NCBI GenBank assembly: GCA_003725745.1
Contig: RHDP01000001.1
Location: 1,829,501-1,893,500, forward strand
Direction: 5' to 3'
From: Streptomyces sp. I6
GTDB lineage: Bacteria > Actinomycetota > Actinomycetes > Streptomycetales > Streptomycetaceae
DNA: 64,000 nt
The position numbers and the translations under genes are program-made. Under the pieces are notes generated by a model. That model was not told the origin of the DNA. It ran no database searches and saw only the letters and a program-made list of their open reading frames with translations. Shown piece after piece: positions 1 to 64,000 of this stretch; the stretch's first letter is position 1; every line of letters starts with the position of its first letter.

Positions 1-1236
1 AGCCGGTGGCGATCACCGCGGGTCGCGAAGCGGCTGCGGGCATCCGCATCTCGGTGCCGGGGTGCCGGGGTGCCGGGGCGGTACGGGCCGGGCGGACCGG
101 AAGCACCGGGCAGCCCGGAAGGGCCAGGCCCTCGCGTACGGCGATGCCGTCTTCCGCAGTCGGGTGCGGATACGCCCGCTCGAAGGTCAGAACTGCCGGA
201 ACGCCACCGCGCCGCGGCCCCTGGCGCAGACCGGGCCCCGGGCGGCTGTCAGGGACCGCCCCGGGGGATGGGAGCCCCGGGTGTCAGCGAGCGCGGTGGC
301 AGCCGGGCGGCCGGGCCGCGTGGAGCGACGCGGGAACCGGGGACGGATCTCCAGGATGCCGGTTTCCCGTCATGCGTCCTGCAGGCGCGCCGAACCGCGC
401 GGGGTCCGCATCACGGAGACCCCGTTCGCCGCCGCGCACTCCCCGGATCCCGCCGGGCCTCCGCTTCGGCCGCATCGAATCATCCCCTTTCCTCATTGAC
501 TTTCCTCATTGGCTTTCCTCCTTGGCCGCGTCTCCAACTCCGCTTCCCTGGTGTCCGGTTCGGGCGGAGTGCACTGCGGAGGGACGCGGTGTGCGGCGGA
601 CAGCCGGGGTGTCTCCGGACGGGGCGAAAGCGAACGTCTCGCGCAGGGAGACCGTGCCGGCGGCCGGGCCCGCCGGACAGCCGCAGTGGGCGTCGACACC
701 CCTGCCGTACAAGGCCTTCACGGCCGCGGAGACCGGCCGCTCCCCGGTGTACGACGACACCTCCGTGACCGGGACGCCGGAGGGCGGCACCCGGGTGGTC
801 CGCCCCGACGGGCCCGCCCCGGCTCGACGGCCCGCGCGGGAGGCGGCGGGAGCTACCTGTACAACGAGGTCGCCTACGGGCGACGCTGCGCGGCCGTCCC
901 GGCCTGCGCGGCACGCTGCCCGGAGGCCCTGTGCACACACCGGTGCTTCCGTGCGGTGGGGCAGCGCGGACCTGGCGACGGGTACCGTGGCCGATCCCGG
1001 GTCCGTACGCGGCCGGCCTGACATCATCGCCCAGGTGCGGTCCATCGTGGCGGTGGCGGCGGCCGCTGACCGGTCCCGGCGACGGCTGTCGTGTCACGCC
1101 GGCGCACGACCGCCGCAGTATCCCGGCCGATCCGGCCTTTCCGGTCGGCTTCCGATCGGCTTCCGGTCGGCTTACAGCCGGTCGCGGCACGGGGCGACGT
1201 CCTGGCCGGGGGCCCCGCAACCGGCCGATCCCGCGT
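1..1236. other. No supportable gene
   Basis: Several open frames cross this stretch on both strands, but none gives a recognisable protein, a convincing ribosome site or a consistent codon pattern. They are rich in Arg, Pro and Gly, as expected for shadow frames in high-GC DNA. A nine-base unit containing GGTGCCGGG is repeated about three times near 53-80. The upstream neighbour is outside the window, so this could be a long intergenic region or a decayed gene. Confidence 0.5.
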
Positions 1237-2121
1237 CTAGGAGCGGGCCTGGTCCTTGCCGAGGTCGTAGGATCCGGCGGGCCGGCCCTGGTCGCGGCCG
1301 GCGTACGGGTCCTGACCGTCCGGCCGGTGCCCGCGGGGGCCGGGCTCCGGGTCCGTGTGCCCGGTGTCCTCGTCCTCCCCACCCCGATCCTCCGCCAGGT
1401 CGCGCACCAGGAGCGTGGCGCCGGCGACCGCGCCCGGCATCAGCAGCACCGCGACGAACGGGACGAGGAAGGCCAGCGCCAGCGGAACGCCGAAGCCGAG
1501 GGTGAGCATGCGCCGGCCGCGCAGCAGCGCGAGACGCTCCCCGAGTTCCATCCGCCGCCGTTGGAGGGCCACGGCAGTGAGTTCCTCGGCGAGGAAGAAG
1601 CCGGTGACACAGAACCCGAGTACGGGGACGACGGTCTGGCCGAGGACCGGGACGAACCCGAGCGCGAAGAGCAGCACACCGCAGACCGCGACACGGAGCA
1701 GGATCCGCAGGCTGTCCCGCGCGGAGATCCACAGCTCGCGCCAGAGCGGCAGCCCGGACTGGGGAACCTCACCGCCCTCGGCCCGGTCGACGGCCTCGGA
1801 GAGCGACTCGTAGAACGGCTGGCCCACCAGCAGCGTCACGGCGGTGAAGGTGATCACGGCGAGGAAGAGGCCGAACACCCACACCAGTGCCGTCAGGAAG
1901 CCGCGGAACCCTCCCTGCCACGGCGACGACCAGTCGTCCGCGAACGGGGTGGCCCAGCCGACCAGGTCGTCGGCGCCGTAGGCGAGCCCGACGAGGGCTC
2001 CGGCGTACAGCACGAGGGTGATCAGCCCGGGCAGCAGTCCGATGCCGAACCACCGGCCGTGCCGGCCGACCCACTGCTGCCCCTTCACCAAGTAGCCGAA
2101 GCCCGCACCCAGATCACGCAT
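1237..2121 (-). CDS. EI24/CysZ-like membrane protein
   Basis: A 294-residue integral membrane protein. Four or more hydrophobic stretches are visible: near residues 22-45, 65-95, 130-175 and 200-235. The last ~45 residues are a charged, Pro/Gly/Asp-rich cytoplasmic-type tail. The layout matches the EI24 domain family, which includes the sulfate permease CysZ, but substrate cannot be read from sequence and many actinobacterial members are uncharacterised. The longer frame upstream was cut back to the ATG that begins MRDLGAGFGYL, where family similarity starts. A TATAGG box lies only about nine bases before this ATG, so the transcript may have almost no leader. No clear operon partner. Confidence 0.8.
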   Translation of the reverse strand: MRDLGAGFGYLVKGQQWVGRHGRWFGIGLLPGLITLVLYAGALVGLAYGADDLVGWATPFADDWSSPWQGGFRGFLTALVWVFGLFLAVITFTAVTLLVGQPFYESLSEAVDRAEGGEVPQSGLPLWRELWISARDSLRILLRVAVCGVLLFALGFVPVLGQTVVPVLGFCVTGFFLAEELTAVALQRRRMELGERLALLRGRRMLTLGFGVPLALAFLVPFVAVLLMPGAVAGATLLVRDLAEDRGGEDEDTGHTDPEPGPRGHRPDGQDPYAGRDQGRPAGSYDLGKDQARS

Positions 2122-2485
2122 GCGCCACACCCTATACGGGGCTCGAACCCCGGTCATGGGCGTGTGCGGGGCCGGGGCCCATCGCCGGGGCTCGGCCGTG
2201 CGGACCGGGCGGCGCCGGGCGTGCGGACCAGGTGTGCGGACCCGGGTCGCGGCGCCGGGACCGCGGCGGCGGGACCGCGGACTGCCCTCGTCAGGCCCGG
2301 CGGGCGTCCCGTCCGGCCTCCACCCGAGCATGCGGGCATGCGGGCATGCGGCGCGACGAGGGCGGCACCCATGGGAGTGCCGCCCTCGTCCCCTTGTGCG
2401 GTTCCGTGCGCCGGTCCCTTGTTCTCGGTCCCTTGTTGTCGGTCCCGTTCGCCGGGCACGGGCGCCGGGCGGACCGGCAGATACG
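2122..2485. other. Intergenic, terminator only
   Basis: No gene seen between the EI24 gene and ohr. The stretch contains GTGCGGACC repeated several times near 2197-2245, a run of GCATGCGG repeats near 2330-2352, and the ohr terminator hairpin. Confidence 0.5.
2355..2390 (-). terminator. Hairpin terminator of ohr
   Basis: Perfect 14-base inverted repeat (GACGAGGGCGGCAC and its complement) with an 8-base loop, about 95 bases past the ohr stop. No T tract follows, which is normal for Streptomyces terminators. Confidence 0.7.
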
Positions 2486-2908
2486 TCAGACCACGACGTC
2501 GACCGTGATGTTGCCGCGGGTGGCCTTGGAGTACGGGCACACCTGGTGGGCCTTCGCGACCAGCTCACGAGCCGTGGCGGCGGCCACGTTCGGGATGGTC
2601 GCGGAGATCTTCACGATGATGCCGAAGCCCTCGTCGTTCCTGCCGACACCGACCTCGGCGGTGACCGTCGAGCCGGAGACGTCGGCGTTCTCCTGGCGGG
2701 CGACGACGCCGAGTGCGCCCTGGAAGCAGGCGCTGTAGGCGGCGGCGAAGAGCTGCTCCGGGTTGGTACCGGCGCTGGAGCCGCCCATCTCCTTGGGCGG
2801 GTTGACGACGACGTCGAGCTTGCCGTCGTCGGTGGCGACGCGGCCGTCACGGCCGTTCTCCGCCGTGGCGACCGCGGTGTACAGGACGTCGGACTGCTGG
2901 ATCGACAT
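2486..2908 (-). CDS. ohr: Organic hydroperoxide resistance protein Ohr
   Basis: A 140-residue OsmC/Ohr-family thiol peroxidase, the usual length. It reduces organic hydroperoxides in the cytoplasm using two cysteines: Cys61 in SACFQGAL and Cys124 in VCPYSKATR, both present and correctly spaced. The dimerisation-type segment NPEQLFAAAYSACF separates Ohr from more distant OsmC relatives. The ATG start is preceded by AAGGA. It lies 65 bases downstream of the oxidoreductase gene on the same strand, so the two could be co-transcribed. The divergent MarR gene beyond that may be the regulator, as OhrR-type MarR proteins commonly control ohr; that link is inference. Confidence 0.95.
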   Translation of the reverse strand: MSIQQSDVLYTAVATAENGRDGRVATDDGKLDVVVNPPKEMGGSSAGTNPEQLFAAAYSACFQGALGVVARQENADVSGSTVTAEVGVGRNDEGFGIIVKISATIPNVAAATARELVAKAHQVCPYSKATRGNITVDVVV

Positions 2909-2973
2909 GGGTTACGGGTTCCTTCTGTCGTTCGCCGCGGCTCGCGCCCACGACCGCGACGGCTGAGACGAGC

Positions 2974-3992
<1,019 letters not shown>

Positions 3993-4080
3993 GTGCGGGC
4001 CTCCTAGAAATGCTTCATGTTCTAAAACAACCATGCGACTGAATATTTAATATTGTCAAGTAACCGGGTATGCTGGCGGC
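3993..4080. promoter_or_regulatory. Divergent promoter and likely MarR operator
   Basis: 88 bases between the divergent oxidoreductase and MarR genes, much richer in A and T than the flanks. It contains the near-palindrome AATATTTAATATT at 4042-4054 and a TATGCT box (4069-4074) six bases before the MarR ATG, which suggests a leaderless MarR transcript. MarR proteins usually bind AT-rich dyads in such divergent regions; binding here is inference. Confidence 0.6.
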
Positions 4081-4521
4081 ATGTCCACCACGCGCACAGA
4101 CCCGCTGACCCTGGAGGTCGTCGACCTCATCGGCACCGTCGTGGCGCGCTACCACGAGGAGTACGAGGAGGCCGCGGCCCGCTACCATCTCACCGGCGCA
4201 CAGGCCAGGGTGCTCGGGCTGCTGGCCATGGAGCCCACCGCCATGCGACGGATCGCCCGGCAGCTGAAGTGCGAGCCGTCGAACGTCACCGGGATCATCG
4301 ACCGGCTGGAGGCGCGCGGCCTGGTGGAACGCCGGCCGGACCCGGCCGACCGCCGGGTGAAGATAGCCGCGGCCACGGACGAGGGCCACCGGACGGCCCG
4401 CGACCTGAGGGACGCCCTGCACTTCGCGCGCGAGCCGCTCGCGGAGCTGTCGGCGGAGGAACGCGGCACCCTGCGGGACCTGCTGAGACGGATGCTGGGG
4501 GACGCCGAGGCCGACGCGTAG
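4081..4521 (+). CDS. MarR-family transcriptional regulator
   Basis: A 146-residue winged-helix regulator of normal MarR length. The DNA-binding core runs roughly residues 35-110: helix-turn-helix MRRIARQLKCEPSNVTGIIDRLEARGLVERR, then the wing PDPADRRVKIAAATDEG, including the conserved DRR. Terminal helices would form the dimer interface. No cysteine sits in the position used by OhrR-type peroxide sensors; the only Cys is in the HTH (KCEPS), so direct thiol sensing is uncertain. It is divergent from an NADP oxidoreductase and near ohr, so control of a redox or electrophile response is plausible. A -10-like box six bases before the ATG implies a leaderless mRNA. Confidence 0.9.
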   Translation: MSTTRTDPLTLEVVDLIGTVVARYHEEYEEAAARYHLTGAQARVLGLLAMEPTAMRRIARQLKCEPSNVTGIIDRLEARGLVERRPDPADRRVKIAAATDEGHRTARDLRDALHFAREPLAELSAEERGTLRDLLRRMLGDAEADA

Positions 4522-4527
4522 ACCCCG

Positions 4528-4592
4528 GGCGACCCCGGCGACCCCGGCGACCCCGGAGAGGAAGGCCCGGGCTCCTCCGGGCCCGGGCACTC
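4528..4592. terminator. Repeat and hairpin after marR
   Basis: GACCCCGGC repeated about four times directly after the marR stop, followed by an inverted repeat GCCCGG/CCGGGC around 4568-4587 that could terminate marR. Confidence 0.45.
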
Positions 4593-4731
4593 GGCGGCGG
4601 ACGGGAACGGAGCCTGCGGCAGCGGGGACAGGGGGCCTGCGCCCTCAGCGGCAGACGGGCCCGGGGCCCTGTGGCGCGCACCCTTGTCGGTGGAGAGCAC
4701 GTACGGCGGGGCGGATGCCGTCGGGCACAGG

Positions 4732-4866
4732 GTGGAGTGCGAGCGCCGGGGCTGCGAGCGACCCGACTGCTAGCAGCAAGAGTGCGGGCACCAGGACTAC
4801 GAGCAGCAAGAGTGCGAGCGCCGGGGCCGGTGCCCGCACGAGTGCGGGCACCGGGGCTACGGGCAC
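4732..4866. repeat. Imperfect tandem repeat after zinc-ribbon gene
   Basis: Units of about 40-45 bases built from AGTGCGGGCACC, GAGCAGCAAGAGTGCGAG and CGCCGGGGC recur three times. The array starts at the very 3' end of the gene on the minus strand and lies downstream of its stop. No coding role seen. Confidence 0.55.
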
Positions 4867-5591
4867 CAGAAGATGAGCCAGCAGGTCTTCGTCGGCGTCG
4901 GGGAGGGCGTCGGCTCCTCGGGAGGCGGGGAAGGCGGGGACGAAGGCGAAGGCGCCTGCGCAGGGGAGGGCTGCTGCGACGGGTCGCCGGTCGGGGTCGG
5001 GGACGGGGTGCCTTCGTCGCCCGGAACGGGCTCGGCCGGTGCGGACTCCTCCGGCCCCTCCGGTGCCACGGAAGCCTCCACCGTCGGTCTGAGGCTGCCG
5101 CGGCCGACCGACCCGGTCGGCCGCGCCGCCACGGACGACCTCGCGGGAGGCTCGCTCACCTCGCTCTCGCTCACCTCGCTCGGCTGCGGCGGCGGCTCCA
5201 CACTGCCGGTCGGCTGGGGTATGTCGTCGACCTCCAGGGTCTCCTGCTCGCGCACCTCGACGGAGGTGTCGTCCCCGCCGCCCGAGGACTCCCTGGCCAG
5301 TTCCGCCAGGCTCAGCGCGCCCGCGGCGAGTGCCAGCCCCAACGCCCCTATGAGCACCTTCCGCCCGCGCTTGCGGCGCGCCCTGCGGGCGCCGCCCGCC
5401 CTTCGGGTGCGGCGGCGTCCGGTCGGCGGCCGGCCGTCGTCGGCGTACGCACCGCCCAGTTCGACGACGACATCGCCCTCCGCCGCGGCGGAGGCGGGCC
5501 GGAAGTGGCGCAGCTCGTCGGCGGGAGTACCGCACCCGGCGCACGCCAAGGCCCCGTTGAGGTGTCGGCGGCACTGGTGGCAGTAGTCCAT
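4857..5591 (-). CDS. Zinc-ribbon membrane protein, SCO2400-like
   Basis: A 244-residue protein with an unusual layout: an N-terminal zinc ribbon with two CxxC pairs (MDYCHQCRRHLNGALACAGCG, pairs at residues 4/7 and 17/20), an acidic stretch, a block of Arg/Lys (about 57-77), one membrane helix (about 79-97) and a long Pro/Ser/Glu-rich outer segment ending WLIFWCP. I recognise the MDYC..C...LNGA start as a Streptomyces family exemplified by SCO2400; its function is not known to me. A paralog lies at 20373-21458. The predicted topology puts the metal site inside and the Pro-rich tail outside, as in anti-sigma or signalling scaffolds, but that is inference. Divergent from the gene at 5730. Confidence 0.75.
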   Translation of the reverse strand: MDYCHQCRRHLNGALACAGCGTPADELRHFRPASAAAEGDVVVELGGAYADDGRPPTGRRRTRRAGGARRARRKRGRKVLIGALGLALAAGALSLAELARESSGGGDDTSVEVREQETLEVDDIPQPTGSVEPPPQPSEVSESEVSEPPARSSVAARPTGSVGRGSLRPTVEASVAPEGPEESAPAEPVPGDEGTPSPTPTGDPSQQPSPAQAPSPSSPPSPPPEEPTPSPTPTKTCWLIFWCP

Positions 5592-5729
5592 GGCCCCCGG
5601 AGCGTATGCAGCGATGTGACACCTGAGGTAGGCGTGACTGTGAGGATCCTGTGTGGAGTCTGCATTTCCTCGGCACGTCGGCTGGCCGGGACGTACTCAC
5701 GGACCGGCCCATACGGGCACGATGAGGGC

Positions 5730-6287
5730 ATGGACACCTTCGGATCGCGTGCGTTCCAGCTCGTCCTGCTCCGCCGGATGGCCGACCACCAGCCGGAGCT
5801 GGTCGAGGAGGCACGCCGTGAGCTGGGAGCGTCGGCCGCCGAGATGCGCGAGGCGAACCGCCGCTGGCAGGCGGCCGTCCGCTCCCCGCGCGCACGCGGG
5901 GCTCTGTCCCGGTATCGCTCCGTGCTCGGTGAGCCCGAGGGCTCGGACCGCCGCAGGGTCGGCGATCTGGAGTGCGAGGCGCTGCGGTGGCGCCTGCCCC
6001 TGTGGCCTGACCTGCGGTTCCAAGTGCTGGCCGGACCGGGCGGAGCCGTCTGGAACGAATGGCTGGTGCGGGCGCCGGGGGCCGCGGGACCCCTGTTGCG
6101 CACGGCTGACGACCTGCGTCCCTGGTGCTGCACGGTCGACGAGGTCGCCGCTGCCTTCGCCCCGGTTCGGCCGATGGAGGGCACCGCTCCCTCCCGCTGG
6201 CGGCTCGCGTTCGGCCTCCCCGACGGGCGGTCGTGCGTGGCGGAGTTCACCTGGGGCCTGCTGCAGCGCGTGGCGTACGGCACCTGA
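5730..6287 (+). CDS. Hypothetical actinobacterial protein
   Basis: A 185-residue, probably cytoplasmic protein with no signal peptide or membrane helix. The first 70 residues are helical and charged (LVEEARRELGASAAEMREANRRWQAAV); the second half has W-rich segments (PLWPDLRF, VWNEWLVR, PWCCTVDEV). I do not recognise the family. The ATG is chosen because the much longer open frame upstream is a shadow of the marR region and the protein-like composition starts here. It is divergent from the zinc-ribbon membrane protein with about 138 bases between them, so they may share regulation. Confidence 0.65.
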   Translation: MDTFGSRAFQLVLLRRMADHQPELVEEARRELGASAAEMREANRRWQAAVRSPRARGALSRYRSVLGEPEGSDRRRVGDLECEALRWRLPLWPDLRFQVLAGPGGAVWNEWLVRAPGAAGPLLRTADDLRPWCCTVDEVAAAFAPVRPMEGTAPSRWRLAFGLPDGRSCVAEFTWGLLQRVAYGT

Positions 6288-6579
6288 CACGGCGCCCGGC
6301 CCGGCGCCGCACCGGCCCCGCTGTCCCCGCGCGGAGTCCGCCCCGACCGGCCCGGCCCGGCGCGCGCCGTGCACCACCCGGCGTTCACCACCCGACCGGC
6401 CCGGCTCCGCGCGCGGCGTGCAGCACCCGGCCGGCGATCACCACCTGGCGATCACCATCCGGTGGTCGCGCCCCGGTGTGCCTCCTACGGAACCCACCCC
6501 CGACCGGCTCAGCCCAGCGCGCGTGACGCACCCGGTGATCGCAGGATGCGAGGAGGGAACCGTCTCGGGAGGACCTGCC

Positions 6580-7617
6580 ATGACCGTCAGTCTTGAGCAG
6601 TTGCGCCGCTGCCATGTCGCCGTCGATCTGGGCGCGGCGCGGACCCGGGTCTATGTGAAGGGCGCTGGGCTCGTCGTCGACCAGCCCAGCGTCGCCGCCG
6701 TCAACATCCGCAACGGCGCCCTCATCGCCGTCGGCGAGTTCGCCGAGCAGATGACCGGCCGTACCCCCGACTACATCCGGGTGATGCGCCCGGTCACCGG
6801 CGGCACCGTCGTCGACATCGACATGGCCCAGCGCATGCTCCGGCATCTGCTCGGCGAGAAGCTCCGCCGCCAGCTGCGCCGCAAGCCGCGGCTGCGCGCC
6901 GCCGCCTGCACTCCGCACGAGGCCGATCCCCTCGCCCAGCGCGCCACCGTGGAGACGCTGGTGGGACTCGGCGCTCGCCGGGTGGAGCTGGTCGACACAC
7001 TGATCGCCGCGGCCGTCGGCTGCGGACTCCCGGTGGAGCAGCCGACCGCCACGATGATCATGATGTGCGGGGCGGCCACCACGCAGGTCGCCGTCCTGTC
7101 CCTCGGTTCCATCGTCACCGCGGCCCGTATCCCGGTGGGGGGTGAGGCTGTGGACCACGCCGTCATCCAGCACCTGCGGCACCAGCACGAACTGATGCTG
7201 CCCAGCCAGTCCGTACGCCCCCTCCAGATCGCGCTCAGCGAGAACGGCCTCACCCTCCAGGGCCCCTCCACCACCGAGATCCACGGCCGGGACGTGGCGA
7301 CCGGGCTGGCGCGCTCCGTGCGGGTCGACACCGCGGCGGTGCGGGACGCGATCCACACACCGCTGACCGCGGTGCTCGACGGCATCGGAAGGATCCTGCG
7401 CGACTGCCCGCCCGACCTGGTCGCCGATCTCGCCGACCGCGGGATCATGATGGTGGGCGGCAGCGCGCTGCTGCCCGGCCTCGACCAGATGCTGCGGGAC
7501 GCTACCGGCATGCCGGTCCACATCGCCGAACGGCCCGATGTGTGCGCGGTGCAGGGACTCGGGGAAATGATGGAGGGCAACATCGCCTCGATGGTCCTCT
7601 CCCCGCTCACCACCTGA
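6580..7617 (+). CDS. mbl: MreB-like actin homologue Mbl
   Basis: A 345-residue member of the MreB/Mbl branch of the actin/Hsp70 ATPase superfamily. Phosphate-1 motif VAVDLGAARTRVYVKG lies near residue 11, TGGTVVDIDMAQRM near 75, and the adenosine-type motif MMVGGSALLPGLDQML near 293. It polymerises under the membrane; in Streptomyces, Mbl acts with MreB in spore-wall synthesis (known for SCO2451, which this resembles in my recall). Several canonical MreB residues are altered (GAARTR in place of the usual GTANT), consistent with the divergent Mbl type. No mreC/mreD neighbours, as expected for a stand-alone mbl. The ATG is preceded by GGGAGGA at a suitable distance. Confidence 0.85.
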   Translation: MTVSLEQLRRCHVAVDLGAARTRVYVKGAGLVVDQPSVAAVNIRNGALIAVGEFAEQMTGRTPDYIRVMRPVTGGTVVDIDMAQRMLRHLLGEKLRRQLRRKPRLRAAACTPHEADPLAQRATVETLVGLGARRVELVDTLIAAAVGCGLPVEQPTATMIMMCGAATTQVAVLSLGSIVTAARIPVGGEAVDHAVIQHLRHQHELMLPSQSVRPLQIALSENGLTLQGPSTTEIHGRDVATGLARSVRVDTAAVRDAIHTPLTAVLDGIGRILRDCPPDLVADLADRGIMMVGGSALLPGLDQMLRDATGMPVHIAERPDVCAVQGLGEMMEGNIASMVLSPLTT

Positions 7618-8260
7618 CCCGGGCCCGCCCCCGGCCCGGGGTGCGCCACATGGCCGCTCGCCACACGGCCGCTCGCCGGAAGGCCCGTACCGGAAGGCTA
7701 CGGTCCGGACGACCATGTGCCGGGGCAACACATGCCCGAACCACATGTGCCGCAACGACACGTACCCGAACCACCGGCGCCGAACGCCCCCGCCGGAAGG
7801 CCCGTTGCCGCCAGGCCCCGGTGCAGAAGGGCCAAGGGCCACTGCGCCAGGTGCCGCCGTGCCAGACAGCCGACAGCCGACAGCCGACAGCCGACAGCGG
7901 ACAGCGGACAGCGGACAGTGGACAGCGGACAGCGGACAGCGGACAGCCGATGGTCTCCCGCCGGGGACGGGGGTTCCGCCGGGGACCGGGAACCCCGACG
8001 GGGACGGGAGGTCGCCCCGGAAGCGGGCCCGTGGAGGCAGGGGTGCCGCCGGAGACCGCGAGCCTGTTGGATACGGGGGATACCACCGGGGGTGGCGCCG
8101 GACCGGTTCGGACGGGGAGGGCTCTCCGGCCTGCCGGGCCGCACACGTCGGCCCCCGGCCCGAGCTTTGTTACGCACGGGTAGGCCGGCACGGGGAGAAT
8201 GGCGGGACCGCGGGCGCCCGCGACCCGGCCCGTGCGGAAGCGACTTGAGGAGGACGACCG
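7618..8260. repeat. Intergenic with heptamer tandem array
   Basis: No gene seen between mbl and matB. A tandem array of the 7-base unit ACAGCCG/ACAGCGG, about 12 copies, spans 7864-7950, the first third ending in CCG and most of the rest in CGG. Looser repeats of ACATGTGCCG, ACACGTACCCGAACCA and GCTCGCC precede it. Confidence 0.7.
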
Positions 8261-9808
8261 GTGAGTGCTCTCTTCCCCGCCCTGGCGGCGGCCGCGCGCG
8301 CCATGGACGGCACGGCCGGCACAGCCGCCAAGGACCGCGGCGTACACCACCGGCCCGCGCTGCGCTTCGGCGACCGGGAGCTGACGTACGGTGCTCTGGC
8401 CTGCGCCGCCGGGGCGGCGGCGGAGCGGATCTCCGGGGCGGGCCGGATCGCCATCTGGGCCACGCCCACGCTCGAGACGGCCGTCGGGGCGGTGGCGGCG
8501 CTGCTCGCGGGGGTGCCCGCCGTACCGCTCAACCCCCGCACGGGAGAGCGGGAACTGGCCCACATCGTCCAGGACAGCGCCCCGCACCTGGTGCTGGCCG
8601 GCCCCGACGACGAACTGCCGCCCGTGCTGGCCGCCCTGAAGCGGATCGACATCGAGGCGGCAGGACCCGGGGGCCCGGCGGGCCCCGGAGGCATGGCGGG
8701 CCCCGGAGGCATGGCGGGTCACAACGTCCGGGCCCTGCCCGCCGAACCGGGTCCGGAGACCGCGGCCCTGATCGTCTACACCTCGGGCACCACCGGCCCG
8801 CCCAAGGGTGCGGTGCTGCCGCGCCGGGCGATCGCCGCCACCCTGGACGCGCTGGCGGACGCGTGGGCGTGGACCGGCGACGACGTCCTCGTCCAGGCGC
8901 TGCCGCTGTTCCATGTGCACGGGCTGATCCTCGGCGTCCTCGGCCCGCTGCGACGGGGCGGCGCGGTGCGGCACCTCGGGCGGTTCTCGGCCGAGGGCGT
9001 GGGGCGGGAGCTCGGCACCGGAGCGACGATGCTCTTCGGCGTGCCGACGATGTACCACCGGCTGGCGGAGGCGGTGAGCGGCGACCCGGAGCTGGCCAGG
9101 TCCCTCGCGGGCGCCCGGCTGCTGGTGTCCGGATCGGCTGCGCTGCCCGTCCACGACCACGAGCGGATCTTCGCGGCGACGGGCCGGCGGGTCGTCGAGC
9201 GGTACGGGATGACCGAGACGCTGATGAACACGAGCGTCCGGGTGGACGGCGAGCCGTGTCCCGGATCGGTGGGCCATCCGCTTCCGGGGGTGGAGCTGCG
9301 GCTGGTCGAGGAGGACGGGACGGAGATCACCGCACTGGACGGGGAGGCGGTCGGCGAGATCCAGGTACGGGGGCCGAACCTGTTCACCGGCTATCTGAAC
9401 CGGCCGGACGCGACCGCGGCGGCGTTCGACGGCGGCTGGTTCCGCACCGGCGACATGGCGGTCCGGTCCCCGGACGGCCAGGTGCGGATCGTGGGCCGCA
9501 AGGCGACGGACCTGATCAAGAGCGGCGGCTACAAGATCGGCGCGGGCGAGATCGAGAACGCGCTGCTGGAGCACCCGCAGGTGCGGGAGGCCGCGGTCAC
9601 CGGCGAACCGGACGACGACCTGGGCGAGCGGGTGGTGGCGTGGGTGGTGCCCGCCGACCCGGCCCGCCCGCCTTCCGGGGACGAGCTGGCCGGGCATGTC
9701 GCGTCCCAGCTCGCCCCGCACAAGCGCCCGCGGACGATCCGCTTCCTCGACGCACTGCCCCGCAACGACATGGGCAAGATCATGAAGCGGTCCCTTTCCC
9801 GTGGCTGA
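8261..9808 (+). CDS. matB: Malonyl-CoA synthetase-like acyl-CoA ligase
   Basis: A 515-residue AMP-forming ligase of the ANL superfamily that would activate malonate or methylmalonate to the CoA ester. Motifs: P-loop YTSGTTGPPKG at 173-183, VERYGMTET near 311-319, WFRTGDMA near 394 and catalytic Lys506 in RNDMGKIMK. It resembles S. coelicolor MatB (SCO2444), which is about 485 residues. The extra length is a Gly/Pro/Met repeat at about 134-153 inserted before the P-loop. GTG start with GAGGAGGA upstream. It overlaps the next gene by 8 bases, so the two are translationally coupled. The product can feed polyketide or fatty-acid synthesis. Confidence 0.9.
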   Translation: MSALFPALAAAARAMDGTAGTAAKDRGVHHRPALRFGDRELTYGALACAAGAAAERISGAGRIAIWATPTLETAVGAVAALLAGVPAVPLNPRTGERELAHIVQDSAPHLVLAGPDDELPPVLAALKRIDIEAAGPGGPAGPGGMAGPGGMAGHNVRALPAEPGPETAALIVYTSGTTGPPKGAVLPRRAIAATLDALADAWAWTGDDVLVQALPLFHVHGLILGVLGPLRRGGAVRHLGRFSAEGVGRELGTGATMLFGVPTMYHRLAEAVSGDPELARSLAGARLLVSGSAALPVHDHERIFAATGRRVVERYGMTETLMNTSVRVDGEPCPGSVGHPLPGVELRLVEEDGTEITALDGEAVGEIQVRGPNLFTGYLNRPDATAAAFDGGWFRTGDMAVRSPDGQVRIVGRKATDLIKSGGYKIGAGEIENALLEHPQVREAAVTGEPDDDLGERVVAWVVPADPARPPSGDELAGHVASQLAPHKRPRTIRFLDALPRNDMGKIMKRSLSRG

Positions 9809-11159
9809 CGCATCGACGGCGCGCGAGGCGGTGGCCCTGGCCGCCGACGTCTTCGAGGAGCACCCGCCGGCGGCGGCCGAGGACACCTCCGGCGACGGAC
9901 CGCTCCGGTGGGCCGGCTACGCGCTGGCACGGGCGCGGGCCGCGGAGCGGACCGGTGAGCGGGAGTCCGTCGTATGGGGGACGGCGGACATCGGTGGCCA
10001 CCGCGCGGTGCTGGTGTCGTTCGAGTTCCGGTTCCTCGGCGGGTCGCTGGGCCGGCGTGCGGGGGACCTGCTGGAAGAGGCGTACGCCCATGCCCGCGCC
10101 GCGCGGCTGCCGCTGGTGTCGCTGGTCGCCACCGGAGGCAGCCGGATGCAGGAGGGCATGGTCGCCCTCGGCCAGCTCCACCGCGTGGCGCGGGCCTCGG
10201 CACTGATCCGCGCGGCCGGTCTGCCGCAGATCGCGGTGCTGCGCGACCCCACCACCGGTGGCGGCTGGGCCACGCTCGGGGCGGGCGCGGACGTGGTCCT
10301 CGCACTGCCGGGAGCGCAGGTCGGCTTCGCCGGTTCCCGGGTCAGGCCGCCGGACGCGGACCCGTCGGCGTACACGGCCGAGGGCCAGCTGGCCGCGGGG
10401 CACGTCGACGCGATCGTCGCCCGGGACAGGCTGCGTCCGGCGCTGTCGCTGTGGCTGCGGCTGCTGACGGGCGGCACCGTGGAGCCGGTGCCGGGCGGAG
10501 TGCCCGTCCCACCGCCGCTGGCCCTTGGCGGCGCCCACGGCACGGCGGCGACCGGGTGGGAGGCCGTGCGGCGGGCGCGGGCGCCGCACCGGCCCCGCGC
10601 GGGGGTGTATCTCGACACCTGGTTCGACGAGCGGGCGGACCTCCACGGCGACCGGTGCGGTGGTTCGGACCCGGGGGTGATCTGCGGCTTCGGGCTGCGG
10701 GAGGGGCGGGTGGTGGCGTACGCGGCCCAGGCCGGGACCGCGACCAGGCCCGCCGGGTACCGTACGGCGGCCCGGCTCATCCGGCTCGCCGACCGGCTGG
10801 GGATCCCGGTGCTCACCCTCGTGGACACGCCCGGTGCCGCGAACGACGCCGAGGCCGAGCGGGCCGGGGCGGGCGCGGCCATCGCCGACGTGTTCGCGGC
10901 GGTGGCATCGGTGCGCGTGCCGGTGACGACCCTGGTGATCGGCGAGGGCGGTTCCGGCGGGGCCCTGGCGCTGGCCGCCCCGGGCAACACCTGGGTCACC
11001 CCCGACAGCTACTTCTCGGTCATCGCGCCCGAACTCGCCGCGGCGATCCTCAAACGCGACCCCTCCGACACACCGGCCACCGCCGACCAGCTCCGGCTGC
11101 GGCCGCGGGACCTGGTGGAGCTCGGGGTGGTACGCGGGATCGTGGCACGGGCCGAGTGA
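9801..11159 (+). CDS. Acyl-CoA carboxyltransferase, fused AccD/AccA type
   Basis: A 452-residue two-domain crotonase-fold protein. The first half (about 45-225) resembles the acetyl-CoA carboxylase beta subunit (LPLVSLVATGGSRMQEGM), the second (about 255-445) the alpha subunit (GIPVLTLVDTPGA, GEGGSGGALALAAP). Oxyanion-hole glycines GGS and GSGG are present. No AccD zinc finger is visible. The enzyme may move CO2 between biotin and acyl-CoA, or act as a malonyl-CoA-type decarboxylase/carboxylase partner. Its GTG start overlaps the matB stop, so it is co-expressed with a ligase making malonyl-CoA. No biotin-carrier gene is nearby. SCO2445 next to SCO2444 is the likely counterpart by my recall. 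Confidence 0.8.
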   Translation: MADASTAREAVALAADVFEEHPPAAAEDTSGDGPLRWAGYALARARAAERTGERESVVWGTADIGGHRAVLVSFEFRFLGGSLGRRAGDLLEEAYAHARAARLPLVSLVATGGSRMQEGMVALGQLHRVARASALIRAAGLPQIAVLRDPTTGGGWATLGAGADVVLALPGAQVGFAGSRVRPPDADPSAYTAEGQLAAGHVDAIVARDRLRPALSLWLRLLTGGTVEPVPGGVPVPPPLALGGAHGTAATGWEAVRRARAPHRPRAGVYLDTWFDERADLHGDRCGGSDPGVICGFGLREGRVVAYAAQAGTATRPAGYRTAARLIRLADRLGIPVLTLVDTPGAANDAEAERAGAGAAIADVFAAVASVRVPVTTLVIGEGGSGGALALAAPGNTWVTPDSYFSVIAPELAAAILKRDPSDTPATADQLRLRPRDLVELGVVRGIVARAE

Positions 11160-11357
11160 TCCACGCGGCGGGTACGGCTCCGGCGCCGAGTGCGGCGATG
11201 AGGTCCGAGTGACCGGCACACCGGCGGGCCGGCGGGCTGACCCATGAGGTGCATCACAGCAACTTAGGCAACCCTTCCCTGGAGGTGCGGCCCTCTGGTA
11301 GACGTGGCAGTCGGCCCACACGGGCACCGCACCCGCAGCACCACGGAAGTGTCGCTC

Positions 11358-11609
11358 ATGGACCAGGACCGCTCGCCCGACCTCACGCCGTTCGAGATCG
11401 ACCTGACCTTCGAGGAGGCCCGGCGCCGGGCCGAGGTGGTGGCCGCGCTGGGCCCCGGCTGGGACCCCGTGGCCGCACTGGAGGGCGAGGAGGCCGCACA
11501 CGCGCTCCTCTACTCCGGTCTCGACGCCGAGCAGCAGCGGACCCACGACATGCTCGTCGCCGCCGGCGTCCTGCCGGGAGGAGGCCCGGGCCGTGCGCCT
11601 TCCCATTGA
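11358..11609 (+). CDS. DUF6400-like small protein
   Basis: An 83-residue acidic helical protein (FEIDLTFEEARRRAEVVAAL, then GEEAAHALLYSGLDAEQQ). It resembles short Streptomyces proteins I associate with DUF6400; no function is known to me. A longer frame starts at GTG 11304, but similarity starts at MDQDRSPDLTPFEIDL, so that ATG is used; the weak Shine-Dalgarno GGAAG lies about eight bases before it. It overlaps the following Cys-rich gene by 17 bases, so the two form a coupled unit. Confidence 0.7.
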   Translation: MDQDRSPDLTPFEIDLTFEEARRRAEVVAALGPGWDPVAALEGEEAAHALLYSGLDAEQQRTHDMLVAAGVLPGGGPGRAPSH

Positions 11610-11838
11610 CCCGCAGGCGGACATCGCCCGCCGCGCCTGGCTGCCCTGCCCCGCCTGCGACGACGCGCGCGACTGCGCCACCTGCGCGGACCGGCGCAAC
11701 TGCGTGGAGCACTGGCGCTACCTGATCTCCAACCAGGGCGCGGTGGTCCATCTGCAGTGCCCCGGCTGCACCCATATGTGGTCGGTCGACACCCGCCGCC
11801 GCGCCAGGCGCCCGGCGGGCGACCCGCCACCCTGCTGA
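11593..11838 (+). CDS. Cys-rich zinc-binding small protein
   Basis: An 81-residue protein with nine cysteines, arranged as CPACDD, CATC, NC and CPGC before a basic tail and a final C. The pattern suggests one or two zinc-ribbon sites. Start is GTG at 11593, inside the end of the previous gene. The coupled arrangement suggests the acidic protein and this likely metal protein work as a pair. Family and function are not recognised. Confidence 0.65.
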   Translation: MRLPIDPQADIARRAWLPCPACDDARDCATCADRRNCVEHWRYLISNQGAVVHLQCPGCTHMWSVDTRRRARRPAGDPPPC

Positions 11839-11943
11839 ACGCGCGCCCTCCGCGAACCGCGGGGCGGTTCCGCATCCCTGTCTGCCCTGGCCCTTCTTTG
11901 CCCGGACCCCTGTCTGCCCGGACCTTTCTTTGCCGCGCCCCCA
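11839..11943. repeat. Duplicated 30-base segment before IS
   Basis: The segment TCTGCC...CTTCTTTGCC is present twice in imperfect form (about 11880-11902 and 11912-11934), directly before the left end of the IS4-type element. Confidence 0.4.
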
Positions 11944-13477
11944 GCTAGCCCCAAGGCCGTGAAGTTTGCGGCTGGGTCGTGTCGTCAAGGGCCTGCGGCT
12001 GCGAGGATCTCGATGCCAGTGGTGGCCTTGTAGCTGGTCCGGTCGATGCGGGGGCCTCGGGCCTGGTACTTGGAGATGGCGCGTTTGACGATGCGGGGGC
12101 TGACCCGTAGCCGCCGCTGGGGCAGCAGGCTGGCCAGGACGTGCCGACCGATGGTGCCGGTCAGGTCGATGGCGGTGTCGGCGATGACGCCCGCGGCCAG
12201 GACGAGCTGGTCGCGGGCGGCCTGCCAGGCGATGGAGAAGCCGGCCCGGTCCGGGTCGGTGCCGGGCTGGGTGCTGGTGGCGTCCGCCATGGCGGTCCGC
12301 AGCAGCTGGTGGACCACCAGCAGGGCGTAGATCTCCTGGTCGATGCCCTCGGGGTGCGGGCGCGCAGGACCCGGCCGCCGAGGATGGTCGATTTCAGTTC
12401 CAGGTAGGCGGTTTCGATCTCCCAGCGCTGGTGGTAGAGCATGGCCAGTTCACCGGCGGGGTGGCGGTGGTGGTCGAGCAGAGTGGTGGCGAGCCGGTAG
12501 AGGCCGGTGTGTTTCCCGGCGGTGGTGGTGATGGTGATCTCGCAGTCGACGACGCGCACGGGTACCGGGCCGAGGGCGGAGAGGTAGGAGCCGTCCCGGT
12601 AGCGGGCCAGGATCGGCATCCGGCGGCCGTTCTTGAGCCGGACGAGGACCTCGGCCCCGGTGGCCGCGATGTCGTTGATCAGCCCCTGGGCGGCGAAGTT
12701 GCGGTCGGCCAGCAGGATCATCCCCGGCCGCAGGCTGGGCAGCAGGCGCGGGGCGTGGGTGGTCTCACCCGATGTGGTGGGTCCGAAGACCGCGTCGATG
12801 AGGGTGCGGGTGCCGCAGGCGACCAGGGTCAGCAGGCGGACCTGCGGGTAGCCGGTCCCGCCGTGGTTGCCCGCCTGCTTGGTGAACCGGGTCAGGACGG
12901 CAGGGGTGTCGGGGACCGTCAGGGTGGTGCCGTCGAGCGCGATCACCAGCAGACCGCGCCACCATGCTCCCGGTGTCCGTGGCCCGGCCACCGGGCCTTT
13001 CAGCAGGTCGAACAGCCATTTCAGCGGTGTGGCGCCGATACGGCGGCGGGCCTGGGCCAGCGCGCTTGCCGACGTGGCAGACCGGCCAGAGCGCCGGTGA
13101 GCTTGCGCCAGACCCCGAGGTATCCGACCTCCGGGAACAGGCACCCGGCCAGCAGCAGGTAGACGACCACCCGGGATGGCAGGTCCCGCAGCCGCTCCTG
13201 GACCCTGCCCGTGGCCTTCAATGCCTCGTCGACCATTTCGAAGGGGATGCACTGGGTGAGTTCACCGAGATGACCGGGTGCGAACCGGCCTCCGGCCACC
13301 GTGACGACACGAGTGATGGCACACTGTCCGGACAGCGGAGCCTCCGGTCCTTGTGAACGGCTTGTCTTGGTCGACTGCCAGTTCTACCGGGGCTCCGCTC
13401 CTCATGTCCGCGAAACCGCAGCTTACGGACCCTGGACAACCCCACCCATCCGCAAACTGAACGGCCTTGCAGCTAGC
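11944..13477. mobile_element. IS4-type insertion sequence
   Basis: About 1.53 kb with imperfect terminal inverted repeats of 28-29 bases. The left end reads GCTAGCCCCAAGGCCG and the right end, reverse complemented, GCTAGCTGCAAGGCCG; both continue to AAACTTGCGG-type or AGTTTGCGG sequence. It encodes one transposase on the minus strand. No convincing target duplication could be read because both flanks are C-rich. Confidence 0.75.
11985..13299 (-). pseudogene. IS4 family transposase, two frameshifts
   Basis: Three overlapping pieces join into one IS4-type DDE transposase of about 436 residues. The N-terminal piece (13299 to about 13078) has the IS4 N-terminal domain FEMVDEALKATGR. The core (to about 12352) has VIALDGTTLTVPDT with the first Asp, ILLADRNF with the second and the Y-(2)-R-(3)-E-(6)-K-type motif YHQRWEIETAYLELK. 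The C-terminal piece runs to 11985. Each junction is repaired by adding one C on the coding strand (near 13077 and 12351-12354). The element may therefore encode a functional transposase in the real genome. Confidence 0.8.
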
Positions 13478-13801
13478 CCCCGCCCCCGCACGCCACCCTC
13501 GCCACCCTCGCCCCCTCGTGCCGGTGCCCTCTGACGGCGTGCTCCCCTGCCTGCGGCACGCCGGGCGAGCCGCACCGGCGCGCGACGGTGGCGTACGGCG
13601 GTGGGCGGCATCCGCGAACACTCCAGGCATATGACGCGGCTATATGGATGACGGGTCGTCGGCAATTCGGTGACCGTCCGGATGTCGGACAGTCGGTCCA
13701 TCCCGGAACTGCTAGCTGTAGGCGCCGAACACATCGACATCACGGAAGAAGACCGGCGAAATCCGGTCGACCTCCGTCAATTTCCTCAAGAAGGGTCTGG
13801 G
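13478..13801. other. Intergenic, nothing recognised
   Basis: Region between the IS element and the subtilase gene. An open frame runs into the subtilase from 13670, but its first 44 residues are not a signal peptide, so it is read as leader. The composition near 13620-13800 is less GC-rich and probably holds the promoter. Confidence 0.4.
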
Positions 13802-15079
13802 ATGCCCAAGATCTTCGGCGCTGCGCTACTCGTCCTCGCACTCGCCGCCGCTCCGGCGGCTACCGCGGCCACCGGCCCGGCCGCCCGGCCCGGCCAGACC
13901 CACGGACAGGCCCCCGGTGAGACCGCCGGCCGGTACATCGTGACGCTCAAGGACGCCCCCGCCGCCGGCAGCGCCGAGGCGGCCGTGAACGCGGCCGTGG
14001 TGCGGGCGGCGTCGATGGGCGCCACGGTGCTGCACGTCTACCGGCACGCCCTGCACGGCTACGCGGCGTCGATGACCGCGTCCACGGCGGCCGCCGTCGC
14101 GGACGAGCCCGGGGTCCGTTCCGTGGAGCCCGACCGCCCGGTGCGGATCGCCGCCCAGTCGGTGCCGACCGGGGTGGACCGGGCGGAGGCCGACCTGAGC
14201 CCGACCGCCGCGATCGACGGGACGGACACCCGGGTCGACGCCGATGTGGCGGTCATCGACACCGGTATCGACGCGAACCACCCGGATCTCAACGTGTACG
14301 AGGCCGGGGGCAAGAACTGCTGGCTGCCGATCCTGCCGCCGACGGACAGGCACGGTCACGGCACGCACGTGGCCGGCACCATCGGCGCCCTCGACAACGG
14401 CACGGGAGTGGTCGGTGTGGCACCTGGAGTACGGCTCTGGCCGGTCCAGGTACTCAGCCCGTTCGGCTCCGGCAGCACCTCGAACGTCATCTGCGGCATC
14501 GACCACGTCACCGAGCACGCGGACGAGATCGACGTCGTCAACATGAGCCTGGGCGGCACGGGCAAGGACGACGGCGACTGCGGCAGGACCGACACCGACG
14601 CCATGCACCGGGCGATCTGCAACTCGGTCGCCAGGGGCGTCACCTACGCGGTCGCCGCAGGCAACGACCACGCGGACGCGGCCGGTTTCGTTCCGGCGGC
14701 GTACGACGAGGTGATCACGGTCAGCGCACTCGCCGACTTCGACGGCGGACCGGGCGGCCTCGGCGGCTCCACGTGCCGCACGGACCGGGACGACACCTTC
14801 GCTGACTTCTCCAACTACGGCCGTGACGTGGATCTGATCGCCCCTGGTGTGTGCATCCGCTCCACCTCCGCGAACGGCGGATACTCCACCCTGTCCGGCA
14901 CCTCCATGGCCGCCCCGCACGTGGCGGGCGGGGCAGCCCTGTACCGGGCGACCCACCCCGGCGCCTCCCCCGCCGAAGTGAAGGCGGCCCTCCTCGCGGC
15001 GGGCGGCATGGACTGGGCCTGGCCGTCGGAGGACGGCGACGGCGTCAAGGAGCCGTTGCTGCAACTCGGTTCCTTCTGA
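13802..15079 (+). CDS. Secreted subtilisin-like serine protease (S8)
   Basis: A 425-residue exported protease. Residues 1-24 are a Sec signal peptide. Residues about 43-113 form an inhibitor I9 propeptide (GRYIVTLKDAP...). The catalytic triad is Asp153 (VIDTGID), His186 (HGTHVAG) and Ser368 (SGTSMAAPHVAG), with oxyanion Asn288 (AAGND). Four cysteines in the mature part suggest disulfides. It would be autoprocessed and act outside the cell. The ATG at 13802 is preferred over the upstream frame because the signal peptide begins here and AAGAAGGG lies upstream. It stands alone, with strong terminator hairpins after it. The C-terminus lacks the P/homo B or PPC domains often seen in larger relatives. 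Confidence 0.92.
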   Translation: MPKIFGAALLVLALAAAPAATAATGPAARPGQTHGQAPGETAGRYIVTLKDAPAAGSAEAAVNAAVVRAASMGATVLHVYRHALHGYAASMTASTAAAVADEPGVRSVEPDRPVRIAAQSVPTGVDRAEADLSPTAAIDGTDTRVDADVAVIDTGIDANHPDLNVYEAGGKNCWLPILPPTDRHGHGTHVAGTIGALDNGTGVVGVAPGVRLWPVQVLSPFGSGSTSNVICGIDHVTEHADEIDVVNMSLGGTGKDDGDCGRTDTDAMHRAICNSVARGVTYAVAAGNDHADAAGFVPAAYDEVITVSALADFDGGPGGLGGSTCRTDRDDTFADFSNYGRDVDLIAPGVCIRSTSANGGYSTLSGTSMAAPHVAGGAALYRATHPGASPAEVKAALLAAGGMDWAWPSEDGDGVKEPLLQLGSF

Positions 15080-15099
15080 CACGCCGGGCGGAGTGCGCG

Positions 15100-15131
15100 T
15101 GGCCTCCGGGACCACCAAGGGCCGGAGGCCA
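15100..15131 (+). terminator. Hairpin after subtilase
   Basis: Ten-base perfect stem TGGCCTCCGG/CCGGAGGCCA with a 12-base loop, 20 bases after the stop codon. Confidence 0.65.
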
Positions 15132-15150
15132 CGGGGCGGACAGGTCGTGC

Positions 15151-15203
15151 GGTGCCCGGGTGTCCGCTCCGAGGACGGCCCTCGGGACGGACACCCGGGC
15201 ACC
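15151..15203. terminator. Long hairpin, likely bidirectional terminator
   Basis: Perfect 16-base stem GGTGCCCGGGTGTCCG with its complement at 15188-15203 and a 21-base loop. It lies between the convergent subtilase and MFS genes, so it can serve both. Confidence 0.7.
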
Positions 15204-15412
15204 GCGACGTCACGTCACGGCGACATCACGGCAGACACGGCAGACACGGCAGACACGGCAGTCCCAGGGTTGCGGCGCAACTACAGGCACGGGGTACGGG
15301 ACCACGTACGGCGCAACGGTGACGGGGACTCACGGCGGCACAGGGACAGCGGCGCCGCGGCGGGGCAGCCGCGGGGTAACGGCGGGGGCGCGGACATCCC
15401 ACCGGCCCGGAC
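15204..15412. repeat. Intergenic with ACGGCAGAC tandem repeats
   Basis: About four copies of a 9-base unit (ACGGCAGAC) at 15227-15261, preceded by CACGTCACGGCGACATCACGG, a looser version. No gene seen in the stretch. Confidence 0.55.
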
Positions 15413-16679
15413 TCACGGCGTCGGCCGGTGGGCGTCGTAGCGTACGAAGCTCCGGCCGCGCAGGGCGAGCAGACCGATCGCCAGGACGCAGGCGAGCCCG
15501 CCGCCGGTGACCGCGACCGCGGGCGAGGTGAGGTCCGCGACCGAGCCGGCGAGGAAGTCGCCGAGGCGGGGGCCGCCCGCGACGACGACGATGAACACCC
15601 CTGCAGCCGACCGCGCATCTCGTCCGGCGCGGCCGCCTGGAGCATGGTGTTGCGGAACACCATGGATACCGTGTCGGCGCATCCGGCGAGCGCGAGGAAG
15701 AGCAGCCCGAGCCAGAGGTTCCTGGTCAGGCCGAACACGGCGATCGCGCTACCCCAGGCCGCCACGCCGAGCAGAATCGCCACCCCGTGCCGCCGGACGC
15801 GCCCCTGCCATCCGGAGAAGACCCCGCCCAGCAGCGCGCCGACCGCCGGCGCAGCGACGAGGAGACCGGTCGTCCGGGCGTCCCCGCCGTACCAGAGCCC
15901 GGCCACGGCGGGGAAGAGCGCGCGTGGATGGGCGAGGATCATCGCGCAGAAGTCCGAGAAGAACGTCATGCGGATGTTGGGCCGGGTGGCGAGGAAACGC
16001 AGCCCGTCGAGCACGGACGCCCGGCCACCCGTCGCCCCGTCGCGGTCGGGCAGCATCGAGGGCAGCCGCCACATCGCGTACAGCGCGGCCCGAACGCGAC
16101 GCAGTCGACGACGTAAGCGGCCTGGTAGCCGCCGTGGCCGACGATCAGGCCGCCCAGCATCGGGCCGAGGAGCATGCCGGACGTCATCGTCATGGAGGAG
16201 AGGGCGTTGGCGGCGGGCAGCTGCTCGGGCGGCAGCAGCCTGGGGATCATCGCGCTGCGGGCGGGCGCGTTCAGCGCGGCGCACACCGCTTGGAGGGCGA
16301 CCACGCCGTACAGGAACCAGACGTGGTGGATGTCCGCGAACGCGGCGGCGGCGAGCGCGGCCGACAGACCGGCGGAACCGGCCGCGCTCCACAGCCCGAG
16401 CGCGCGCCGGTCCACGGTGTCGGCGACAGCACCCCCGTACAGACCGAAGACGATCAGCGGGACGAGGGAGAAGAGGCCGACGAGCCCGACGGAGAAGGTC
16501 GAGTGCGTGATGTCGTACACCTGGAGCGAGATCGCCAGAGTGGTCATGCCCTGGCCGATCCAGGAGACCGTGTTGCCGAACCAGAGCCGCCGGTAGTCGG
16601 CGGAGACGCGCAGCGGTGTGAGGTCGGCGAGGAGGCGGGGGCCGCGGGCGGGGGTCGCGGGGGTGCCGGTGGCGGTCAT
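15413..16679 (-). pseudogene. MFS transporter, two frameshifts
   Basis: A 12-helix major facilitator efflux-type transporter of about 420 residues once joined. The N-terminal part (16679 to about 16090) has the A-motif-like GLYGGAVADTVDRR. The middle (to about 15603) has helices from RPNIRMTFFSDFCAMIL to SMVFRNTMLQAAAPDEMRGRLQG. The end (to 15413) continues VFIVVVAGGPRLGDFLAGSVADL. Each slip is one missing G on the coding strand: near 16089 (TTCGGGCCGCG) and near 15602 (CAGGGGTGTTC). Substrate unknown. It is on the same strand as the SDR gene upstream (214 bases apart) and may be co-transcribed. Likely intact in the organism. Confidence 0.8.
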
Positions 16680-16892
16680 GCCGGGTGCGTCGTGCGGAGT
16701 GCGGCTATCGGCGGCATGGCCGAAGCATAGGGACGCGTGGCTGCGAGCCCCTTACCGCACCGACGGGCGGGAGGGCAGGGCACGGCCCGCGGTCGTGGTC
16801 GTGGTCGTCTGCGGAGGGGCGGCAGGGAGGGCCGAGTCGACACCCGGTCGCCCCGTCCATCCGCCGTGTCCGTCACGTCTCCGGGGCGGCGC

Positions 16893-17632
16893 TCAGCGGC
16901 CCCCGAGACCCTGAGGACCGTGCCGGTCGTGAAGGACGCGTCGTCCGAGAGCAGCCAGGAGACGGCGCCGGCGATCTCGGCGGGCTCCCCCGGCCGCCCG
17001 AGCGGGGTCACCGCGGCCACCTTCGCCGGCCGGTCGGGGTCTCCCATGGCGGCGTGCATGTCGGTCTTCACGGTGCCGGGGGCGACGGCGTTCACACGGA
17101 CGCCCTGCGGCCCGAGCTCCTTGGCCAGCCCCACGGTCAGGGCGTCGATCGCCGCCTTGGTCGCCGCGTAGTGGACGTACTCCCCGGGGGCGCCGAGCGT
17201 GGCGGCCACCGAGGAGATGTTGACGATCGCGCCGGAACCGCTCGCGGCCATGTCTCGGGCAGCTCGCCTGCAGCACAGCAGACAGCCCAGCAGGTTCACG
17301 TCGACGACCCGGCGCAGGTCCTCGGTGCGCGCGTCGGCGAGCCGCCCGAGCGGGCCGGTGACGCCGGCGTTGTTGACCAGACCGGTCACGGCGCCGAGTT
17401 CCGCGGCCGCGATGTCGAACAGCCGCTCCACCTCGGCCTCGTCGGAGGTGTCCGCCCGCACCGCGACACAGCGCCCCCCGGCCGCGCGCACGGCCCGCGC
17501 CACCTCCTCGGCGGCCGCGGCGTCGCTGACGTACCCGAGGGCCAGGTCGTGCCCGTCGGCGGCCAGCCGGACGCAGGTCGCCGCGCCGATGCCCCGGCTG
17601 CCGCCCGTGACGACGGTGACCGGACGTGTCAT
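16893..17632 (-). pseudogene. SDR oxidoreductase, frameshift near stop
   Basis: A classical short-chain dehydrogenase/reductase of about 246 residues. It has the NADP-binding TGGSRGIGAA near residue 9, NNAGV near 86, catalytic Ser in NISSVAA, and Y-x3-K in YAATKAA. The C-terminus ends TGTVLRVSG. As read, the frame runs on for about 70 Pro/Arg-rich residues to 16676, overlapping the MFS start. Adding one base to the five-base run at 16900-16904 gives VSGGR and a stop at 16893-16895, which is the usual SDR ending. I therefore take 16893 as the true end. The reaction is reduction or oxidation of a carbonyl/alcohol; substrate not predictable. Confidence 0.8.
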
Positions 17633-17969
17633 GGCGCCTCCCGTACTCGCTCCTGCCCGCGGGTGATACCGCGGGGAGTTCCGGCGCCCACTCCATCACA
17701 GCAGGGACCGGGCGCGGAGCGCGGGTGCTCCCGGTGGGCAGGTGCGCCGGGGCACCGGGGCACCGGGGCACCGGGGCACCGGGGCACCGGGGCACCGGGG
17801 CACCGGGCAAGCAGGGGATGGTGGCGGGCACGCGCAGGACGGCATCGGTACGCAGAGGACGGCGTGCGGGTGCGCAGGTTGCGGGGCAACCCGGGTAGGC
17901 GCAGGGTGAACAGGCGCAGGGTTAACCGGTGCGTGTACGCACCACGGACCCGAGAGGACACGGATCCTG
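17633..17969. repeat. Intergenic with 8-base tandem repeat
   Basis: The unit CACCGGGG is repeated about seven times at 17747-17812. AGGCGCAGGGT followed by GAA or TAA occurs twice at 17897-17924, close to the csbD-like start, and could be a regulatory direct repeat. No gene seen. Confidence 0.65.
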
Positions 17970-18149
17970 ATGAGCAAGCACAACGCCAAGGCGCGGCAGA
18001 TCAAGGGCAAGCTGAAGGAGACCCTCGGGAAGACCATGGGCGACAAGTCCATGCGGCGCTCCGGCCGGAACGACGTGCTGCGCGGCAAGGCGCAGGAGAT
18101 GGCGGAGAAGGCGGCCGGCCAGGTGCGCAAGCACACCAGGCACCACTGA
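17970..18149 (+). CDS. CsbD-like stress protein
   Basis: A 59-residue, very basic hydrophilic protein. Two related segments, QIKGKLKETLGKTMGDKSMR and DVLRGKAQEMAEKAAGQVRK, match the CsbD fold of small general-stress proteins (B. subtilis CsbD is under sigma-B). Function within the family is unknown. The ATG is preceded by GAGAGGA. Monocistronic, with a hairpin terminator after it. Confidence 0.8.
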   Translation: MSKHNAKARQIKGKLKETLGKTMGDKSMRRSGRNDVLRGKAQEMAEKAAGQVRKHTRHH

Positions 18150-18184
18150 GGCGTCGGGCCGCCCCGCGCGCCGGCGCCGGGGTC

Positions 18185-18204
18185 GGCCCGCTTCGGCGCG
18201 GGCC
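18185..18204 (+). terminator. Hairpin after csbD-like gene
   Basis: Seven-base GGCCCGC/GCGGGCC stem with the stable-type loop TTCGGC, 36 bases after the stop. Confidence 0.55.
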
Positions 18205-18544
18205 GTGCCGTCCGCCGTCCTGACGCGGCACACCCTGCCCGCCCCGGTGCGGAGCGTCCGCCGGGCGGGCCCGCGCGCAGGGCCGGGAGCCGGAGACGCC
18301 TGCCCGGGCGCCGCGCGTGACCAGGGACCGACCGTGACCAGGCGCTGACCGTGACCAGGCGCCGCCGGTGATCAAGCGCCGCGCGCGACCGGGTGCCGCG
18401 GGGAGGCCGGGTCCAGGGATCTGCGGGCCGGGGTCGGGGATCCGCGGGCCGGGGTCGGGGATCCGCGGGCCGGGATCCAGAGACCCACGAGCCGGGGTCA
18501 GGGATCCGCGGCCGTGGTCAGGACGCCGGATCCCGTGGACGACG
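18205..18544. repeat. Intergenic with 21-base tandem repeat
   Basis: A 21-base unit containing GGATCCGCGGGCCGGGGTC is repeated about 3.5 times at 18413-18480. GTGACCAG(G)CGC recurs three times at about 18316-18365. No gene seen. Confidence 0.6.
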
Positions 18545-19900
18545 TCAGTTCAGGGCCAGGACTTCCCGGGCGGCCCGTTCCCCGGAGCGCACCGCGCCCT
18601 CCATCAGCCCGTGCATCTGCGTCGCGGTCTCCGAGCCGGCCCAGTGGATCCGGCCGACCGGCTCGCGCAGGGCGCTGCCGTAGCTCGTCAGGGCCCCCGG
18701 CGGGAAATGGCCGATCATCCCGCCCGCCGACCAGGCCTCCGCGGACCAGTCGGTCTCCAGGTATCCGAGGGGGTGCAGGGCCTCCGGGCCGAACCGTTCC
18801 GCGAGGGCGCGCAACCACACGTCCCGGCGCTCCTTGGGCTCCAGCCGGCCGAGCCGTACCGCCCCGGGCCCGAAGGCGTAGCTGCTCAGCACGCCCGGTC
18901 TTCCCCCGGGCGGGGTCTGGTCGATGGTGACCGGGACGGCCGACCCGGGGGCGAGTGACTGCCCGGAAAGCCGCCGGCCGCGCCAGAACGGTTCGGGGTA
19001 GGAGGTGTGGACGCGGATGATCTGGCCCGGCGTCATCCGCTGCCGCAGGTGGAGGGCGGCGGTCGGCGGCACCGGTTCGAACCGGATGCGCCCGGTCAGG
19101 GCCGGCGGCACCGCCACGATCACCCGGCGAGCCCGTACGCTCAGCGCGTCCGTGCACACCTCGGCGTCGTTGCCGTTCTGGACGATGCGCCGGACCGGAC
19201 TGGCCAGGCGTACGGCGTCGCCGAGCTCCTCGGCCATGCGCCGGGCCAGCTCCGGGGCCCCGCCGTCCAGGAGGTGGGTCTCGGTCCTGCCGCTGTCGGT
19301 GTAGTAGTCGAACCCGCCGCCGCCCCGGGCCAGGACCAGCGCGCCCAGCAGCGAGACCTCGGCCGGGTCGGTGCAGAAGAGCAGGCTCATCGTCGCCTTC
19401 AGCACGGTGTACGCCGTACCGGAGGGCACGTTGAGCGGATCGGCGAGCCACTGACCGAGCGTGCGGGCGTCGAGCGCCCGCGCGTTCCGGGCCAGCCAGG
19501 GGGCGTCCGCGGGCAGCCGCCGGGCCATCGCGTTCAGCCGCATGAAGGCCGTCCCCAGGGAGGCGAGCGCTGCCGGACCGACCCTGGGGACGGTCCCCCG
19601 GTAGCGGTGGTCGGCACCGTCGAGGCACAGGACGTGGTCGCCGTCGTCGTACTGCGGATACGCCTGGAGCCCGTACTCCCGGGCGAGCCGGAACATCCTC
19701 GCCTGGCCGTCCCCGAGCCAGGTGCCGCCCGCGGAGACGACGGTGCCGTCGGGCAGCTCCCGGTTCCACACCCGCCCGCCCACGCGGTCCCGGGCCTCGA
19801 GCACGATCACCTCCCGGCCCGCCCGCGCCAGGTTGCGCGCGGCCGCCAGACCCGCGAATCCGGCACCGACCACACACACGTCCGCCGTCGTCTGCTCCAT
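18545..19900 (-). CDS. Flavin monoamine oxidase family protein
   Basis: A 451-residue FAD-dependent amine oxidase. The dinucleotide-binding VVGAGFAGLAAARNLARAG lies at the N-terminus, followed by LEARDRVGGRVW. The C-terminal FAD segment IHWAGSETATQMHGLMEGAVRSGERAA places this in the monoamine oxidase/polyamine oxidase group. It would oxidise an amine to an imine with release of H2O2. No signal peptide. The frame extends upstream, but the ATG at 19900 has GGAGGTG just before it and starts at the FAD fold. No operon partner; substrate unknown. Confidence 0.9.
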   Translation of the reverse strand: MEQTTADVCVVGAGFAGLAAARNLARAGREVIVLEARDRVGGRVWNRELPDGTVVSAGGTWLGDGQARMFRLAREYGLQAYPQYDDGDHVLCLDGADHRYRGTVPRVGPAALASLGTAFMRLNAMARRLPADAPWLARNARALDARTLGQWLADPLNVPSGTAYTVLKATMSLLFCTDPAEVSLLGALVLARGGGGFDYYTDSGRTETHLLDGGAPELARRMAEELGDAVRLASPVRRIVQNGNDAEVCTDALSVRARRVIVAVPPALTGRIRFEPVPPTAALHLRQRMTPGQIIRVHTSYPEPFWRGRRLSGQSLAPGSAVPVTIDQTPPGGRPGVLSSYAFGPGAVRLGRLEPKERRDVWLRALAERFGPEALHPLGYLETDWSAEAWSAGGMIGHFPPGALTSYGSALREPVGRIHWAGSETATQMHGLMEGAVRSGERAAREVLALN

Positions 19901-20372
19901 GGGGCACCTCCACGGTGCAGCCTCGCCCGGTGGGCGCCACGGCGCTCGGTGGGTGAACCACCCGTGGAGCGGTTGGGGCCGTACGGGCGACCGGCGGCCC
20001 CGCCCGTCGCGGAGGGGCACGGTCCGGGCCCCGGCCCGTTCGGGTGCCCCGGCCCGGTGGGATGCCCCAGCCCGACCCGACCCGGCCCGGCCTGGCCTGG
20101 CCCCGAACGGTCCGCATCGGGCGGGACGTTAGCTGTGCCACGTTTCCGCCGCTTCTTGAACGACCGCTCCCAGGCCGTCGTTGACCCCGGTAACCGGTGC
20201 CCCTTCCAGACCGGTGAGTGAGCGAGGTCCGTACATGCCCAGGTCCCTTCCGCACCGCACCCGGCTCCGCCCCGCGCCCGCAGTACGCCGCCCGGCGCAC
20301 CGTTCGGCGCGTCCAGCGCGCTCGGCGGAGCAGGCCGCCCGCCCGCGACTCCCCCGCTGAGCGGCCGCGCCC
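19901..20372. other. Divergent intergenic region
   Basis: No gene seen between the amine oxidase and the second zinc-ribbon protein. It has C/G-rich direct repeats (GGCCCGGCCTGGCCTGG near 20080-20103) and a relatively A/T-rich spot near 20128-20200 that may hold promoters. Confidence 0.4.
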
Positions 20373-21458
20373 ATGGACTACTGCGCGCCCTGCCACCGCC
20401 CCCTCAACGGCGCGGTGACGTGCCCCGAATGCGGTGCGTACGACTCGGCGATGGCGACCACGGCCGGGATTCCGGTGGCCGATTCCGCCATGCCGGCCAC
20501 CGGCCCGAAGGAGGAGACCGCATCCGGCGGATCCGCGGACTCCCTCCCGGACCCCGCAGCCGCCACGGTTCGGATGTCCCGGGTACCCACTCCCCCAGCG
20601 GCCCCTGCCCCTGCCCCTGCCCCCGCCCCCGCCCCTGCCCGAACGACCCGGACGCCCCGGACGGGCGACGCACCCGCTCATGCCGTCCCGGCCCCAGCCG
20701 GTGCGCCCCACGCCCCCACTCCCGTGGACCCGTCCGAGGCCCCCACTCCCGTCGCCCCGTTCCCGGCTCTCACCCCAGGAGACCCGGGCCCAGCCCACAC
20801 GATCCACGTCGCCGCCCGAGAAGGCCTGGCGCAGCGCGCCCGGGCGCGGCGGTGGAAGACCTACGGCGTCCGGGCCGCCGCCGCGGCCGCCTTCGCCGTA
20901 CTCGGCGGCGTGGGTACGTCCTCCCTGCTCGCCGACGGCTCCGCCGGCCTTCCGCAGGCCACGCTGAGCCCGGAGCCCGCGTCCTCCGGCGAGCCCCGGG
21001 AGGACACCGCACCGCCGGGGGCCTCCCGTTCGCCGGAACGTCCGGCCACGCACCCCGCCAGGGGAGCCGCCCGAGACCGGGACGGCGGTCTGCCCGCGGG
21101 CCCTCGCGCCACCTCCACTCCTCCCACTCCTCCCGCTCCCCCGCTGCCCCGCTCCCGCGCCTCCCCGGCCACCCGCGCCCCGGAGCCCGTCCCCGGCACC
21201 GCGTCGCCGCCCGTGACCGCCGAGCCGAGCACACGCCCCTCCACCGGCGGCCGTCCGGGGCCGTCGCCCACACCGACGGCTCCCACCTCGCCGAGCCCCA
21301 GCGGCAGTCCGGTCCCGTCACCCACGGGCAGTCCCACCGGCAGTCCCACGCCCAGCGGCACGGAGCCGCCGGGGGCCAAGGCCCTGGGAGTACGGCTGGC
21401 GCTCCCGGCGGGCTTGCGCCCGGGCTCCGCCGGTGGGTCCGCGCTCACCGAGAGATGA
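20373..21458 (+). CDS. Zinc-ribbon membrane protein, SCO2400-like paralog
   Basis: A 361-residue paralog of the product at 4857-5591. It shares the N-terminal ribbon MDYCAPCHRPLNGAVTCPEC (Cys pairs 4/7 and 17/20), a long Pro/Ala linker that includes (AP)n from about 70, a basic patch ARARRWK, a membrane helix (AAAAAAFAVLGGVGTSSLL, about 171-190), then a Pro/Ser/Thr-rich outer region with GSPxPSPTGSPTGS repeats. Only the ribbon, the basic patch plus helix and the disordered tail are conserved between the two copies, so those parts probably carry the function. The family function is unknown. The start has no strong ribosome site. Confidence 0.7.
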   Translation: MDYCAPCHRPLNGAVTCPECGAYDSAMATTAGIPVADSAMPATGPKEETASGGSADSLPDPAAATVRMSRVPTPPAAPAPAPAPAPAPARTTRTPRTGDAPAHAVPAPAGAPHAPTPVDPSEAPTPVAPFPALTPGDPGPAHTIHVAAREGLAQRARARRWKTYGVRAAAAAAFAVLGGVGTSSLLADGSAGLPQATLSPEPASSGEPREDTAPPGASRSPERPATHPARGAARDRDGGLPAGPRATSTPPTPPAPPLPRSRASPATRAPEPVPGTASPPVTAEPSTRPSTGGRPGPSPTPTAPTSPSPSGSPVPSPTGSPTGSPTPSGTEPPGAKALGVRLALPAGLRPGSAGGSALTER

Positions 21459-21841
21459 CCGGCCGGGACATGACCCGCCGGGAACGGGCAGGCGAAGGCG
21501 GGCAGGCCGAGAGCGGGCAGACGGAGAGCCGGCAGACCGAGAGGAGGCAGACCGGTACATGACCGGCCGGCAGCCGCGTCGCCCTGTGCACCGGCGGCGT
21601 GACGAACGGCTGCCGTCCCTCGTGCGCCGGGCGCACGTCGCCCCTCGCCCGCCCGTCCCAGAGCCTCCTCGCCCGCCCGTCCCGGGGCCTCCACGCCCGC
21701 CCCCGTCCCCGGGCCTCCACGCCCGGCCGGACCCGTGCCACCCTTCGAGATCAGCCCGGAGTACGGGGCGCGACCGGCTGCGTACGACGCGGGACCCGCG
21801 GCGTGCACGGCCGGATCCGTGGCGGCGAAGGGCCGTGGCGC
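21459..21841. repeat. Intergenic with GGCAGACCGAGAG-like repeats
   Basis: Region between convergent genes. Degenerate 10-12-base units such as GGCAGAC(C/G)GAGAG occur about five times at 21495-21560. A second set of CCCGCCCGTCCC(G)G units occurs at 21645-21730. No gene seen. Confidence 0.5.
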
Positions 21842-22597
21842 TCAGCCGGCGGCCGGAGGTCTGTCGACGTAAGGGAGGGGCGGTTCCGGGATCCTGTCGA
21901 CCGCGGCGGCATCGAGCGCGAGGGCGGCCGAGGTGGTCCCCAGGGTGCCGTGCGGGTGCCAGGTGCCGGTGACCCGCACCCAGGTGTCGGCGGGCGGCGC
22001 CGTCGCGCCGTGCACGGTGACGGCCAGCGACTGCGCGTCGGCCGCACAGCAGGAGATCAGGAGACGGGTCACTTCCCAGGCCCCGTCCTCGCCCGGTGTG
22101 ACGAACCCCTGCACGACGACGGTGCGGCCCTTCAGACTCTGCTGCTCCTCCTGCTGCACCCGGGCGATGAACTCGGTCAGGGAGAGCGGGACGGCTCCGC
22201 GGGCCGGGAGCGTCTCGAAGCTCTCGTACTCCGCGACGAGCTGCGGACTGTCCCGTGCGGCGGTGTAGGAACCCAGCGCCGGCGGGGCGTTGAGGAGCAG
22301 GACGAGCGCGGGTGGGAGCAGAAGCCAGGCGACGCGCGGTCCGCGGGTGTGGTCGTGCCCGTGGACCGGTGCCGGGTCGCGGTGACGGGCGTCGCTCCCC
22401 TGACGACGTGCCGGGAAGGGCAGTCCGTCCCGCCAGGCGCCGAGCACGCCCAGGGCGCACAGCACGATCCCGGACGCGGCGAGGTAGGGCTGCAGTCCTT
22501 GCTTCACATAGCGCAGGCCGATGTCGCCGAAGAGGGACACGCGGAGGACCCCTGCTCCGACGACGATGAGCAGCACGGCCTGGAACGGGCGTCTCAC
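21842..22597 (-). CDS. TIGR03943-like permease subunit
   Basis: A 251-residue protein with membrane helices at about 5-20, 35-52 and 78-95, and a soluble C-terminal half containing a paired-Cys motif (LLISCCAADAQSLAVTV, about residue 177). It matches the TIGR03943/DUF1980 family, which is almost always encoded next to a DUF318-type permease, as here. The GTG start overlaps the stop of the upstream permease by four bases (GTGA), so the two are translationally coupled. The substrate is not established; the vicinal Cys pair and the adjacent zinc-type ribosomal gene make a metal plausible (inference). Confidence 0.82.
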   Translation of the reverse strand: MRRPFQAVLLIVVGAGVLRVSLFGDIGLRYVKQGLQPYLAASGIVLCALGVLGAWRDGLPFPARRQGSDARHRDPAPVHGHDHTRGPRVAWLLLPPALVLLLNAPPALGSYTAARDSPQLVAEYESFETLPARGAVPLSLTEFIARVQQEEQQSLKGRTVVVQGFVTPGEDGAWEVTRLLISCCAADAQSLAVTVHGATAPPADTWVRVTGTWHPHGTLGTTSAALALDAAAVDRIPEPPLPYVDRPPAAG

Positions 22598-23670
22598 AGC
22601 AGCCACCAGCCGGCTAGGGAGCTGGCGGCGACGGCGACGACCGCCGTCGCCGCGGAGAAGCGCAGGGCGAACGCCCGGCCGAAGGTGCCTGCCTGCAGGG
22701 CGATCAGTTTCACGTCGACCATGGGGCCGACCACCATGAAGGCCAGCCGTGCCGTGGGCGAGAAGCCGGTGAGCGAGGCGGCGACGAAGGCGTCGGCCTC
22801 CGAGCAGACGGCGAGGACGATCGCGAGTCCGGCGAGGAACAGCACCGACAGCCAGGGGGATCCGGAGAAGGTGTCCAGCACCGGCCTCGGCACGGCGACG
22901 TTGAACGTCGCCGCGGCCATGGCACCGAGCACGAGGAACCCGCCGGCGTGCAGGAAGTCGTGCTGGAAGCCCAGCCGGAACTCCTCCCACCGGCTGTGGC
23001 CGTGCCGGTGGCCGGTGTGGCGGGACGGCATACGCAGCCACTCCGCGCGCCCGAACCTCAGCCACAGCCAGCCCATCGCCGCCGAGACGGCGAGTGACGC
23101 GACGAGCCGGGCAGCGACCATCTCCGGGCTGCCGGGGAAGGCGACGGCGGTCGAGGCCAGCACGATGGGGTTGACGGCGGGCGCGGACAGCAGGAACGCG
23201 AAGGCGGCGGCCGGTGTCACACCCCGCCGGATCAGGCTCCCCGCCACGGGCACCGAAGCGCACTCACAGCCCGGCAGCACGACCCCGGCCGCGCTGGCCA
23301 CCGGCACCGCGAGGGCGGGTCTGCGCGGCAGCGCCCTGCTGAACACACGCTCCGGTACGAAGGCGTTGACCGCACCGGAGACCAGCGTGCCCAGGATCAG
23401 GAACGGCAGGGCCTGCAACGTGACAGCCACGCAGATCGTCTGCCACGCACGGAAGCCGGGGTGGGTCAGCCACTGGGCCGCTCCCGCCGCCCAGGCGAGC
23501 CCGGCCACCGCCAGCACCGAGGCGGCGCCCGCGGCGAGGACGGGCCCGTGGCGGGGCCTCGCGGGTCCGCGGCCGTTCCCGGCTGCGTTCCCGGACGTGT
23601 CCCCGGCTGCTTTCCCGCCCGCGGGGACGCGTTCAGCTGGTCCTGCACCAACCCCCTGGTTCGTTCGCAT
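22594..23670 (-). CDS. DUF318/YraQ-family permease
   Basis: A 358-residue membrane protein with about eight helices. The family signature VVLPGCECASVPVAGSLIRR lies near residue 150, followed by FLLSAPAVNPIV, and a second half-repeat reads LFLAGLAIVLAVCSEADAFVAASL. ArsP, an organoarsenical exporter, is in the same superfamily, but this subfamily has no proven substrate. A His-rich loop (RHTGHRHGHSRWEE, about 233-246) between the halves could bind metal. The first ~40 residues are hydrophilic and variable, and no clear ribosome site precedes the ATG, so the true start may be internal. Coupled to the downstream TIGR03943 gene. Confidence 0.82.
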   Translation of the reverse strand: MRTNQGVGAGPAERVPAGGKAAGDTSGNAAGNGRGPARPRHGPVLAAGAASVLAVAGLAWAAGAAQWLTHPGFRAWQTICVAVTLQALPFLILGTLVSGAVNAFVPERVFSRALPRRPALAVPVASAAGVVLPGCECASVPVAGSLIRRGVTPAAAFAFLLSAPAVNPIVLASTAVAFPGSPEMVAARLVASLAVSAAMGWLWLRFGRAEWLRMPSRHTGHRHGHSRWEEFRLGFQHDFLHAGGFLVLGAMAAATFNVAVPRPVLDTFSGSPWLSVLFLAGLAIVLAVCSEADAFVAASLTGFSPTARLAFMVVGPMVDVKLIALQAGTFGRAFALRFSAATAVVAVAASSLAGWWLL

Positions 23671-24012
23671 GGGCTTCGGCTCGTCCGGGAGGCATCACGA
23701 TAGCGGTGGGACGGCCTCCGCCCTGGGGCCGGCCGGCGCTCCCCGCTGCCCGCTGCCCGCAACCGGCCGCCCGGGTGACCCGACAGAGGATTCCGGCCGG
23801 GTCGGGCGGTGCCGTGGCTGCGACCACCGCCCGACCCGGAGCATGCACCCGCACGGTACGCGATCAGCGCGTTTCCGGGACGGTACGTATCCGGGACCGT
23901 GCGCATCCGGGACCAGTCGCTTGCGGAGGCCCGTGCGTCCGAGGCCGTACCGTCCGGACGGCTGATCGGGTGGTTGTTCAGCTGTTGTTCAGGTGGTTGT
24001 TCGGGCGCACCG
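23671..24012. other. Gap between rpmF-type gene and permease
   Basis: No gene recognised. GTTGTTCAG-like 9-11-base units occur three times at 23970-24002, and ATCCGGGACC appears twice at 23888-23914. No second copy of the palindromic operator found upstream of the L32 gene was seen here. Confidence 0.45.
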
Positions 24013-24183
24013 TCAGCCCTTGGGGCGCAGCAGCCCTCGCTCGTACGCCTTGACCAGCCGCTGCGGCACCAGATAGGTCACTCCGTTCAGCGTGACCGGT
24101 ACGAGTTGCGACGTGGCGGCCTTCCACTGGGCGCGGCGGTGGCGGGTGTTGCTGCGGGACATCTTCCGCTTGGGAACGGCCAT
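24013..24183 (-). CDS. rpmF: 50S ribosomal protein L32, cysteine-free form
   Basis: A 56-residue L32: [20 protein letters not shown] at the start, then [26 protein letters not shown]. Normal zinc-binding (C+) L32 has cysteines forming a zinc ribbon; this protein has none. Such C-minus paralogs replace the zinc form under zinc starvation and are repressed by Zur in actinobacteria (established for the class). The ATG at 24183 is chosen over the longer frame because it starts the conserved MAVPKRK and has GGAGAGGG upstream. The promoter carries a perfect dyad; see the operator entry. Confidence 0.93.
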
Positions 24184-24217
24184 GGGATCGGGCCCTCTCC
24201 GGACGACGATGCGAACT

Positions 24218-24260
24218 CTGACGCAGACTATATGGAAATGGATCCCATTTCCAAACTTCT
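24218..24260 (-). promoter_or_regulatory. Palindrome-controlled promoter of L32 gene
   Basis: A perfect inverted repeat at 24233-24253 has 9-base arms TGGAAATGG/CCATTTCCA around a 3-base centre. On the minus strand a TTGGAA -35 overlaps its upstream arm and a TATAGT -10 follows immediately, 16 bases apart, so a bound protein would block polymerase. The half-sites resemble the TGAAAAT/ATTTTCA of actinobacterial Zur boxes, but the spacing differs. Zur control is the leading inference. Confidence 0.7.
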
Positions 24261-24386
24261 TCACCCGGAGCCGACGGAGGGCGGTGGTCGGCGGAGTGAG
24301 GGATACGGCCGCGGCGAGCCCTGCGGGGCGGCTGCGTCTGCTCCCCCGGGCCGGGGCCTTTGCGGCAACGCTTCAGACGTGTCCGG

Positions 24387-24590
24387 GCGGCGCCGCCGGC
24401 GCAGTGCCTCCTCCGTACCGGCGGTGAGTTCGTCGAACCACGGGCTCAGCAGCGCGGCATACCAGGCTATCCGGTCAGGTTCGGGCGGTACCGCGGCTTC
24501 GTCGCGGTGGGGGACCCGGAGGTTGACCGCGAGGGGGCGGGCGGTGGCCTTCCGCAGCTCGCCCAGGAGCCATGGGACGGCTGCGGGAGC
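24387..24590 (-). pseudogene. Nitronate monooxygenase-like remnant
   Basis: About 65 residues (VPWLLGELRKATARPLAVNL, then VPPEPDRIAWYAALL) resemble the N-terminal FMN-domain segment of nitronate monooxygenase, where a helix is followed by a beta strand with the pattern RPFGVNLFVP. Neither the beginning nor the rest of the roughly 330-residue enzyme is present. Flanking sequence in the frame is Arg/Pro-rich noise. A decayed fragment; moderate to low certainty. Confidence 0.4.
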
Positions 24591-24639
24591 CATCGGGACC
24601 GGACGTCCCCGCCGACCGGCCGAACCGTCGACCGTCCAC

Positions 24640-24770
24640 GCTCGGTCACCGGCCACGGCCCGGGTCGGTCACCGGCCACGGCCTCACCGCGGTCGCCCGG
24701 TTCCCGCCGTCCGGTACCGCCGCCGTCCGGTACCGCCGCCGTCCGGTACCGCCGCCGCAGGATATCCGCC
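24640..24770. repeat. Two short tandem repeats
   Basis: A 16-base unit (CGTCCGGTACCGCCGC) is repeated three times at about 24708-24756. Just before it, TCGGTCACCGGCCACGGCC is present twice at about 24643-24681. Confidence 0.65.
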
Positions 24771-24941
24771 GAAGGAGCCCACGACGGCGGGCCCGCTGCG
24801 GGCACCCATGGCGGGGGAGCGCGGCAGTCCCGGTGCCGAGGGTGGCGCCCACACCGAGCAGCGTGAGCCCGAAGCACGGCGGCCGGACCGGACGGCCCGC
24901 GCCGCCGCGCCCCGGCCGCCGGACGGCCGCGCGGCGGGGGA

Positions 24942-26849
24942 TCAGGCCTCGCGGGAACCCTCGTACATCGCCTCGATGACCCCGGCGTACTCACGCTCCA
25001 CGACCGGCCGCTTCACCTTGAGGCTCGGGGTGAGTTCACCGTGCTCGACGTCGAGGTCGCGCGGCAGCACGGAGAACTTCTTGATGGTCTGCCACCGTTG
25101 CAGGTCGCCGTTGACCCGCTGGACGAAGCCGCCGATCAGTTCGTGGACCTGCGGCGAGGAGACGACCTCGGCGTAGTCGAGGCCGTCGAGGCCGTGGGAC
25201 GCCGCCCAGGGCATGATCGCGGTCTGGTCCAGGGTGATCAGCGCGGAGCAGAAGTTGCGACCGTCGCCGATGACCATGATGTTGCCGACGAACGGGCAGA
25301 TCGCTTTGAAACGGCCCTCGATCTCGGTGGGTGCCACGTACTTGCCGCCCGAGGTCTTGAACAGGTCCTTCTTGCGGTCGGTGATCCGGACGAAGCCGTC
25401 CGCGTCCACCTCGCCGATGTCGCCGGTGTGCAGCCAGCCGTCGTTCTCCAGCACCTCCGCGGTCTTCTCGGGGAGGTTGTGGTAGCCGCGCATGTTGCCG
25501 GGGCCACGCAGCAGGATCTCGCCGTCCTCGGCGACGCGGACCTCGGTGCCGGGCAGCGGTGTGCCGACCGTGCCGATCCGGTTGTCGCCGGCGGGGTTGA
25601 CCACGCAGCCCGAGCTGGTCTCGGTGAGACCGTAGCCCTCGAGGATGCGCACGCCGGCGCCGGCGAAGAAGTAACCGATGTCGGGGGCGAGCGCGGCACC
25701 GCCCGAAACGCTGAAGCGCAGACTGCCTCCGAAGGCCGCGCGGATCTTGCCGTACACCAGCCGGTCGGCGATGGCGTGCCGTACGGCGAGCGGCAGGGGC
25801 ACCCGGCGCCTCCCGGTGGCCGCCATGCTCTCCTGCCCGGCCCTGGCGTATTGCCGGGCGACCTTCGCGGCCCACAGGAAGATCTTGTACTTGGCGCCGC
25901 CCTCGGCTCTCGCCCTTCCCGCGATGCCGTTGTAGACCTTCTCGAAGATCCGCGGGGCGGACGCCATCAGTGTCGGCCGCACGGCGGGCAGGTTGGTGAT
26001 GATGCGGTCGATCCGGCCGTCCACCGCCAGCACATGGCCTGTCTGTATCTGACCGGAGATCAGAGCCTTGCCGAAGACATGGGACAGCGGCAGCCACAGG
26101 TACTGCACGTCGTCGGAGCGGAGCAGCCCACGGGCCTCCTGCGCCACGGCCTGGTACGACCAGCAGTCGTGCACCAGGCGCACGCCCTTCGGCCGGCCGG
26201 TCGTGCCGGAGGTGTAGATCAGGGTGGCGAGTTGCTCCGGCTCGATCGCCTGGATCGTCTTCTCGACCGCGTCCGGGTGCTCCTCCAGGTACACCGTGCC
26301 GCGCTTCTCCAGCTCGGCGAGGGACAGCACCTCCAGGCCCTCGAGACCCTCCGGCCGGGGGGCGGCATCCTCCGCGTCGAAGAGGATGGCGTGGCCCAGC
26401 CCGGGCAGCCGGTCGAGCCGGCCGGCCACCTTGGCCAACTGGGCGGCGTTCTCGGCGAAGACGGCCCGGCTGCCGGAGTCGGAGAGGATGTACACCGTCT
26501 CGTCCGCATTGGTGCTCGGATAGACGGCGGTGGCCGCCGCACCCGCGCACATGGCGCCCAGATCGGCCAGGATCCACTCCACCCGGGTGGAGGAGGAGAT
26601 CGCCACCCGCTCCTCGGGCCGCAGCCCGAGGGCGATCAGGCCGGCCGCGATCGCCCTGACGCGCTCCGCGGTCTGCGCCCAGGTCAGCGAACGCCACTGC
26701 TCGGCACCGGAAGCGCCGCCGCCGGCCCCGCCGTCGATCGGCACGGGATAGCGGTAGGCCTCCCCGTCGGGTGTCGCCGCGACTCTGGAGAGGAACAGAT
26801 GCGCCACGGAGACCGGGCGGCTTTCGAGAAGGGACTGGGCGGAACTCAC
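24942..26849 (-). CDS. fadD: Long-chain fatty acid-CoA ligase (FadD15-like)
   Basis: A 635-residue AMP-forming long-chain acyl-CoA synthetase. Motifs in order: YTSGTTGRPKG (about 194-204), LPLSHVFGKAL, EGYGLTETSSG (about 390), GWLHTGDIGEVD (about 450) and DRKKDLFKTSGGKYVAP (about 468). It converts fatty acids to acyl-CoA for beta-oxidation or lipid synthesis, at the membrane face. The frame can start at TTG 26879, but GTG at 26849 has GGAGG six bases upstream and begins VSSAQSLLESRPVSVAHLF, so it is preferred. Monocistronic. The upstream 60 bases hold an imperfect TTGG/CCAA dyad that might be an operator. Confidence 0.92.
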   Translation of the reverse strand: MSSAQSLLESRPVSVAHLFLSRVAATPDGEAYRYPVPIDGGAGGGASGAEQWRSLTWAQTAERVRAIAAGLIALGLRPEERVAISSSTRVEWILADLGAMCAGAAATAVYPSTNADETVYILSDSGSRAVFAENAAQLAKVAGRLDRLPGLGHAILFDAEDAAPRPEGLEGLEVLSLAELEKRGTVYLEEHPDAVEKTIQAIEPEQLATLIYTSGTTGRPKGVRLVHDCWSYQAVAQEARGLLRSDDVQYLWLPLSHVFGKALISGQIQTGHVLAVDGRIDRIITNLPAVRPTLMASAPRIFEKVYNGIAGRARAEGGAKYKIFLWAAKVARQYARAGQESMAATGRRRVPLPLAVRHAIADRLVYGKIRAAFGGSLRFSVSGGAALAPDIGYFFAGAGVRILEGYGLTETSSGCVVNPAGDNRIGTVGTPLPGTEVRVAEDGEILLRGPGNMRGYHNLPEKTAEVLENDGWLHTGDIGEVDADGFVRITDRKKDLFKTSGGKYVAPTEIEGRFKAICPFVGNIMVIGDGRNFCSALITLDQTAIMPWAASHGLDGLDYAEVVSSPQVHELIGGFVQRVNGDLQRWQTIKKFSVLPRDLDVEHGELTPSLKVKRPVVEREYAGVIEAMYEGSREA

Positions 26850-27159
26850 ATCGACCTCCGGGCCCGGGGGCACGCTCAATGTCTTGTTAACCGGCAGGTA
26901 ACTCGCAAGCGATTGGTCGAGACTAGAGCCAAGCCCGCCGACGCGTAAGGGGGGAAAACGCCGGACAAACCCACCCGATGGGTCTTTAGCGGGCGGTTCG
27001 CGAGTGTTCGACCGGTTCTGGTGTCACCTGACGGCTCGGGCATGCGCAGTCCAGCGGACGGTGGTCAGCCGGGACGGCGGGGTGAGAGAACACAAGCCGT
27101 ACCCGAGCACTTGCCGGCCGGGCACGGTCGTCGATCCGGCCGGTTGCTCGAAGCTCACC

Positions 27160-27690
27160 CCGGATCAACTGCTGGGCCGCCCGCCGGACTGCTCGACGCC
27201 CGTCACACCGAACGCCACGCGGTGGGCGCCGCCGTGTCGGCCAACACCCGCGCGCAGAGCGCGCTGCTGGACGGCGTCCCCGGCACGCGAACGCTGCGGC
27301 AGCTGTTCGCGGCTGGTGGACCTGGAAGAGGTGAACCGGTACGTGGCCGAGATGACCTCCGCGGCCGGCATCCGCCACGACTTCGGCGACGGCCACGACC
27401 TGCCCGGCCGGCGGATGCGCGACGTGCGGCCGAAGCGGGGACGCCGCTACGAGCCGACGCACGCCGGCCGCGGGCTCCTCCTCACCCGACCGGCCGGCTC
27501 TCGGTCGGGGGCCGGGAAGTCCGGGTCGGCCACTCCGTCGACACCAGCGAGGAACTGGACCTACCCGCAGTACTCCTGCGCCCGGAGGGCCGCGTGGCGC
27601 GGGTGGGCGAACACCGGCCGGCCCTGCTCACCCACCTGCCTGCGTGGTTCGGCGCCGCCGCCGGCCGAGCCTGCGAGCAGGGCCCGATGA
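27160..27690 (+). pseudogene. FAD aromatic hydroxylase remnant (C-terminal)
   Basis: Three frames carry consecutive pieces of the C-terminal third of a PHBH-type FAD monooxygenase of the aromatic polyketide/rifampicin hydroxylase kind. ARHTERHAVGAAVSANTRAQ runs from about 27195, VDLEEVNRYVAEMTSAAGIR and GDGHDLPGRRM from about 27317, and the thioredoxin-like end LLRPEGRVARVGEHRPALL to WFGAAAG from about 27570. The N-terminal FAD domain is absent. At least two frame changes and the missing front mark a true pseudogene, unlike the single-base slips elsewhere in the window. It suggests past presence of a tailoring or antibiotic-inactivating gene. Confidence 0.6.
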
Positions 27691-27742
27691 GAAGTGCGGC
27701 ACATGCATACGAACCGTCAGCGCTCGCCCCGGGAGCCGGGAA

Positions 27743-27946
27743 GGCGGTTCCCGGTTCCGTAGGCCACTGCCTCCCGGTGCGGCTGCCGGTGTCGGCCTCG
27801 GTAGGGATGTCCCTCCTGGCCAGGCGTTTCAGTTCGGCGCGGGTGCCCTCGATGTTCTCCGGCAGCAGTGTGCGGTCGACGGCTTCACAGACACCCCTGG
27901 CCCGGACGGAGCCGGTCGCGTCGTTGACGATGGTGAGGGTCCGGGG
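27743..27946 (-). pseudogene. Fragment of HTH-like accessory protein
   Basis: About 68 residues (ARGVCEAVDRTLLPENIEGT, then RAELKRLARRDIPTEADTGS) resemble the DNA-binding-like tail of small Streptomyces proteins found near transposases, with the pattern V-R-x-K-L-K-R-L-x-x-x-G-I-L. No start is evident and the preceding frame is Pro-rich noise. A remnant, assigned with low certainty. Confidence 0.3.
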
Positions 27947-28314
27947 TTGTCCGGGGTGCTCGGGCGGATCCGGCGGGCGGGCTGGGAACGCGGGAGGCGG
28001 AGGAGGCCGGGTGGTGCTCCTGGCCCCGGACCACGGCCAGGCCCAGGGCGACGGCACGGGCCCGGCCGCCCGCCGCCCGGCCGGAAATCGTACGAGGAGC
28101 GGTCACCGGCGCTGCACCGCCCGCCGCAGCATCGCTGCGGCGGGACTCCGCGCGGGTTCTCCTACGGGTCCCTCACCCGCCCGCTCAAGCTCCTGGGCAT
28201 CAACTGACCGGCACCGCCGCAAGAACACCAGGACTTTGAGGCAGCCCTGATTTCAGGACCACTGAGAATAGCGGGGCGCACCACATCCCACTTCCTCGGT
28301 CTGCTGTTCTCTCG
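27947..28314. other. Decayed stretch, nothing recognised
   Basis: No intact gene. Short frames have unremarkable composition. Part of the accessory region between the hydroxylase remnant and the secreted protein gene. Confidence 0.35.
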
Positions 28315-28800
28315 TCAGGGCTGGAAGATGTGAAGAGTCACGGTTTCGCCGGTGCCCTCGAGGCTCACGTAGCCGCTTGCCTGCTTGAACTTTCCCGTAC
28401 CGCCTGTGATCGCCTGCCTTAGAGTGTTTCGGGGGTTGAGTCCCTGCGCGGTGATCTGTCCCTCGGGGGTGTTGAAGGTGCCGACCGCTTGCTCCTGGGT
28501 GACGCCTCCACCCTGATTGACCAGCACAACTCCCTGGTAGCCCCATGTCCCATAGGGCTGTCCCGTCTTGGTGAGGGCAGAAGTGCCGAATTCGGTGTAG
28601 ACCGTGCCGGCGGGTGGGTTGGCCGGCAGTTCACTACCTCCGGTAAATGTCAGGGTCAGTTCGATGACCCGCTTCTTGTCCCTATCCTGGCCATCGCCAG
28701 GAAAGGTCGAGGACGAGGCCGTAGAGGCGCCTACGGCCATGAGGCTGACCACTGCGAGGACAACCGCAGATGCACGTCGAGCTACTTGCCTGGTGAACAC
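28315..28800 (-). CDS. Secreted AOC-barrel/dirigent-like protein
   Basis: A 161-residue exported protein. The signal peptide is VFTRQVARRASAVVLAVVSL with MAVGASTASSS following. The mature part is beta-rich and Gly-rich: VIELTLTFTGG, GTWGYQGVVLV, AVGTFNTPEGQITAQG, AITGGTGKFKQASGYVSL, VTLHIFQP. The pattern matches the allene-oxide-cyclase-barrel/dirigent fold, where GGTGxFxxAxG is characteristic. In plants these proteins bind or steer phenolic radicals; bacterial roles are little known. The GTG at 28800 is chosen because GGGAG sits upstream and it starts the signal peptide; the longer upstream frame lacks support. Codon use is less GC-biased than neighbours, which with its position among IS elements suggests transfer. 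Confidence 0.75.
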   Translation of the reverse strand: MFTRQVARRASAVVLAVVSLMAVGASTASSSTFPGDGQDRDKKRVIELTLTFTGGSELPANPPAGTVYTEFGTSALTKTGQPYGTWGYQGVVLVNQGGGVTQEQAVGTFNTPEGQITAQGLNPRNTLRQAITGGTGKFKQASGYVSLEGTGETVTLHIFQP

Positions 28801-29244
28801 GGCCGCTCCCTTGTTCTTTCCCAGATGAAGAACCGACTTCGGTGACGGTTCGATGGCAAGGGATATCACGTGGTGTGTCGACTCCGCCGCACCGTGTGCG
28901 CGCCTGAAAAGGTGAAATCTGCGAGGCAGGTGCCCGGTCCGGCGTTGTTTCGTTGTGCCGGTCTTCGTGATGGCCGACATCACCGGCCCCCTCGCACATT
29001 GGCCGCCGCTGCCCGGCAGGGCGATCGCCTGCCGCTGCCGGACGTGAGATCCCCGGCCAGCAGCCGGACAGCTGGGGAGCACGAGGGGTGGGCCACTGCT
29101 CCTGCCTGCAGGGGCGTATCGCCGATCGGTCCCTTCTCACAGATCAGGGCCGTACGGCACGGTCCGCCCGACAGGGGGAATCAGGCGAGGCGTCCCCCGG
29201 AGTGTGGACACAGGGGCTCATGACGTGATTGATAGCTTATCTGC
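28801..29244. other. Intergenic, nothing recognised
   Basis: Lower GC than most of the window. It probably holds the promoter of the secreted-barrel gene near 28801-28880. The sequence at 29223-29250 may include the end of the IS3 element, but its partner end is lost. Confidence 0.4.
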
Positions 29245-29535
29245 TCACAGGTGCTGCTGCTCGAACTCCACAGGTGAGAGGTAGTTGAGGGCGCTGTGAC
29301 GGCGGCGGGCGTTGTAGTAGGTGAGCCACTGGAAGATCTCCAGCCTCGCCTGACGCACCGTCGAGAACAGCCTCTGCTGCATCGTCTCCCTCTTGAGCCC
29401 CTGCCAGAAACTCTCCGCGAGGGCATTGTCGTAACTCGAGCCGACCCGGCCCATGCTTCTGCGGACCCCGAATCCATCGCAGACCTGCGCGAAAGCGGCC
29501 GCGGTCTGCCCGGACTCAACCAGTCGTTGCAACAC
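29245..29535 (-). pseudogene. IS3 family transposase OrfB, C-terminal remnant
   Basis: The last ~90 residues of an IS3-type integrase-core transposase: GVRRSMGRVGSSYDNALAES, with the third catalytic Glu in AESFWQGLKRE, then YYNARRRHSALNYLSPVEFE. The front half with the two catalytic Asp residues is missing. The frame opens inside the left terminal repeat of the IS30 element, showing that IS30 insertion, or a later deletion, cut the gene. Confidence 0.85.
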
Positions 29536-30215
29536 GCCTGATCAGAGAGGTGTGTTGTGGGACGACCAGCGGGTTGGATGACGGAGTTGACGGGGCGGTC
29601 GCCCATGAAGTCACCGGGACGGCCCTCGACCCGGCGGGAGATCGACTTTCCCGAGGACGAATCCATGCGCATCAGCCACGAGGCGATCTACCAGTCCCTC
29701 TACGTCGAGAGCCGCGGCGGCCTCAAACGCGAGCTCGTGGCCTGCCTGCGCACCGGCCGCGCCCTACGCGTCCCACGGGCCAGGTCCCGCAACAAGCCAG
29801 GCGGCCACGTCACGAAGGACGTGGTGATCAGCCAGCGGCCCGCCGAAGCGGCCGACCGCGCCGTGCCGGGACACTGGGAAGGAGACCTGATCATCGGGCT
29901 GAACCGGTCGGCGATCGGCACGCTCGTAGAACGAACGACCCGCTACACCATGCTCGTTCACCTGCCACGGGCCGAGGGCTACGGCACCATTCCACCGAGC
30001 AAGAACGGCCCCGCCCTTGGCGGCTACGGCGCCGTGGCCATGAAGGACGCCCTGGCCACCACGATGGCCACCATGCCCGACCAGCTTCGCCGGTCACTGA
30101 CCTGGGACCGCGGCAAGGAGCTGTCCGCTCACGCCCAGCTCACGGTGGAGACCGGGCTGCCGGTCTACTTCGCGGGCCCGCACAGCCCCTGGCAGCGGGC
30201 CACGAACGAGAACAC

Positions 30216-31527
30216 TTATTGGTGCAGTCTTGGCGGGCTGGGCTTCTTCGACGGGAGAGGTTCGGCGGGATCGTCGGGTGACTCGGAGAACACGTGCCGA
30301 AAGGCTTTCCGTTGAGATGTCCACGGCGGTCCACAGGGCGAGAGCCCTGGCCGGGAGTGACTTGATAGAAGCCTGCTGAGCCGTCAACTCGCAATAGGTC
30401 TGTCCCCTGGCCGGGGCCCTCGCATCTGTCCCGTCATCCACGGCAGCAGACAAGAGGACAACTCGATGGTGACAGTGGGGATCGACCCGCACAAGCACGT
30501 CCACGTCGCAGTGGCCGTCGACGCTGACGGCAGGCGGCTGACCAGGCCGTTGACCGTCAAGAACGACGCGAATCTGATCGGCGTCCTGCTCAAGTGGATC
30601 CGCACGATCGCCGACGGCACCCCCGTCACCTGGGCCATCGAGGACGGCCGTGGCTTCGCCCGCCGCCTGGCCGACGGCCTGCTGCTGGCAGGCCACGAGG
30701 TGGTCTGGGTCCCCACCCGGCTGATGGCCGCCCACCGCAAACTGCACGCCGCCACCGGCTCGAAGTCCGACCCCGTCGCGGTCGCCCACGCCGCGATCGC
30801 CACCCCCGGCCTGGACCGTCACCGCATTGATGAACGCGTGCGCGAGCTGCGCGTCCTGGTCGACTCGCGGGCCGGCCTCGTCCGACGCCGGACCATGGTG
30901 ATCAACCAGCTCAAGGCATACACGCACCTCTGGCTCGACCACACCCCGGGCGACCTCACCCGCCGGCCTGGCATGACGTCGCTGACGGCGCTGCTGGACA
31001 CCACGGAAATGAGTGACCATGTCCGCCGGGTACTGATCGAGATGATCAGGGAGATAGACGAGCTGAACAAGCGCGTCCGCGGACTCGAAAACACGATCCG
31101 GGAACTGGTCACCCCGCTGGCGCCCGCACTGCTGGAGATCACCGGGATCAGCCACGTCTCTGCGGCGGTCCTCCTCGCCGAGATCGGAGACATCACCCGC
31201 TTCACCAGCTCAGCAAAGCTCGCCCGCTACACCGGAACCGCACCGATCCCGGTCTACTCCTCCGACAAGGAACGCTACCGACTGCACCGAGGCGGCAACC
31301 GGCGGCTCAACAGCGTGCTCTACACAACGTCCATCGTCCAGCAGCGATTCCACCCGGGCGCGCGAGCACTCCTGGCCCGCCACGAGCCGACCAAGGGCGC
31401 CCCCGGGGCCCGACGCATCCTCAAACGCCATCTGATCGACGTCATCCACCGCGCGATGGTCCACGACCGAGCTTCCTGGCAGCACCACATCACCCAGCAT
31501 CAAGTCACTGCTTGACATAGAAGCGTC
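30216..31527 (+). mobile_element. IS110-type insertion sequence
   Basis: Sits exactly inside the IS30 coding sequence: 30215 and 31528 join to restore the codons for NENTNGLLRQ. No clear terminal inverted repeats or target duplication, as is usual for IS110. About 250 bases of non-coding DNA precede the gene; in this family such ends can encode the bridge RNA that guides integration. Apparently intact. Confidence 0.75.
30466..31515 (+). CDS. IS110 family transposase
   Basis: A 349-residue DEDD transposase. The N-terminal RuvC-like domain has GIDPHKHVHVAVAV with the first Asp and WAIEDGRG with the acidic second. The C-terminal transposase-20 domain has LLEITGISHVSAAVLLAEIG, FTSSAKLARYTGTAPIPVYS with the conserved serine region, and HRGGNRRLNSVLY. 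The full length and intact frame suggest the youngest insertion of this nest. ATG start, with GAGGA about ten bases upstream. Confidence 0.93.
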   Translation: MVTVGIDPHKHVHVAVAVDADGRRLTRPLTVKNDANLIGVLLKWIRTIADGTPVTWAIEDGRGFARRLADGLLLAGHEVVWVPTRLMAAHRKLHAATGSKSDPVAVAHAAIATPGLDRHRIDERVRELRVLVDSRAGLVRRRTMVINQLKAYTHLWLDHTPGDLTRRPGMTSLTALLDTTEMSDHVRRVLIEMIREIDELNKRVRGLENTIRELVTPLAPALLEITGISHVSAAVLLAEIGDITRFTSSAKLARYTGTAPIPVYSSDKERYRLHRGGNRRLNSVLYTTSIVQQRFHPGARALLARHEPTKGAPGARRILKRHLIDVIHRAMVHDRASWQHHITQHQVTA

Positions 31528-31711
31528 AACGGGCTACTGCGCCAGTACTTCCCCAAGGGCACCGACCTGTCCCGATGGAGCGGCGACGAGCTGGCTGCCA
31601 TCGCCGCGGTCCTCAACTCCCGCCCTCGTAAGACCCTCGGCTGGAAGACACCCGCCGAAGCCCTCGACGATCATCGACGATCATCACAACCCAGTGTTGC
31701 AACGACCAGTT

Positions 31712-32069
31712 GAGTCCGCCAGCCGCCGGTTCAACCGGCTCGTGGAACTGTCCGGCCTTCCTCCTATCCGCCTGCACGACACCCGGCATCTGTCGGCGAC
31801 CCGGCGCTGCTCGGCAAGGCGGACATCAAGGTCGTCCAGGAGCGGCTGGGGCACAGCTCCCGCCGGACCACATCCGACACCTACACCAGCGTGCTGCCGC
31901 AGCTCCTGACCGCCGAGGCGGAGTCCACGAGCGCGGTCGTACCTCGCTCCAAGAAGGTCACCTCCCCGGCGAGACAAAGCGACGCCGACGGAGAAGCAGG
32001 GCAGGCACCTGCGGCAGATGCGGACGCCGAGGGCGATGAGCCGGACGAGGGACTTCGTCCCGCCGCGTG
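31712..32069 (+). pseudogene. Tyrosine integrase, C-terminal remnant
   Basis: The end of a phage/AICE-type site-specific recombinase: LVELSGLPPIRLHDTRHLSA with the catalytic H-x-x-R, then, one frame over, ADIKVVQERLGHSSRRTTSD with the second His and TYTSVLP with the nucleophile Tyr. One missing base near 31800 separates the pieces. The upstream two thirds were removed by the IS30/IS3 events. It ends about 124 bases from the 3' end of a tRNA gene, the usual place for such integrases next to their attachment site. Confidence 0.8.
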
Positions 32070-32192
32070 ACCTGCGTCCCAACATTGCCCCAACACGCGT
32101 GATTGCATGATCAGGATGGGCCGCCAAGATCCTTCCGCAGCCGCCCTGACCAGCGTTTCCGCTGGTCAGAACGTTTCTGCGTCACCACTAGG

Positions 32193-32269
32193 TGGTGGGG
32201 CGGGTGGGACTCGAACCCACGGCCGACGGATTATGAGTCCGCTGCTCTAACCGGCTGAGCTACCGCCCC
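32193..32269 (-). tRNA. tRNA with CAT anticodon (Ile2 or Met)
   Basis: Cloverleaf read by eye: acceptor GGGGCGG/CCGCCCC, T arm GTGGG-TTCGAGT-CCCAC, anticodon CAT in GGACTCATAATCC, and an encoded CCA end (32193-32195). The anticodon surroundings look more like lysidine-modified tRNA-Ile2 than elongator Met, but I cannot settle this. The 3' end faces the integrase remnant and may be an att site; no second copy of the tRNA 3' end was seen in the window. Confidence 0.9.
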
Positions 32270-32409
32270 CAACGGCGCGTCGCGCACATGTGTGCGCGCC
32301 GTCTGCCGCAGCATAGCCGCTCATACGATCTCCTGCTTCGGATGGTCGGCAACGCCACGATCATGGAGACGGCGATGACTGCCCGCGTGGTTCCCCGGGC
32401 TGCGACATG

Positions 32410-32432
32410 AAAAAGGACCCCCAAGGGGCCCC
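32410..32432 (-). terminator. Terminator after tRNA-Asn pair
   Basis: On the minus strand GGGGCCCC-TT-GGGGGTCC is followed by five T. A hairpin with T tract, uncommon in this window, 14 bases past the second tRNA-Asn gene. Confidence 0.6.
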
Positions 32433-32445
32433 TCTTCCGCTTCCG

Positions 32446-32518
32446 CTCCCCCGGCTGGACTCGAACCAGCAACCCTCCGGTTAACAGCCGAATGCTCTGC
32501 CAATTGAGCTACAGGGGA
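32446..32518 (-). tRNA. tRNA-Asn (GTT)
   Basis: 73 bases; acceptor TCCCCTG/CGGGGGA, anticodon GTT within GGCTGTTAACC, T loop TTCGAGT, CCA not encoded. Differs from its neighbour copy in the anticodon and T stems by a few compensated bases. Confidence 0.93.
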
Positions 32519-32523
32519 TCGCG

Positions 32524-32596
32524 CTCCCCCGACTGGACTCGAACCAGTAACCTGCCGGTTAACAGCCGGCTGCTCTGCCAATTGAGCTACAGGGGA
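32524..32596 (-). tRNA. tRNA-Asn (GTT)
   Basis: 73 bases; same acceptor as the downstream copy, anticodon GTT within GGCTGTTAACC. Only five bases separate the two tRNA-Asn genes, so they are processed from one transcript. Confidence 0.93.
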
Positions 32597-32848
32597 TTGC
32601 CGCGTGTGCACCGAACGCACCCACCCCGGGTGTTCCCGGGCGGCGCTCGCTCGCTGCGACACATACATTAGCGCAAGCAGGGGGGTGCTCCGCCAATCGG
32701 TTCCCCCCGGTGACCACGCGGTGAGCTCCGGGCAGGCGCCCGGGGTGATCGCAGGGTGATCTCGGGGCCGTGCGGGTAGGCGAGCACCACAGCCTCACGG
32801 TCCGTATCGAATCGGCGTCGGTGACGACGCCTGCGAAGGGTGGCAGCC

Positions 32849-33148
32849 ATGCGCTACCGGCTCACTTTCATGGCCGGACTCGGTGTGGGATACGTGCTCG
32901 GCGCACGGGCCGGGCACGAGCGTTACGAGCAGATGAAGAAGGCGGCACGGGAGTTCGCGCAGAACCCCGCCGTGCGGAACGCGGCGGAGTCCGCCGCGCA
33001 GTCCGGCCGCGAGGTCGCGGGCAAGGCGCTGCACGTGGTGAGCGACAAGGTCGGCGACCGGATGCCGGACGCGGTGGCCGAGCGGGTGCGGTCGCTCCGG
33101 GAACGGAGTCGGGGCGGCGAGGACGACTGGGGCACGAGCAACACCTAG
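32849..33148 (+). CDS. YtxH-domain protein
   Basis: A 99-residue protein with a short hydrophobic N-terminus (MRYRLTFMAGLGVGYVLGAR) typical of YtxH-like proteins, where GYxLGxRAG marks a membrane-anchoring glycine-rich helix, then a long amphipathic charged helix rich in Ala, Arg and Glu. Probably membrane-associated; role unknown, with stress induction known for the Bacillus namesake. The ATG at 32849 is preferred over GTG 32840 by family start; AAGGG lies upstream. Its TAG stop is part of a CTAG that abuts a MITE-like element. Confidence 0.8.
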   Translation: MRYRLTFMAGLGVGYVLGARAGHERYEQMKKAAREFAQNPAVRNAAESAAQSGREVAGKALHVVSDKVGDRMPDAVAERVRSLRERSRGGEDDWGTSNT

Positions 33149-33356
33149 CTAGTGCCGCGTCGGGCAGGGTTCGCCCGTCAGGGAGCGGCGTCCGGTGCAT
33201 GGGGATTCCCCCGGCCCTCCGGGCCGGGGGAGGTAGCGCAAGGCACCGGACCGGCCCCGTCATGGGCCTACTCGGTTGGTTCGGCGACACGGCGATTCGC
33301 CGAGCCTGCCGTGCCGGGCGTCGCGACGGGGCGAACGCCGCCTGACGCGGCACTAG
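33149..33356. mobile_element. MITE-like element, copy 1
   Basis: A 200-base non-coding core (33153-33352) is flanked on both sides by CTAG, the likely target duplication. Terminal inverted repeats of about 24 bases begin TGCCGCGTCGGGCAGGGTT on the left and TGCCGCGTCAGGCGGCGTT on the right strand, both going on to CGCCC. It has an internal GC hairpin at 33211-33233 (CCCCCGGCCC...). A related copy lies at 55681-55904. The CTAG target suggests mobilisation by an IS701-type transposase. Confidence 0.75.
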
Positions 33357-34798
33357 TAGGACTTGGTCAGGTCGGTATGGGTGTGGGTATGTCGCGGTGG
33401 CAGGTGGGGCAGGCGCCGGTCCAGACGGCGAGGAGTAGCTGCATCTCGCGGATGACCTGGTAGAGGCTCAGGCCGACGCCGTTTCTTTTGGGGCCTGGGC
33501 CATGCGTTGGAGGGTGCAGAAGGCGTGGGCGGCGGAGACGAGGGTGACGTGGTGGTGCCATCCGTTCCAGGTGCGGCCCTCGAAGTGGGCTAGCCCCAAG
33601 GCCTGCTTCATCTCGCGGTAGTCGTGCTCGATGCGCCAGCGGAGCTTGGCCAGCCGCACGAGTGTGGTGAGTGGGGTGTCATTGGGCAGGTTGGAGAGCC
33701 AGAACTGCACCGGTTCCGGTTCGGTGGCGGGCCACTCGGCCAGCAGCCAGCACGCGGGCAGTTCCGGGCCGTCGACGGCCTTGCGGATCTCGCGTCCAGC
33801 GGGCCGGATCCGTAGCGCCACGAACCGTGAGTACATGCGCTTGAACCCGCTGCGGCCGGTGCCCCGGCGGGAGCCCTCCCGCCACTGCACGGGCCGGGCC
33901 GCCTGCTTCCCCGTGGCGATGACCAGCTCCTTCACGCTCTTCGGCGCCTCGGGGTAGGCAGGCTGGGGCGGGCGGCCGCGGCCGCTGTGGGGCGGGGTGT
34001 GCGGCGTCGCGCTGTGTGGATGGGCGGTGACGGTGGTCGAGCTGCCCACCACGTAGTGAAGTCCGCGGTCTTCCAGGCCGAGCCGGAAGGCGGCGGTATC
34101 TCCGTAGCCGCCGTCGGCCACGACCAGGGGGACATCGACACCCCAGCACCGGGTCTCGTCGATCATGTCCAGGGCCAGCTGCCACTTCTCGACATGGCCC
34201 ACGTCCGGCGGGATGCCGCACCGCTCGCGGCGGGCCACCTTGCCGGGATCGGCCAGTGGCGAGGCGGGATCCCAGCTCTTGAGGAGGAACAACCGCCAGT
34301 CGATCGCCGCCGACGCGGTGTCGGAGGCCAGGTGCAAGGACACGCCCGCCTGGCAGTTGGTGACCTTGCCGGCGGTGCCGGTGTACTGCCGCGACACACA
34401 GGCCGACGCGTCGCCGTCCTTGAGGAAGCCCGTGTCATCGATGATCAGCGCGGTCGGTCTGATCGCCGGAGCCATCTTCCATGCGAGGCGGGCCCGCACA
34501 TGCGCCGGATCCCACGGGCTGGTGGTGATGAAGTGGGCCAGGGCCTGCCGGTTGCCGTCCTCGCCCAGCCGGTCGGCCATCGGCTCCACCGATTTGCGCC
34601 GGCCGTCCAGGAGCAGACCCCGCAGATACACCCCGCCCCACCGACGCTGATCCGCCCGCGCGAACGGCTCGAACACATCCGCCGCGAAGTCCTCCAGACG
34701 GCACCGGACTTCATCCAACTCCCCAGGTGTCACACCCGGTCAACGACACACCCGGTCAAACGGACACGCCACCGACGAATGAACCTGACCAAGCCCTA
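33357..34798. mobile_element. IS701-type insertion sequence
   Basis: 1442 bases with inverted ends TAGGACTTGGTCAGGT and TAGGGCTTGGTCAGGT, flanked by the 4-base duplication CTAG at 33353-33356 and 34799-34802, the YTAR-type target expected for IS701. The left CTAG is also the right boundary of the MITE-like element, so the IS landed exactly on that site. It carries one intact transposase gene. Confidence 0.85.
33468..34733 (-). CDS. IS701 family transposase
   Basis: A 421-residue DDE transposase. The N-terminal domain has DQRRWGGVYLRGLLLDGRRK. Catalytic Asp candidates are in ALIIDDTGFLKDG (about 95) and VPLVVADGGYGD (about 205); the C-terminal Glu is in KLRWRIEHDYREMKQALGL (about 375). Length and motifs match IS701/IS5-like Streptomyces elements. 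The frame is intact and the ends are present, so the element may be active. Confidence 0.92.
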   Translation of the reverse strand: MTPGELDEVRCRLEDFAADVFEPFARADQRRWGGVYLRGLLLDGRRKSVEPMADRLGEDGNRQALAHFITTSPWDPAHVRARLAWKMAPAIRPTALIIDDTGFLKDGDASACVSRQYTGTAGKVTNCQAGVSLHLASDTASAAIDWRLFLLKSWDPASPLADPGKVARRERCGIPPDVGHVEKWQLALDMIDETRCWGVDVPLVVADGGYGDTAAFRLGLEDRGLHYVVGSSTTVTAHPHSATPHTPPHSGRGRPPQPAYPEAPKSVKELVIATGKQAARPVQWREGSRRGTGRSGFKRMYSRFVALRIRPAGREIRKAVDGPELPACWLLAEWPATEPEPVQFWLSNLPNDTPLTTLVRLAKLRWRIEHDYREMKQALGLAHFEGRTWNGWHHHVTLVSAAHAFCTLQRMAQAPKETASA

Positions 34799-34802
34799 CT
34801 AG

Positions 34803-35148
34803 CCGCCAGCGCCGGGCTCCGGCTCCGCCCTGGCCCGAGCCCTTCCGGCACGCCCCGTCCTTGCCCGAGCCCCGTGCCCTTCCGGCACGGGGCTCGCCTC
34901 ATGAGGCGCGGTCCCACCCGGAGGCACGCGGCTCGCAGGTCCCGCGCGGGCCAACGCCCCTCCCGGCTACCGGCCTGGCGCAGCACCCGGCTGCCGGGTG
35001 CCCGGACCCGGACGGCCGGCGGAGCGACGCGCCGGCTCCTCCACCCGGCGGCCCCGCCCGGTTCCCGCGGGCGCTGCCCGTCCGGCCCCCGCTCCGTTCC
35101 ACGGCCCTCGGCCATGGGAGTGGCGCGAGTGCGGCAGAATCTGAGGGC
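34803..35148. other. Intergenic upstream of sugar kinase
   Basis: No gene recognised. It contains the terminator at 34866-34896 and, eight bases before the kinase ATG, a CAGAAT box that could be the -10 of a leaderless promoter. Confidence 0.4.
34866..34896. terminator. Strong hairpin terminator
   Basis: Perfect 13-base stem CGAGCCCCGTGCC/GGCACGGGGCTCG with a 5-base loop. It is probably the original terminator of the YtxH gene, now separated from it by the MITE and the IS. Confidence 0.7.
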
Positions 35149-36588
35149 ATGGGGATAGTTGCCGGGCTGGACAGTTCGTCCGCATTCACACGCATCGTCG
35201 TCTGCGACGCGGACACGGGCGCCGTGCTGCGCCAGGGGTACGCACCGCATCCCGTCGAGGCCAAGGCCACGGACGTCGATCCGCAGGCGTGGCTGCTGTC
35301 GCTGGGCGAGGCCGCGGCCGGGGGCCTGCTCGAAGGCGTGCAGGCCATCGGCGTGTCCGCGCAGCAGCACGGACTGATAGCGCTGGACTCCGCCGGCGCA
35401 CCGGTGCGGCCCGCGATGGTCGGCAACGACAAGCGAGCCCAGGCCGCGGCCGCCGATCTGGTCGAGGCGTTCGGCGGGCGGCAGGCGTGGGCCGAGGCCG
35501 TCGGCTCCGTACCCCAGGCCGGGCTGCCCGTGTCGAAGCTGCGCTGGCTGGCGCGGAACGAGCCGGAGGCGGCCCGGCGCACCTCGCTGGTGCTCCAGCC
35601 CCACGACTGGCTGGTGTGGCAGCTCCTGGGCCGGCCGGCGCGGAGGACGACCGACCGCGGTGCCGCGTCCGCGACCGGATACTGGTCCGCGGGCACGGGC
35701 TCGTACCGCCCCGATCTCGTCGGGCTCGCGCTCGGCCACGAGGCGGCGCTGCCCGAGGTGCTGGGGCCGGCCGACTCCGCCGGGACGACCCCGGAGGGCC
35801 TGCTGATCTCGGCCGGCACCGGGGAGACCATGGCGGCCGCGTTCGGGCTGGGGCTCGGCACGGGCGACGCGGTGGTGTCCCTCGGAGCCACCGGTTCCGT
35901 GATGGCGATCCACCACGAGGCGCTCGCGGACCCCTCCGGAATGATCACGTCGTTCGCCGACGCGACCGGTATGCATCTGCCGGTCGTGCACACGCTCAAC
36001 GCCGTACGCGCGCTGCGCGGGACCGCCGAGATGCTCGGCGTCGAGGATCTGTCCGAGCTGTCGGAGCTGGCGATGAAGTCCACCCCGGGAGCCTCCGGTC
36101 TGGTCCTGCTCCCCTATCTGGAAGGTGAGCGCACCCCGCATCTGCCGCACACCGCTGGCACCCTGACGGGTCTGCGGCGCGAGTCGATGAAGCCCGAGCA
36201 TCTGGCACGTGCCGCGTTCGAGGGCATGCTGTGCTCGCTCGCCGACGCGCTGGACGTCCTTCGCGGCAGGGGCGTGGTGGTGCGCCGGGTGTTCCTGCTG
36301 GGGCAGGCCGCGGAGCTGCCGGCGGTCCAGGCGGGCGCCCCCGCGATCTTCGCCGCGCAGGTCGTCGTGCCGCAGCCCGCCGACTACGCGGCGCGGGGCG
36401 CGGCACGGCAGGCGGCGTGGGCACTGGGCGTGGCGCAGGGGACGCTGAGCCCGCACACCCCGCCGTCCTGGCAGGGCGCGGCGGCGCAGGTCTTCGAGGC
36501 GGGTGAGGAACTCGCCGTCGGCCAGGCCGTGCGCCAGCAGTACGCGGCGACGCGCGAGCAGATCCACCCGGGGGCGTTCAACCCCTGA
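35149..36588 (+). CDS. FGGY carbohydrate kinase, xylulokinase-like
   Basis: A 479-residue sugar kinase of the actin/hexokinase fold. The N-terminal ATPase segment is MGIVAGLDSSSAFTRIVVCD. The substrate-side motif is VSAQQHGLIALD near residue 66, followed by GNDKRAQ. TTDRGAASATGYWS (about 168) and LGATGSVMAIHH (about 245) follow, with ARAAFEGMLCSLADALDVLR near 353. It phosphorylates a pentulose such as D-xylulose; exact sugar unknown. The second FGGY signature is degenerate (LLGQAAELPAVQ in place of GGGA). ATG start with no clear ribosome site and a possible leaderless promoter. No sugar isomerase or transporter nearby. Confidence 0.85.
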   Translation: MGIVAGLDSSSAFTRIVVCDADTGAVLRQGYAPHPVEAKATDVDPQAWLLSLGEAAAGGLLEGVQAIGVSAQQHGLIALDSAGAPVRPAMVGNDKRAQAAAADLVEAFGGRQAWAEAVGSVPQAGLPVSKLRWLARNEPEAARRTSLVLQPHDWLVWQLLGRPARRTTDRGAASATGYWSAGTGSYRPDLVGLALGHEAALPEVLGPADSAGTTPEGLLISAGTGETMAAAFGLGLGTGDAVVSLGATGSVMAIHHEALADPSGMITSFADATGMHLPVVHTLNAVRALRGTAEMLGVEDLSELSELAMKSTPGASGLVLLPYLEGERTPHLPHTAGTLTGLRRESMKPEHLARAAFEGMLCSLADALDVLRGRGVVVRRVFLLGQAAELPAVQAGAPAIFAAQVVVPQPADYAARGAARQAAWALGVAQGTLSPHTPPSWQGAAAQVFEAGEELAVGQAVRQQYAATREQIHPGAFNP

Positions 36589-36802
36589 CCGGTGTGCGGC
36601 TGCTGCCGGTTGACGCCCCGCCGGCGGGGCCCCACGTCCGCGCCACGGGGCCCGTCCTCGTCCGCGCCCGCGGCCGGGCCCGCCGGGCCTGCGTCCACGC
36701 GGGCGTTCTTGACCGGCCCTTGGTGAAAACCCTTGGGCGCCCGGTCGTCCGGTACCGGAGTATGGGGGCGACTCCCCGAATGCCCCCGATCGAGAGACAG
36801 CC

Positions 36803-38536
36803 GTGCTCATACGACTCCTCCGGACGTTCCTGCGTCCCCACCGGCAAGCCATCACCCTGCTGGTGACGCTGCAGCTGCTCCAGACCGGCGCCACCCTCTA
36901 TCTGCCCACGCTCAACGCGGACATCATTGACAACGGTGTCGTACGGGGGGATACCGGGTACATCCTGGCATTCGGGGCGCTGATGACCGGTATCAGCGTC
37001 GTCCAGGTCGTCTGCAGCATCGGGGCCGTGTACTACGGCGCGCGGACCGCCGCCGCGCTCGGACGGGACGTGCGGGCCGCGGTGTTCGACCGGGTGCAGT
37101 CGTTCTCGGCCCGCGAGGTGGGGCACTTCGGCGCACCGTCGCTCATCACGCGGACGACCAACGACGTCCAGCAGGTCCAGACGCTGGTGCTGATGGCGTT
37201 CACGTTGATGGTCTCGGCGCCGATCATGTGCGTCGGCGGCATCGTGCTGGCCCTCTCCCTGGACGTTCCGCTGTCGGCGGTGCTGCTCGCGGTCGTACCG
37301 GTCCTGGGCGTCTCGGTGTCGCTGATCGTCAGGAGGATGCGGCCGCTGTTCCGGACCGTGCAGGAGCGGCTCGACACGGTCAACCGGGTGCTGCGGGAGC
37401 AGATCACCGGAAACCGCGTGATCAGGGCCTTCGTGAAGGACACCTACGAGGCGGGGCGGTTCCGCCTGGCGAACACCGAACTGACGGACGTGTCGATGGC
37501 GACGGGCCGTCTGATGGCCCTGATGTTCCCCATCGTGATGACCGTCGTGAACGTGTCGAGCGTCGCCGTCGTCTGGTTCGGCGCCCATCGCATCGACAGC
37601 GGCGCCATGCAGATCGGCGCCCTCACCGCCTTCCTCGCCTATCTGATGCAGATCGTCATGGCCGTGATGATGGCCACCTTCATGTTCATGATGGTGCCGC
37701 GCGCCGAGGTCTGCGCCGAGCGCATCGCCGAGGTCCTGGCGACCGAGTCGAGTGTGGTGCCGCCGATCACCCCGGTCCGCGAGACGGCGCGGCACGGCCA
37801 TCTGGAGGTCCGCGGGGCGGGCTTCCGCTATCCGGGCGCGGAGCAGCCCGTGCTGTACGGGGTGGATCTGCTGGCCCGGCCCGGGGAGACGACCGCGATC
37901 ATCGGCTCGACGGGCAGCGGCAAGTCGACCCTGCTGGGGCTCGTTCCGAGGCTGTTCGACGCCACCGGCGGCGAGGTCCTCGTCAACGGTGTCGACGTAC
38001 GGGAGCTGGATCCGGCGCTGATGGCGCGGACCGTGGGGCTGGTCCCGCAGAAGCCGTACCTCTTCTCCGGGACGGTCGCGACGAACCTGCGCTACGGGAA
38101 TCCCGCTGCGAGCGACGAGGAGCTGTGGCGGGCGCTGGAGGTCGCGCAGGCCGCGGACTTCGTGCGCGAGCTGGACGGCGGGCTCGACGCGCCCGTCGCC
38201 CAGGGCGGCACGAACGTGTCGGGCGGCCAGCGGCAGCGGCTCGCGATCGCGCGCACGCTGGTGCAGCGGCCGGAGATCTATCTGTTCGACGACTCCTTCT
38301 CCGCGCTGGACTACGCGACCGACGCGGCACTGCGCGGCGCTCTGGCCCTGGAGACGGCCGAATCGACGGTCGTGATCGTCGCCCAGCGGGTGTCGACGAT
38401 CCGCGACGCCGACCGGATCGTGGTCCTCGACGAGGGCCGGGTCGTCGGCACGGGCCGCCATCACGAACTGATGGACGGCAACGAGACATACCGGGAGATC
38501 GTCCTCTCCCAGCTGACAGAGGCGGAGGCTGCCTGA
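36803..38536 (+). CDS. ABC exporter subunit 1 (TMD-NBD)
   Basis: A 577-residue half-transporter: six helices (residues 20-300, starting near LLVTLQLLQTGATLYL) then a nucleotide-binding domain with Walker A STGSGKST (about 368), signature NVSGGQRQRLAIART (about 470), Walker B IYLFDDSFSALD (about 492) and H-loop. The switch His is replaced: VIVAQRVS has Gln where most have His. This is typical of one partner of heterodimeric exporters such as TM287/288 types. GTG start. The stop overlaps the next start (ATGA), so the two subunits are coupled. Substrate unknown; multidrug or lipid export is usual. Confidence 0.9.
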   Translation: MLIRLLRTFLRPHRQAITLLVTLQLLQTGATLYLPTLNADIIDNGVVRGDTGYILAFGALMTGISVVQVVCSIGAVYYGARTAAALGRDVRAAVFDRVQSFSAREVGHFGAPSLITRTTNDVQQVQTLVLMAFTLMVSAPIMCVGGIVLALSLDVPLSAVLLAVVPVLGVSVSLIVRRMRPLFRTVQERLDTVNRVLREQITGNRVIRAFVKDTYEAGRFRLANTELTDVSMATGRLMALMFPIVMTVVNVSSVAVVWFGAHRIDSGAMQIGALTAFLAYLMQIVMAVMMATFMFMMVPRAEVCAERIAEVLATESSVVPPITPVRETARHGHLEVRGAGFRYPGAEQPVLYGVDLLARPGETTAIIGSTGSGKSTLLGLVPRLFDATGGEVLVNGVDVRELDPALMARTVGLVPQKPYLFSGTVATNLRYGNPAASDEELWRALEVAQAADFVRELDGGLDAPVAQGGTNVSGGQRQRLAIARTLVQRPEIYLFDDSFSALDYATDAALRGALALETAESTVVIVAQRVSTIRDADRIVVLDEGRVVGTGRHHELMDGNETYREIVLSQLTEAEAA

Positions 38537-40460
38537 TGGCCGGTCCCGGTGGACGCATGATGCTGGGCCAGTCCGGCGAGCGCAGCATGGACTTCAAGGG
38601 CTCGGGACGGCGGCTGCTCCGGCAGCTGCTGCCGGAGAAGGGGGCCCTGTGGGTGATGGTCACGGCCGGCGTGGGGAGCGTGGCGCTGTCGGTGGCCGGC
38701 CCGTGGATCCTCGGCAAGGCCACCGACCTGGTCTTCGCGGGCGTCGTGGGACGGGAGCTGCCGGCCGGGCTGTCCGGGACCAGGCCGTCGAGGCGCTGCG
38801 CGAGCGCGGTGACGGAGGCCTGGCGGACATGCTGTCCGCGGTGGACTTCACACCCGGCCGCGGAATCGACTTCACGGCCGTCGGCGGGGTGCTGCTCGTG
38901 GCGCTCGCGGTGTTCGCGGCCGCGGGGCTGCTGATGCTGGTGTCCACCCGGGCGTCGACCCGGGTCATCAACCGGACCGTCTACCGGATGCGCGAGGACG
39001 TGCAGGCGAAGCTGGCGCGGTTGCCGCTGTCGTACTTCGACCAGGCCAGACGCGGTGAGGTGCTGAGCAGGGCGACGAACGACATCGACAACATCTCGCA
39101 GACGATGCAGCAGTCGATGGGCCAGCTCATCAACTCCCTGCTGACGATCGTGGGTGTGCTGGCGATGATGTTCTGGATCTCGCCGCTGCTGGCCCTGGTC
39201 GCGCTGGTGACCGTGCCGCTCTCGGTGGCGGTGGCCGCGCGGGTCGGGAAGCTCTCCCAGCCGCAGTTCGTCCGGCAGTGGCAGTCCACGGGCCGGCTCA
39301 ACGCGCACATCGAGGAGATGTACTCCGGCCACACCCTGGTGAAGGTCTTCGGGCGCCAGGGGCAGTCGGCGGAGGAGTTCGCCGAGCAGAACGAGGCGCT
39401 GTACGAGGCGGGGTTCCGGGCCCAGTTCGGCAGCGGGGTCATGCAGCCGCTGATGTACTTCGTCTCCAACCTGAACTACGTGCTGGTGGCGGTCGTCGGC
39501 GGGCTGCGGGTCGCGTCCGGCACGCTGTCGATCGGCGAGGTGCAGGCGTTCATCCAGTACTCTCGGCAGTTCTCGATGCCGCTGACGCAGGTGGCGTCGA
39601 TGGCGAACCTGGTGCAGTCCGGGGTGGCGTCCGCCGAGCGGATCTTCGATCTGCTGGACGCCGAGGAGCAGGCCCCCGACCCGGTCCGCGGCGCCGGTCC
39701 CGTGGAGGCGCGGGGCGCGGTCGCACTGGAGAAGGTGTCCTTCCGCTACGACCCGCTGAAGCCGCTCATCGAGGATCTGTCGCTGGCGGTCGAGCCGGGC
39801 CAGAAGGTCGCGATCGTCGGCCCGACGGGGGCCGGCAAGACCACGCTGGTCAATCTGCTGATGCGGTTCTACGAGGTGACCGGCGGCCGGATCACCCTGG
39901 ACGGGGTCGACGCGGCCGCGATGTCCCGGGACGAGCTGCGCGCCGGGATCGGGATGGTGCTTCAGGACACCTGGCTGTTCGGCGGCACGATAGCCGAGAA
40001 CATCGCCTACGGCTCCTCCCGCGAGGTCACCCGGGAGGAGATCGAGGAGGCGGCGCGGGCGGCCCACGCCGACCGCTTCGTGCGGACCCTTCCCGACGGC
40101 TACGACACGGTCCTCGACGACGAGGGGTCCGGCGTCAGCGCCGGAGAGAAGCAGCTGATCACGATTGCCCGGGCGTTCCTGTCCGACCCGGCGATCCTGG
40201 TGCTGGACGAGGCCACGAGCTCGGTCGACACCCGCACCGAGGTGCTGATCCAGAAGGCGATGGCCCGGCTCGCCCACGGCCGCACGTCGTTCGTGATCGC
40301 GCACCGGCTCTCCACCGTCAGGGACGCGGACGTGATCCTGGTGATGGAGAACGGTTCCATCGTCGAACAGGGCACGCACGAGGAGCTGCTGCCGGCGGGG
40401 GGCGCGTACGCGCGGCTGTACGCGGCGCAGTTCGCTCAGGCGGTCGCCGAGGTCGACTGA
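38536..40460 (+). pseudogene. ABC exporter subunit 2, frameshifted
   Basis: The partner half-transporter, about 641 residues when joined: MAGPGGRMMLGQSGERSM, the first helix, then after one missing base near 38774-38778 (TCCGGGACC; adding a C gives LSRDQAVEALRERGD) an intact remainder. TMD, then Walker A GPTGAGKTT, Q-loop VLQDTWLFGG, signature GVSAGEKQLITIARAFL, Walker B ILVLDEATSSVD and switch VIAHRLSTV. This subunit has the canonical His and Glu, complementing the Gln and Asp in subunit 1, which is the expected asymmetric pair. An extra loop (about 75-110) in the first extracellular region, where the slip occurs, is typical of this subunit. Probably intact in the organism. Confidence 0.85.
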
Positions 40461-40676
40461 CCCGGCGCCGCGCAGCAGCGGGCGGAGACCCGGGGGCGCC
40501 GCTCCGGCCGCGGGGGCCACCGGCCGTGCGCCCCGCCGGGTCGGGGGTCCCGTTCGCCCGGGCCCGGCGGGGCTCTCGGCCGGGGCCCGGTGGGGGTTGC
40601 GCCCGGTGGCCCGGCCGCGGGCCACCGGCCGACAGGCCCGCGGCCCGCGGCCGGGCCCCTGCGGGGGTGTGAACGG
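40461..40676. terminator. Convergent intergenic, GC-rich hairpins
   Basis: Between convergent exporter and sigma-factor genes. Several nested inverted repeats of CCGGCC/GGCCGG and GGCCCGCGG type (about 40600-40665) can form a bidirectional terminator. No gene seen. Confidence 0.45.
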
Positions 40677-42026
40677 TCAGTCGAGATAGCCGCGCAACTG
40701 GTCGGCATAGGCGTGGTCGCGCAGCTTGCCGAGGGTCTTGGACTCGATCTGCCGGATGCGTTCACGGGTGACGCCGAAGATCCGGCCGATCTCCTCGAGG
40801 GTGCGGGGCCGGCCGTCGGCCAGTCCGTATCGCAGCTGGACCACCTTGCGCTCCCGCTCGCCGAGCGTGGAGAGGACGGCTTCGAGGTGCTGCCGCAGCA
40901 GCAGGAAGGCGGCGGACTCCACGGGTGACGCGGCGTCGCCGTCCTCGATGAGGTCGCCGAGGGCGACGTCGTCCTCCTCGCCGACCGGCGCGTGCAGCGA
41001 CACCGGTTCCTGGGCGAGCCGCAGGACCTCGCCGACGCGTTCGGGCGCAAGATCGAGCTGGGCGGCGACCTCCTCGGCCGTGGGTTCGTAGCCGCGTTCC
41101 TGGAGCAGCCTCCGCTGGACCCGTACGACCCGGTTGATGAGTTCCACGACATGGACGGGCACACGGATGGTCCGGGCCTGGTCGGCGAGAGCCCGGGACA
41201 TGGCCTGGCGGATCCACCAGGTCGCGTACGTGGAGAACTTGTAGCCGCGCGCGTAGTCGAACTTCTCGACGGCACGGATCAGCCCGAGGTTGCCCTCCTG
41301 GACGAGGTCGAGCATGGTCAGCCCGCGCCCGACGTACCGCTTGGCGACGGACACGACGAGCCGCAGATTGGCCTCGATGAGCCGGCGCTTGGCCATCCGG
41401 CCCATGACGACGAGCCGGTCGAGGTCGAGGGCGAGCTGGGAGTCGAGGTCGGGGGTGCTGCCCAGCTTCTCCTCGGCGAAGAGGCCCGCCTCCACCCGTC
41501 GGGCGAGCTCCACCTCCTCGGCTGCGCTGAGCAGCGGGATCCTCCCGATCTCCCGCAGATACTGCCGGAACAGGTCGGAGGAGGGCGCGTGGCCGCCCGC
41601 GTCCCTGCGGGCAGGCGGCCCGGGGGACTCGAGAAGCATGGGTGAGGCGGAAGGGCCGTGGGGCTCGCTTGACTCGCGGGGCTCGCCTGGTTCAGGGAAC
41701 TCGGGGGACTCGGGGGACTCGGGGGACTCGGGAAGCACGGGTGGCTCGGCAGACCGGCGTGAACCGGCGAACCCGTAGGACCCGGCGAACCCGTGCGACC
41801 CGGCAGGCCCTCGGGACTCGGCAGGCCCTCGGGACTCGGCGGGCCCGTGGGACTCGGCGGGCCCGTGGGACTCGGCGGGCTCGGGCGGGCCCTCCGCTCC
41901 GGGTCCGTCCTCCGCCTCCATGACGTCCGGCACCGGTGGGGGCTCGTTCTCGGGGTGGTGCGCTGCCCGGCTCTGCGGCGGGACCGCCGTGCACGGTTCG
42001 GCTTCGGTCAGGGTGCGGGTCTGCAC
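40677..42026 (-). CDS. hrdA: RNA polymerase sigma factor, HrdA-like (sigma-70 group)
   Basis: A 449-residue group 1/2 sigma factor. Region 1.2 starts at [16 protein letters not shown] (about 150). Region 2 has [20 protein letters not shown] and the -10-recognition segment [20 protein letters not shown]. Region 3 is followed by region 4.2 [20 protein letters not shown]. The first ~140 residues are a Glu/Pro/Ser-rich low-complexity segment with [12 protein letters not shown] and PESPES repeats. Its position beside dnaG matches my memory of S. coelicolor hrdA (SCO2465), not the essential hrdB. It directs transcription of an alternative promoter set. The GTG start has GGAGGTCG upstream. The family is certain; the paralog name rests on synteny. 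Confidence 0.85.
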
Positions 42027-42456
42027 GGGGGCGACCTCCAGAGTGGATGCTGCCGGTCGGGGGCAGGCGGCAGCGGGACGGGGACGGCGGCCGGGCCGCT
42101 GTCCGTCCCGTACACGATGAGCGGATCCGCGGGATTGAGTGGCCCACCTGCCGTGGACCGGCCGCGCTCCGGGGACTCAGGCACCGCACCCCAGTGTGGG
42201 GTACGACACATCACTGCCACGAGGGGCGTGCGGTGACTTTTTGCGTCCGGTGCGTAACCGCGCGGTTACCGGTGGGCCGGGTGGTGCGGGCGCCGGGACG
42301 GTCCGCCCGTCGGGCGCCGACAGGAGGCGCAGGGGGCGGGGCGCGCCTCCCACCGGTCCCGCTGAGCAGCGGAGCGGCTTGGAGGCCCGGCGCCGGGTCC
42401 CGTCACGGCGGCGCCGGCGCCGGGCCGCGTCAGGGCGCGTCGGCGCCGCGGTTGCG
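42027..42456. promoter_or_regulatory. Sigma-factor upstream region with palindrome
   Basis: 430 bases without a gene between dnaG and the sigma factor. A perfect 16-base palindrome GTAACCGCGCGGTTAC lies at 42254-42269 and is a candidate operator. At 42430-42456 there is a near-perfect 27-base duplicate of the dnaG 3' end (see repeat entry). Confidence 0.5.
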
Positions 42457-42483
42457 TCAGAGCGCGTCGGCGCCGCGGTTGCG
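42430..42483. repeat. Tandem duplication of dnaG 3' end
   Basis: Two adjacent 27-base copies of TCAGRGCGCGTCGGCGCC plus GCGGTTGCG. The second (42457-42483) contains the last eight codons and stop of dnaG; the first (42430-42456) is a copy just beyond the stop, with one mismatch. Confidence 0.85.
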
Positions 42484-44364
42484 GAGCGACTGGGCGTACT
42501 GCTGAAGCACCCAGAGCTCGTTCTGCACGGCGGCGGTCCGCTGGGGGTCGGCCTGGGCACCGACACGGGCCAGGGTGCCCTGGACCTCGCGGATGCGGCG
42601 GTCGACGGCGCGCAGCCGGACCTGGACGAGCTGGACGCCTGCGTAGCTCTCGTCGACGGTCCTGGAGTGGACGGATTCCACCGCGAGTTCGGTGACCGTC
42701 GCGCGGACCGAGTCGTCGGGCGCGGCTTCCCGGACGCGGGCCAGATAGGCGGGCGGGTCGGGGACGCCCGGCTCCGCACCGCCCGCGTCGGCGATCGCCT
42801 GGCGCACGGCGGCGTACGGCGGGGCCGTGAACTCGTCGGCCCCGTAGGCGTCGAACGCGGGCGAAACCAGCTCCGGGTGCTGGAGCGCGAGCTTGAGCAG
42901 CTCCCGCTCGGTGCGGTGGGCGGGACTGCGCAGATTGAGCGCCGGCCCGTCCGGGCGCGGGGCGGGGGATGCGGAGCCGAACGGCGGGGCGTGGGGTGCG
43001 GGGGCCGGTCCCCGGCCGCCGCCGTTCCCCCGCTCCCGTGCCCACCGGGCGAGTTGTGCGACGCGGCGGACCACGAACTGGGTGTCGAGGATGCCGAGCA
43101 GGCCGGCCAGCTGGACGGCGACCTCGTGCTGGGAGGCGCTGTTCTTGATCCGCGCGACGATGGGCGCCGCCTCGTCGAGGGCGGCTGCCCTGCCGACCGG
43201 GGTCTCCAGGTCGTACGCCTTGACGATCTGCCGGATCGCGAACTCGAACAGCTGGTTGCGCGGCTCGGCCAGCTCCCGTACGGCCTCGTCGCCCTTGGCG
43301 AGCCGCAGATCGCACGGGTCCATGCCGTCCGGGGCGACGGCGATGAAGGTCTCCGCGGCGAACTTCTGGTCGTCCTCGAACGCCCGGAGTGCTGCCTTCT
43401 GGCCGGCCGCGTCGCCGTCGAAGGTGAAGATCACCTTGGCGCTGCCGTTGTCCATCAGCAGCCGGCGGAGGATCTTGATGTGGTCGCCGCCGAAGGCGGT
43501 GCCGCAGGTCGCGATCGCCGTCGTGACGCCCGCGAGGTGGCAGGCCATCACGTCCGTGTACCCCTCGACGACCACGGCGCGGCTGGACTTGGCGATCTCC
43601 TTCTTCGCCAGGTCGATGCCGTAGAGCACCTGGGACTTGCGGTAGATCGCGGTCTCCGGGGTGTTCAGGTACTTCGGGCCGTTGTCGTCGTCGCGGAGCC
43701 GGCGCGCGCCGAAGCCGACCACATCGCCGGAGATGTCCCGGATCGGCCACATCAGCCGGCCGCGGAAGCGGTCGATGGGGCCGCGGCGGCCCTCCTGGGA
43801 GAGACCGGAGAGCAGCAGTTCCTTGTCGGAGAAGCCCTTGCCGCGCAGGAAGCGGGTGAGGTGGTCCCAGCCGGCCGGGCTGTAGCCCACGCCGAAGTGC
43901 TGTGCGGCCGCCTGGTCGAAGCCGCGCTCCGCGAGGAACCTCCGGCCGGTCTCGGCCTCCGCCCCGTCGAGCTGCTCGGCGTAGTAGCGGGCCGCGATGC
44001 GGTGGGCCTCCACCAGGCGGATGCGCTCGCCGCGCTGGTGGGCCGGGTTGTACCCGCCCTCCTCGTAGCGCAGGGTGATGCCGGCCTGGGCCGCGAGGCG
44101 CTCGACCGCCTCGGAGAACGACAGATGGTCGATCTTCATCACGAAGGCGATGGTGTCCCCGCCCTCCTGGCAGCCGAAGCAGTGGAAGAGGCCCTTGCCC
44201 GGACTGACCTGGAAGGAGGGGGACTTCTCGTCGTGGAAGGGGCACAGGCCCTTGAGGTTGCCGCCGCCCGCGTTGCGCAGCTGGAGGTACTCGGACACGA
44301 CGGAGTCGATGGGGACCGCGTCCCGCACCGCCTTCACGTCGTCGTCGTTGATCCGTCCCGCCAC
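42457..44364 (-). CDS. dnaG: DNA primase DnaG
   Basis: A 635-residue bacterial primase that makes RNA primers at the replication fork. The N-terminal zinc-binding domain has LCPFHDEKSPSF and LFHCFGCQEGGD (Cys-His-Cys-Cys ligands, about residues 40-65). The RNA-polymerase core has YLNTPETAIYRKSQVLYG. The TOPRIM domain follows, with VVVEGYTDVMA and its Glu (about 265) and TFDGDAAGQKAALRAF with acidic residues (about 315). The C-terminal helicase-interaction domain (about 480-635) is divergent, as in other Streptomyces. The gene lies nine bases downstream of the FAD oxidoreductase, so it is probably read from that promoter. GTG start. Confidence 0.96.
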   Translation of the reverse strand: MAGRINDDDVKAVRDAVPIDSVVSEYLQLRNAGGGNLKGLCPFHDEKSPSFQVSPGKGLFHCFGCQEGGDTIAFVMKIDHLSFSEAVERLAAQAGITLRYEEGGYNPAHQRGERIRLVEAHRIAARYYAEQLDGAEAETGRRFLAERGFDQAAAQHFGVGYSPAGWDHLTRFLRGKGFSDKELLLSGLSQEGRRGPIDRFRGRLMWPIRDISGDVVGFGARRLRDDDNGPKYLNTPETAIYRKSQVLYGIDLAKKEIAKSSRAVVVEGYTDVMACHLAGVTTAIATCGTAFGGDHIKILRRLLMDNGSAKVIFTFDGDAAGQKAALRAFEDDQKFAAETFIAVAPDGMDPCDLRLAKGDEAVRELAEPRNQLFEFAIRQIVKAYDLETPVGRAAALDEAAPIVARIKNSASQHEVAVQLAGLLGILDTQFVVRRVAQLARWARERGNGGGRGPAPAPHAPPFGSASPAPRPDGPALNLRSPAHRTERELLKLALQHPELVSPAFDAYGADEFTAPPYAAVRQAIADAGGAEPGVPDPPAYLARVREAAPDDSVRATVTELAVESVHSRTVDESYAGVQLVQVRLRAVDRRIREVQGTLARVGAQADPQRTAAVQNELWVLQQYAQSLRNRGADAL

Positions 44365-44373
44365 GGGTGAATC

Positions 44374-45642
44374 TTACGGGGCGGGTGCGACAGCGCTGAG
44401 CGGAGTGCCCGGATCGGCGAGGGCGTACGTGTCGACGGCGCTGCGGGAGCGGATCAGGTGCTGGATGTCCTGTGTGACGTCCCACACGTTCACGTTCATC
44501 CCGGCGAGGACCTTGCGGTCCTTGAGCCAGAAGGCGATGAACTCGCGCTTGCCCGCGTCGCCGCGCAGCACGACCTGGTCGTAGGTGCCGGGCGGGGCCC
44601 AGCCGGAGTACTCCATGCCGAGGTCGTACTGGTCGGAGAAGAAGTACGGGACCCGGTCGAAGGAGACGTCGCGGCCGAGCATGGCGCGGGCGGCGGCGGG
44701 ACCGCCGTGCAGGGCGTTGGCCCAGTGCTCCACGCGCAGCCTGATGCCGAGCAGGGGGTGGTGGACGGCCGCGACGTCGCCGGCGGCGTAGATGTCCGGG
44801 TCGGAGGTGCGCAGGGAGGCGTCCACGGCGACACCGCCGCCGTGTGCGCGGTCGACGAGCGCCAGTCCGGCGGTCTCGGCGAGAGCGGTGCGGGGGGCGG
44901 CGCCGATCGCGGCGAGGACGCTGTGGGCGGGGTGCTCGTCGCCGTCCTCGGTACGGGCGGCGAGCACCATGCCGTCCTGTCCGACGATCTCGGAGAGCCG
45001 GCTGCCGAAGTGGAAGCGGACACCTCGCTCCCGGTGCAGGTCGGCGAAGAGCTGCCCCAGCTCGGGGCCGATGACCTGGTGGAGCGGAGTGGGCTCGGGC
45101 TCGACGACGGTGACCTCGGCCCCGTAGCCGCGGGCGGCGGCCGCGGCCTCCAGCCCGATCCAGCCCGCCCCGGCGATCACCAGATGGCCGTTGTCGCGGC
45201 CGAGGGCGGCCAGGACCTGGCGCAGCCGGTCGGCGTGGGCGAGCCGGCGCAGATGGTGGACGCCGGCCAGGTCCGTCCCCGGCACCTCGAGGCGGCGCGG
45301 CTCGGCGCCGGTGGCGAGCAGCAGCTTGTCGTAGTGGACGGTGGTGCCGTCGCCGAGCAGTACGGAGCGGCCCTCCCGGTCGACGGCGGTGACGGACTGG
45401 CCGAGATGCAGCTCGACGTCGTGCCGGGCGTACCAGGCGGGCTCGTGGACGAAGACGGAGTCCCTCTCCTCCTTGCCGGTCAGATACCCCTTGGACAGAG
45501 GTGGCCGTTCGTACGGGTGGTCGCGTTCGTCACCGATGATGATCACCCGGCCGGTGAAGCCCTCGGCACGGAGGGTCTCCGCCGCCTTGGCCCCGGCGAG
45601 TCCCCCACCCACGATGACGAAAGTCCGATGTGCGTCGACCAC
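44374..45642 (-). CDS. NAD(P)/FAD-dependent oxidoreductase
   Basis: A 422-residue ferredoxin-reductase-type flavoprotein: FAD-binding VIVGGGLAGAKAAETLR near residue 9, NAD-binding VIAGAGWIGLEAAAAARGYG near 155, FAD C-motif DIYAAGDVAAVHH near 280, and a C-terminal reductase-type domain with FLLxxRKVLAGMN-like sequence. It would pass electrons from NAD(P)H to a ferredoxin or similar protein. GTG start with GGAGG upstream. Separated from dnaG by only nine bases, so the two are co-transcribed, though no mechanistic link is known. Confidence 0.88.
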   Translation of the reverse strand: MVDAHRTFVIVGGGLAGAKAAETLRAEGFTGRVIIIGDERDHPYERPPLSKGYLTGKEERDSVFVHEPAWYARHDVELHLGQSVTAVDREGRSVLLGDGTTVHYDKLLLATGAEPRRLEVPGTDLAGVHHLRRLAHADRLRQVLAALGRDNGHLVIAGAGWIGLEAAAAARGYGAEVTVVEPEPTPLHQVIGPELGQLFADLHRERGVRFHFGSRLSEIVGQDGMVLAARTEDGDEHPAHSVLAAIGAAPRTALAETAGLALVDRAHGGGVAVDASLRTSDPDIYAAGDVAAVHHPLLGIRLRVEHWANALHGGPAAARAMLGRDVSFDRVPYFFSDQYDLGMEYSGWAPPGTYDQVVLRGDAGKREFIAFWLKDRKVLAGMNVNVWDVTQDIQHLIRSRSAVDTYALADPGTPLSAVAPAP

Positions 45643-46106
45643 TTGATGCCTCCCTGTTCACGGCCGGAGGTCCCGGAGGTGTCCTCCGGGATGACACAGC
45701 ACGCTACGCCGCCTTACTGCGAGCGTCCCGCACGGAGCGTGATGGCGGAAGAGGGGCGCCCCGGCGGGCGTACCGGAACGGCTTGTTCCGACCCCGTGAT
45801 CGCGAGGCGCACGATCCGGCGCGAAGCGGGTGCGGGGGGGCGCGCGGTAACCGCGTATGCGCCGGGAGGGAGGGCGGCCGGGCGGGCGGAACCCGGCAGG
45901 GCGGCCGCCCGGCGGCCACCGGGCGCGGACCACCAGGGCGCGGGGGCGAAGGCGCCGCCGCGGACCCGACGGATCAGCCGGCAGGCATGCGGGCCGGCCG
46001 GGCGGCCATGCCGGCCACCTGGCGGGGATGCGTGCGGGCCTGCCTGCAGGCGGGCGCAGCCCGGTGCGCAGGGCGCGGGGGCGAAGGCTCCGGCGGACCC
46101 GACGGA
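45643..46106. repeat. Intergenic with duplicated dgt downstream flank
   Basis: No gene seen. A 40-45-base segment beginning AGGGCGCGGGGGCGAAGGC and ending GACCCGACGGATCA occurs at 45935-45978 and again at 46070-46109; the second copy runs into the dgt stop codon. The rest is Gly/Arg-type GC-rich sequence with GGCCGGCCGGGCGG repeats. Confidence 0.6.
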
Positions 46107-47447
46107 TCACCGGGCGTGCGGGCGCAGCCTCGCGTGCAGGGCGCGGGCGGAGGCGTCGGTGAGCGAGGCGATCTGGTCGACGATCACCCGCTTGCGGGCC
46201 CGGTCGTCCGGGGCGCTGTCGAACATCGCCCGGAACTGCGGGTCCAGCCCCTCGGGCACCCGGGCGGCCAGGGCCTCGGCCAGTTCGGCGACGACGACGC
46301 GCTGGTCCGCGCGCAGGGCCTCCTGCTCGGCGCGCTGCATCACATAGCGGTCCGCGACCGCCTTGAGCACCGCGCACTCCAGACGGGTCCGCTCCGGGAC
46401 GACCAGTTCGGCGGCGTACCGGGTGAGCCTGCCGGTGCCGTACGCCTGCCGGGTGGCGCCCTCGGCGGCCAGGCAGAAACGGCCGATGAGCTGGCTGGTG
46501 GCGTCCTTGAGCCGGGCCTGGGCCACGGCCGAGCCGTCGTAGCCGTGCGGCCACCACTCCTGGTCGACGAGGCGGTCGAGGGCGTCGGCAAGGGCCCGCG
46601 GATCGGTGTCCCCGGGCACGTAGCGGCCGACGGCGACCGCCCAGATCGCGCCGCGCTCGGTCTCGGACAGCAGCACGTTCGGGTCGATGTGGCCCGCGTG
46701 CAGACCGTCCTCGAAGTCGTGCACGGAGTACGCCACGTCGTCGGCCCAGTCCATGACCTGGGCCTCGAAGCACTTGCGGTACGCCGGGGCGCCCTCCCGC
46801 ACCCAGGCGAAGACCGGCAGGTCGTCCTCGTACACGCCGAACTTGGGCGAGTCGGGGTCGGTGGGGTGGCCGCCTCGGCTCCAGGGGTACTTGGTGGCCG
46901 CGTCGAGTGCCGCACGGGTGAGGTTCAGCCCGACGCTGATCAGTTCGCCGCCCGCCGCACCGGCGGTGGAGGTGACCGCTCCGGAGCGGACGAAGGCCTT
47001 CGGCTCGATCCGGGTGAGCAGCCGCAGCGACTGGGCGTTGCCCTCGAAGCCGCCGCAGTCCCCGGCGACCTCGTTGAGGGCCTGCTCGCCGTTGTGCCCG
47101 AAGGGCGGATGGCCCAGGTCGTGGGCGAGGCAGGCGGCCTCCACGAGATCGGGGTCGCAGCCGAGGGCAGCGCCCAGCTCCCTGCCGACCTGGGCGCACT
47201 CCAGGGAGTGCGTCAGGCGGGTACGGGGGCTCGGGTCCCAGGCCGCGCTTCGCGAACCGGGCGTGACCACCTGCGTCTTGCCCGCGAGCCGCCGCAGCGC
47301 GGCGGAGTGCAGCACCCGCGCGCGGTCGCGCTGGAAGGCCGTGCGGCCGGGGCGCTTGTCGGGCTCGGGCGCCCAGCGCGCGGTGGCCGCGTCGTCGTAG
47401 TCGCAGCTCTCGCCGAGGCCGGTGGGCGTGCTCGTGGTGCCTTCCAT
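46107..47447 (-). CDS. dgt: Deoxyguanosinetriphosphate triphosphohydrolase-like protein
   Basis: A 446-residue HD-superfamily dNTPase. It contains [21 protein letters not shown], then the metal-binding H...HD motif: [18 protein letters not shown] (His) and [16 protein letters not shown] (HD), with a distal [18 protein letters not shown] (Asp). It hydrolyses dNTPs to nucleosides plus triphosphate and may help control dNTP pools, which suits proximity to dnaG. The frame continues far upstream as a shadow of cbiX; the ATG at 47447 begins [20 protein letters not shown], the usual family start. cbiX ends 38 bases upstream on the same strand, so they may share a transcript. Confidence 0.93.
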
Positions 47448-47485
47448 GCCCCTGACGGTAACGCGGGCCGCCTCGGCGGCGTGAC

Positions 47486-48499
47486 TCAGGCAGTGACCAG
47501 CGGACGCGGGGCGGCGGCCTCGTACGGGGCGTCCCGGGCCGCGTCGTAGCGGTGGAGGACGAGCCGGGCGAGCGCGGGGTGGTCGCCGAGGGGGGCGGCC
47601 GCGACCCACGGCGCCGCGCTGCGGGACGCGGTGGCGAACCGGCCGGGCGCGGTGAAGTACGAGGCGAGCGCGACCCGGTGCCGGCCGCGCGCCGCCAGCG
47701 CCCGCAGCGCCTCGGGGACGGTGGGCGAGGTGGCGGAGGCGTAGGCGGGGACGACGGGCACGCCGCCGAGGCGCTCGGTGAGCAGGGCTGCGGTGCGCCG
47801 GGCGTCGGCGGCGGAGGCCGGGTCGCGCGAGCCGGCGGCGGCGAGGACCACCCCGGCACCGCGGACACCGGTTTCCGCGTCCCGCCAGCCGGCTTCCACC
47901 AGCCGGTCGTGGAGGGCCTCGACGAGCAGGGGGTGCGGTCCGAGCGGCGGTGCGAGCCGGGCGCGCACCCCGGCGGCGGCCACGGCGGCGGGGATGTCGT
48001 GCCCGACGTGGAAGCCGCGTCCCAGCAGCAGCGGCACGAGCACGGCCTCGCGGCCCCGCAGCCCGGCGAGGGTGTCGGGCAGCAGCGGGGTGTCGAGTTC
48101 GATGTGCCCGAGCCGCACGTCGGCACCGGGGCGCAGCTCCCGTACCCGGTCCAGCAGGCGGTTGACGGTCCGCAGGGCTCGGGGGTCCCGGCTGCCGTGG
48201 GCGACGGCGACGAGTACGGGGGCGGCGGCGAGTACGGGGGCGGCGGCGAGTACGGGGGCGGCGGCGAGTACGGGGGCGGCGGAGCCGCACTGCGCGGTGG
48301 CCGCCGGGGCCGTGAAGGGGCCGCCCGCGGCGGCGGGCGAAAGGCTGGGAGAGGTCATGGGTCTGCGCACTCCATTGAGCTGGACATGGCCGAGCTGTGC
48401 CCCGAGCTGCGCGGTGATGCGGGTGAGCAACTGGGCGGAGCTGTCGAGGGGCAGCGGGGTCGGAAGCGGTGACTCGCGGGGGTGTGCCGGCTCCGTCAT
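47486..48499 (-). CDS. cbiX: Sirohydrochlorin chelatase, CbiX-like
   Basis: A 337-residue protein with two tandem CbiX-like halves. The first half begins [20 protein letters not shown] with the active-site His, then [32 protein letters not shown]. The second half begins [20 protein letters not shown]. It inserts Fe2+ (or Co2+) into sirohydrochlorin; here siroheme for NirB is the likely end product. Residues about 80-100 are a five-residue repeat (APVLA)n encoded by 15-base DNA repeats at 48210-48284. The start is uncertain: ATG 48499 gives [13 protein letters not shown], and a GTG at 48529 is also open. The N-terminal ~75 residues are unlike the enzyme family. Confidence 0.85.
48210..48284. 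repeat. 15-base tandem repeat inside cbiX
   Basis: About five copies of GAGTACGGGGGCGGC (plus-strand reading), in frame with cbiX and coding for Ala-Ala-Pro-Val-Leu on the minus strand. Confidence 0.85.
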
Positions 48500-48617
48500 G
48501 AACCGATACTGGCTGCCGGAGATTGCCACGCCGTTGCGCCGTGATGACGGGTGTTTACCGCTGCCTCACCGGGGCGCGGGAGGCGATGCCAGACGGCGGG
48601 CCGCTCCGGGTGCCGGC

Positions 48618-49322
48618 TCAGGCCGCCAGCCACACCCGCAGCTCGGGGCCGGGCACGCAGCCCTGCCTGGCCGCCGCCGCCAGGTCCTCCCCGTACTCGT
48701 AGCCGACGACGGGCATGCCCGGCCAGAGGCGGGCGACGGTGGCGAGACAGCCGGACCAGGCGCGGTCGAGGTCACCGTCCGCGGCGAAGACGTTCGAGAG
48801 GCCGACGACGTACTCGCTGCGGATGACCACGGCGCCCGCGACCGTGCGGCTGCCGCCGTCGGCCGTGCCGGCGAGGACGGTCACCGTGCGGTCGGACAGC
48901 AGACGCGGGCGGAAGAGCCCGGCCAGTGCCGCGTCGCCCCCCGACCAGGCGGCCTCCCAGCGGTCGAGGTCCGGAGCGGTCCGCACGGGGCGCCAGGCGA
49001 CGTCGCCGGGCCCGACCGGCGCGGCGAGCACGGCGGGCCGGTGGATCCAGCGCGCCTGGAAGGTCACGTCGAAACCCTCCCCGGAGAGGTCCAGCCGCCC
49101 GAAGCTGTCCTTGACCGAACAGCCCCCCGCCGAACGGTCCACCCGGCCCAGCACCTCGCGGGCCGTGGCGTCGGGGGCGAGGGTGACGGCGTCCGGGTAC
49201 AGCGGCGGGGTACGCCGCTCACTGGTCCAGGCGCGGTCGCCGAACACCCCGGGTATCCCGTGCGCACGGCACATCGCGTGGCACCATTCGGCGTTGTTCC
49301 GGGCTGCGGAGACAGCGAGCAT
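48618..49322 (-). CDS. Conserved protein, GNAT-like
   Basis: A 234-residue cytoplasmic protein. It begins MLAVSAARNNAEWCHAMCRA and continues with RTPPLYPDAVTL, KDSFGRLDL, FQARWIHR, VAGAVVIRSEYVVGLSNVFA and WSGCLATVARLWPGMPVVGY. The alternation VTVLAGTADGGSRTVAGAVV... then a helix with GxP and YEYGEDL looks like an acetyltransferase fold (GNAT), but the acyl-CoA motif R/Q-x-x-G-x-G/A is not clear. I recall it as a conserved actinobacterial family of unknown role. The ATG at 49322 is the family-like start. Confidence 0.7.
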   Translation of the reverse strand: MLAVSAARNNAEWCHAMCRAHGIPGVFGDRAWTSERRTPPLYPDAVTLAPDATAREVLGRVDRSAGGCSVKDSFGRLDLSGEGFDVTFQARWIHRPAVLAAPVGPGDVAWRPVRTAPDLDRWEAAWSGGDAALAGLFRPRLLSDRTVTVLAGTADGGSRTVAGAVVIRSEYVVGLSNVFAADGDLDRAWSGCLATVARLWPGMPVVGYEYGEDLAAAARQGCVPGPELRVWLAA

Positions 49323-49533
49323 GACTCGATCATGCCCTACTCCCCGCCCCACCGGCCCGGTGTCACGGAGCGGAGAGCACTGTTCCGCCCCCGTTTACGG
49401 CGTCTGCGGGTGGCCCCCGACCGTCGAAATGGTGAGACCGCCGGTGTCCCCGCTCACATCACCCGGACGCGGCGAACCATCACGCCCCGCCGAACGTCGG
49501 AGGAGACGGGCAGACGAACCAGGGGGGTCATCG

Positions 49534-50403
49534 ATGCGGAAGCTCTCGCCGCGCCGGCGGGTGCCGGGCGGACCCGTGCGGCGCCGGGACGCGCCCGGCA
49601 GCTTCCTGCGGGGCCGGCTCGGGCCCGGCGGACCCGTGCGGCGCCCACGCGAACCCGGGACCACGCGGGCCGGGCTCGTGGCGGGCACGACTGTGCCGCG
49701 CCCGCTCGCGCCCGGCCGCTTCCTGCGGGGCCGGCTGGTGCCCCGGGCCACGCGGGCCAGGCGGCGGGCCGTGCAGACGCTGATGCTCGCGGCGGTCTGC
49801 GCGCTCGCCCCGGCGACCTGGCTGCACGCCGTGGCCGGCGACCGCACCGGCACCGTCGCCGGCTCCCCCGATCGCGATGTCGCCGTGGTGTTCGGCGCCG
49901 GGCTGCGCGAGGGCCGGCCGACCCCGTACCTGGCCCACCGGCTCGATGCCGCGGCGGAGCTGTACCGCGCCGGAAAGGTCCGGGTCGTCCTCGTCACCGG
50001 GGACAACAGCCGGGTGGACTACGACGAGCCGGACGCGATGCGTACGTACCTCGTCCGGCGCGGTGTGCCGGACGGCCGGATCGTCAGCGACCACGCGGGC
50101 TTCGACACCTGGGACTCCTGCGTCCGCGCCAAGAGGATCTTCGGCGTCGACCGGGCCGTGCTGGTGACCCAGGGCTTCCACATCAAGCGCGCGCTCGCGC
50201 TGTGCGAGGCCGCGGGGATCGAGTCGTTCGGCGTCGGCGTCGCCGAGCCCCACGACCGGGTCTGGTACTACGGCGGCGTCCGCGAGCTGTTCGCGGCCGG
50301 CAAGGCGGCGCTGGACGTCGCACTCCGGCCGGACCCGCACTTCCTGGGGCCCCGCGAGCCGGGCGTCACCGAGGCCCTGGCCGCGGCGGCCACCGCGCCC
50401 TGA
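49534..50403 (+). CDS. SanA/YdcF (DUF218) family membrane protein
   Basis: A 289-residue protein. The first ~80 residues are Arg/Pro-rich with repeats (PGSFLRGRLGPGGPVRR, PGRFLRGRLVPR). One signal-anchor helix (LMLAAVCALAPATWLHAVAG, about 84-103) leads to an exported DUF218 domain: DVAVVFGAGLREGRPTPYLA, KVRVVLVTGDN, MRTYLVRRGVPDGRIVSDHA, AVLVTQGFHIKRALALCEAA. E. coli SanA and ElyC of this family affect envelope permeability and cell-wall precursor handling. The repeats in the cytoplasmic N-terminus are unusual. The ATG is preceded by a G run (GGGGGG) serving as ribosome site. Monocistronic. Confidence 0.85.
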   Translation: MRKLSPRRRVPGGPVRRRDAPGSFLRGRLGPGGPVRRPREPGTTRAGLVAGTTVPRPLAPGRFLRGRLVPRATRARRRAVQTLMLAAVCALAPATWLHAVAGDRTGTVAGSPDRDVAVVFGAGLREGRPTPYLAHRLDAAAELYRAGKVRVVLVTGDNSRVDYDEPDAMRTYLVRRGVPDGRIVSDHAGFDTWDSCVRAKRIFGVDRAVLVTQGFHIKRALALCEAAGIESFGVGVAEPHDRVWYYGGVRELFAAGKAALDVALRPDPHFLGPREPGVTEALAAAATAP

Positions 50404-50502
50404 GCCGCTCACCGCCGCGCGCCCGGCCCGGGGAGGGCCGCGTACCGAGGCCGTAATACGGCGAGCGGGCCGCCGTAACACGGACGACGCACGCTGGGGC
50501 GC

Positions 50503-52902
50503 ATGTCCCACGCATCGGCCCCGGCGCCCGCCCTCGTCCCGACCCACTGCCCCTACTGCGCCCTGCAGTGCGGGATGAACCTGCGCGGGTCCGGGGAGAC
50601 GGTCGAGGTCGTGGAACGGGACGACTTCCCGGTCAACCGGGGCGCCCTGTGCGGCAAGGGACGTACGGCACCCGCGGTGCTCTCCTCCCGGGTCAGGCTG
50701 ACCGGGCCCCTGGTCCGACGCCCCGCCACAGGCAGGCTCGAACCGGCCACCTGGGAGGAGGCTCTCCGCGCCACCGCCGACGGGCTGCGGCGCACCCGCG
50801 CACGGCACGGGGCGGACGCCGTCGGCGTGTTCGGCGGCGGGGGCCTGACCAACGAGAAGGCCTACGCGCTCGGCAAGTTCGCCCGGGTGGTGCTCGGCAC
50901 CTCCCAGATCGACTACAACGGGCGCTTCTGCATGTCCTCGGCGGCGGCGGCGCACGGCAAGGCGTTCGGGCTGGACCGGGGACTGCCCTTCCCGCTGGAG
51001 GACGTCCCGCGCACCGGCTGCGTCCTCCTCGTCGGCTCCAACCTCGCCGAGACCATGCCCCCCGCGCTGCGGTACCTCACCGAGCTGAAGGAGAACGGCG
51101 GCACTCTGATCGTCGTCGACCCGCGCCGTACGAGGACCGCGGAGCAGGCCGACCTGCACCTCGCGCCGCGCCCCGGCACCGACCTCGCGCTCGCGCTCGG
51201 CCTGCTGCACCTGGTGGTGGCGCAGGGCCGCACCGACGAGGAGTTCATCCGGGAGCGCACGGCCGGGTGGGAGGAGGCCAGGGCGGCCGCCATGGCGCAC
51301 TGGCCCGAACTGGTCGAGCGGATCACCGGGGTGGGCGTGCCGCAGCTGCGGGCGGCCGCGGCCATGTTCTGCGACGCCCCGAACGCGATGGTCCTCACCG
51401 CCCGCGGGCCGGAACAGCAGTCGAAGGGCACGGACACCGTCGGCGCCTGGATCAACCTCGCCCTCGCCACCGGAAACGCCGGCCGGCCGCTGGCCGGTTA
51501 CGGCTGCCTCACCGGCCAGGGCAACGGGCAGGGCGGCCGGGAACACGGCCAGAAGGCCGACCAGCTCCCCGGGTACCGCAGACTCGACGACCCGGCGGCG
51601 CGTGCGCACGTGGCCGGGGTGTGGGGAGTCGACCCCGGCTCGCTGCCCGGCCCCGGCCGGAGCGCGTACGAACTGCTCGACGCGCTGGGCCGGGACGTGA
51701 GGGCGCTGCTGCTGATGGGGTCCAACCCGGTGGTGTCCGCGCCCCGGGCGGCGCACGTGGAGGGACGGCTGCGCTCCCTGGACTTCCTCGCCGTCGCCGA
51801 CGTGGTCCTGTCGGAGACGGCGGAACTGGCGGACGTGGTCCTGCCGGTGACCCAGTGGGCGGAGGAGACGGGCACGACGACGAACCTGGAGGGCAGGGTG
51901 CTGCTGCGCCGCCGGGCGCTGACACCGCCGCCGGGGGTGCGCAGCGACCTGGAGGTCATCCACGGTCTCGCCGGGCTGCTGGGACACGAGAAGGGGTTCC
52001 CCACGGACCCGGAGGAGGTCTTCGGGGAGCTGCGGCGCGCCTCCTCCGGCGGCCCCGCGGACTACGCGGGCATCAGCTACCGGCGGCTGGAGGAGGAGCA
52101 GGGCGTGTTCTGGCCCTGCCCGGAGCCTGGCTGGCACGGGCAGGGGCCTGGCCGGCACGGGCAGGGGCCTGGCCGGCACGGGCAGGGGCCTGGCCGGCAC
52201 GGGCAGGGGCCTGGCCGGCACGGGCAGGGGACGGGGGCCGGGGAGACAGGCAGCCCGGCGCAGGCACAGAGCACAGCGGCCGGAGAGACAAGCAGCCCGG
52301 CGCAGGCACAGAGCACAGCGGCCGGAGAGACAAGCAGCCCGGCGCAGAGGCCCGGCACGGAGACCGGACACCCCGGCCGGCCCGCGCGGGATCCGGGCCC
52401 GGCTGCCGGACACGGGGACGGGCCGACCGGGGAACCGCACCCGGGAACACCGCGGTTGTTCCTCGACCGGTTCGCGACGCCTGACGGGCGGGCGAGGTTC
52501 GTGCCGGTGGTGCACCGGGAAGCCGCCGAGCCCACCGACGCCGAGTACCCCGTCGTACTGACCACCGGACGGGTCGTGGCCCAGTACCAGTCGGGGGCGC
52601 AGACCCGCCGGGTGGACGAGCTGAACGCGGCCGCCCCGGGGCCGTTCGTCGAACTGCATCCACAGCTCGCGGCGCGAGTGGGGGTCGCGGAGGGCGAGCC
52701 GGTCGCGGTGGTCTCCCGCCGCGGCCGGGCGGTCGCACCGGCCCGGGTGAGCGAGGCGATCCGCCCCGACACGGTGTTCATGCCCTTCCACTGGCCGGGG
52801 GCGGGCCGCGCCAACACACTGACCAACCCGGCACTCGACCCGACGTCGAGGATGCCGGAGTTCAAGGTCTGCGCGGTGCGCCTGGAACGGGCGCCGGAGT
52901 GA
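50503..52902 (+). CDS. nasA: Assimilatory nitrate reductase catalytic subunit
   Basis: A 799-residue molybdopterin (bis-MGD) oxidoreductase of the NasA/NarB type. The [4Fe-4S] site is Cys16, Cys19, Cys23 (CPYCALQC) and Cys50 (GALCGKG). Mo-domain motifs follow: NYNGRFCMSSAAAAH-like DYNGRFCMSS (about 148), LLVGSNLAETMP (about 178) and LMGSNPVVSAPRAAH (about 405). The molybdopterin dinucleotide-binding domain starts at YPVVLTTGRVVAQYQSG (about 687). Cytoplasmic, with no Tat signal. Residues about 542-615 are in-frame tandem repeats (GRHGQGP x5, then AGETSSPAQAQST x2-3) inserted between domains, making it longer than typical. It reduces nitrate to nitrite for nirBD. SCO2473 counterpart by recall. 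Confidence 0.92.
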   Translation: MSHASAPAPALVPTHCPYCALQCGMNLRGSGETVEVVERDDFPVNRGALCGKGRTAPAVLSSRVRLTGPLVRRPATGRLEPATWEEALRATADGLRRTRARHGADAVGVFGGGGLTNEKAYALGKFARVVLGTSQIDYNGRFCMSSAAAAHGKAFGLDRGLPFPLEDVPRTGCVLLVGSNLAETMPPALRYLTELKENGGTLIVVDPRRTRTAEQADLHLAPRPGTDLALALGLLHLVVAQGRTDEEFIRERTAGWEEARAAAMAHWPELVERITGVGVPQLRAAAAMFCDAPNAMVLTARGPEQQSKGTDTVGAWINLALATGNAGRPLAGYGCLTGQGNGQGGREHGQKADQLPGYRRLDDPAARAHVAGVWGVDPGSLPGPGRSAYELLDALGRDVRALLLMGSNPVVSAPRAAHVEGRLRSLDFLAVADVVLSETAELADVVLPVTQWAEETGTTTNLEGRVLLRRRALTPPPGVRSDLEVIHGLAGLLGHEKGFPTDPEEVFGELRRASSGGPADYAGISYRRLEEEQGVFWPCPEPGWHGQGPGRHGQGPGRHGQGPGRHGQGPGRHGQGTGAGETGSPAQAQSTAAGETSSPAQAQSTAAGETSSPAQRPGTETGHPGRPARDPGPAAGHGDGPTGEPHPGTPRLFLDRFATPDGRARFVPVVHREAAEPTDAEYPVVLTTGRVVAQYQSGAQTRRVDELNAAAPGPFVELHPQLAARVGVAEGEPVAVVSRRGRAVAPARVSEAIRPDTVFMPFHWPGAGRANTLTNPALDPTSRMPEFKVCAVRLERAPE
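52126..52348. repeat. Two in-frame tandem arrays inside nasA
   Basis: Five copies of a 21-base unit (CCTGGCCGGCACGGGCAGG plus GG) at 52126-52230, then about 2.7 copies of a 42-base unit at about 52237-52348. Both unit lengths are multiples of three, so the frame is kept. Confidence 0.9.
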
Positions 52903-53128
<226 letters not shown>

Positions 53129-53557
53129 TCAACCCCGCGCGGACCAGTCGCCGCCGGGGATGGGGGTGCCGTTCGCGCGCAGTCCGCGTGCCACCGGGCC
53201 CGCCGCCAGGTACACCCAGGCCGGTACACCGCCCGACGCCGAGTGGACGGTGCGCTCGACCCGTACGAAGAGGTTGCGCGGGTCGCCGGGGCCGAAGAAC
53301 TCCTCCAGGCGGTCGAGCACGGCCACGAGTTCGCCGTACCGGTCCGGCGCCGCGGTGACGAGTTCGCCGGTGACGATGCCGTCGCCCTCGACTGCGTACG
53401 GGTAGCCCGGCCCCTCGTACAGCAGCGCGCCGCGCAGCCGGGCGGGTTCCTCGGCCTCGGTGCTCCCGCGCAGGTAGATGTCGTGGTTGTGCCGGCCGGG
53501 GCGGAGGGTGCCGTAGACGAAGAACGGCAGCCGGGACTCCCCGTGCCGGCCCGTCAC
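53129..53557 (-). CDS. Gamma-glutamylcyclotransferase/AIG2-like protein
   Basis: A 142-residue GGCT-fold protein: FFVYGTLRPGRHNHD at the N-terminus is the nucleotide-free substrate loop (YGTLRxG), then LYEGPGYPYAV, GELV and VLDRLEEFFGPG with the likely catalytic Glu. Members cyclise gamma-glutamyl compounds to 5-oxoproline or have related roles. GTG start at 53557 overlaps the cutA stop (GTGA), so translation is coupled. A C-terminal extension VARGLRANGTPIPGGDW is typical of Streptomyces members. Confidence 0.88.
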   Translation of the reverse strand: MTGRHGESRLPFFVYGTLRPGRHNHDIYLRGSTEAEEPARLRGALLYEGPGYPYAVEGDGIVTGELVTAAPDRYGELVAVLDRLEEFFGPGDPRNLFVRVERTVHSASGGVPAWVYLAAGPVARGLRANGTPIPGGDWSARG

Positions 53558-53880
53558 GCCTGCTCCGCGGTCTGCGCCGCGATCCACTCCAGGTACGCGG
53601 CGCTGCCCCGGAGCACCGGTGTCGCGATGATCTCGGGGGTGTCGTAGTCGTGGTGGGCCAGCAGATGCGCCTCCAGAGCGTCGTAGCGTTCCTCTGTGGT
53701 CTTCAGCAGGACCTGCCACTCCTCACCGGTCTCGATGGCGTTCCGCCAGTGGTACACGGAGGTGACCGGCGCGGAGACCTGCGCGCAGGCGGCCAGCCTC
53801 GCCTCCACCGCGCCGCGGGCCAGCTCCTCGGCCTTTGCGGCGCTGTCGGTGGTGGTCACAACGGTCAGGGCCCGGCTCAC
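53554..53880 (-). CDS. cutA: Divalent-cation tolerance protein CutA
   Basis: A 108-residue PII-like trimeric protein: ALTVVTTTDSAAKAEELARG, LAACAQVSAPVTSVYHWR, WQVLLKTTEERYDALEAH, YDTPEIIATPVLRGSAAYLE. All CutA1 hallmarks are present, including the conserved Y-x-W region. The name comes from copper tolerance in E. coli; the biochemical role is unsettled. The first GTG (53886) overlaps the Shine-Dalgarno GAGGAG, so the second GTG at 53880, five bases after it, is taken as the start. Coupled to the GGCT gene. Confidence 0.93.
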   Translation of the reverse strand: MSRALTVVTTTDSAAKAEELARGAVEARLAACAQVSAPVTSVYHWRNAIETGEEWQVLLKTTEERYDALEAHLLAHHDYDTPEIIATPVLRGSAAYLEWIAAQTAEQA

Positions 53881-53886
53881 GCACAC

Positions 53887-54127
53887 TCCTCGTTCGGCGC
53901 GGACGGGAACGTCCGCGCGGCTTCGGCCCCGGCAGGGGCCGGGCCCATGGCCGTACGTCTACCACCGACCCGGCCCGGTGATCCAGTACGAGCCCGGTGC
54001 CTTCCGTCCCCGGCCGGCTCACCGCTCGCCCGGCCGGGCGCGTGAGCGGGGGCGTAAGCGGGGGCGTAAGCGGGGGCGTAAGCGGGAGCGTGAGCGGGCG
54101 GGACCGGCGGGAGGGACCCGGCCGCCG
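53887..54127. repeat. Intergenic with GGGGGCGTAAGC repeats
   Basis: No gene. GGGGCGTAAGCG-type 12-base units occur about four times at 54049-54097. Confidence 0.6.
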
Positions 54128-54880
54128 TCATCCCCCGTACGGCCGACGGGCCTTGGCCTCCCGGAGCGCGGCGCCCCACCAGGCGAGCTGGTCCAGCATC
54201 GACGTGACGGCGGCCTCGGGCGCGGCCGGATCCCGGTGCCGCCCCTCGTCGTCGAACTGCCGCCCGGCGTTCACGAAGGAGACGGTGTCCCGGACGGTGA
54301 CGGCGTGCACCTCGGCGAAGACCTGGCGCAGTTGTTCCACCGCGCGCAGCCCGCCGGAGATGCCGCCGTAGGAGAGGAATCCGACGGGCTTGGCCTGCCA
54401 CTCGGCGAAGTGCCAGTCGATGAGGTTCTTCAGCGCGGCGGGGAACGAGTGGTTGTACTCGGGAGTGAGCACGACGAAAACGTCGGCGCCCCCGAGCCGG
54501 GGCGAGACCTTGGCGAGTTCGGCGCGCACGGCCGCGCCGGGACTGCCGGAGAGCACGGTGGTGAGCTCCACCTCGGCGAGGTCGACGACGTCGACCGTGA
54601 AGTCCTCGCGGGCGCCGGCCCGGTCGAGGAACCAGCCGGCGACGACCGGCGCGAAGCGGCCCTCCCGGTTGCTGCCCACGATCAGGGCGAGCCTCAGGGG
54701 GCCGGCGGGCCCGGTCCCGGTAGCGGTCTCGAGAGCTGACCCGGTCACGGGGGCGGACCCGAACCCGGACCCGGTAGCGGTAGCGGTGGCGGACACGGTC
54801 CTGTCGGCGAGCCCGGCCCCCATGGCGGACGGGACGGTGGACAGGGGCGGGGCAGCGGATGCCTGCGGGGTGTGGTTCAT
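54128..54880 (-). CDS. NADPH-dependent FMN reductase
   Basis: A 250-residue flavodoxin-fold reductase. After ~58 low-complexity Thr/Gly/Ala residues, the core has LALIVGSNREGRFAPVVAGW (FMN phosphate loop), FTVDVVDLAEV, FVVLTPEYNHSFPAALKNLI (flavin-binding P-E-Y-N), LSYGGISGGLRAVEQLR and a C-terminal W-rich helix. It reduces FMN or a quinone with NADPH in the cytoplasm. It is divergent from soxR, whose regulon in Streptomyces often includes such reductases. ATG 54880; the repetitive head may be partly untranslated, since a later start is possible. Confidence 0.87.
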   Translation of the reverse strand: MNHTPQASAAPPLSTVPSAMGAGLADRTVSATATATGSGFGSAPVTGSALETATGTGPAGPLRLALIVGSNREGRFAPVVAGWFLDRAGAREDFTVDVVDLAEVELTTVLSGSPGAAVRAELAKVSPRLGGADVFVVLTPEYNHSFPAALKNLIDWHFAEWQAKPVGFLSYGGISGGLRAVEQLRQVFAEVHAVTVRDTVSFVNAGRQFDDEGRHRDPAAPEAAVTSMLDQLAWWGAALREAKARRPYGG

Positions 54881-54934
54881 ACGGATCAGCGTGATACTTA
54901 AACCATTATTGAAGTCAAGCGCTACGCTGGGGGC
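54881..54934. promoter_or_regulatory. Divergent soxR/FMN-reductase promoter
   Basis: TTAAAC (54898-54903) and TACGCT (54923-54928) are separated by 19 bases, the long spacer characteristic of MerR/SoxR-controlled promoters. The -10 ends six bases before the soxR ATG, so soxR is probably leaderless. The spacer includes a TTGA-AG-TCAA dyad at about 54909-54918. Confidence 0.65.
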
Positions 54935-55390
54935 ATGTCGCATCTCGCCTGGGACGCCAAGGAAGCCACGGTCGGTCAGCTCGCGGAGCGCAGCGGTGTC
55001 GCCCCCTCGGCACTGCGCTTCTACGAGAGCGAAGGGCTGATCACCAGCCGCCGCACCGCCGGCAACCAGCGGCGCTACAGCAGGGACACGCTGCGCCGGG
55101 TCGCGTTCATCCGGACCTCGCAGCGGCTCGGCATCCCCCTGGCCACCATCCGCGAGGTGCTGGGGCTGCTGCCGGACGACCGCACGCCCACCCGGGAGGA
55201 CTGGGCCCGGATCTCCGAGTGCTGGCGCGAGGACCTGGACGCGCGGATCCGTACGCTCCAGCGGCTCCGGGACAGCCTCACGGAGTGCATCGGCTGCGGC
55301 TGCCTGTCGCTGGACCGGTGTGTGCTGTCCAACCCCGGCGACGAACTGGCCGCGCACGGCCCCGGCCCCCGCCGTCTGATCGAGGACTGA
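54935..55390 (+). CDS. soxR: Redox-sensitive regulator SoxR
   Basis: A 151-residue MerR-family regulator. The winged HTH is VGQLAERSGVAPSALRFYES at 13-32, followed by LITSRRTAGNQRRY. The [2Fe-2S] site is intact: Cys118, Cys121, Cys123, Cys129 in CIGCGCLSLDRC. The sensor is activated by redox-cycling compounds; in Streptomyces SoxR responds to the organism's own pigments (such as actinorhodin) and switches on reductases and monooxygenases. It is divergent from an NADPH FMN reductase, a typical target. ATG start, probable leaderless transcript. Confidence 0.95.
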   Translation: MSHLAWDAKEATVGQLAERSGVAPSALRFYESEGLITSRRTAGNQRRYSRDTLRRVAFIRTSQRLGIPLATIREVLGLLPDDRTPTREDWARISECWREDLDARIRTLQRLRDSLTECIGCGCLSLDRCVLSNPGDELAAHGPGPRRLIED

Positions 55391-55680
55391 GCGCCCGGGA
55401 CGGACGACGGCCGGGACCGGTCGGGACCGGTCGGGACCGGTCGGGACCGCGGGCGGCCACCGTGACCCGCCGACCTGGCCCCCGGCCCCGGAGCGCACCG
55501 ACCACCCGATCGTCGATCGCGGGCGGCCATCGGACGTACGACTCGCTCGTCTTCGCCATGCGGACGATCGCGTTCCCCGGACCTCGGGGCCGGGGACGAG
55601 CGTCGCGAGGCGGCCGGAAGCCCCCGCGGGGCGGCCTGCTCGGCCCTTCGGCCGACACGGCGAGGCGCCGAGGGCCGCGC
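55391..55680. repeat. Intergenic with TCGGGACCGG repeats
   Basis: TCGGGACCGG is repeated about four times at 55412-55450 after soxR. CGATCGTCGATCG near 55507 is a small palindrome. No gene recognised. Confidence 0.6.
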
Positions 55681-55904
55681 ACTGGCGTCGGGCAGGGTTT
55701 GCCCGTCATGGAGCGGCGTCAGGTGCGGTGCATCGCAAGGCGCCGGATCGGCCTCGTCGTGGGCTTACTCTGCCGATTCGACTGATTCGGCCGATTCGGC
55801 TGAATCAGCTGAATCAGCAACGCCGTGCGTCGTCGCGAGGAGCGTCGCGAGGGGCGTCGCGAGGGGCGTCGCGAGGGGGCGAACGCCGCCTGATGCGGCA
55901 CTAG
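55681..55904. mobile_element. MITE-like element, copy 2
   Basis: Homologous to 33149-33356 at both ends and in the middle. The left end (GGCGTCGGGCAGGGTTTGCCCG) is slightly eroded, while the right end (GAACGCCGCCTGATGCGGCA then CTAG) is complete. Inserted in it are dyads of CTGATTCGG/CTGAATCAG (55785-55818) and four copies of the 11-base unit GCGTCGCGAGG (55836-55880). It ends ten bases before the aminotransferase ATG. Confidence 0.7.
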
Positions 55905-55913
55905 GCTGGGCGG

Positions 55914-56699
55914 ATGACGAACCGGCCGGACGTGCACATCGAGATCGGCGGCCAGCCGGCCACCGGGCTCGATCCCGCCGTGGTGCCGCTCCTCCAGGGT
56001 GCCTACGGCCACTACACCGCCATGCAGGTGCGCGACGGCCGGACCCGGGGACTGCCGCTGCACCTGGAGCGGCTGGACCACGCGACACGCGAGCTGTTCG
56101 GCACGGACCTCGACGGGGACCGCGTGCGGGCGCTGGTGCGCCACGCGCTCGGCGGAAGCGGCCGGAGCGACGCGGCCGTACGGGTGTACGTGTACGGGGC
56201 GGCTGCCGGAGGCGGTGCGCCGACGGTGGTGGTGACCGTGCGGGAGCCGCGGACCATGCCTCCCCGCCCGCGGAGCATGATGCCGGTGCCGTTCCTGCGG
56301 CCGGTCCCGCACATCAAGCACGCGGGCGGGGTCGGCCAGGCGTACTACGGACGCGCCGCCGCCTTGGCGGGCTTCGACGACGCGCTGCTGACCGGCCCCG
56401 GCGGGGAGATCGCGGAGGGCCATGCCGCCAACGTCGCCTTCTGGAACGGCACCTCGCTGGTCTGGCCGGAGGCACCGGCGCTGCGCGGGATCACCATGGC
56501 TCTGCTGGAGAGGCTGCTGCCATCCGTGCGGCGGGAGGTGCGGCTCGCGGATCTCGGCGGGTACCCGGCTGCGGCGCTGGTGAACTCCCAGGGCGTGGCA
56601 CCGGTCCACCGGATCGGCACGACGGAGTTCGCGGTGGACGAAGAGCTGATGCGGCGCCTGGCCGAGGCGTACGCGGCGGTCCCCTGGGACAGGATCTGA
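55914..56699 (+). CDS. Class IV aminotransferase
   Basis: A 261-residue PLP fold-type IV enzyme (branched-chain aminotransferase / D-amino-acid aminotransferase / aminodeoxychorismate lyase group). PLP Lys135 lies in VPHIKHAGG; GEIAEGHAANVAFW and the phosphate-binding LRGITMALL follow. The family member cannot be fixed by eye. The ATG starts ten bases after the MITE right end; a TAGGCT box at 55902-55907, formed across that junction, lies six bases before the ATG, so the promoter may partly come from the MITE and the mRNA may be leaderless. Monocistronic. Confidence 0.88.
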   Translation: MTNRPDVHIEIGGQPATGLDPAVVPLLQGAYGHYTAMQVRDGRTRGLPLHLERLDHATRELFGTDLDGDRVRALVRHALGGSGRSDAAVRVYVYGAAAGGGAPTVVVTVREPRTMPPRPRSMMPVPFLRPVPHIKHAGGVGQAYYGRAAALAGFDDALLTGPGGEIAEGHAANVAFWNGTSLVWPEAPALRGITMALLERLLPSVRREVRLADLGGYPAAALVNSQGVAPVHRIGTTEFAVDEELMRRLAEAYAAVPWDRI

Positions 56700-56964
56700 C
56701 CGTACGACGCGGTGCCCTCGCGGAGCGCGCCGCCCGCCCTCTCACTCGTTCGGCGCGGTCGCTCGCACCGCCCGGCCAATGGCGCAATCGCACCGCTGTG
56801 ACCTGCGGCGACACCCCCGGTGCAACACGACACGCCGTACGGCTCGTGCGTATCTGATCGCCCATCAGCAGGCGTGGCGGGCTGTCTGCCCCTTACCTCT
56901 TGAGGTGTAGGAACGGCCTCCGGCACCACGGTCCGGCGGCACGGCCAACGCCCCGGAGGACGTC

Positions 56965-57483
56965 ATGCGCACCACCGCCCGCCTGCTGGCCGGACCCGCG
57001 CTCGCGGCCGCCTGCGTCGGTGCGGCGGCCGCGCCCGCCGCCCGGGCGGCGGACCCCGGGACGCTGACGCTGTCCCCCTCCAGCACCACCGCCGGTGCCT
57101 CCGTGACCGCGAGTACCACCGCATGCGGCAGGCGCGGTCACGGCACGGGCGACGCCGGGTCGCTCGGCGCGGAACGTTTCGACCTGGCACCCGGCGCCGG
57201 CGAGGGCGCCACGGCCACCGCGGCCGGCAGGTTCACGGTGCCCGAGGACACCGATCCGGGGACGTACATGGTCTCCGTGCTCTGCGACAACGGCAGCAAG
57301 GCCTTCGGGGACCTCGTGGTGCGGGCCCACGGGCACGAACCGAGCGGCCATGTGAAGACGGGAGTCGGCGGCAGCGTCGGCCCCGACATCACCCAGATCA
57401 CGGCGGGGGCGGCCGTCCTGGCCGCGGCCGCCGTCGGCGGGACCTGGCTCCTGCGCCGTCGGGCGAGCGGCGCGCAGGGCTGA
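56965..57483 (+). CDS. Secreted wall- or membrane-anchored protein
   Basis: A 172-residue exported protein. Signal peptide MRTTARLLAGPALAAACVGA to ARA (1-28), an Ig-like beta domain (TLTLSPSSTTAGASVTASTT ... FTVPEDTDPGTYMVSVLCDN) with cysteines in ACG and VLCD likely bridged, then a C-terminal helix and basic tail (ITAGAAVLAAAAVGGTWLLR then RRAS) like a sortase substrate, though there is no LPxTG-type pentapeptide. It lies 130 bases upstream of a class F sortase. Common in Streptomyces; function unknown. The ATG is preceded by GGAGG. Confidence 0.8.
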   Translation: MRTTARLLAGPALAAACVGAAAAPAARAADPGTLTLSPSSTTAGASVTASTTACGRRGHGTGDAGSLGAERFDLAPGAGEGATATAAGRFTVPEDTDPGTYMVSVLCDNGSKAFGDLVVRAHGHEPSGHVKTGVGGSVGPDITQITAGAAVLAAAAVGGTWLLRRRASGAQG

Positions 57484-57613
57484 CGGAGAGCGTTCGCGCT
57501 CGGCCTCCACCGTCCCTCGTACCGCCGTCCCCGCCCCCGTCACGCCTCGTCCGGCTGACGGGGCGGGGAGTTCCCCCCACCCGGCCGGGCGCCCGGGGAG
57601 TCAGGAGGAGCCC

Positions 57614-58234
57614 ATGAAGTCGAACGGGTTGCTGCTGGCCCTGGCGGTCTGCGCCGGGGTGTGGCTGGTGCAGAACGGGGCGCGGCCCGTCACCCCGCCC
57701 GCCCCCTCCGCCGCCGAGGCCTTCACCGCCGGCCGGCACACGGACGCCGCCGCACCCCCGCTGCCGCCGTCGCCCCCGGTGCGCTTGCGCATCCCGCGGA
57801 TCGCCGTGGACACCCCGCTGACCCGCCTCGGACTGGCCTCCGACGGCAGCCTGGAGGTCCCTCCCGCCGGCCGGGGCGGAGTGGCCGGCTGGTACGGCGG
57901 CGGCACCACCCCGGGCGCCCGGGGCACCGCGATCGTGGCCGGCCATGTCGACGACGCCGACGGACCCGCCGTCTTCTACAAACTGGGCACCCTGAAGAAG
58001 GGGAACCGCGTCGAGGTGCTCCGCGAGGACGGCCGCACGGCGGTGTTCACGGTCGACGCGGTGGAGGTGTACGAGAACGACGCCTTCCCCGACCGGAAGG
58101 TGTACGGAGCCGCGCGCCGGGCCGAACTGCGGGTGATCACCTGCGGCGGCCCTTTCGACCCGCGCACGGGCTACCGGGGCAACGTGGTGGCCTTCGCGCA
58201 CCTGATCGGGGTGCGCGGACCGGTCCGGTCCTGA
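57614..58234 (+). CDS. Class F sortase
   Basis: A 206-residue transpeptidase-fold protein with an N-terminal signal anchor (LLLALAVCAGVWLVQ). The sortase domain (about 56-203) has the catalytic triad His111 (IVAGHVD), Cys177 (RVITCGG) and Arg188 (TGYRGN). Class F sortases are characteristic of actinobacteria; targets are mostly unknown. AGGAGGAG precedes the ATG. The upstream gene encodes an exported protein with a sortase-like C-terminal anchor, so a functional pair is possible. Confidence 0.92.
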   Translation: MKSNGLLLALAVCAGVWLVQNGARPVTPPAPSAAEAFTAGRHTDAAAPPLPPSPPVRLRIPRIAVDTPLTRLGLASDGSLEVPPAGRGGVAGWYGGGTTPGARGTAIVAGHVDDADGPAVFYKLGTLKKGNRVEVLREDGRTAVFTVDAVEVYENDAFPDRKVYGAARRAELRVITCGGPFDPRTGYRGNVVAFAHLIGVRGPVRS

Positions 58235-58532
58235 GAGCGCGCCGCGCCCTCGGGGCGGTACGCACCGCCCTGCGGTGGCCGCGGCCTGCGGCGATCCCGG
58301 CTCCGAGGGTCCGGCAGCCGTGGCCCCGGCGGGTGCGGCCCTCCGGTGGCCCCGGCCGCATCGGGGTTCCCGCCCTCCGGTGATTCGCGGCCCCGCCACC
58401 CGCCGGGGCGGCGGGGCCGCGCGAACCCACGAGCAGGCGCGCCCCGGCTCCCCCGAACCACGAGCAGCCCCCGGATCCACGAGCAGTCGCCGGCCCCCCG
58501 AGCAGCCGCCCGACCGCACTCCCCGCAAGCCC

Positions 58533-59312
58533 TCAGCCCGACCACTGGTCGAACGCCAGTTTCGCCACCAGCGAGAACACGACCACGAGCAGCACGCCGC
58601 GGACGAACTCCGCGCCCCTGCGGAGCGCCGTCCACGCGCCGAACATCCCGCCCGCCAGGTTGAAGACCGCCATCAGCGCGGCCAGATGCCACAGCACCGT
58701 CCCCTGGTAGGCGAACATCGCGAGGGCGCCGGCGTTGGTGCACACGTTGACGATCTTGGCGGTGGCGGAGGCCGCGACCAGGTCCAGATGGAGCACGGCG
58801 GTCAGGGCGAGCACCAGGAAGGTGCCGGTGCCGGGCCCGAACAGGCCGTCGTAGAAGCCGATCCCGCCGCCGACCAGGACGACCGCGGTGGCGATCCGGG
58901 CGCGGGTGACCGGCCCCCGGTCCCCATGGGTGCCGAAGGAGGGGCGCAGCAGGACGAACGCCGCGACACCCAGCAGCACCACCATGATCACCGGCCGGAG
59001 CGCGTCGCTGCTGATGCCCGCCGCGAAGAACGCCCCGCCCATGGAGCCGGCGAGCGCGGCGAGTCCGATCCGCACGGCCGTCCCCACCTGCACCGGGGCC
59101 TTGCGGACGTAGGTGACCGCCGCGCCGGTGGTGCCGACGATGGCGACCGCCTTGTTGGTGCCGAGGATCTGCGCGGCGGGCACCTGCGGCATGCCCAGCA
59201 GCAGCGCCGGAAGGAGCAGCAGCCCGCCGCCGCCGACCACCGCGTCGATCCAGCCGGCCGCCAGTGCGGCGGCACACAGGAGGACGAGGGTGGTCAGCGG
59301 TATGTCGGGCAT
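58533..59312 (-). CDS. TauE/SafE sulfite/anion exporter family
   Basis: A 259-residue membrane protein with about eight helices. Family signatures: AAGWIDAVVGGGGLLLLPAL at the start, GTNKAVAIVGTTGAAVTYVR, GGGIGFYDGLFGPGTGTFLV at the second repeat, and LAGGMFGAWTALRR. Members export organosulfur or sulfite-like anions. The location by the nitrite reductase operon suggests, but does not prove, nitrite or sulfite traffic. Start at ATG 59312, which removes nine non-family residues. Confidence 0.87.
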   Translation of the reverse strand: MPDIPLTTLVLLCAAALAAGWIDAVVGGGGLLLLPALLLGMPQVPAAQILGTNKAVAIVGTTGAAVTYVRKAPVQVGTAVRIGLAALAGSMGGAFFAAGISSDALRPVIMVVLLGVAAFVLLRPSFGTHGDRGPVTRARIATAVVLVGGGIGFYDGLFGPGTGTFLVLALTAVLHLDLVAASATAKIVNVCTNAGALAMFAYQGTVLWHLAALMAVFNLAGGMFGAWTALRRGAEFVRGVLLVVVFSLVAKLAFDQWSG

Positions 59313-59505
59313 GGCCGCGACCCTACGGAGACGATGCATGCGCCGTCCATCAAACCCGTGAGTCTTGAGCTACCTCTGAGGTTCCCCGAGCCGCCGTCAC
59401 CGGCAGGGCCCCTCACACACCGGGACGGCGGGAGCTGAGGGCAGTGTTCCGCGCGGGAAACAACCGGGATGCCGACGGGTAACACCCGCCCCTCAGTCTG
59501 CGTAC

Positions 59506-60731
59506 ATGGATTCGAGGATCGTGGTGGTCGGCGCCGGGATGGCGGGAGCACGGCTGGCGCGGCAGCTCGCCCCGGCGTACGACGTCACGCTGCTCGGCGA
59601 GGAGCCGCACGCCCCCTACAACAGGGTGCTGCTGGCCGACGTCCTGGCGGGCCGGTACGGCCCCGAGGTGATCGCGCTGCCCCCGGTCCCGGGGACGCGG
59701 CCGAGGTGCGGCGCCGGGTGCGGGCGGTGCGGATCGACCGCGGGGCGCGGACCGTGCACTGCGCGGACGGCACGGCCGTGGTGTACGACCGCCTGGTGCT
59801 GGCGACCGGCTCGAACCCGGTGCTGCCGCCGCTGCGCGGGCTCGACGGCGGACTGCCCGGCGGGGTGCACCCCTTCCGCACCCTCGACGACTGCCTGGCG
59901 CTGTCGGCCGCGGCCCGGCCCGGGAGCCGCGCGGTCGTCGTCGGCGGCGGGCTGCTCGGCGTCTCGGCCGCGCGGGCGCTGGCGGAACGCGGCACGGACG
60001 TGGTCGTCGCCCACCAGGGGCCGACCCTGATGGACCGCCATCTCGACCCGGAGGCGGGCGGCCTGGTGCGCCGGCATCTGGAGGGCCTCGGCGCGGAGGT
60101 CCACACCGAGTGCCACGCCCGGGGGCTGCGCCACCGCGACGGTGCCGTCACCGGCGTCGAACTCGCCGACGGCTTCGTCCTCGACGCCGACCACGTCGTC
60201 CTCGCCTGCGGCGTCCGGCCCCGTGTCGGCCTCGCAGCGGACGCCGGCCTCACGGTCCGCCGGGGTGTCGTCGTCGACGACACCCTGACCACATCCGACC
60301 CGCGCGTCCACGCCATCGGCGACTGCGCGGAGCACGCGGGCACCGTCTACGGGCTCGCGGCCCCCGCCCTGGAACAGGCCGACGTGCTCGCGTCGGTCCT
60401 GACGGCCGACCCCGTACCGGGCCGGGAACCGGCCGGCCGGCGCTACACCGGCACCCGCTCCCTCACCCGGCTCACCCTCGGATCCGCCGGCGCCTTCGAC
60501 GTCGCCGCGTTCGGGGAGCCCTCGCCGCGGCCCGGGGACGACGTCGTCCGCCTCGCCGACGCCACCCGCGGCGCCTACCGGAAGGTCGTCGTCCGCGGCG
60601 ACCGGCTCGTCGGCGGCGTACTCCTCGGCGACCTCGCCTCCGTCGGCGCGCTCGCCCGGGCCTGGGAGGGCGACGAACCGCTCCCGGACGCACCCCTGCT
60701 CCACCTGCTCACCACCGATGGAGGACTCTGA
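59506..60731 (+). pseudogene. NAD(P)/FAD oxidoreductase (NirB-N-like), frameshifted
   Basis: A flavoprotein of about 409 residues resembling the N-terminal half of NirB or NasB: IVVVGAGMAGARLARQLAPA, PYNRVLLADVLAGR, then after one missing G in GGTCCCGGGGACG (near 59695) DAAEVRRRVRAVRIDRG, VLATGSNPVLPP, VVGGGLLGVSAARALAERG, HAIGDCAEHAG and a C-terminal domain. It likely supplies electrons from NAD(P)H to the nitrate or nitrite reductase. Its stop lies one base before nirB, sharing the GATGGAGG ribosome site, so it is the first gene of the nirBD operon. Probably intact in the organism. Confidence 0.83.
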
Positions 60732-60732
60732 G

Positions 60733-63243
60733 ATGACCACCCCCACGATCGTGCTCGTCGGCCACGGGATGGTCGGCCAGCACTTCCTGGAGGCCCTCGC
60801 CGAACGGGGAGTCACCGGTCGCGCTCGGATCGTCGTGCTGTGCGAGGAGCCCCGCCCCGCCTACGACCGGGTCCAGCTCACCTCGTACTTCTCCGGCCGG
60901 ACGCCCGACGAGCTGTCCCTCGTCGAGGACGGGTTCATGGCGCGGCACGGCATCGAACTCCACCTGGACGACCCGGCGGAGCACATCGACCGCGCCGCCC
61001 GCACGGTCACCTCCCGCGGCGGGCGGACGTTCCCGTACGACTCGCTCGTCCTGGCCACCGGCTCCTACCCGTTCGTGCCGCCCGTCCCGGGCCGGGACGC
61101 CGAGGGCTGCTTCGTCTACCGCACCATCGAGGACCTCCTCGCCATCGAGGAGTACGCCAAGACCTCCCGCACCGGGGCGGTCGTCGGCGGCGGACTCCTC
61201 GGGCTGGAGGCGGCCGGCGCGCTCAAGGGCCTGGGCCTGGACACCCATATCGTGGAGTTCGCGCCCCGGCTGATGCCGGTGCAGGTCGACGCCGGCGGCG
61301 GCGCCGCGCTGCTGCGCACCGTCGAGGGCATGGGCCTGACCGTCCACACCGGCGTCGGCACCCGGGAGATCGTCGCCGACGGCCCCGCCGTCACCGGCAT
61401 GAACCTCTCCGACGGCTCGTCGCTCGCCACCGACCTGGTGGTCTTCTCCGCCGGCGTGCGCCCCCGCGACCAGCTGGCCCGCGACACCGGCCTCGCCGTC
61501 GGCGAACGCGGCGGCATCGCCGTCGACGAGCACTGCCGCACCTCCGACCCCGACGTGTACGCGATCGGCGAGTGCGCCCTCGCCACCGACGGGCGGGTCT
61601 ACGGGCTCGTCGCACCCGGCTACGAGATGGCGAAGACCGTCGCGGACATCCTCGCCGACCGGACCTCCGGCACCACCTTCACCGGCGCCGACACCTCCAC
61701 CAAACTGAAGCTCCTCGGCGTGGACGTGGCCTCGTTCGGCGACGCGCACGGCACGGCCGACGGCTGCCTCGACGTCGTCTACTCCGACTCCCGCTCCGGG
61801 GTCTACAAGAAGCTGGTCGTCGCGGCGGACGGCGCCCTGCTCGGCGGCGTCCTCGTCGGCGACGCCGACTCCTACGGCATGCTCCGCCCCCTCACCGGCT
61901 CCGTACCGCCCGTGCCGCCCGAGCAGCTCGTGCTGCCCGCCGGCGCCGGGGCGCCCGCGGCCCTCGGCCCGTCAGCGCTGCCCGACGAGGCCGTGGTCTG
62001 CTCCTGCCACAACGTCACCAAGGCCGGGATCCGCGCCCACACCACCCTGCCCGAGGTGAAGAAGTGCACCAAGGCGGGCACGGGCTGCGGAAGCTGCGTC
62101 AAGGTCATCGGCCAGCTGCTGCCGCAGGCCGCCGACCAGGGCCTGTGCGGCTGCTTCTCCTACACCCGCAGTGAGCTGTACGAGATCGCCCGCACCCTCG
62201 GCCTCGCCTCGTACGCCGCACTGCTCGACTCCCACGGGCGGGAGGAGGCCCGCGGCGGCGACGGCTGCGAGATCTGCAAGCCCGCCGTCGGCTCGATCCT
62301 GGCCAGCCTCGGCGGCGGCTACATCCTCGACGGCGAGCAGGGGGCCCTCCAGGACACCAACGACCACTTCCTCGCCAACCTGCAGCGCAACGGCTCCTAC
62401 TCGATCGTGCCGCGCATCCCCGGCGGCGAGATCACCCCCGAGAAACTCATCGTGATCGGCGAGGTGGCCCGGGACTTCGGCCTCTACACCAAGATCACCG
62501 GCGGTCAGCGGATCGACATGTTCGGCGCCCGCGTGGACCAGCTGCCCGCGATCTGGACCCGCCTGGTCGACGCCGGCTTCGAGTCGGGCCACGCGTACGG
62601 GAAGTCGCTGCGCACGGTCAAGTCGTGCGTGGGGCAGACCTGGTGCCGCTACGGAGTCCAGGACAGCGTCCGCATGGCGATCGACCTCGAACTGCGCTAC
62701 CGCGGCCTGCGCGCCCCCCACAAGCTGAAGTCGGCGGTCTCCGGCTGCGCCCGCGAGTGCGCGGAGGCGCAGTCCAAGGACTTCGGCGTGATCGCCACCG
62801 CCAACGGCTGGAACCTGTACGTGGGCGGCAACGGCGGGGCCACCCCGCGCCACGCGGACCTGCTCGCCCAGGACCTGTCCGACACCGAACTCGTCCGGCT
62901 CATCGACCGGTTCCTGATGTTCTACATCCGCACCGCGGACCGCCTGGAGCGCACCTCGGTCTGGCTGGAGCGCCTGGAGGGCGGACTCGGCCACCTGCGG
63001 GACGTCGTGGTGCACGACTCCCTCGGGCTCTGCGGCGAACTGGAGGCGATGATGGCCCGCCACGTGGCCGGCTACCGCGACGAATGGGCCCAGACCCTCG
63101 ACGACCCGGACCGGCTGCGCCGCTTCGTGTCGTTCGTGAACGCCCCGGGCGCACCGGACCCCTCCGTGAAGTTCGTCCCCGAGCGGGACCAGATCAAGCC
63201 GGACCTCACCGTACTCACCCTGGAAGGGACACTCGCCCGATGA
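60733..63243 (+). CDS. nirB: Nitrite reductase (NADH) large subunit
   Basis: An 836-residue NirB. The FAD/NAD domains have VLVGHGMVGQHFLEAL and GAVVGGGLLGLEAAGALKGL. The bfd-like [2Fe-2S] domain has CSCHNV and CTKAGTGCGSC (about 417-455), with a further Cys pair in GCEICKPAVGS. The siroheme/[4Fe-4S] domain has KSCVGQTWCRYG and SGCARECAEAQSKD (about 630-680), the four cluster cysteines. It reduces nitrite to ammonium with six electrons from NADH in the cytoplasm. The ATG at 60733 is chosen for the GGAGG eight bases upstream. Overlaps nirD by four bases. Confidence 0.96.
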   Translation: MTTPTIVLVGHGMVGQHFLEALAERGVTGRARIVVLCEEPRPAYDRVQLTSYFSGRTPDELSLVEDGFMARHGIELHLDDPAEHIDRAARTVTSRGGRTFPYDSLVLATGSYPFVPPVPGRDAEGCFVYRTIEDLLAIEEYAKTSRTGAVVGGGLLGLEAAGALKGLGLDTHIVEFAPRLMPVQVDAGGGAALLRTVEGMGLTVHTGVGTREIVADGPAVTGMNLSDGSSLATDLVVFSAGVRPRDQLARDTGLAVGERGGIAVDEHCRTSDPDVYAIGECALATDGRVYGLVAPGYEMAKTVADILADRTSGTTFTGADTSTKLKLLGVDVASFGDAHGTADGCLDVVYSDSRSGVYKKLVVAADGALLGGVLVGDADSYGMLRPLTGSVPPVPPEQLVLPAGAGAPAALGPSALPDEAVVCSCHNVTKAGIRAHTTLPEVKKCTKAGTGCGSCVKVIGQLLPQAADQGLCGCFSYTRSELYEIARTLGLASYAALLDSHGREEARGGDGCEICKPAVGSILASLGGGYILDGEQGALQDTNDHFLANLQRNGSYSIVPRIPGGEITPEKLIVIGEVARDFGLYTKITGGQRIDMFGARVDQLPAIWTRLVDAGFESGHAYGKSLRTVKSCVGQTWCRYGVQDSVRMAIDLELRYRGLRAPHKLKSAVSGCARECAEAQSKDFGVIATANGWNLYVGGNGGATPRHADLLAQDLSDTELVRLIDRFLMFYIRTADRLERTSVWLERLEGGLGHLRDVVVHDSLGLCGELEAMMARHVAGYRDEWAQTLDDPDRLRRFVSFVNAPGAPDPSVKFVPERDQIKPDLTVLTLEGTLAR

Positions 63244-63587
63244 CGATCCAGGACGCACCCCCTCTCACGCTCCAGCTCGAACTGTCCGGCGCCTGGCTGC
63301 CCGTCTGCGAGATCACCCGGCTCACCCCGGGCCGCGGCATGGCCGCCCTGCTCCCCGACGGCCGGCAGGCCGCGGTCTTCCTGGACCGCGCGGGGACTCC
63401 GTACGCGATCGACAACCGGGACCCGTTCACCGGTGCACAGGTCCTGTCCCGCGGCCTGCTGGGCGCCGCCGACGGGCGGGCCTTCGTCGCCTCCCCGCTG
63501 CTGAAGCAGCGGTTCGACCTGGCGACGGGCCGCTGCCTGGACGACGACGGGGTGTCGGTGCCCGTGTACGCGGTGCGCTGGGCCTGA
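63240..63587 (+). CDS. nirD: Nitrite reductase (NADH) small subunit
   Basis: A 115-residue Rieske-fold NirD without Rieske cluster ligands, as is usual for this subunit: PVCEITRLTPGRGMAALLPD, AVFLDRAGTPYAIDNRDPFT, VLSRGLLG, FVASPLLKQRFDLATGRCLD. Partner of NirB. The ATG overlaps the nirB stop (ATGA), so the two are translated together. Confidence 0.95.
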   Translation: MTIQDAPPLTLQLELSGAWLPVCEITRLTPGRGMAALLPDGRQAAVFLDRAGTPYAIDNRDPFTGAQVLSRGLLGAADGRAFVASPLLKQRFDLATGRCLDDDGVSVPVYAVRWA

Positions 63588-63864
63588 CGGGGACCGGGCT
63601 GACCCGGCGGTACGGCGGCCGGCCCGGCGGTACGGCGGCGCGGCGGGCCCGGTCGCATCGGGGGCGGCTCGCACAGGGGACGGCCCCGGGCGCCGGACGG
63701 GAACCGACCGGCCCGGTGAAGCGATGATCGGCCTGCCGCCCGGACGGTGCCCGGATGCCGCCCGCAGCGGGGGTCCTCGCGCCACCCGCGGCGGTGACGC
63801 GCATACGGTCCGGAACGGTAAACCGCGTGCGGCCCGGAGCATGCCTCCGCTACCGTCGCCGCCC
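63588..63864. other. Intergenic after nirD
   Basis: No gene seen. ACCCGGCGGTACGGCGGC is present twice at 63602-63640, which may fold into terminator structures together with the following GCCGCC-rich sequence. Confidence 0.4.
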
Positions 63865-64000
63865 ATGACGCCTCCCCGGGTACGTCCCCCCTTCGTGGCA
63901 GACGAGCGCACCCGGCTCGTCGGCTGGCTCGACATGCAACGCGCGATCGTCCACTACAAGTGCGAGGGGCTCAGGGAAGCGGACGCCCACCGGCCGGTCC
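63865..64000 (+). CDS. DinB-family protein (partial)
   Basis: The first 45 codons of a gene cut by the window edge: VADERTRLVGWLDMQRAIVH then YKCEGLREADAHRPV. This matches the start of Streptomyces DinB/DUF664 proteins, a four-helix bundle that may bind metal or mycothiol; function is mostly unknown. TACCGT lies eight bases before the ATG, suggesting another leaderless or short-leader start. Confidence 0.75.
   Translation, partial: MTPPRVRPPFVADERTRLVGWLDMQRAIVHYKCEGLREADAHRPV

Follow-up and report, generated by a model that had tools for sequence, protein, structure and literature searches.

The locus examined here raises the question of which regulator reads a perfect palindrome that lies over the promoter of a ribosomal protein gene without zinc-binding cysteines, and how this palindrome can come close to the published operator of the zinc regulator Zur without matching it. 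The window, by which we mean the whole stretch of DNA that was analyzed, comprises 64,000 nucleotides of Streptomyces sp. I6 (positions 1829501-1893500 of contig 1), and the gene in question is the following.

24013..24183, minus strand: cysteine-free ribosomal protein L32 paralog (rpmF2-type), 56 aa, from its translation without cysteine and from profile matches.

The predicted protein matches Pfam Ribosomal_L32p at 38.8 bits (cut-off 21.3) and NCBIfam rpmF at 38.5 (cut-off 22.6), and its 56-residue translation has zero cysteines, which bears out the first-pass annotation of an L32 paralog lacking the zinc ligands. The genome has three L32p genes. The main copy, at 5033667, is the best L32 match of the genome and carries four zinc cysteines (CxxC + CxxC); the window gene, having no cysteine while a cysteine-bearing copy is found elsewhere, thus belongs to the zinc-free (C-) paralogs. 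A second zinc-free L32 (6300411-6300578) also lacks cysteine and is followed by a COG0523 gene. Strong matches to zinc-free L32 number 26 in 25 of 61 sampled genomes, with two in one genome only, the one studied here, and among the best 80 matches of a wider search the named genome of S. tuirus PHM034 likewise gives two L32 loci.

Upstream of the window gene lie the following operator and promoter elements.

24233..24253, minus strand: 21-bp operator, a perfect 9-3-9 dyad, TGGAAATGGGATCCATTTCCA on the gene strand; putative double Zur box, from the dyad search and scans of the genome and its relatives.
24239..24253, minus strand: operator register 1, TG-N11-CA, 15 bp (operator positions 1-15), from the sequence and the 6-bp-offset test.
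24233..24247, minus strand: operator register 2, TG-N11-CA, 15 bp (operator positions 7-21), 6 bp from register 1, from the sequence and the 6-bp-offset test.
24249..24254, minus strand: -35-like hexamer TTGGAA, five bases shared with the operator, from the promoter scan.
24225..24230, minus strand: -10 hexamer TAGTCT, favoured by conservation, from the columns in 79 relatives.
24232-24227, minus strand: alternative -10, TATAGT, as read in the first-pass annotation, from the promoter scan.

The dyad is located 49 nt before the L32 ATG, and its two 9-nt arms (24233-24241 and 24245-24253), separated by 3 nt, are 100% complementary, as had been claimed for a perfect 9-3-9 dyad over this promoter. 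Its placement between the two hexamers needs correction, as the dyad instead overlaps the -35 by five bases and abuts TATAGT. The proposed pairing of TTGGAA with TATAGT across 16 bases, on the minus strand, is the one place in 23550-24500 that matches a sigma-70-type promoter (shuffles give a mean of 0.0), but the relatives favor another -10. In all 79 of the 79 aligned L32 sites, columns 24, 25, and 29 from the box start are T, A, and T, and because this invariant hexamer starts 2 nt further on, the -10 is more likely TAGTCT with an 18-nt spacer.

The window contains 8 perfect 9-3-9 dyads, so such a dyad alone is not rare, and this is what speaks for a chance palindrome with no regulatory role; what sets the dyad beyond chance is its position and recurrence, not the 9-3-9 symmetry itself. 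When the dyad was scanned through the 7.05-Mb genome with up to three mismatches, four places were returned, and the only three that match with two mismatches or fewer are all upstream of zinc-free-type ribosomal genes: the window L32, an L33-L31-CobW-type GTPase-S18 operon (locus L019), and L28-S14 (locus L018). Within these operons L31, S18, and S14 are without cysteine, L28 has one, and no cysteine was seen in the L33 frames read. The promoter site is therefore common to other C- ribosomal genes, which answers one half of the check suggested earlier for this dyad; the other half, whether znuACB carries it, came out negative, as that operon has two separate 7-1-7 boxes. The fourth place (5266162, three mismatches, locus L023) is probably a chance match, with no zinc gene recognized among the listed open frames. 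A generalized pattern, TGNNAATGNNNNNCATTNNCA, has exactly three exact matches in the genome, at the same three places, and none for the reversed control. With up to two mismatches it has 38 places versus 13 for the reversed control, a set that includes three places at zero mismatches, three at one, and those of the second zinc-free L32, of znuA, and at 6600966.

When the L32 protein was searched against public genomes, at least 411 loci were confirmed, and we examined the best 80 of the 411, all from named genomes and 77 of them titled Streptomyces; the loci compared are related, not independent. One of these L32 proteins (locus L055) has a cysteine and the other 79 have none. At least nine of the 12 fixed motif bases are present within 250 bp upstream in 79/80 L32 loci, versus 47/1443 random 250-bp windows of the same loci, and at least 11 of 12 in 72/80 versus 4/1443; the single L32 locus of the 80 without the site is L054. 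Among these best 80 of 411, the distance from the end of the site is 36-89 nt to the ATG and 2 nt to the invariant TA...T hexamer. The L33 sample, the best 30 of a search of 61 genomes, has the site in 30/30 loci, with 10-12 of the 12 motif bases and 12-15 nt before the ATG. Given this same-place recurrence in 79/80 relatives and in front of two other zinc-free-type ribosomal operons of the genome, we reject a chance origin on conservation and regard it as scarcely credible.

In the 61 genomes of the genus, the exact generalized motif occurs at 36 sites in 26 genomes, and 33 of these are in the 200-bp upstream stretch of a gene for zinc-free-type L32, L33, or L28 (L32 in eight cases, L33 in three, L28 in two, and divergent L33 and L28 together in 20); the three found elsewhere equal the reversed-pattern control count of three. 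The 21-bp motif is thus searchable, its exact matches mostly marking zinc-free ribosomal genes in the genus while missing many sites: 35/61 genomes have no exact match, many L32 and L33 relatives have sites one or two bases away from the pattern, and strong matches to zinc-free ribosomal genes are absent from some of the 61 genomes. Divergent L33 and L28 genes were found in 38 cases with 51-86 bases between them, so that one operator could serve both. Outside the genus, 40 L33 upstream regions were fetched and L33 was located in 39, of which four score at least 10/12 (three in family f17 and one in f26). In family f19, 12 L33 loci score 6-9, and seven of the 12 show a single 7-1-7-like box on visual reading. 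In many of these outside loci L33 seems to follow L28 in an operon, so the stretch upstream of L33 is not the promoter there. Outside the genus the layout of the operator thus appears to vary, and the doubled box may not be general in the class.

The dyad would look unlike the published 15-bp 7-1-7 box because two such boxes overlap in it. The 21-mer can be read as two 15-bp boxes with a 6-bp shift and nine bases in common, with TG at positions 1 and 7 and CA at positions 14 and 20, and in the window both TG-N11-CA elements are complete on both sides, the layout that a two-dimer operator calls for. Neither register is a canonical single box, since by hand count they hold 7 and 8 of the 10 fixed positions of TGNNAATNATTNNCA, in keeping with the earlier remark that the arms resemble but do not equal the 7-1-7 box; the znuA boxes score 8 or 9 of the 10. 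A scan with TGAAAATGATTTTCA and up to three mismatches misses the window site, although it picks up a single register of the L33 site (3766349), so a classical 7-1-7 scan was abandoned as a route to the window site.

The spacing of the two registers was examined by an offset test, in which the distance between two TG-N11-CA elements upstream of a gene is scored against shuffles that keep base composition only; the test covered 28 of the 30 L33 loci, two having been dropped with a start that the script left unplaced. A pair at exactly 6 bp is present in 47/80 L32 loci, 18/28 L33 loci, and 0/30 znuA loci (0.13%, 0%, and 0.2% in the respective shuffles), and 29/30 znuA promoters instead have a pair 22 bp apart. 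Given offsets of 6 versus 22, the zinc-free ribosomal genes and znuA therefore differ in operator layout within the genus. The motif score alone cannot separate the two classes because znuA box 2 reaches 10/12 on the 21-bp motif, but the offset test separates them.

The same columns bear on the number of dimers that the site would hold. A single Zur dimer could sit on the right-hand register only, with the left arm kept through its overlap with the -35. Consistent with this, the ends of register 2 are intact in 72 of 79 L32 sites, those of register 1 in 52, and both in 47; C14 and C20 are conserved at 100% and A21 at 99%, but the outer left G2 at 72%; the site before the genome's second zinc-free L32 is a weaker version in which GC replaces the left TG; and the motif published for S. 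coelicolor is one 15-bp box (PMC5472717). Many species have a degenerate left register, and for these a single dimer could be enough. In the L32 sites, however, A6 (99%) and T7 (94%) fall outside the -35, and in the 28 L33 sites conservation is 93-100% at T1, G2, and A5-T7, against 39% for the T that a TTG -35 would require, and is weaker at the right end (82% each for C20 and A21). Judging from these columns, overlap with the -35 could explain part of the left-half conservation in L32 and less of it in L33. The exact 6-bp pair in 47/80 and 18/28 loci and the completeness of the window site on both sides also speak against a single dimer, which we consider rather unlikely.

The genome encodes four FUR-family proteins, and the gene of one adjoins znuACB. 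This protein is identical to S. coelicolor Zur (3mwm) at 85 of 97 aligned residues and also matched 7vo0, so that a zur gene is present, and it retains H36, D37, and H41 (our own numbering). For D37 and H41 a role in the cooperativity of Zur dimers on DNA was reported in a 2024 paper, which also describes S. coelicolor Zur as able to bind as a tetramer or hexamer (PMC11077047).

With four FUR-family genes in the genome, and with a dyad that differs from the canonical 15-bp Zur box, the site could instead be used by another Fur-family protein or by an ArsR-type protein, the gene for which is found near the L28-S14 copy (L018:4625-4975). Nur and FurA are examples of other Fur-family proteins. 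Against such a regulator, the outer heptamers, TGNNAAT/ATTNNCA, match the Zur box, seven of the 12 L33 loci in family f19 bear, on visual reading, a plain 7-1-7-like box in place of the dyad, and genes of the kinds that stand behind the dyad are published Zur targets, as S. coelicolor rpmF and rpmG/B are (PMC5472717, PMC6103462). We hold a regulator other than Zur to be quite improbable.

The preferred reading, to which we assign a probability of roughly 0.85, is that the dyad is a double-register operator through which zinc-loaded Zur represses the zinc-free L32, most likely as two cooperative dimers. A doubled Zur site accounts for the pattern better than a site for another regulator would, and the earlier guess of a variant Zur site is well supported by the sharing of the dyad across zinc-free-type ribosomal operons, by its conservation, and by the presence of Zur. 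For this strain we infer Zur binding, the two-dimer stoichiometry (from the layout and the linker residues), and the zinc response. In the proposed mechanism, two dimers of zinc-loaded Zur would bind cooperatively on the overlapping registers and would occupy the -35 together with almost all of the spacer, excluding RNA polymerase. As zinc falls Zur would leave, the freed promoter would allow zinc-free L32 to be made, and this protein could stand in for the zinc-binding form in the ribosome, so that zinc is spared or released.

The nearest known system is that of S. coelicolor, where rpmF2 and rpmG2/rpmB2 are, like the genes here, cysteine-less paralogs of the same kinds under zinc-Zur, with the Zur proteins related as given above. 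The published S. coelicolor motif is one 15-bp 7-1-7 box (tGaNNatSatNNtCa) rather than a 21-bp 9-3-9 dyad, the comparison here being with this motif and not with the S. coelicolor rpmF2 site itself. Reported S. coelicolor affinities are 68 nM for rpmF2, 75 nM for znuA, and 18 nM for rpmG2 (PMC6103462), a review groups rpmF2 with znuA among promoters that require more zinc for repression (PMC8000910), and on 25-bp znuA and zitB probes S. coelicolor Zur was reported to bind as one dimer only (PMC5472717). The degenerate left register of many relatives and these affinities, with rpmF2 close to znuA and weaker than rpmG2, are the main doubts about binding by two dimers. We also considered that doubling the box tightens Zur binding, an idea which the reported values do not support.

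The arrangement also has counterparts among other Fur-family operators. Baichoo and Helmann in 2002 reportedly reinterpreted the Fur box as overlapping 7-1-7 motifs, and the skeleton of the 21-mer is the same as that of the Fur consensus. The Fur box shares the 7-1-7 heptamers and a possible 6-bp dimer offset with the 21-mer, but it serves an iron regulator and has an AT-rich core, whereas the inner triplets here are TGG/CCA. The reading of the Fur box as overlapping 7-1-7 motifs is discussed in a paper in which modeling of a related protein finds a 6-bp dimer spacing compatible with a Fur 7-1-7 site (PMC3293774). At E. coli znuABC, two Zur dimers joined by cooperative salt bridges are described on overlapping elements in a compact promoter dyad, as proposed here, but the motif is 20 bp long with other bases and, on our reading of the motif as printed, a register offset of 5 bp (PMC4219657). 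The C. glutamicum Zur motif is 21 bp long and overlaps core promoters, as here, but is described as a 10-1-10 repeat around one 7-1-7 box, with a symmetry center unlike that of the dyad (PMC2823685).

Zur control of S. coelicolor rpmF2 is already published, and the doubled operator is a modest refinement; a literature search, with the sources available in part, brought up no account of two Zur boxes at a 6-bp offset in Streptomyces, which is a weak negative. The doubled layout explains why the palindrome is nearly but not exactly like the published Zur box. Promoter sequence could reveal the order of zinc sparing versus import in Streptomyces if cooperativity is set by the double design. As a tentative extension, which we think doubtful at present, Streptomyces Zur might use two operator designs with different zinc thresholds, a compact double box (6-bp offset, a dimer of dimers) at zinc-sparing ribosomal genes, in one case shared by divergent L33 and L28, and boxes separated by 22 bp (two helical turns) at uptake genes, and the perfect double box of the window L32 and the degenerate one of the second L32 might stage these two zinc-free genes.

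Downstream of L32 the window holds two further genes of interest.

22594..23670, minus strand: ArsP_1 permease, with NCBIfam SO_0444 (Cu/Zn efflux) below cut-off, from profile matches.
21842..22597, minus strand: putative permease subunit of the TIGR03943 family (DUF1980_C), a partner to the permease above, with an ambiguous start codon, from profile matches.

The permease follows L32 on the same strand after a 342-bp gap and is possibly a zinc-related neighbor. The permease and/or TIGR03943 gene is near L32 in 9/80 relatives, in differing orientations, and COG0523 matches are found in the loci of 61/80. In Wenjunlia tyrosinilytica (locus L032) the order is L32, COG0523, permease (88% identical), and TIGR03943 (70%). 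No COG0523 remnant was found between the window L32 and the permease at E <= 0.5, and the window copy may have lost this GTPase.

Elsewhere in the genome, a divergent L33|L28 cassette appears to be duplicated with reciprocal decay (L019:5760-6040 and L018:5812-6462; genome positions 3766259-3766539 and 6297811-6298461). One copy keeps L33-L31-GTPase-S18 and an L28 fragment, in the other L28-S14 persists alongside remnants of L33 and S18, and the operator survives in both; the decay could also reflect sequencing errors. The kept L33 gene (genome 3766378-3766538, locus L019) has matches in two frames, an apparent frameshift that may be an assembly error (87% completeness, two contigs). At L018:5325-5657, in the stretch from the ArsR-type gene to the L28 cassette, lies an open frame rich in His and Asp, with a pair of similar units around GCGHVAVPH, possibly encoding a metal-binding protein. 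Finally, in locus L022 (genome 6596000-6611500), Zur-like boxes occur at 6600966, where the 15-mer is the same as znuA box 2, and at 6607753, close to genes for a PLP decarboxylase and for a transport pair of the periplasmic-binding/FecCD type, which makes this region a candidate zinc-controlled metallophore cluster.
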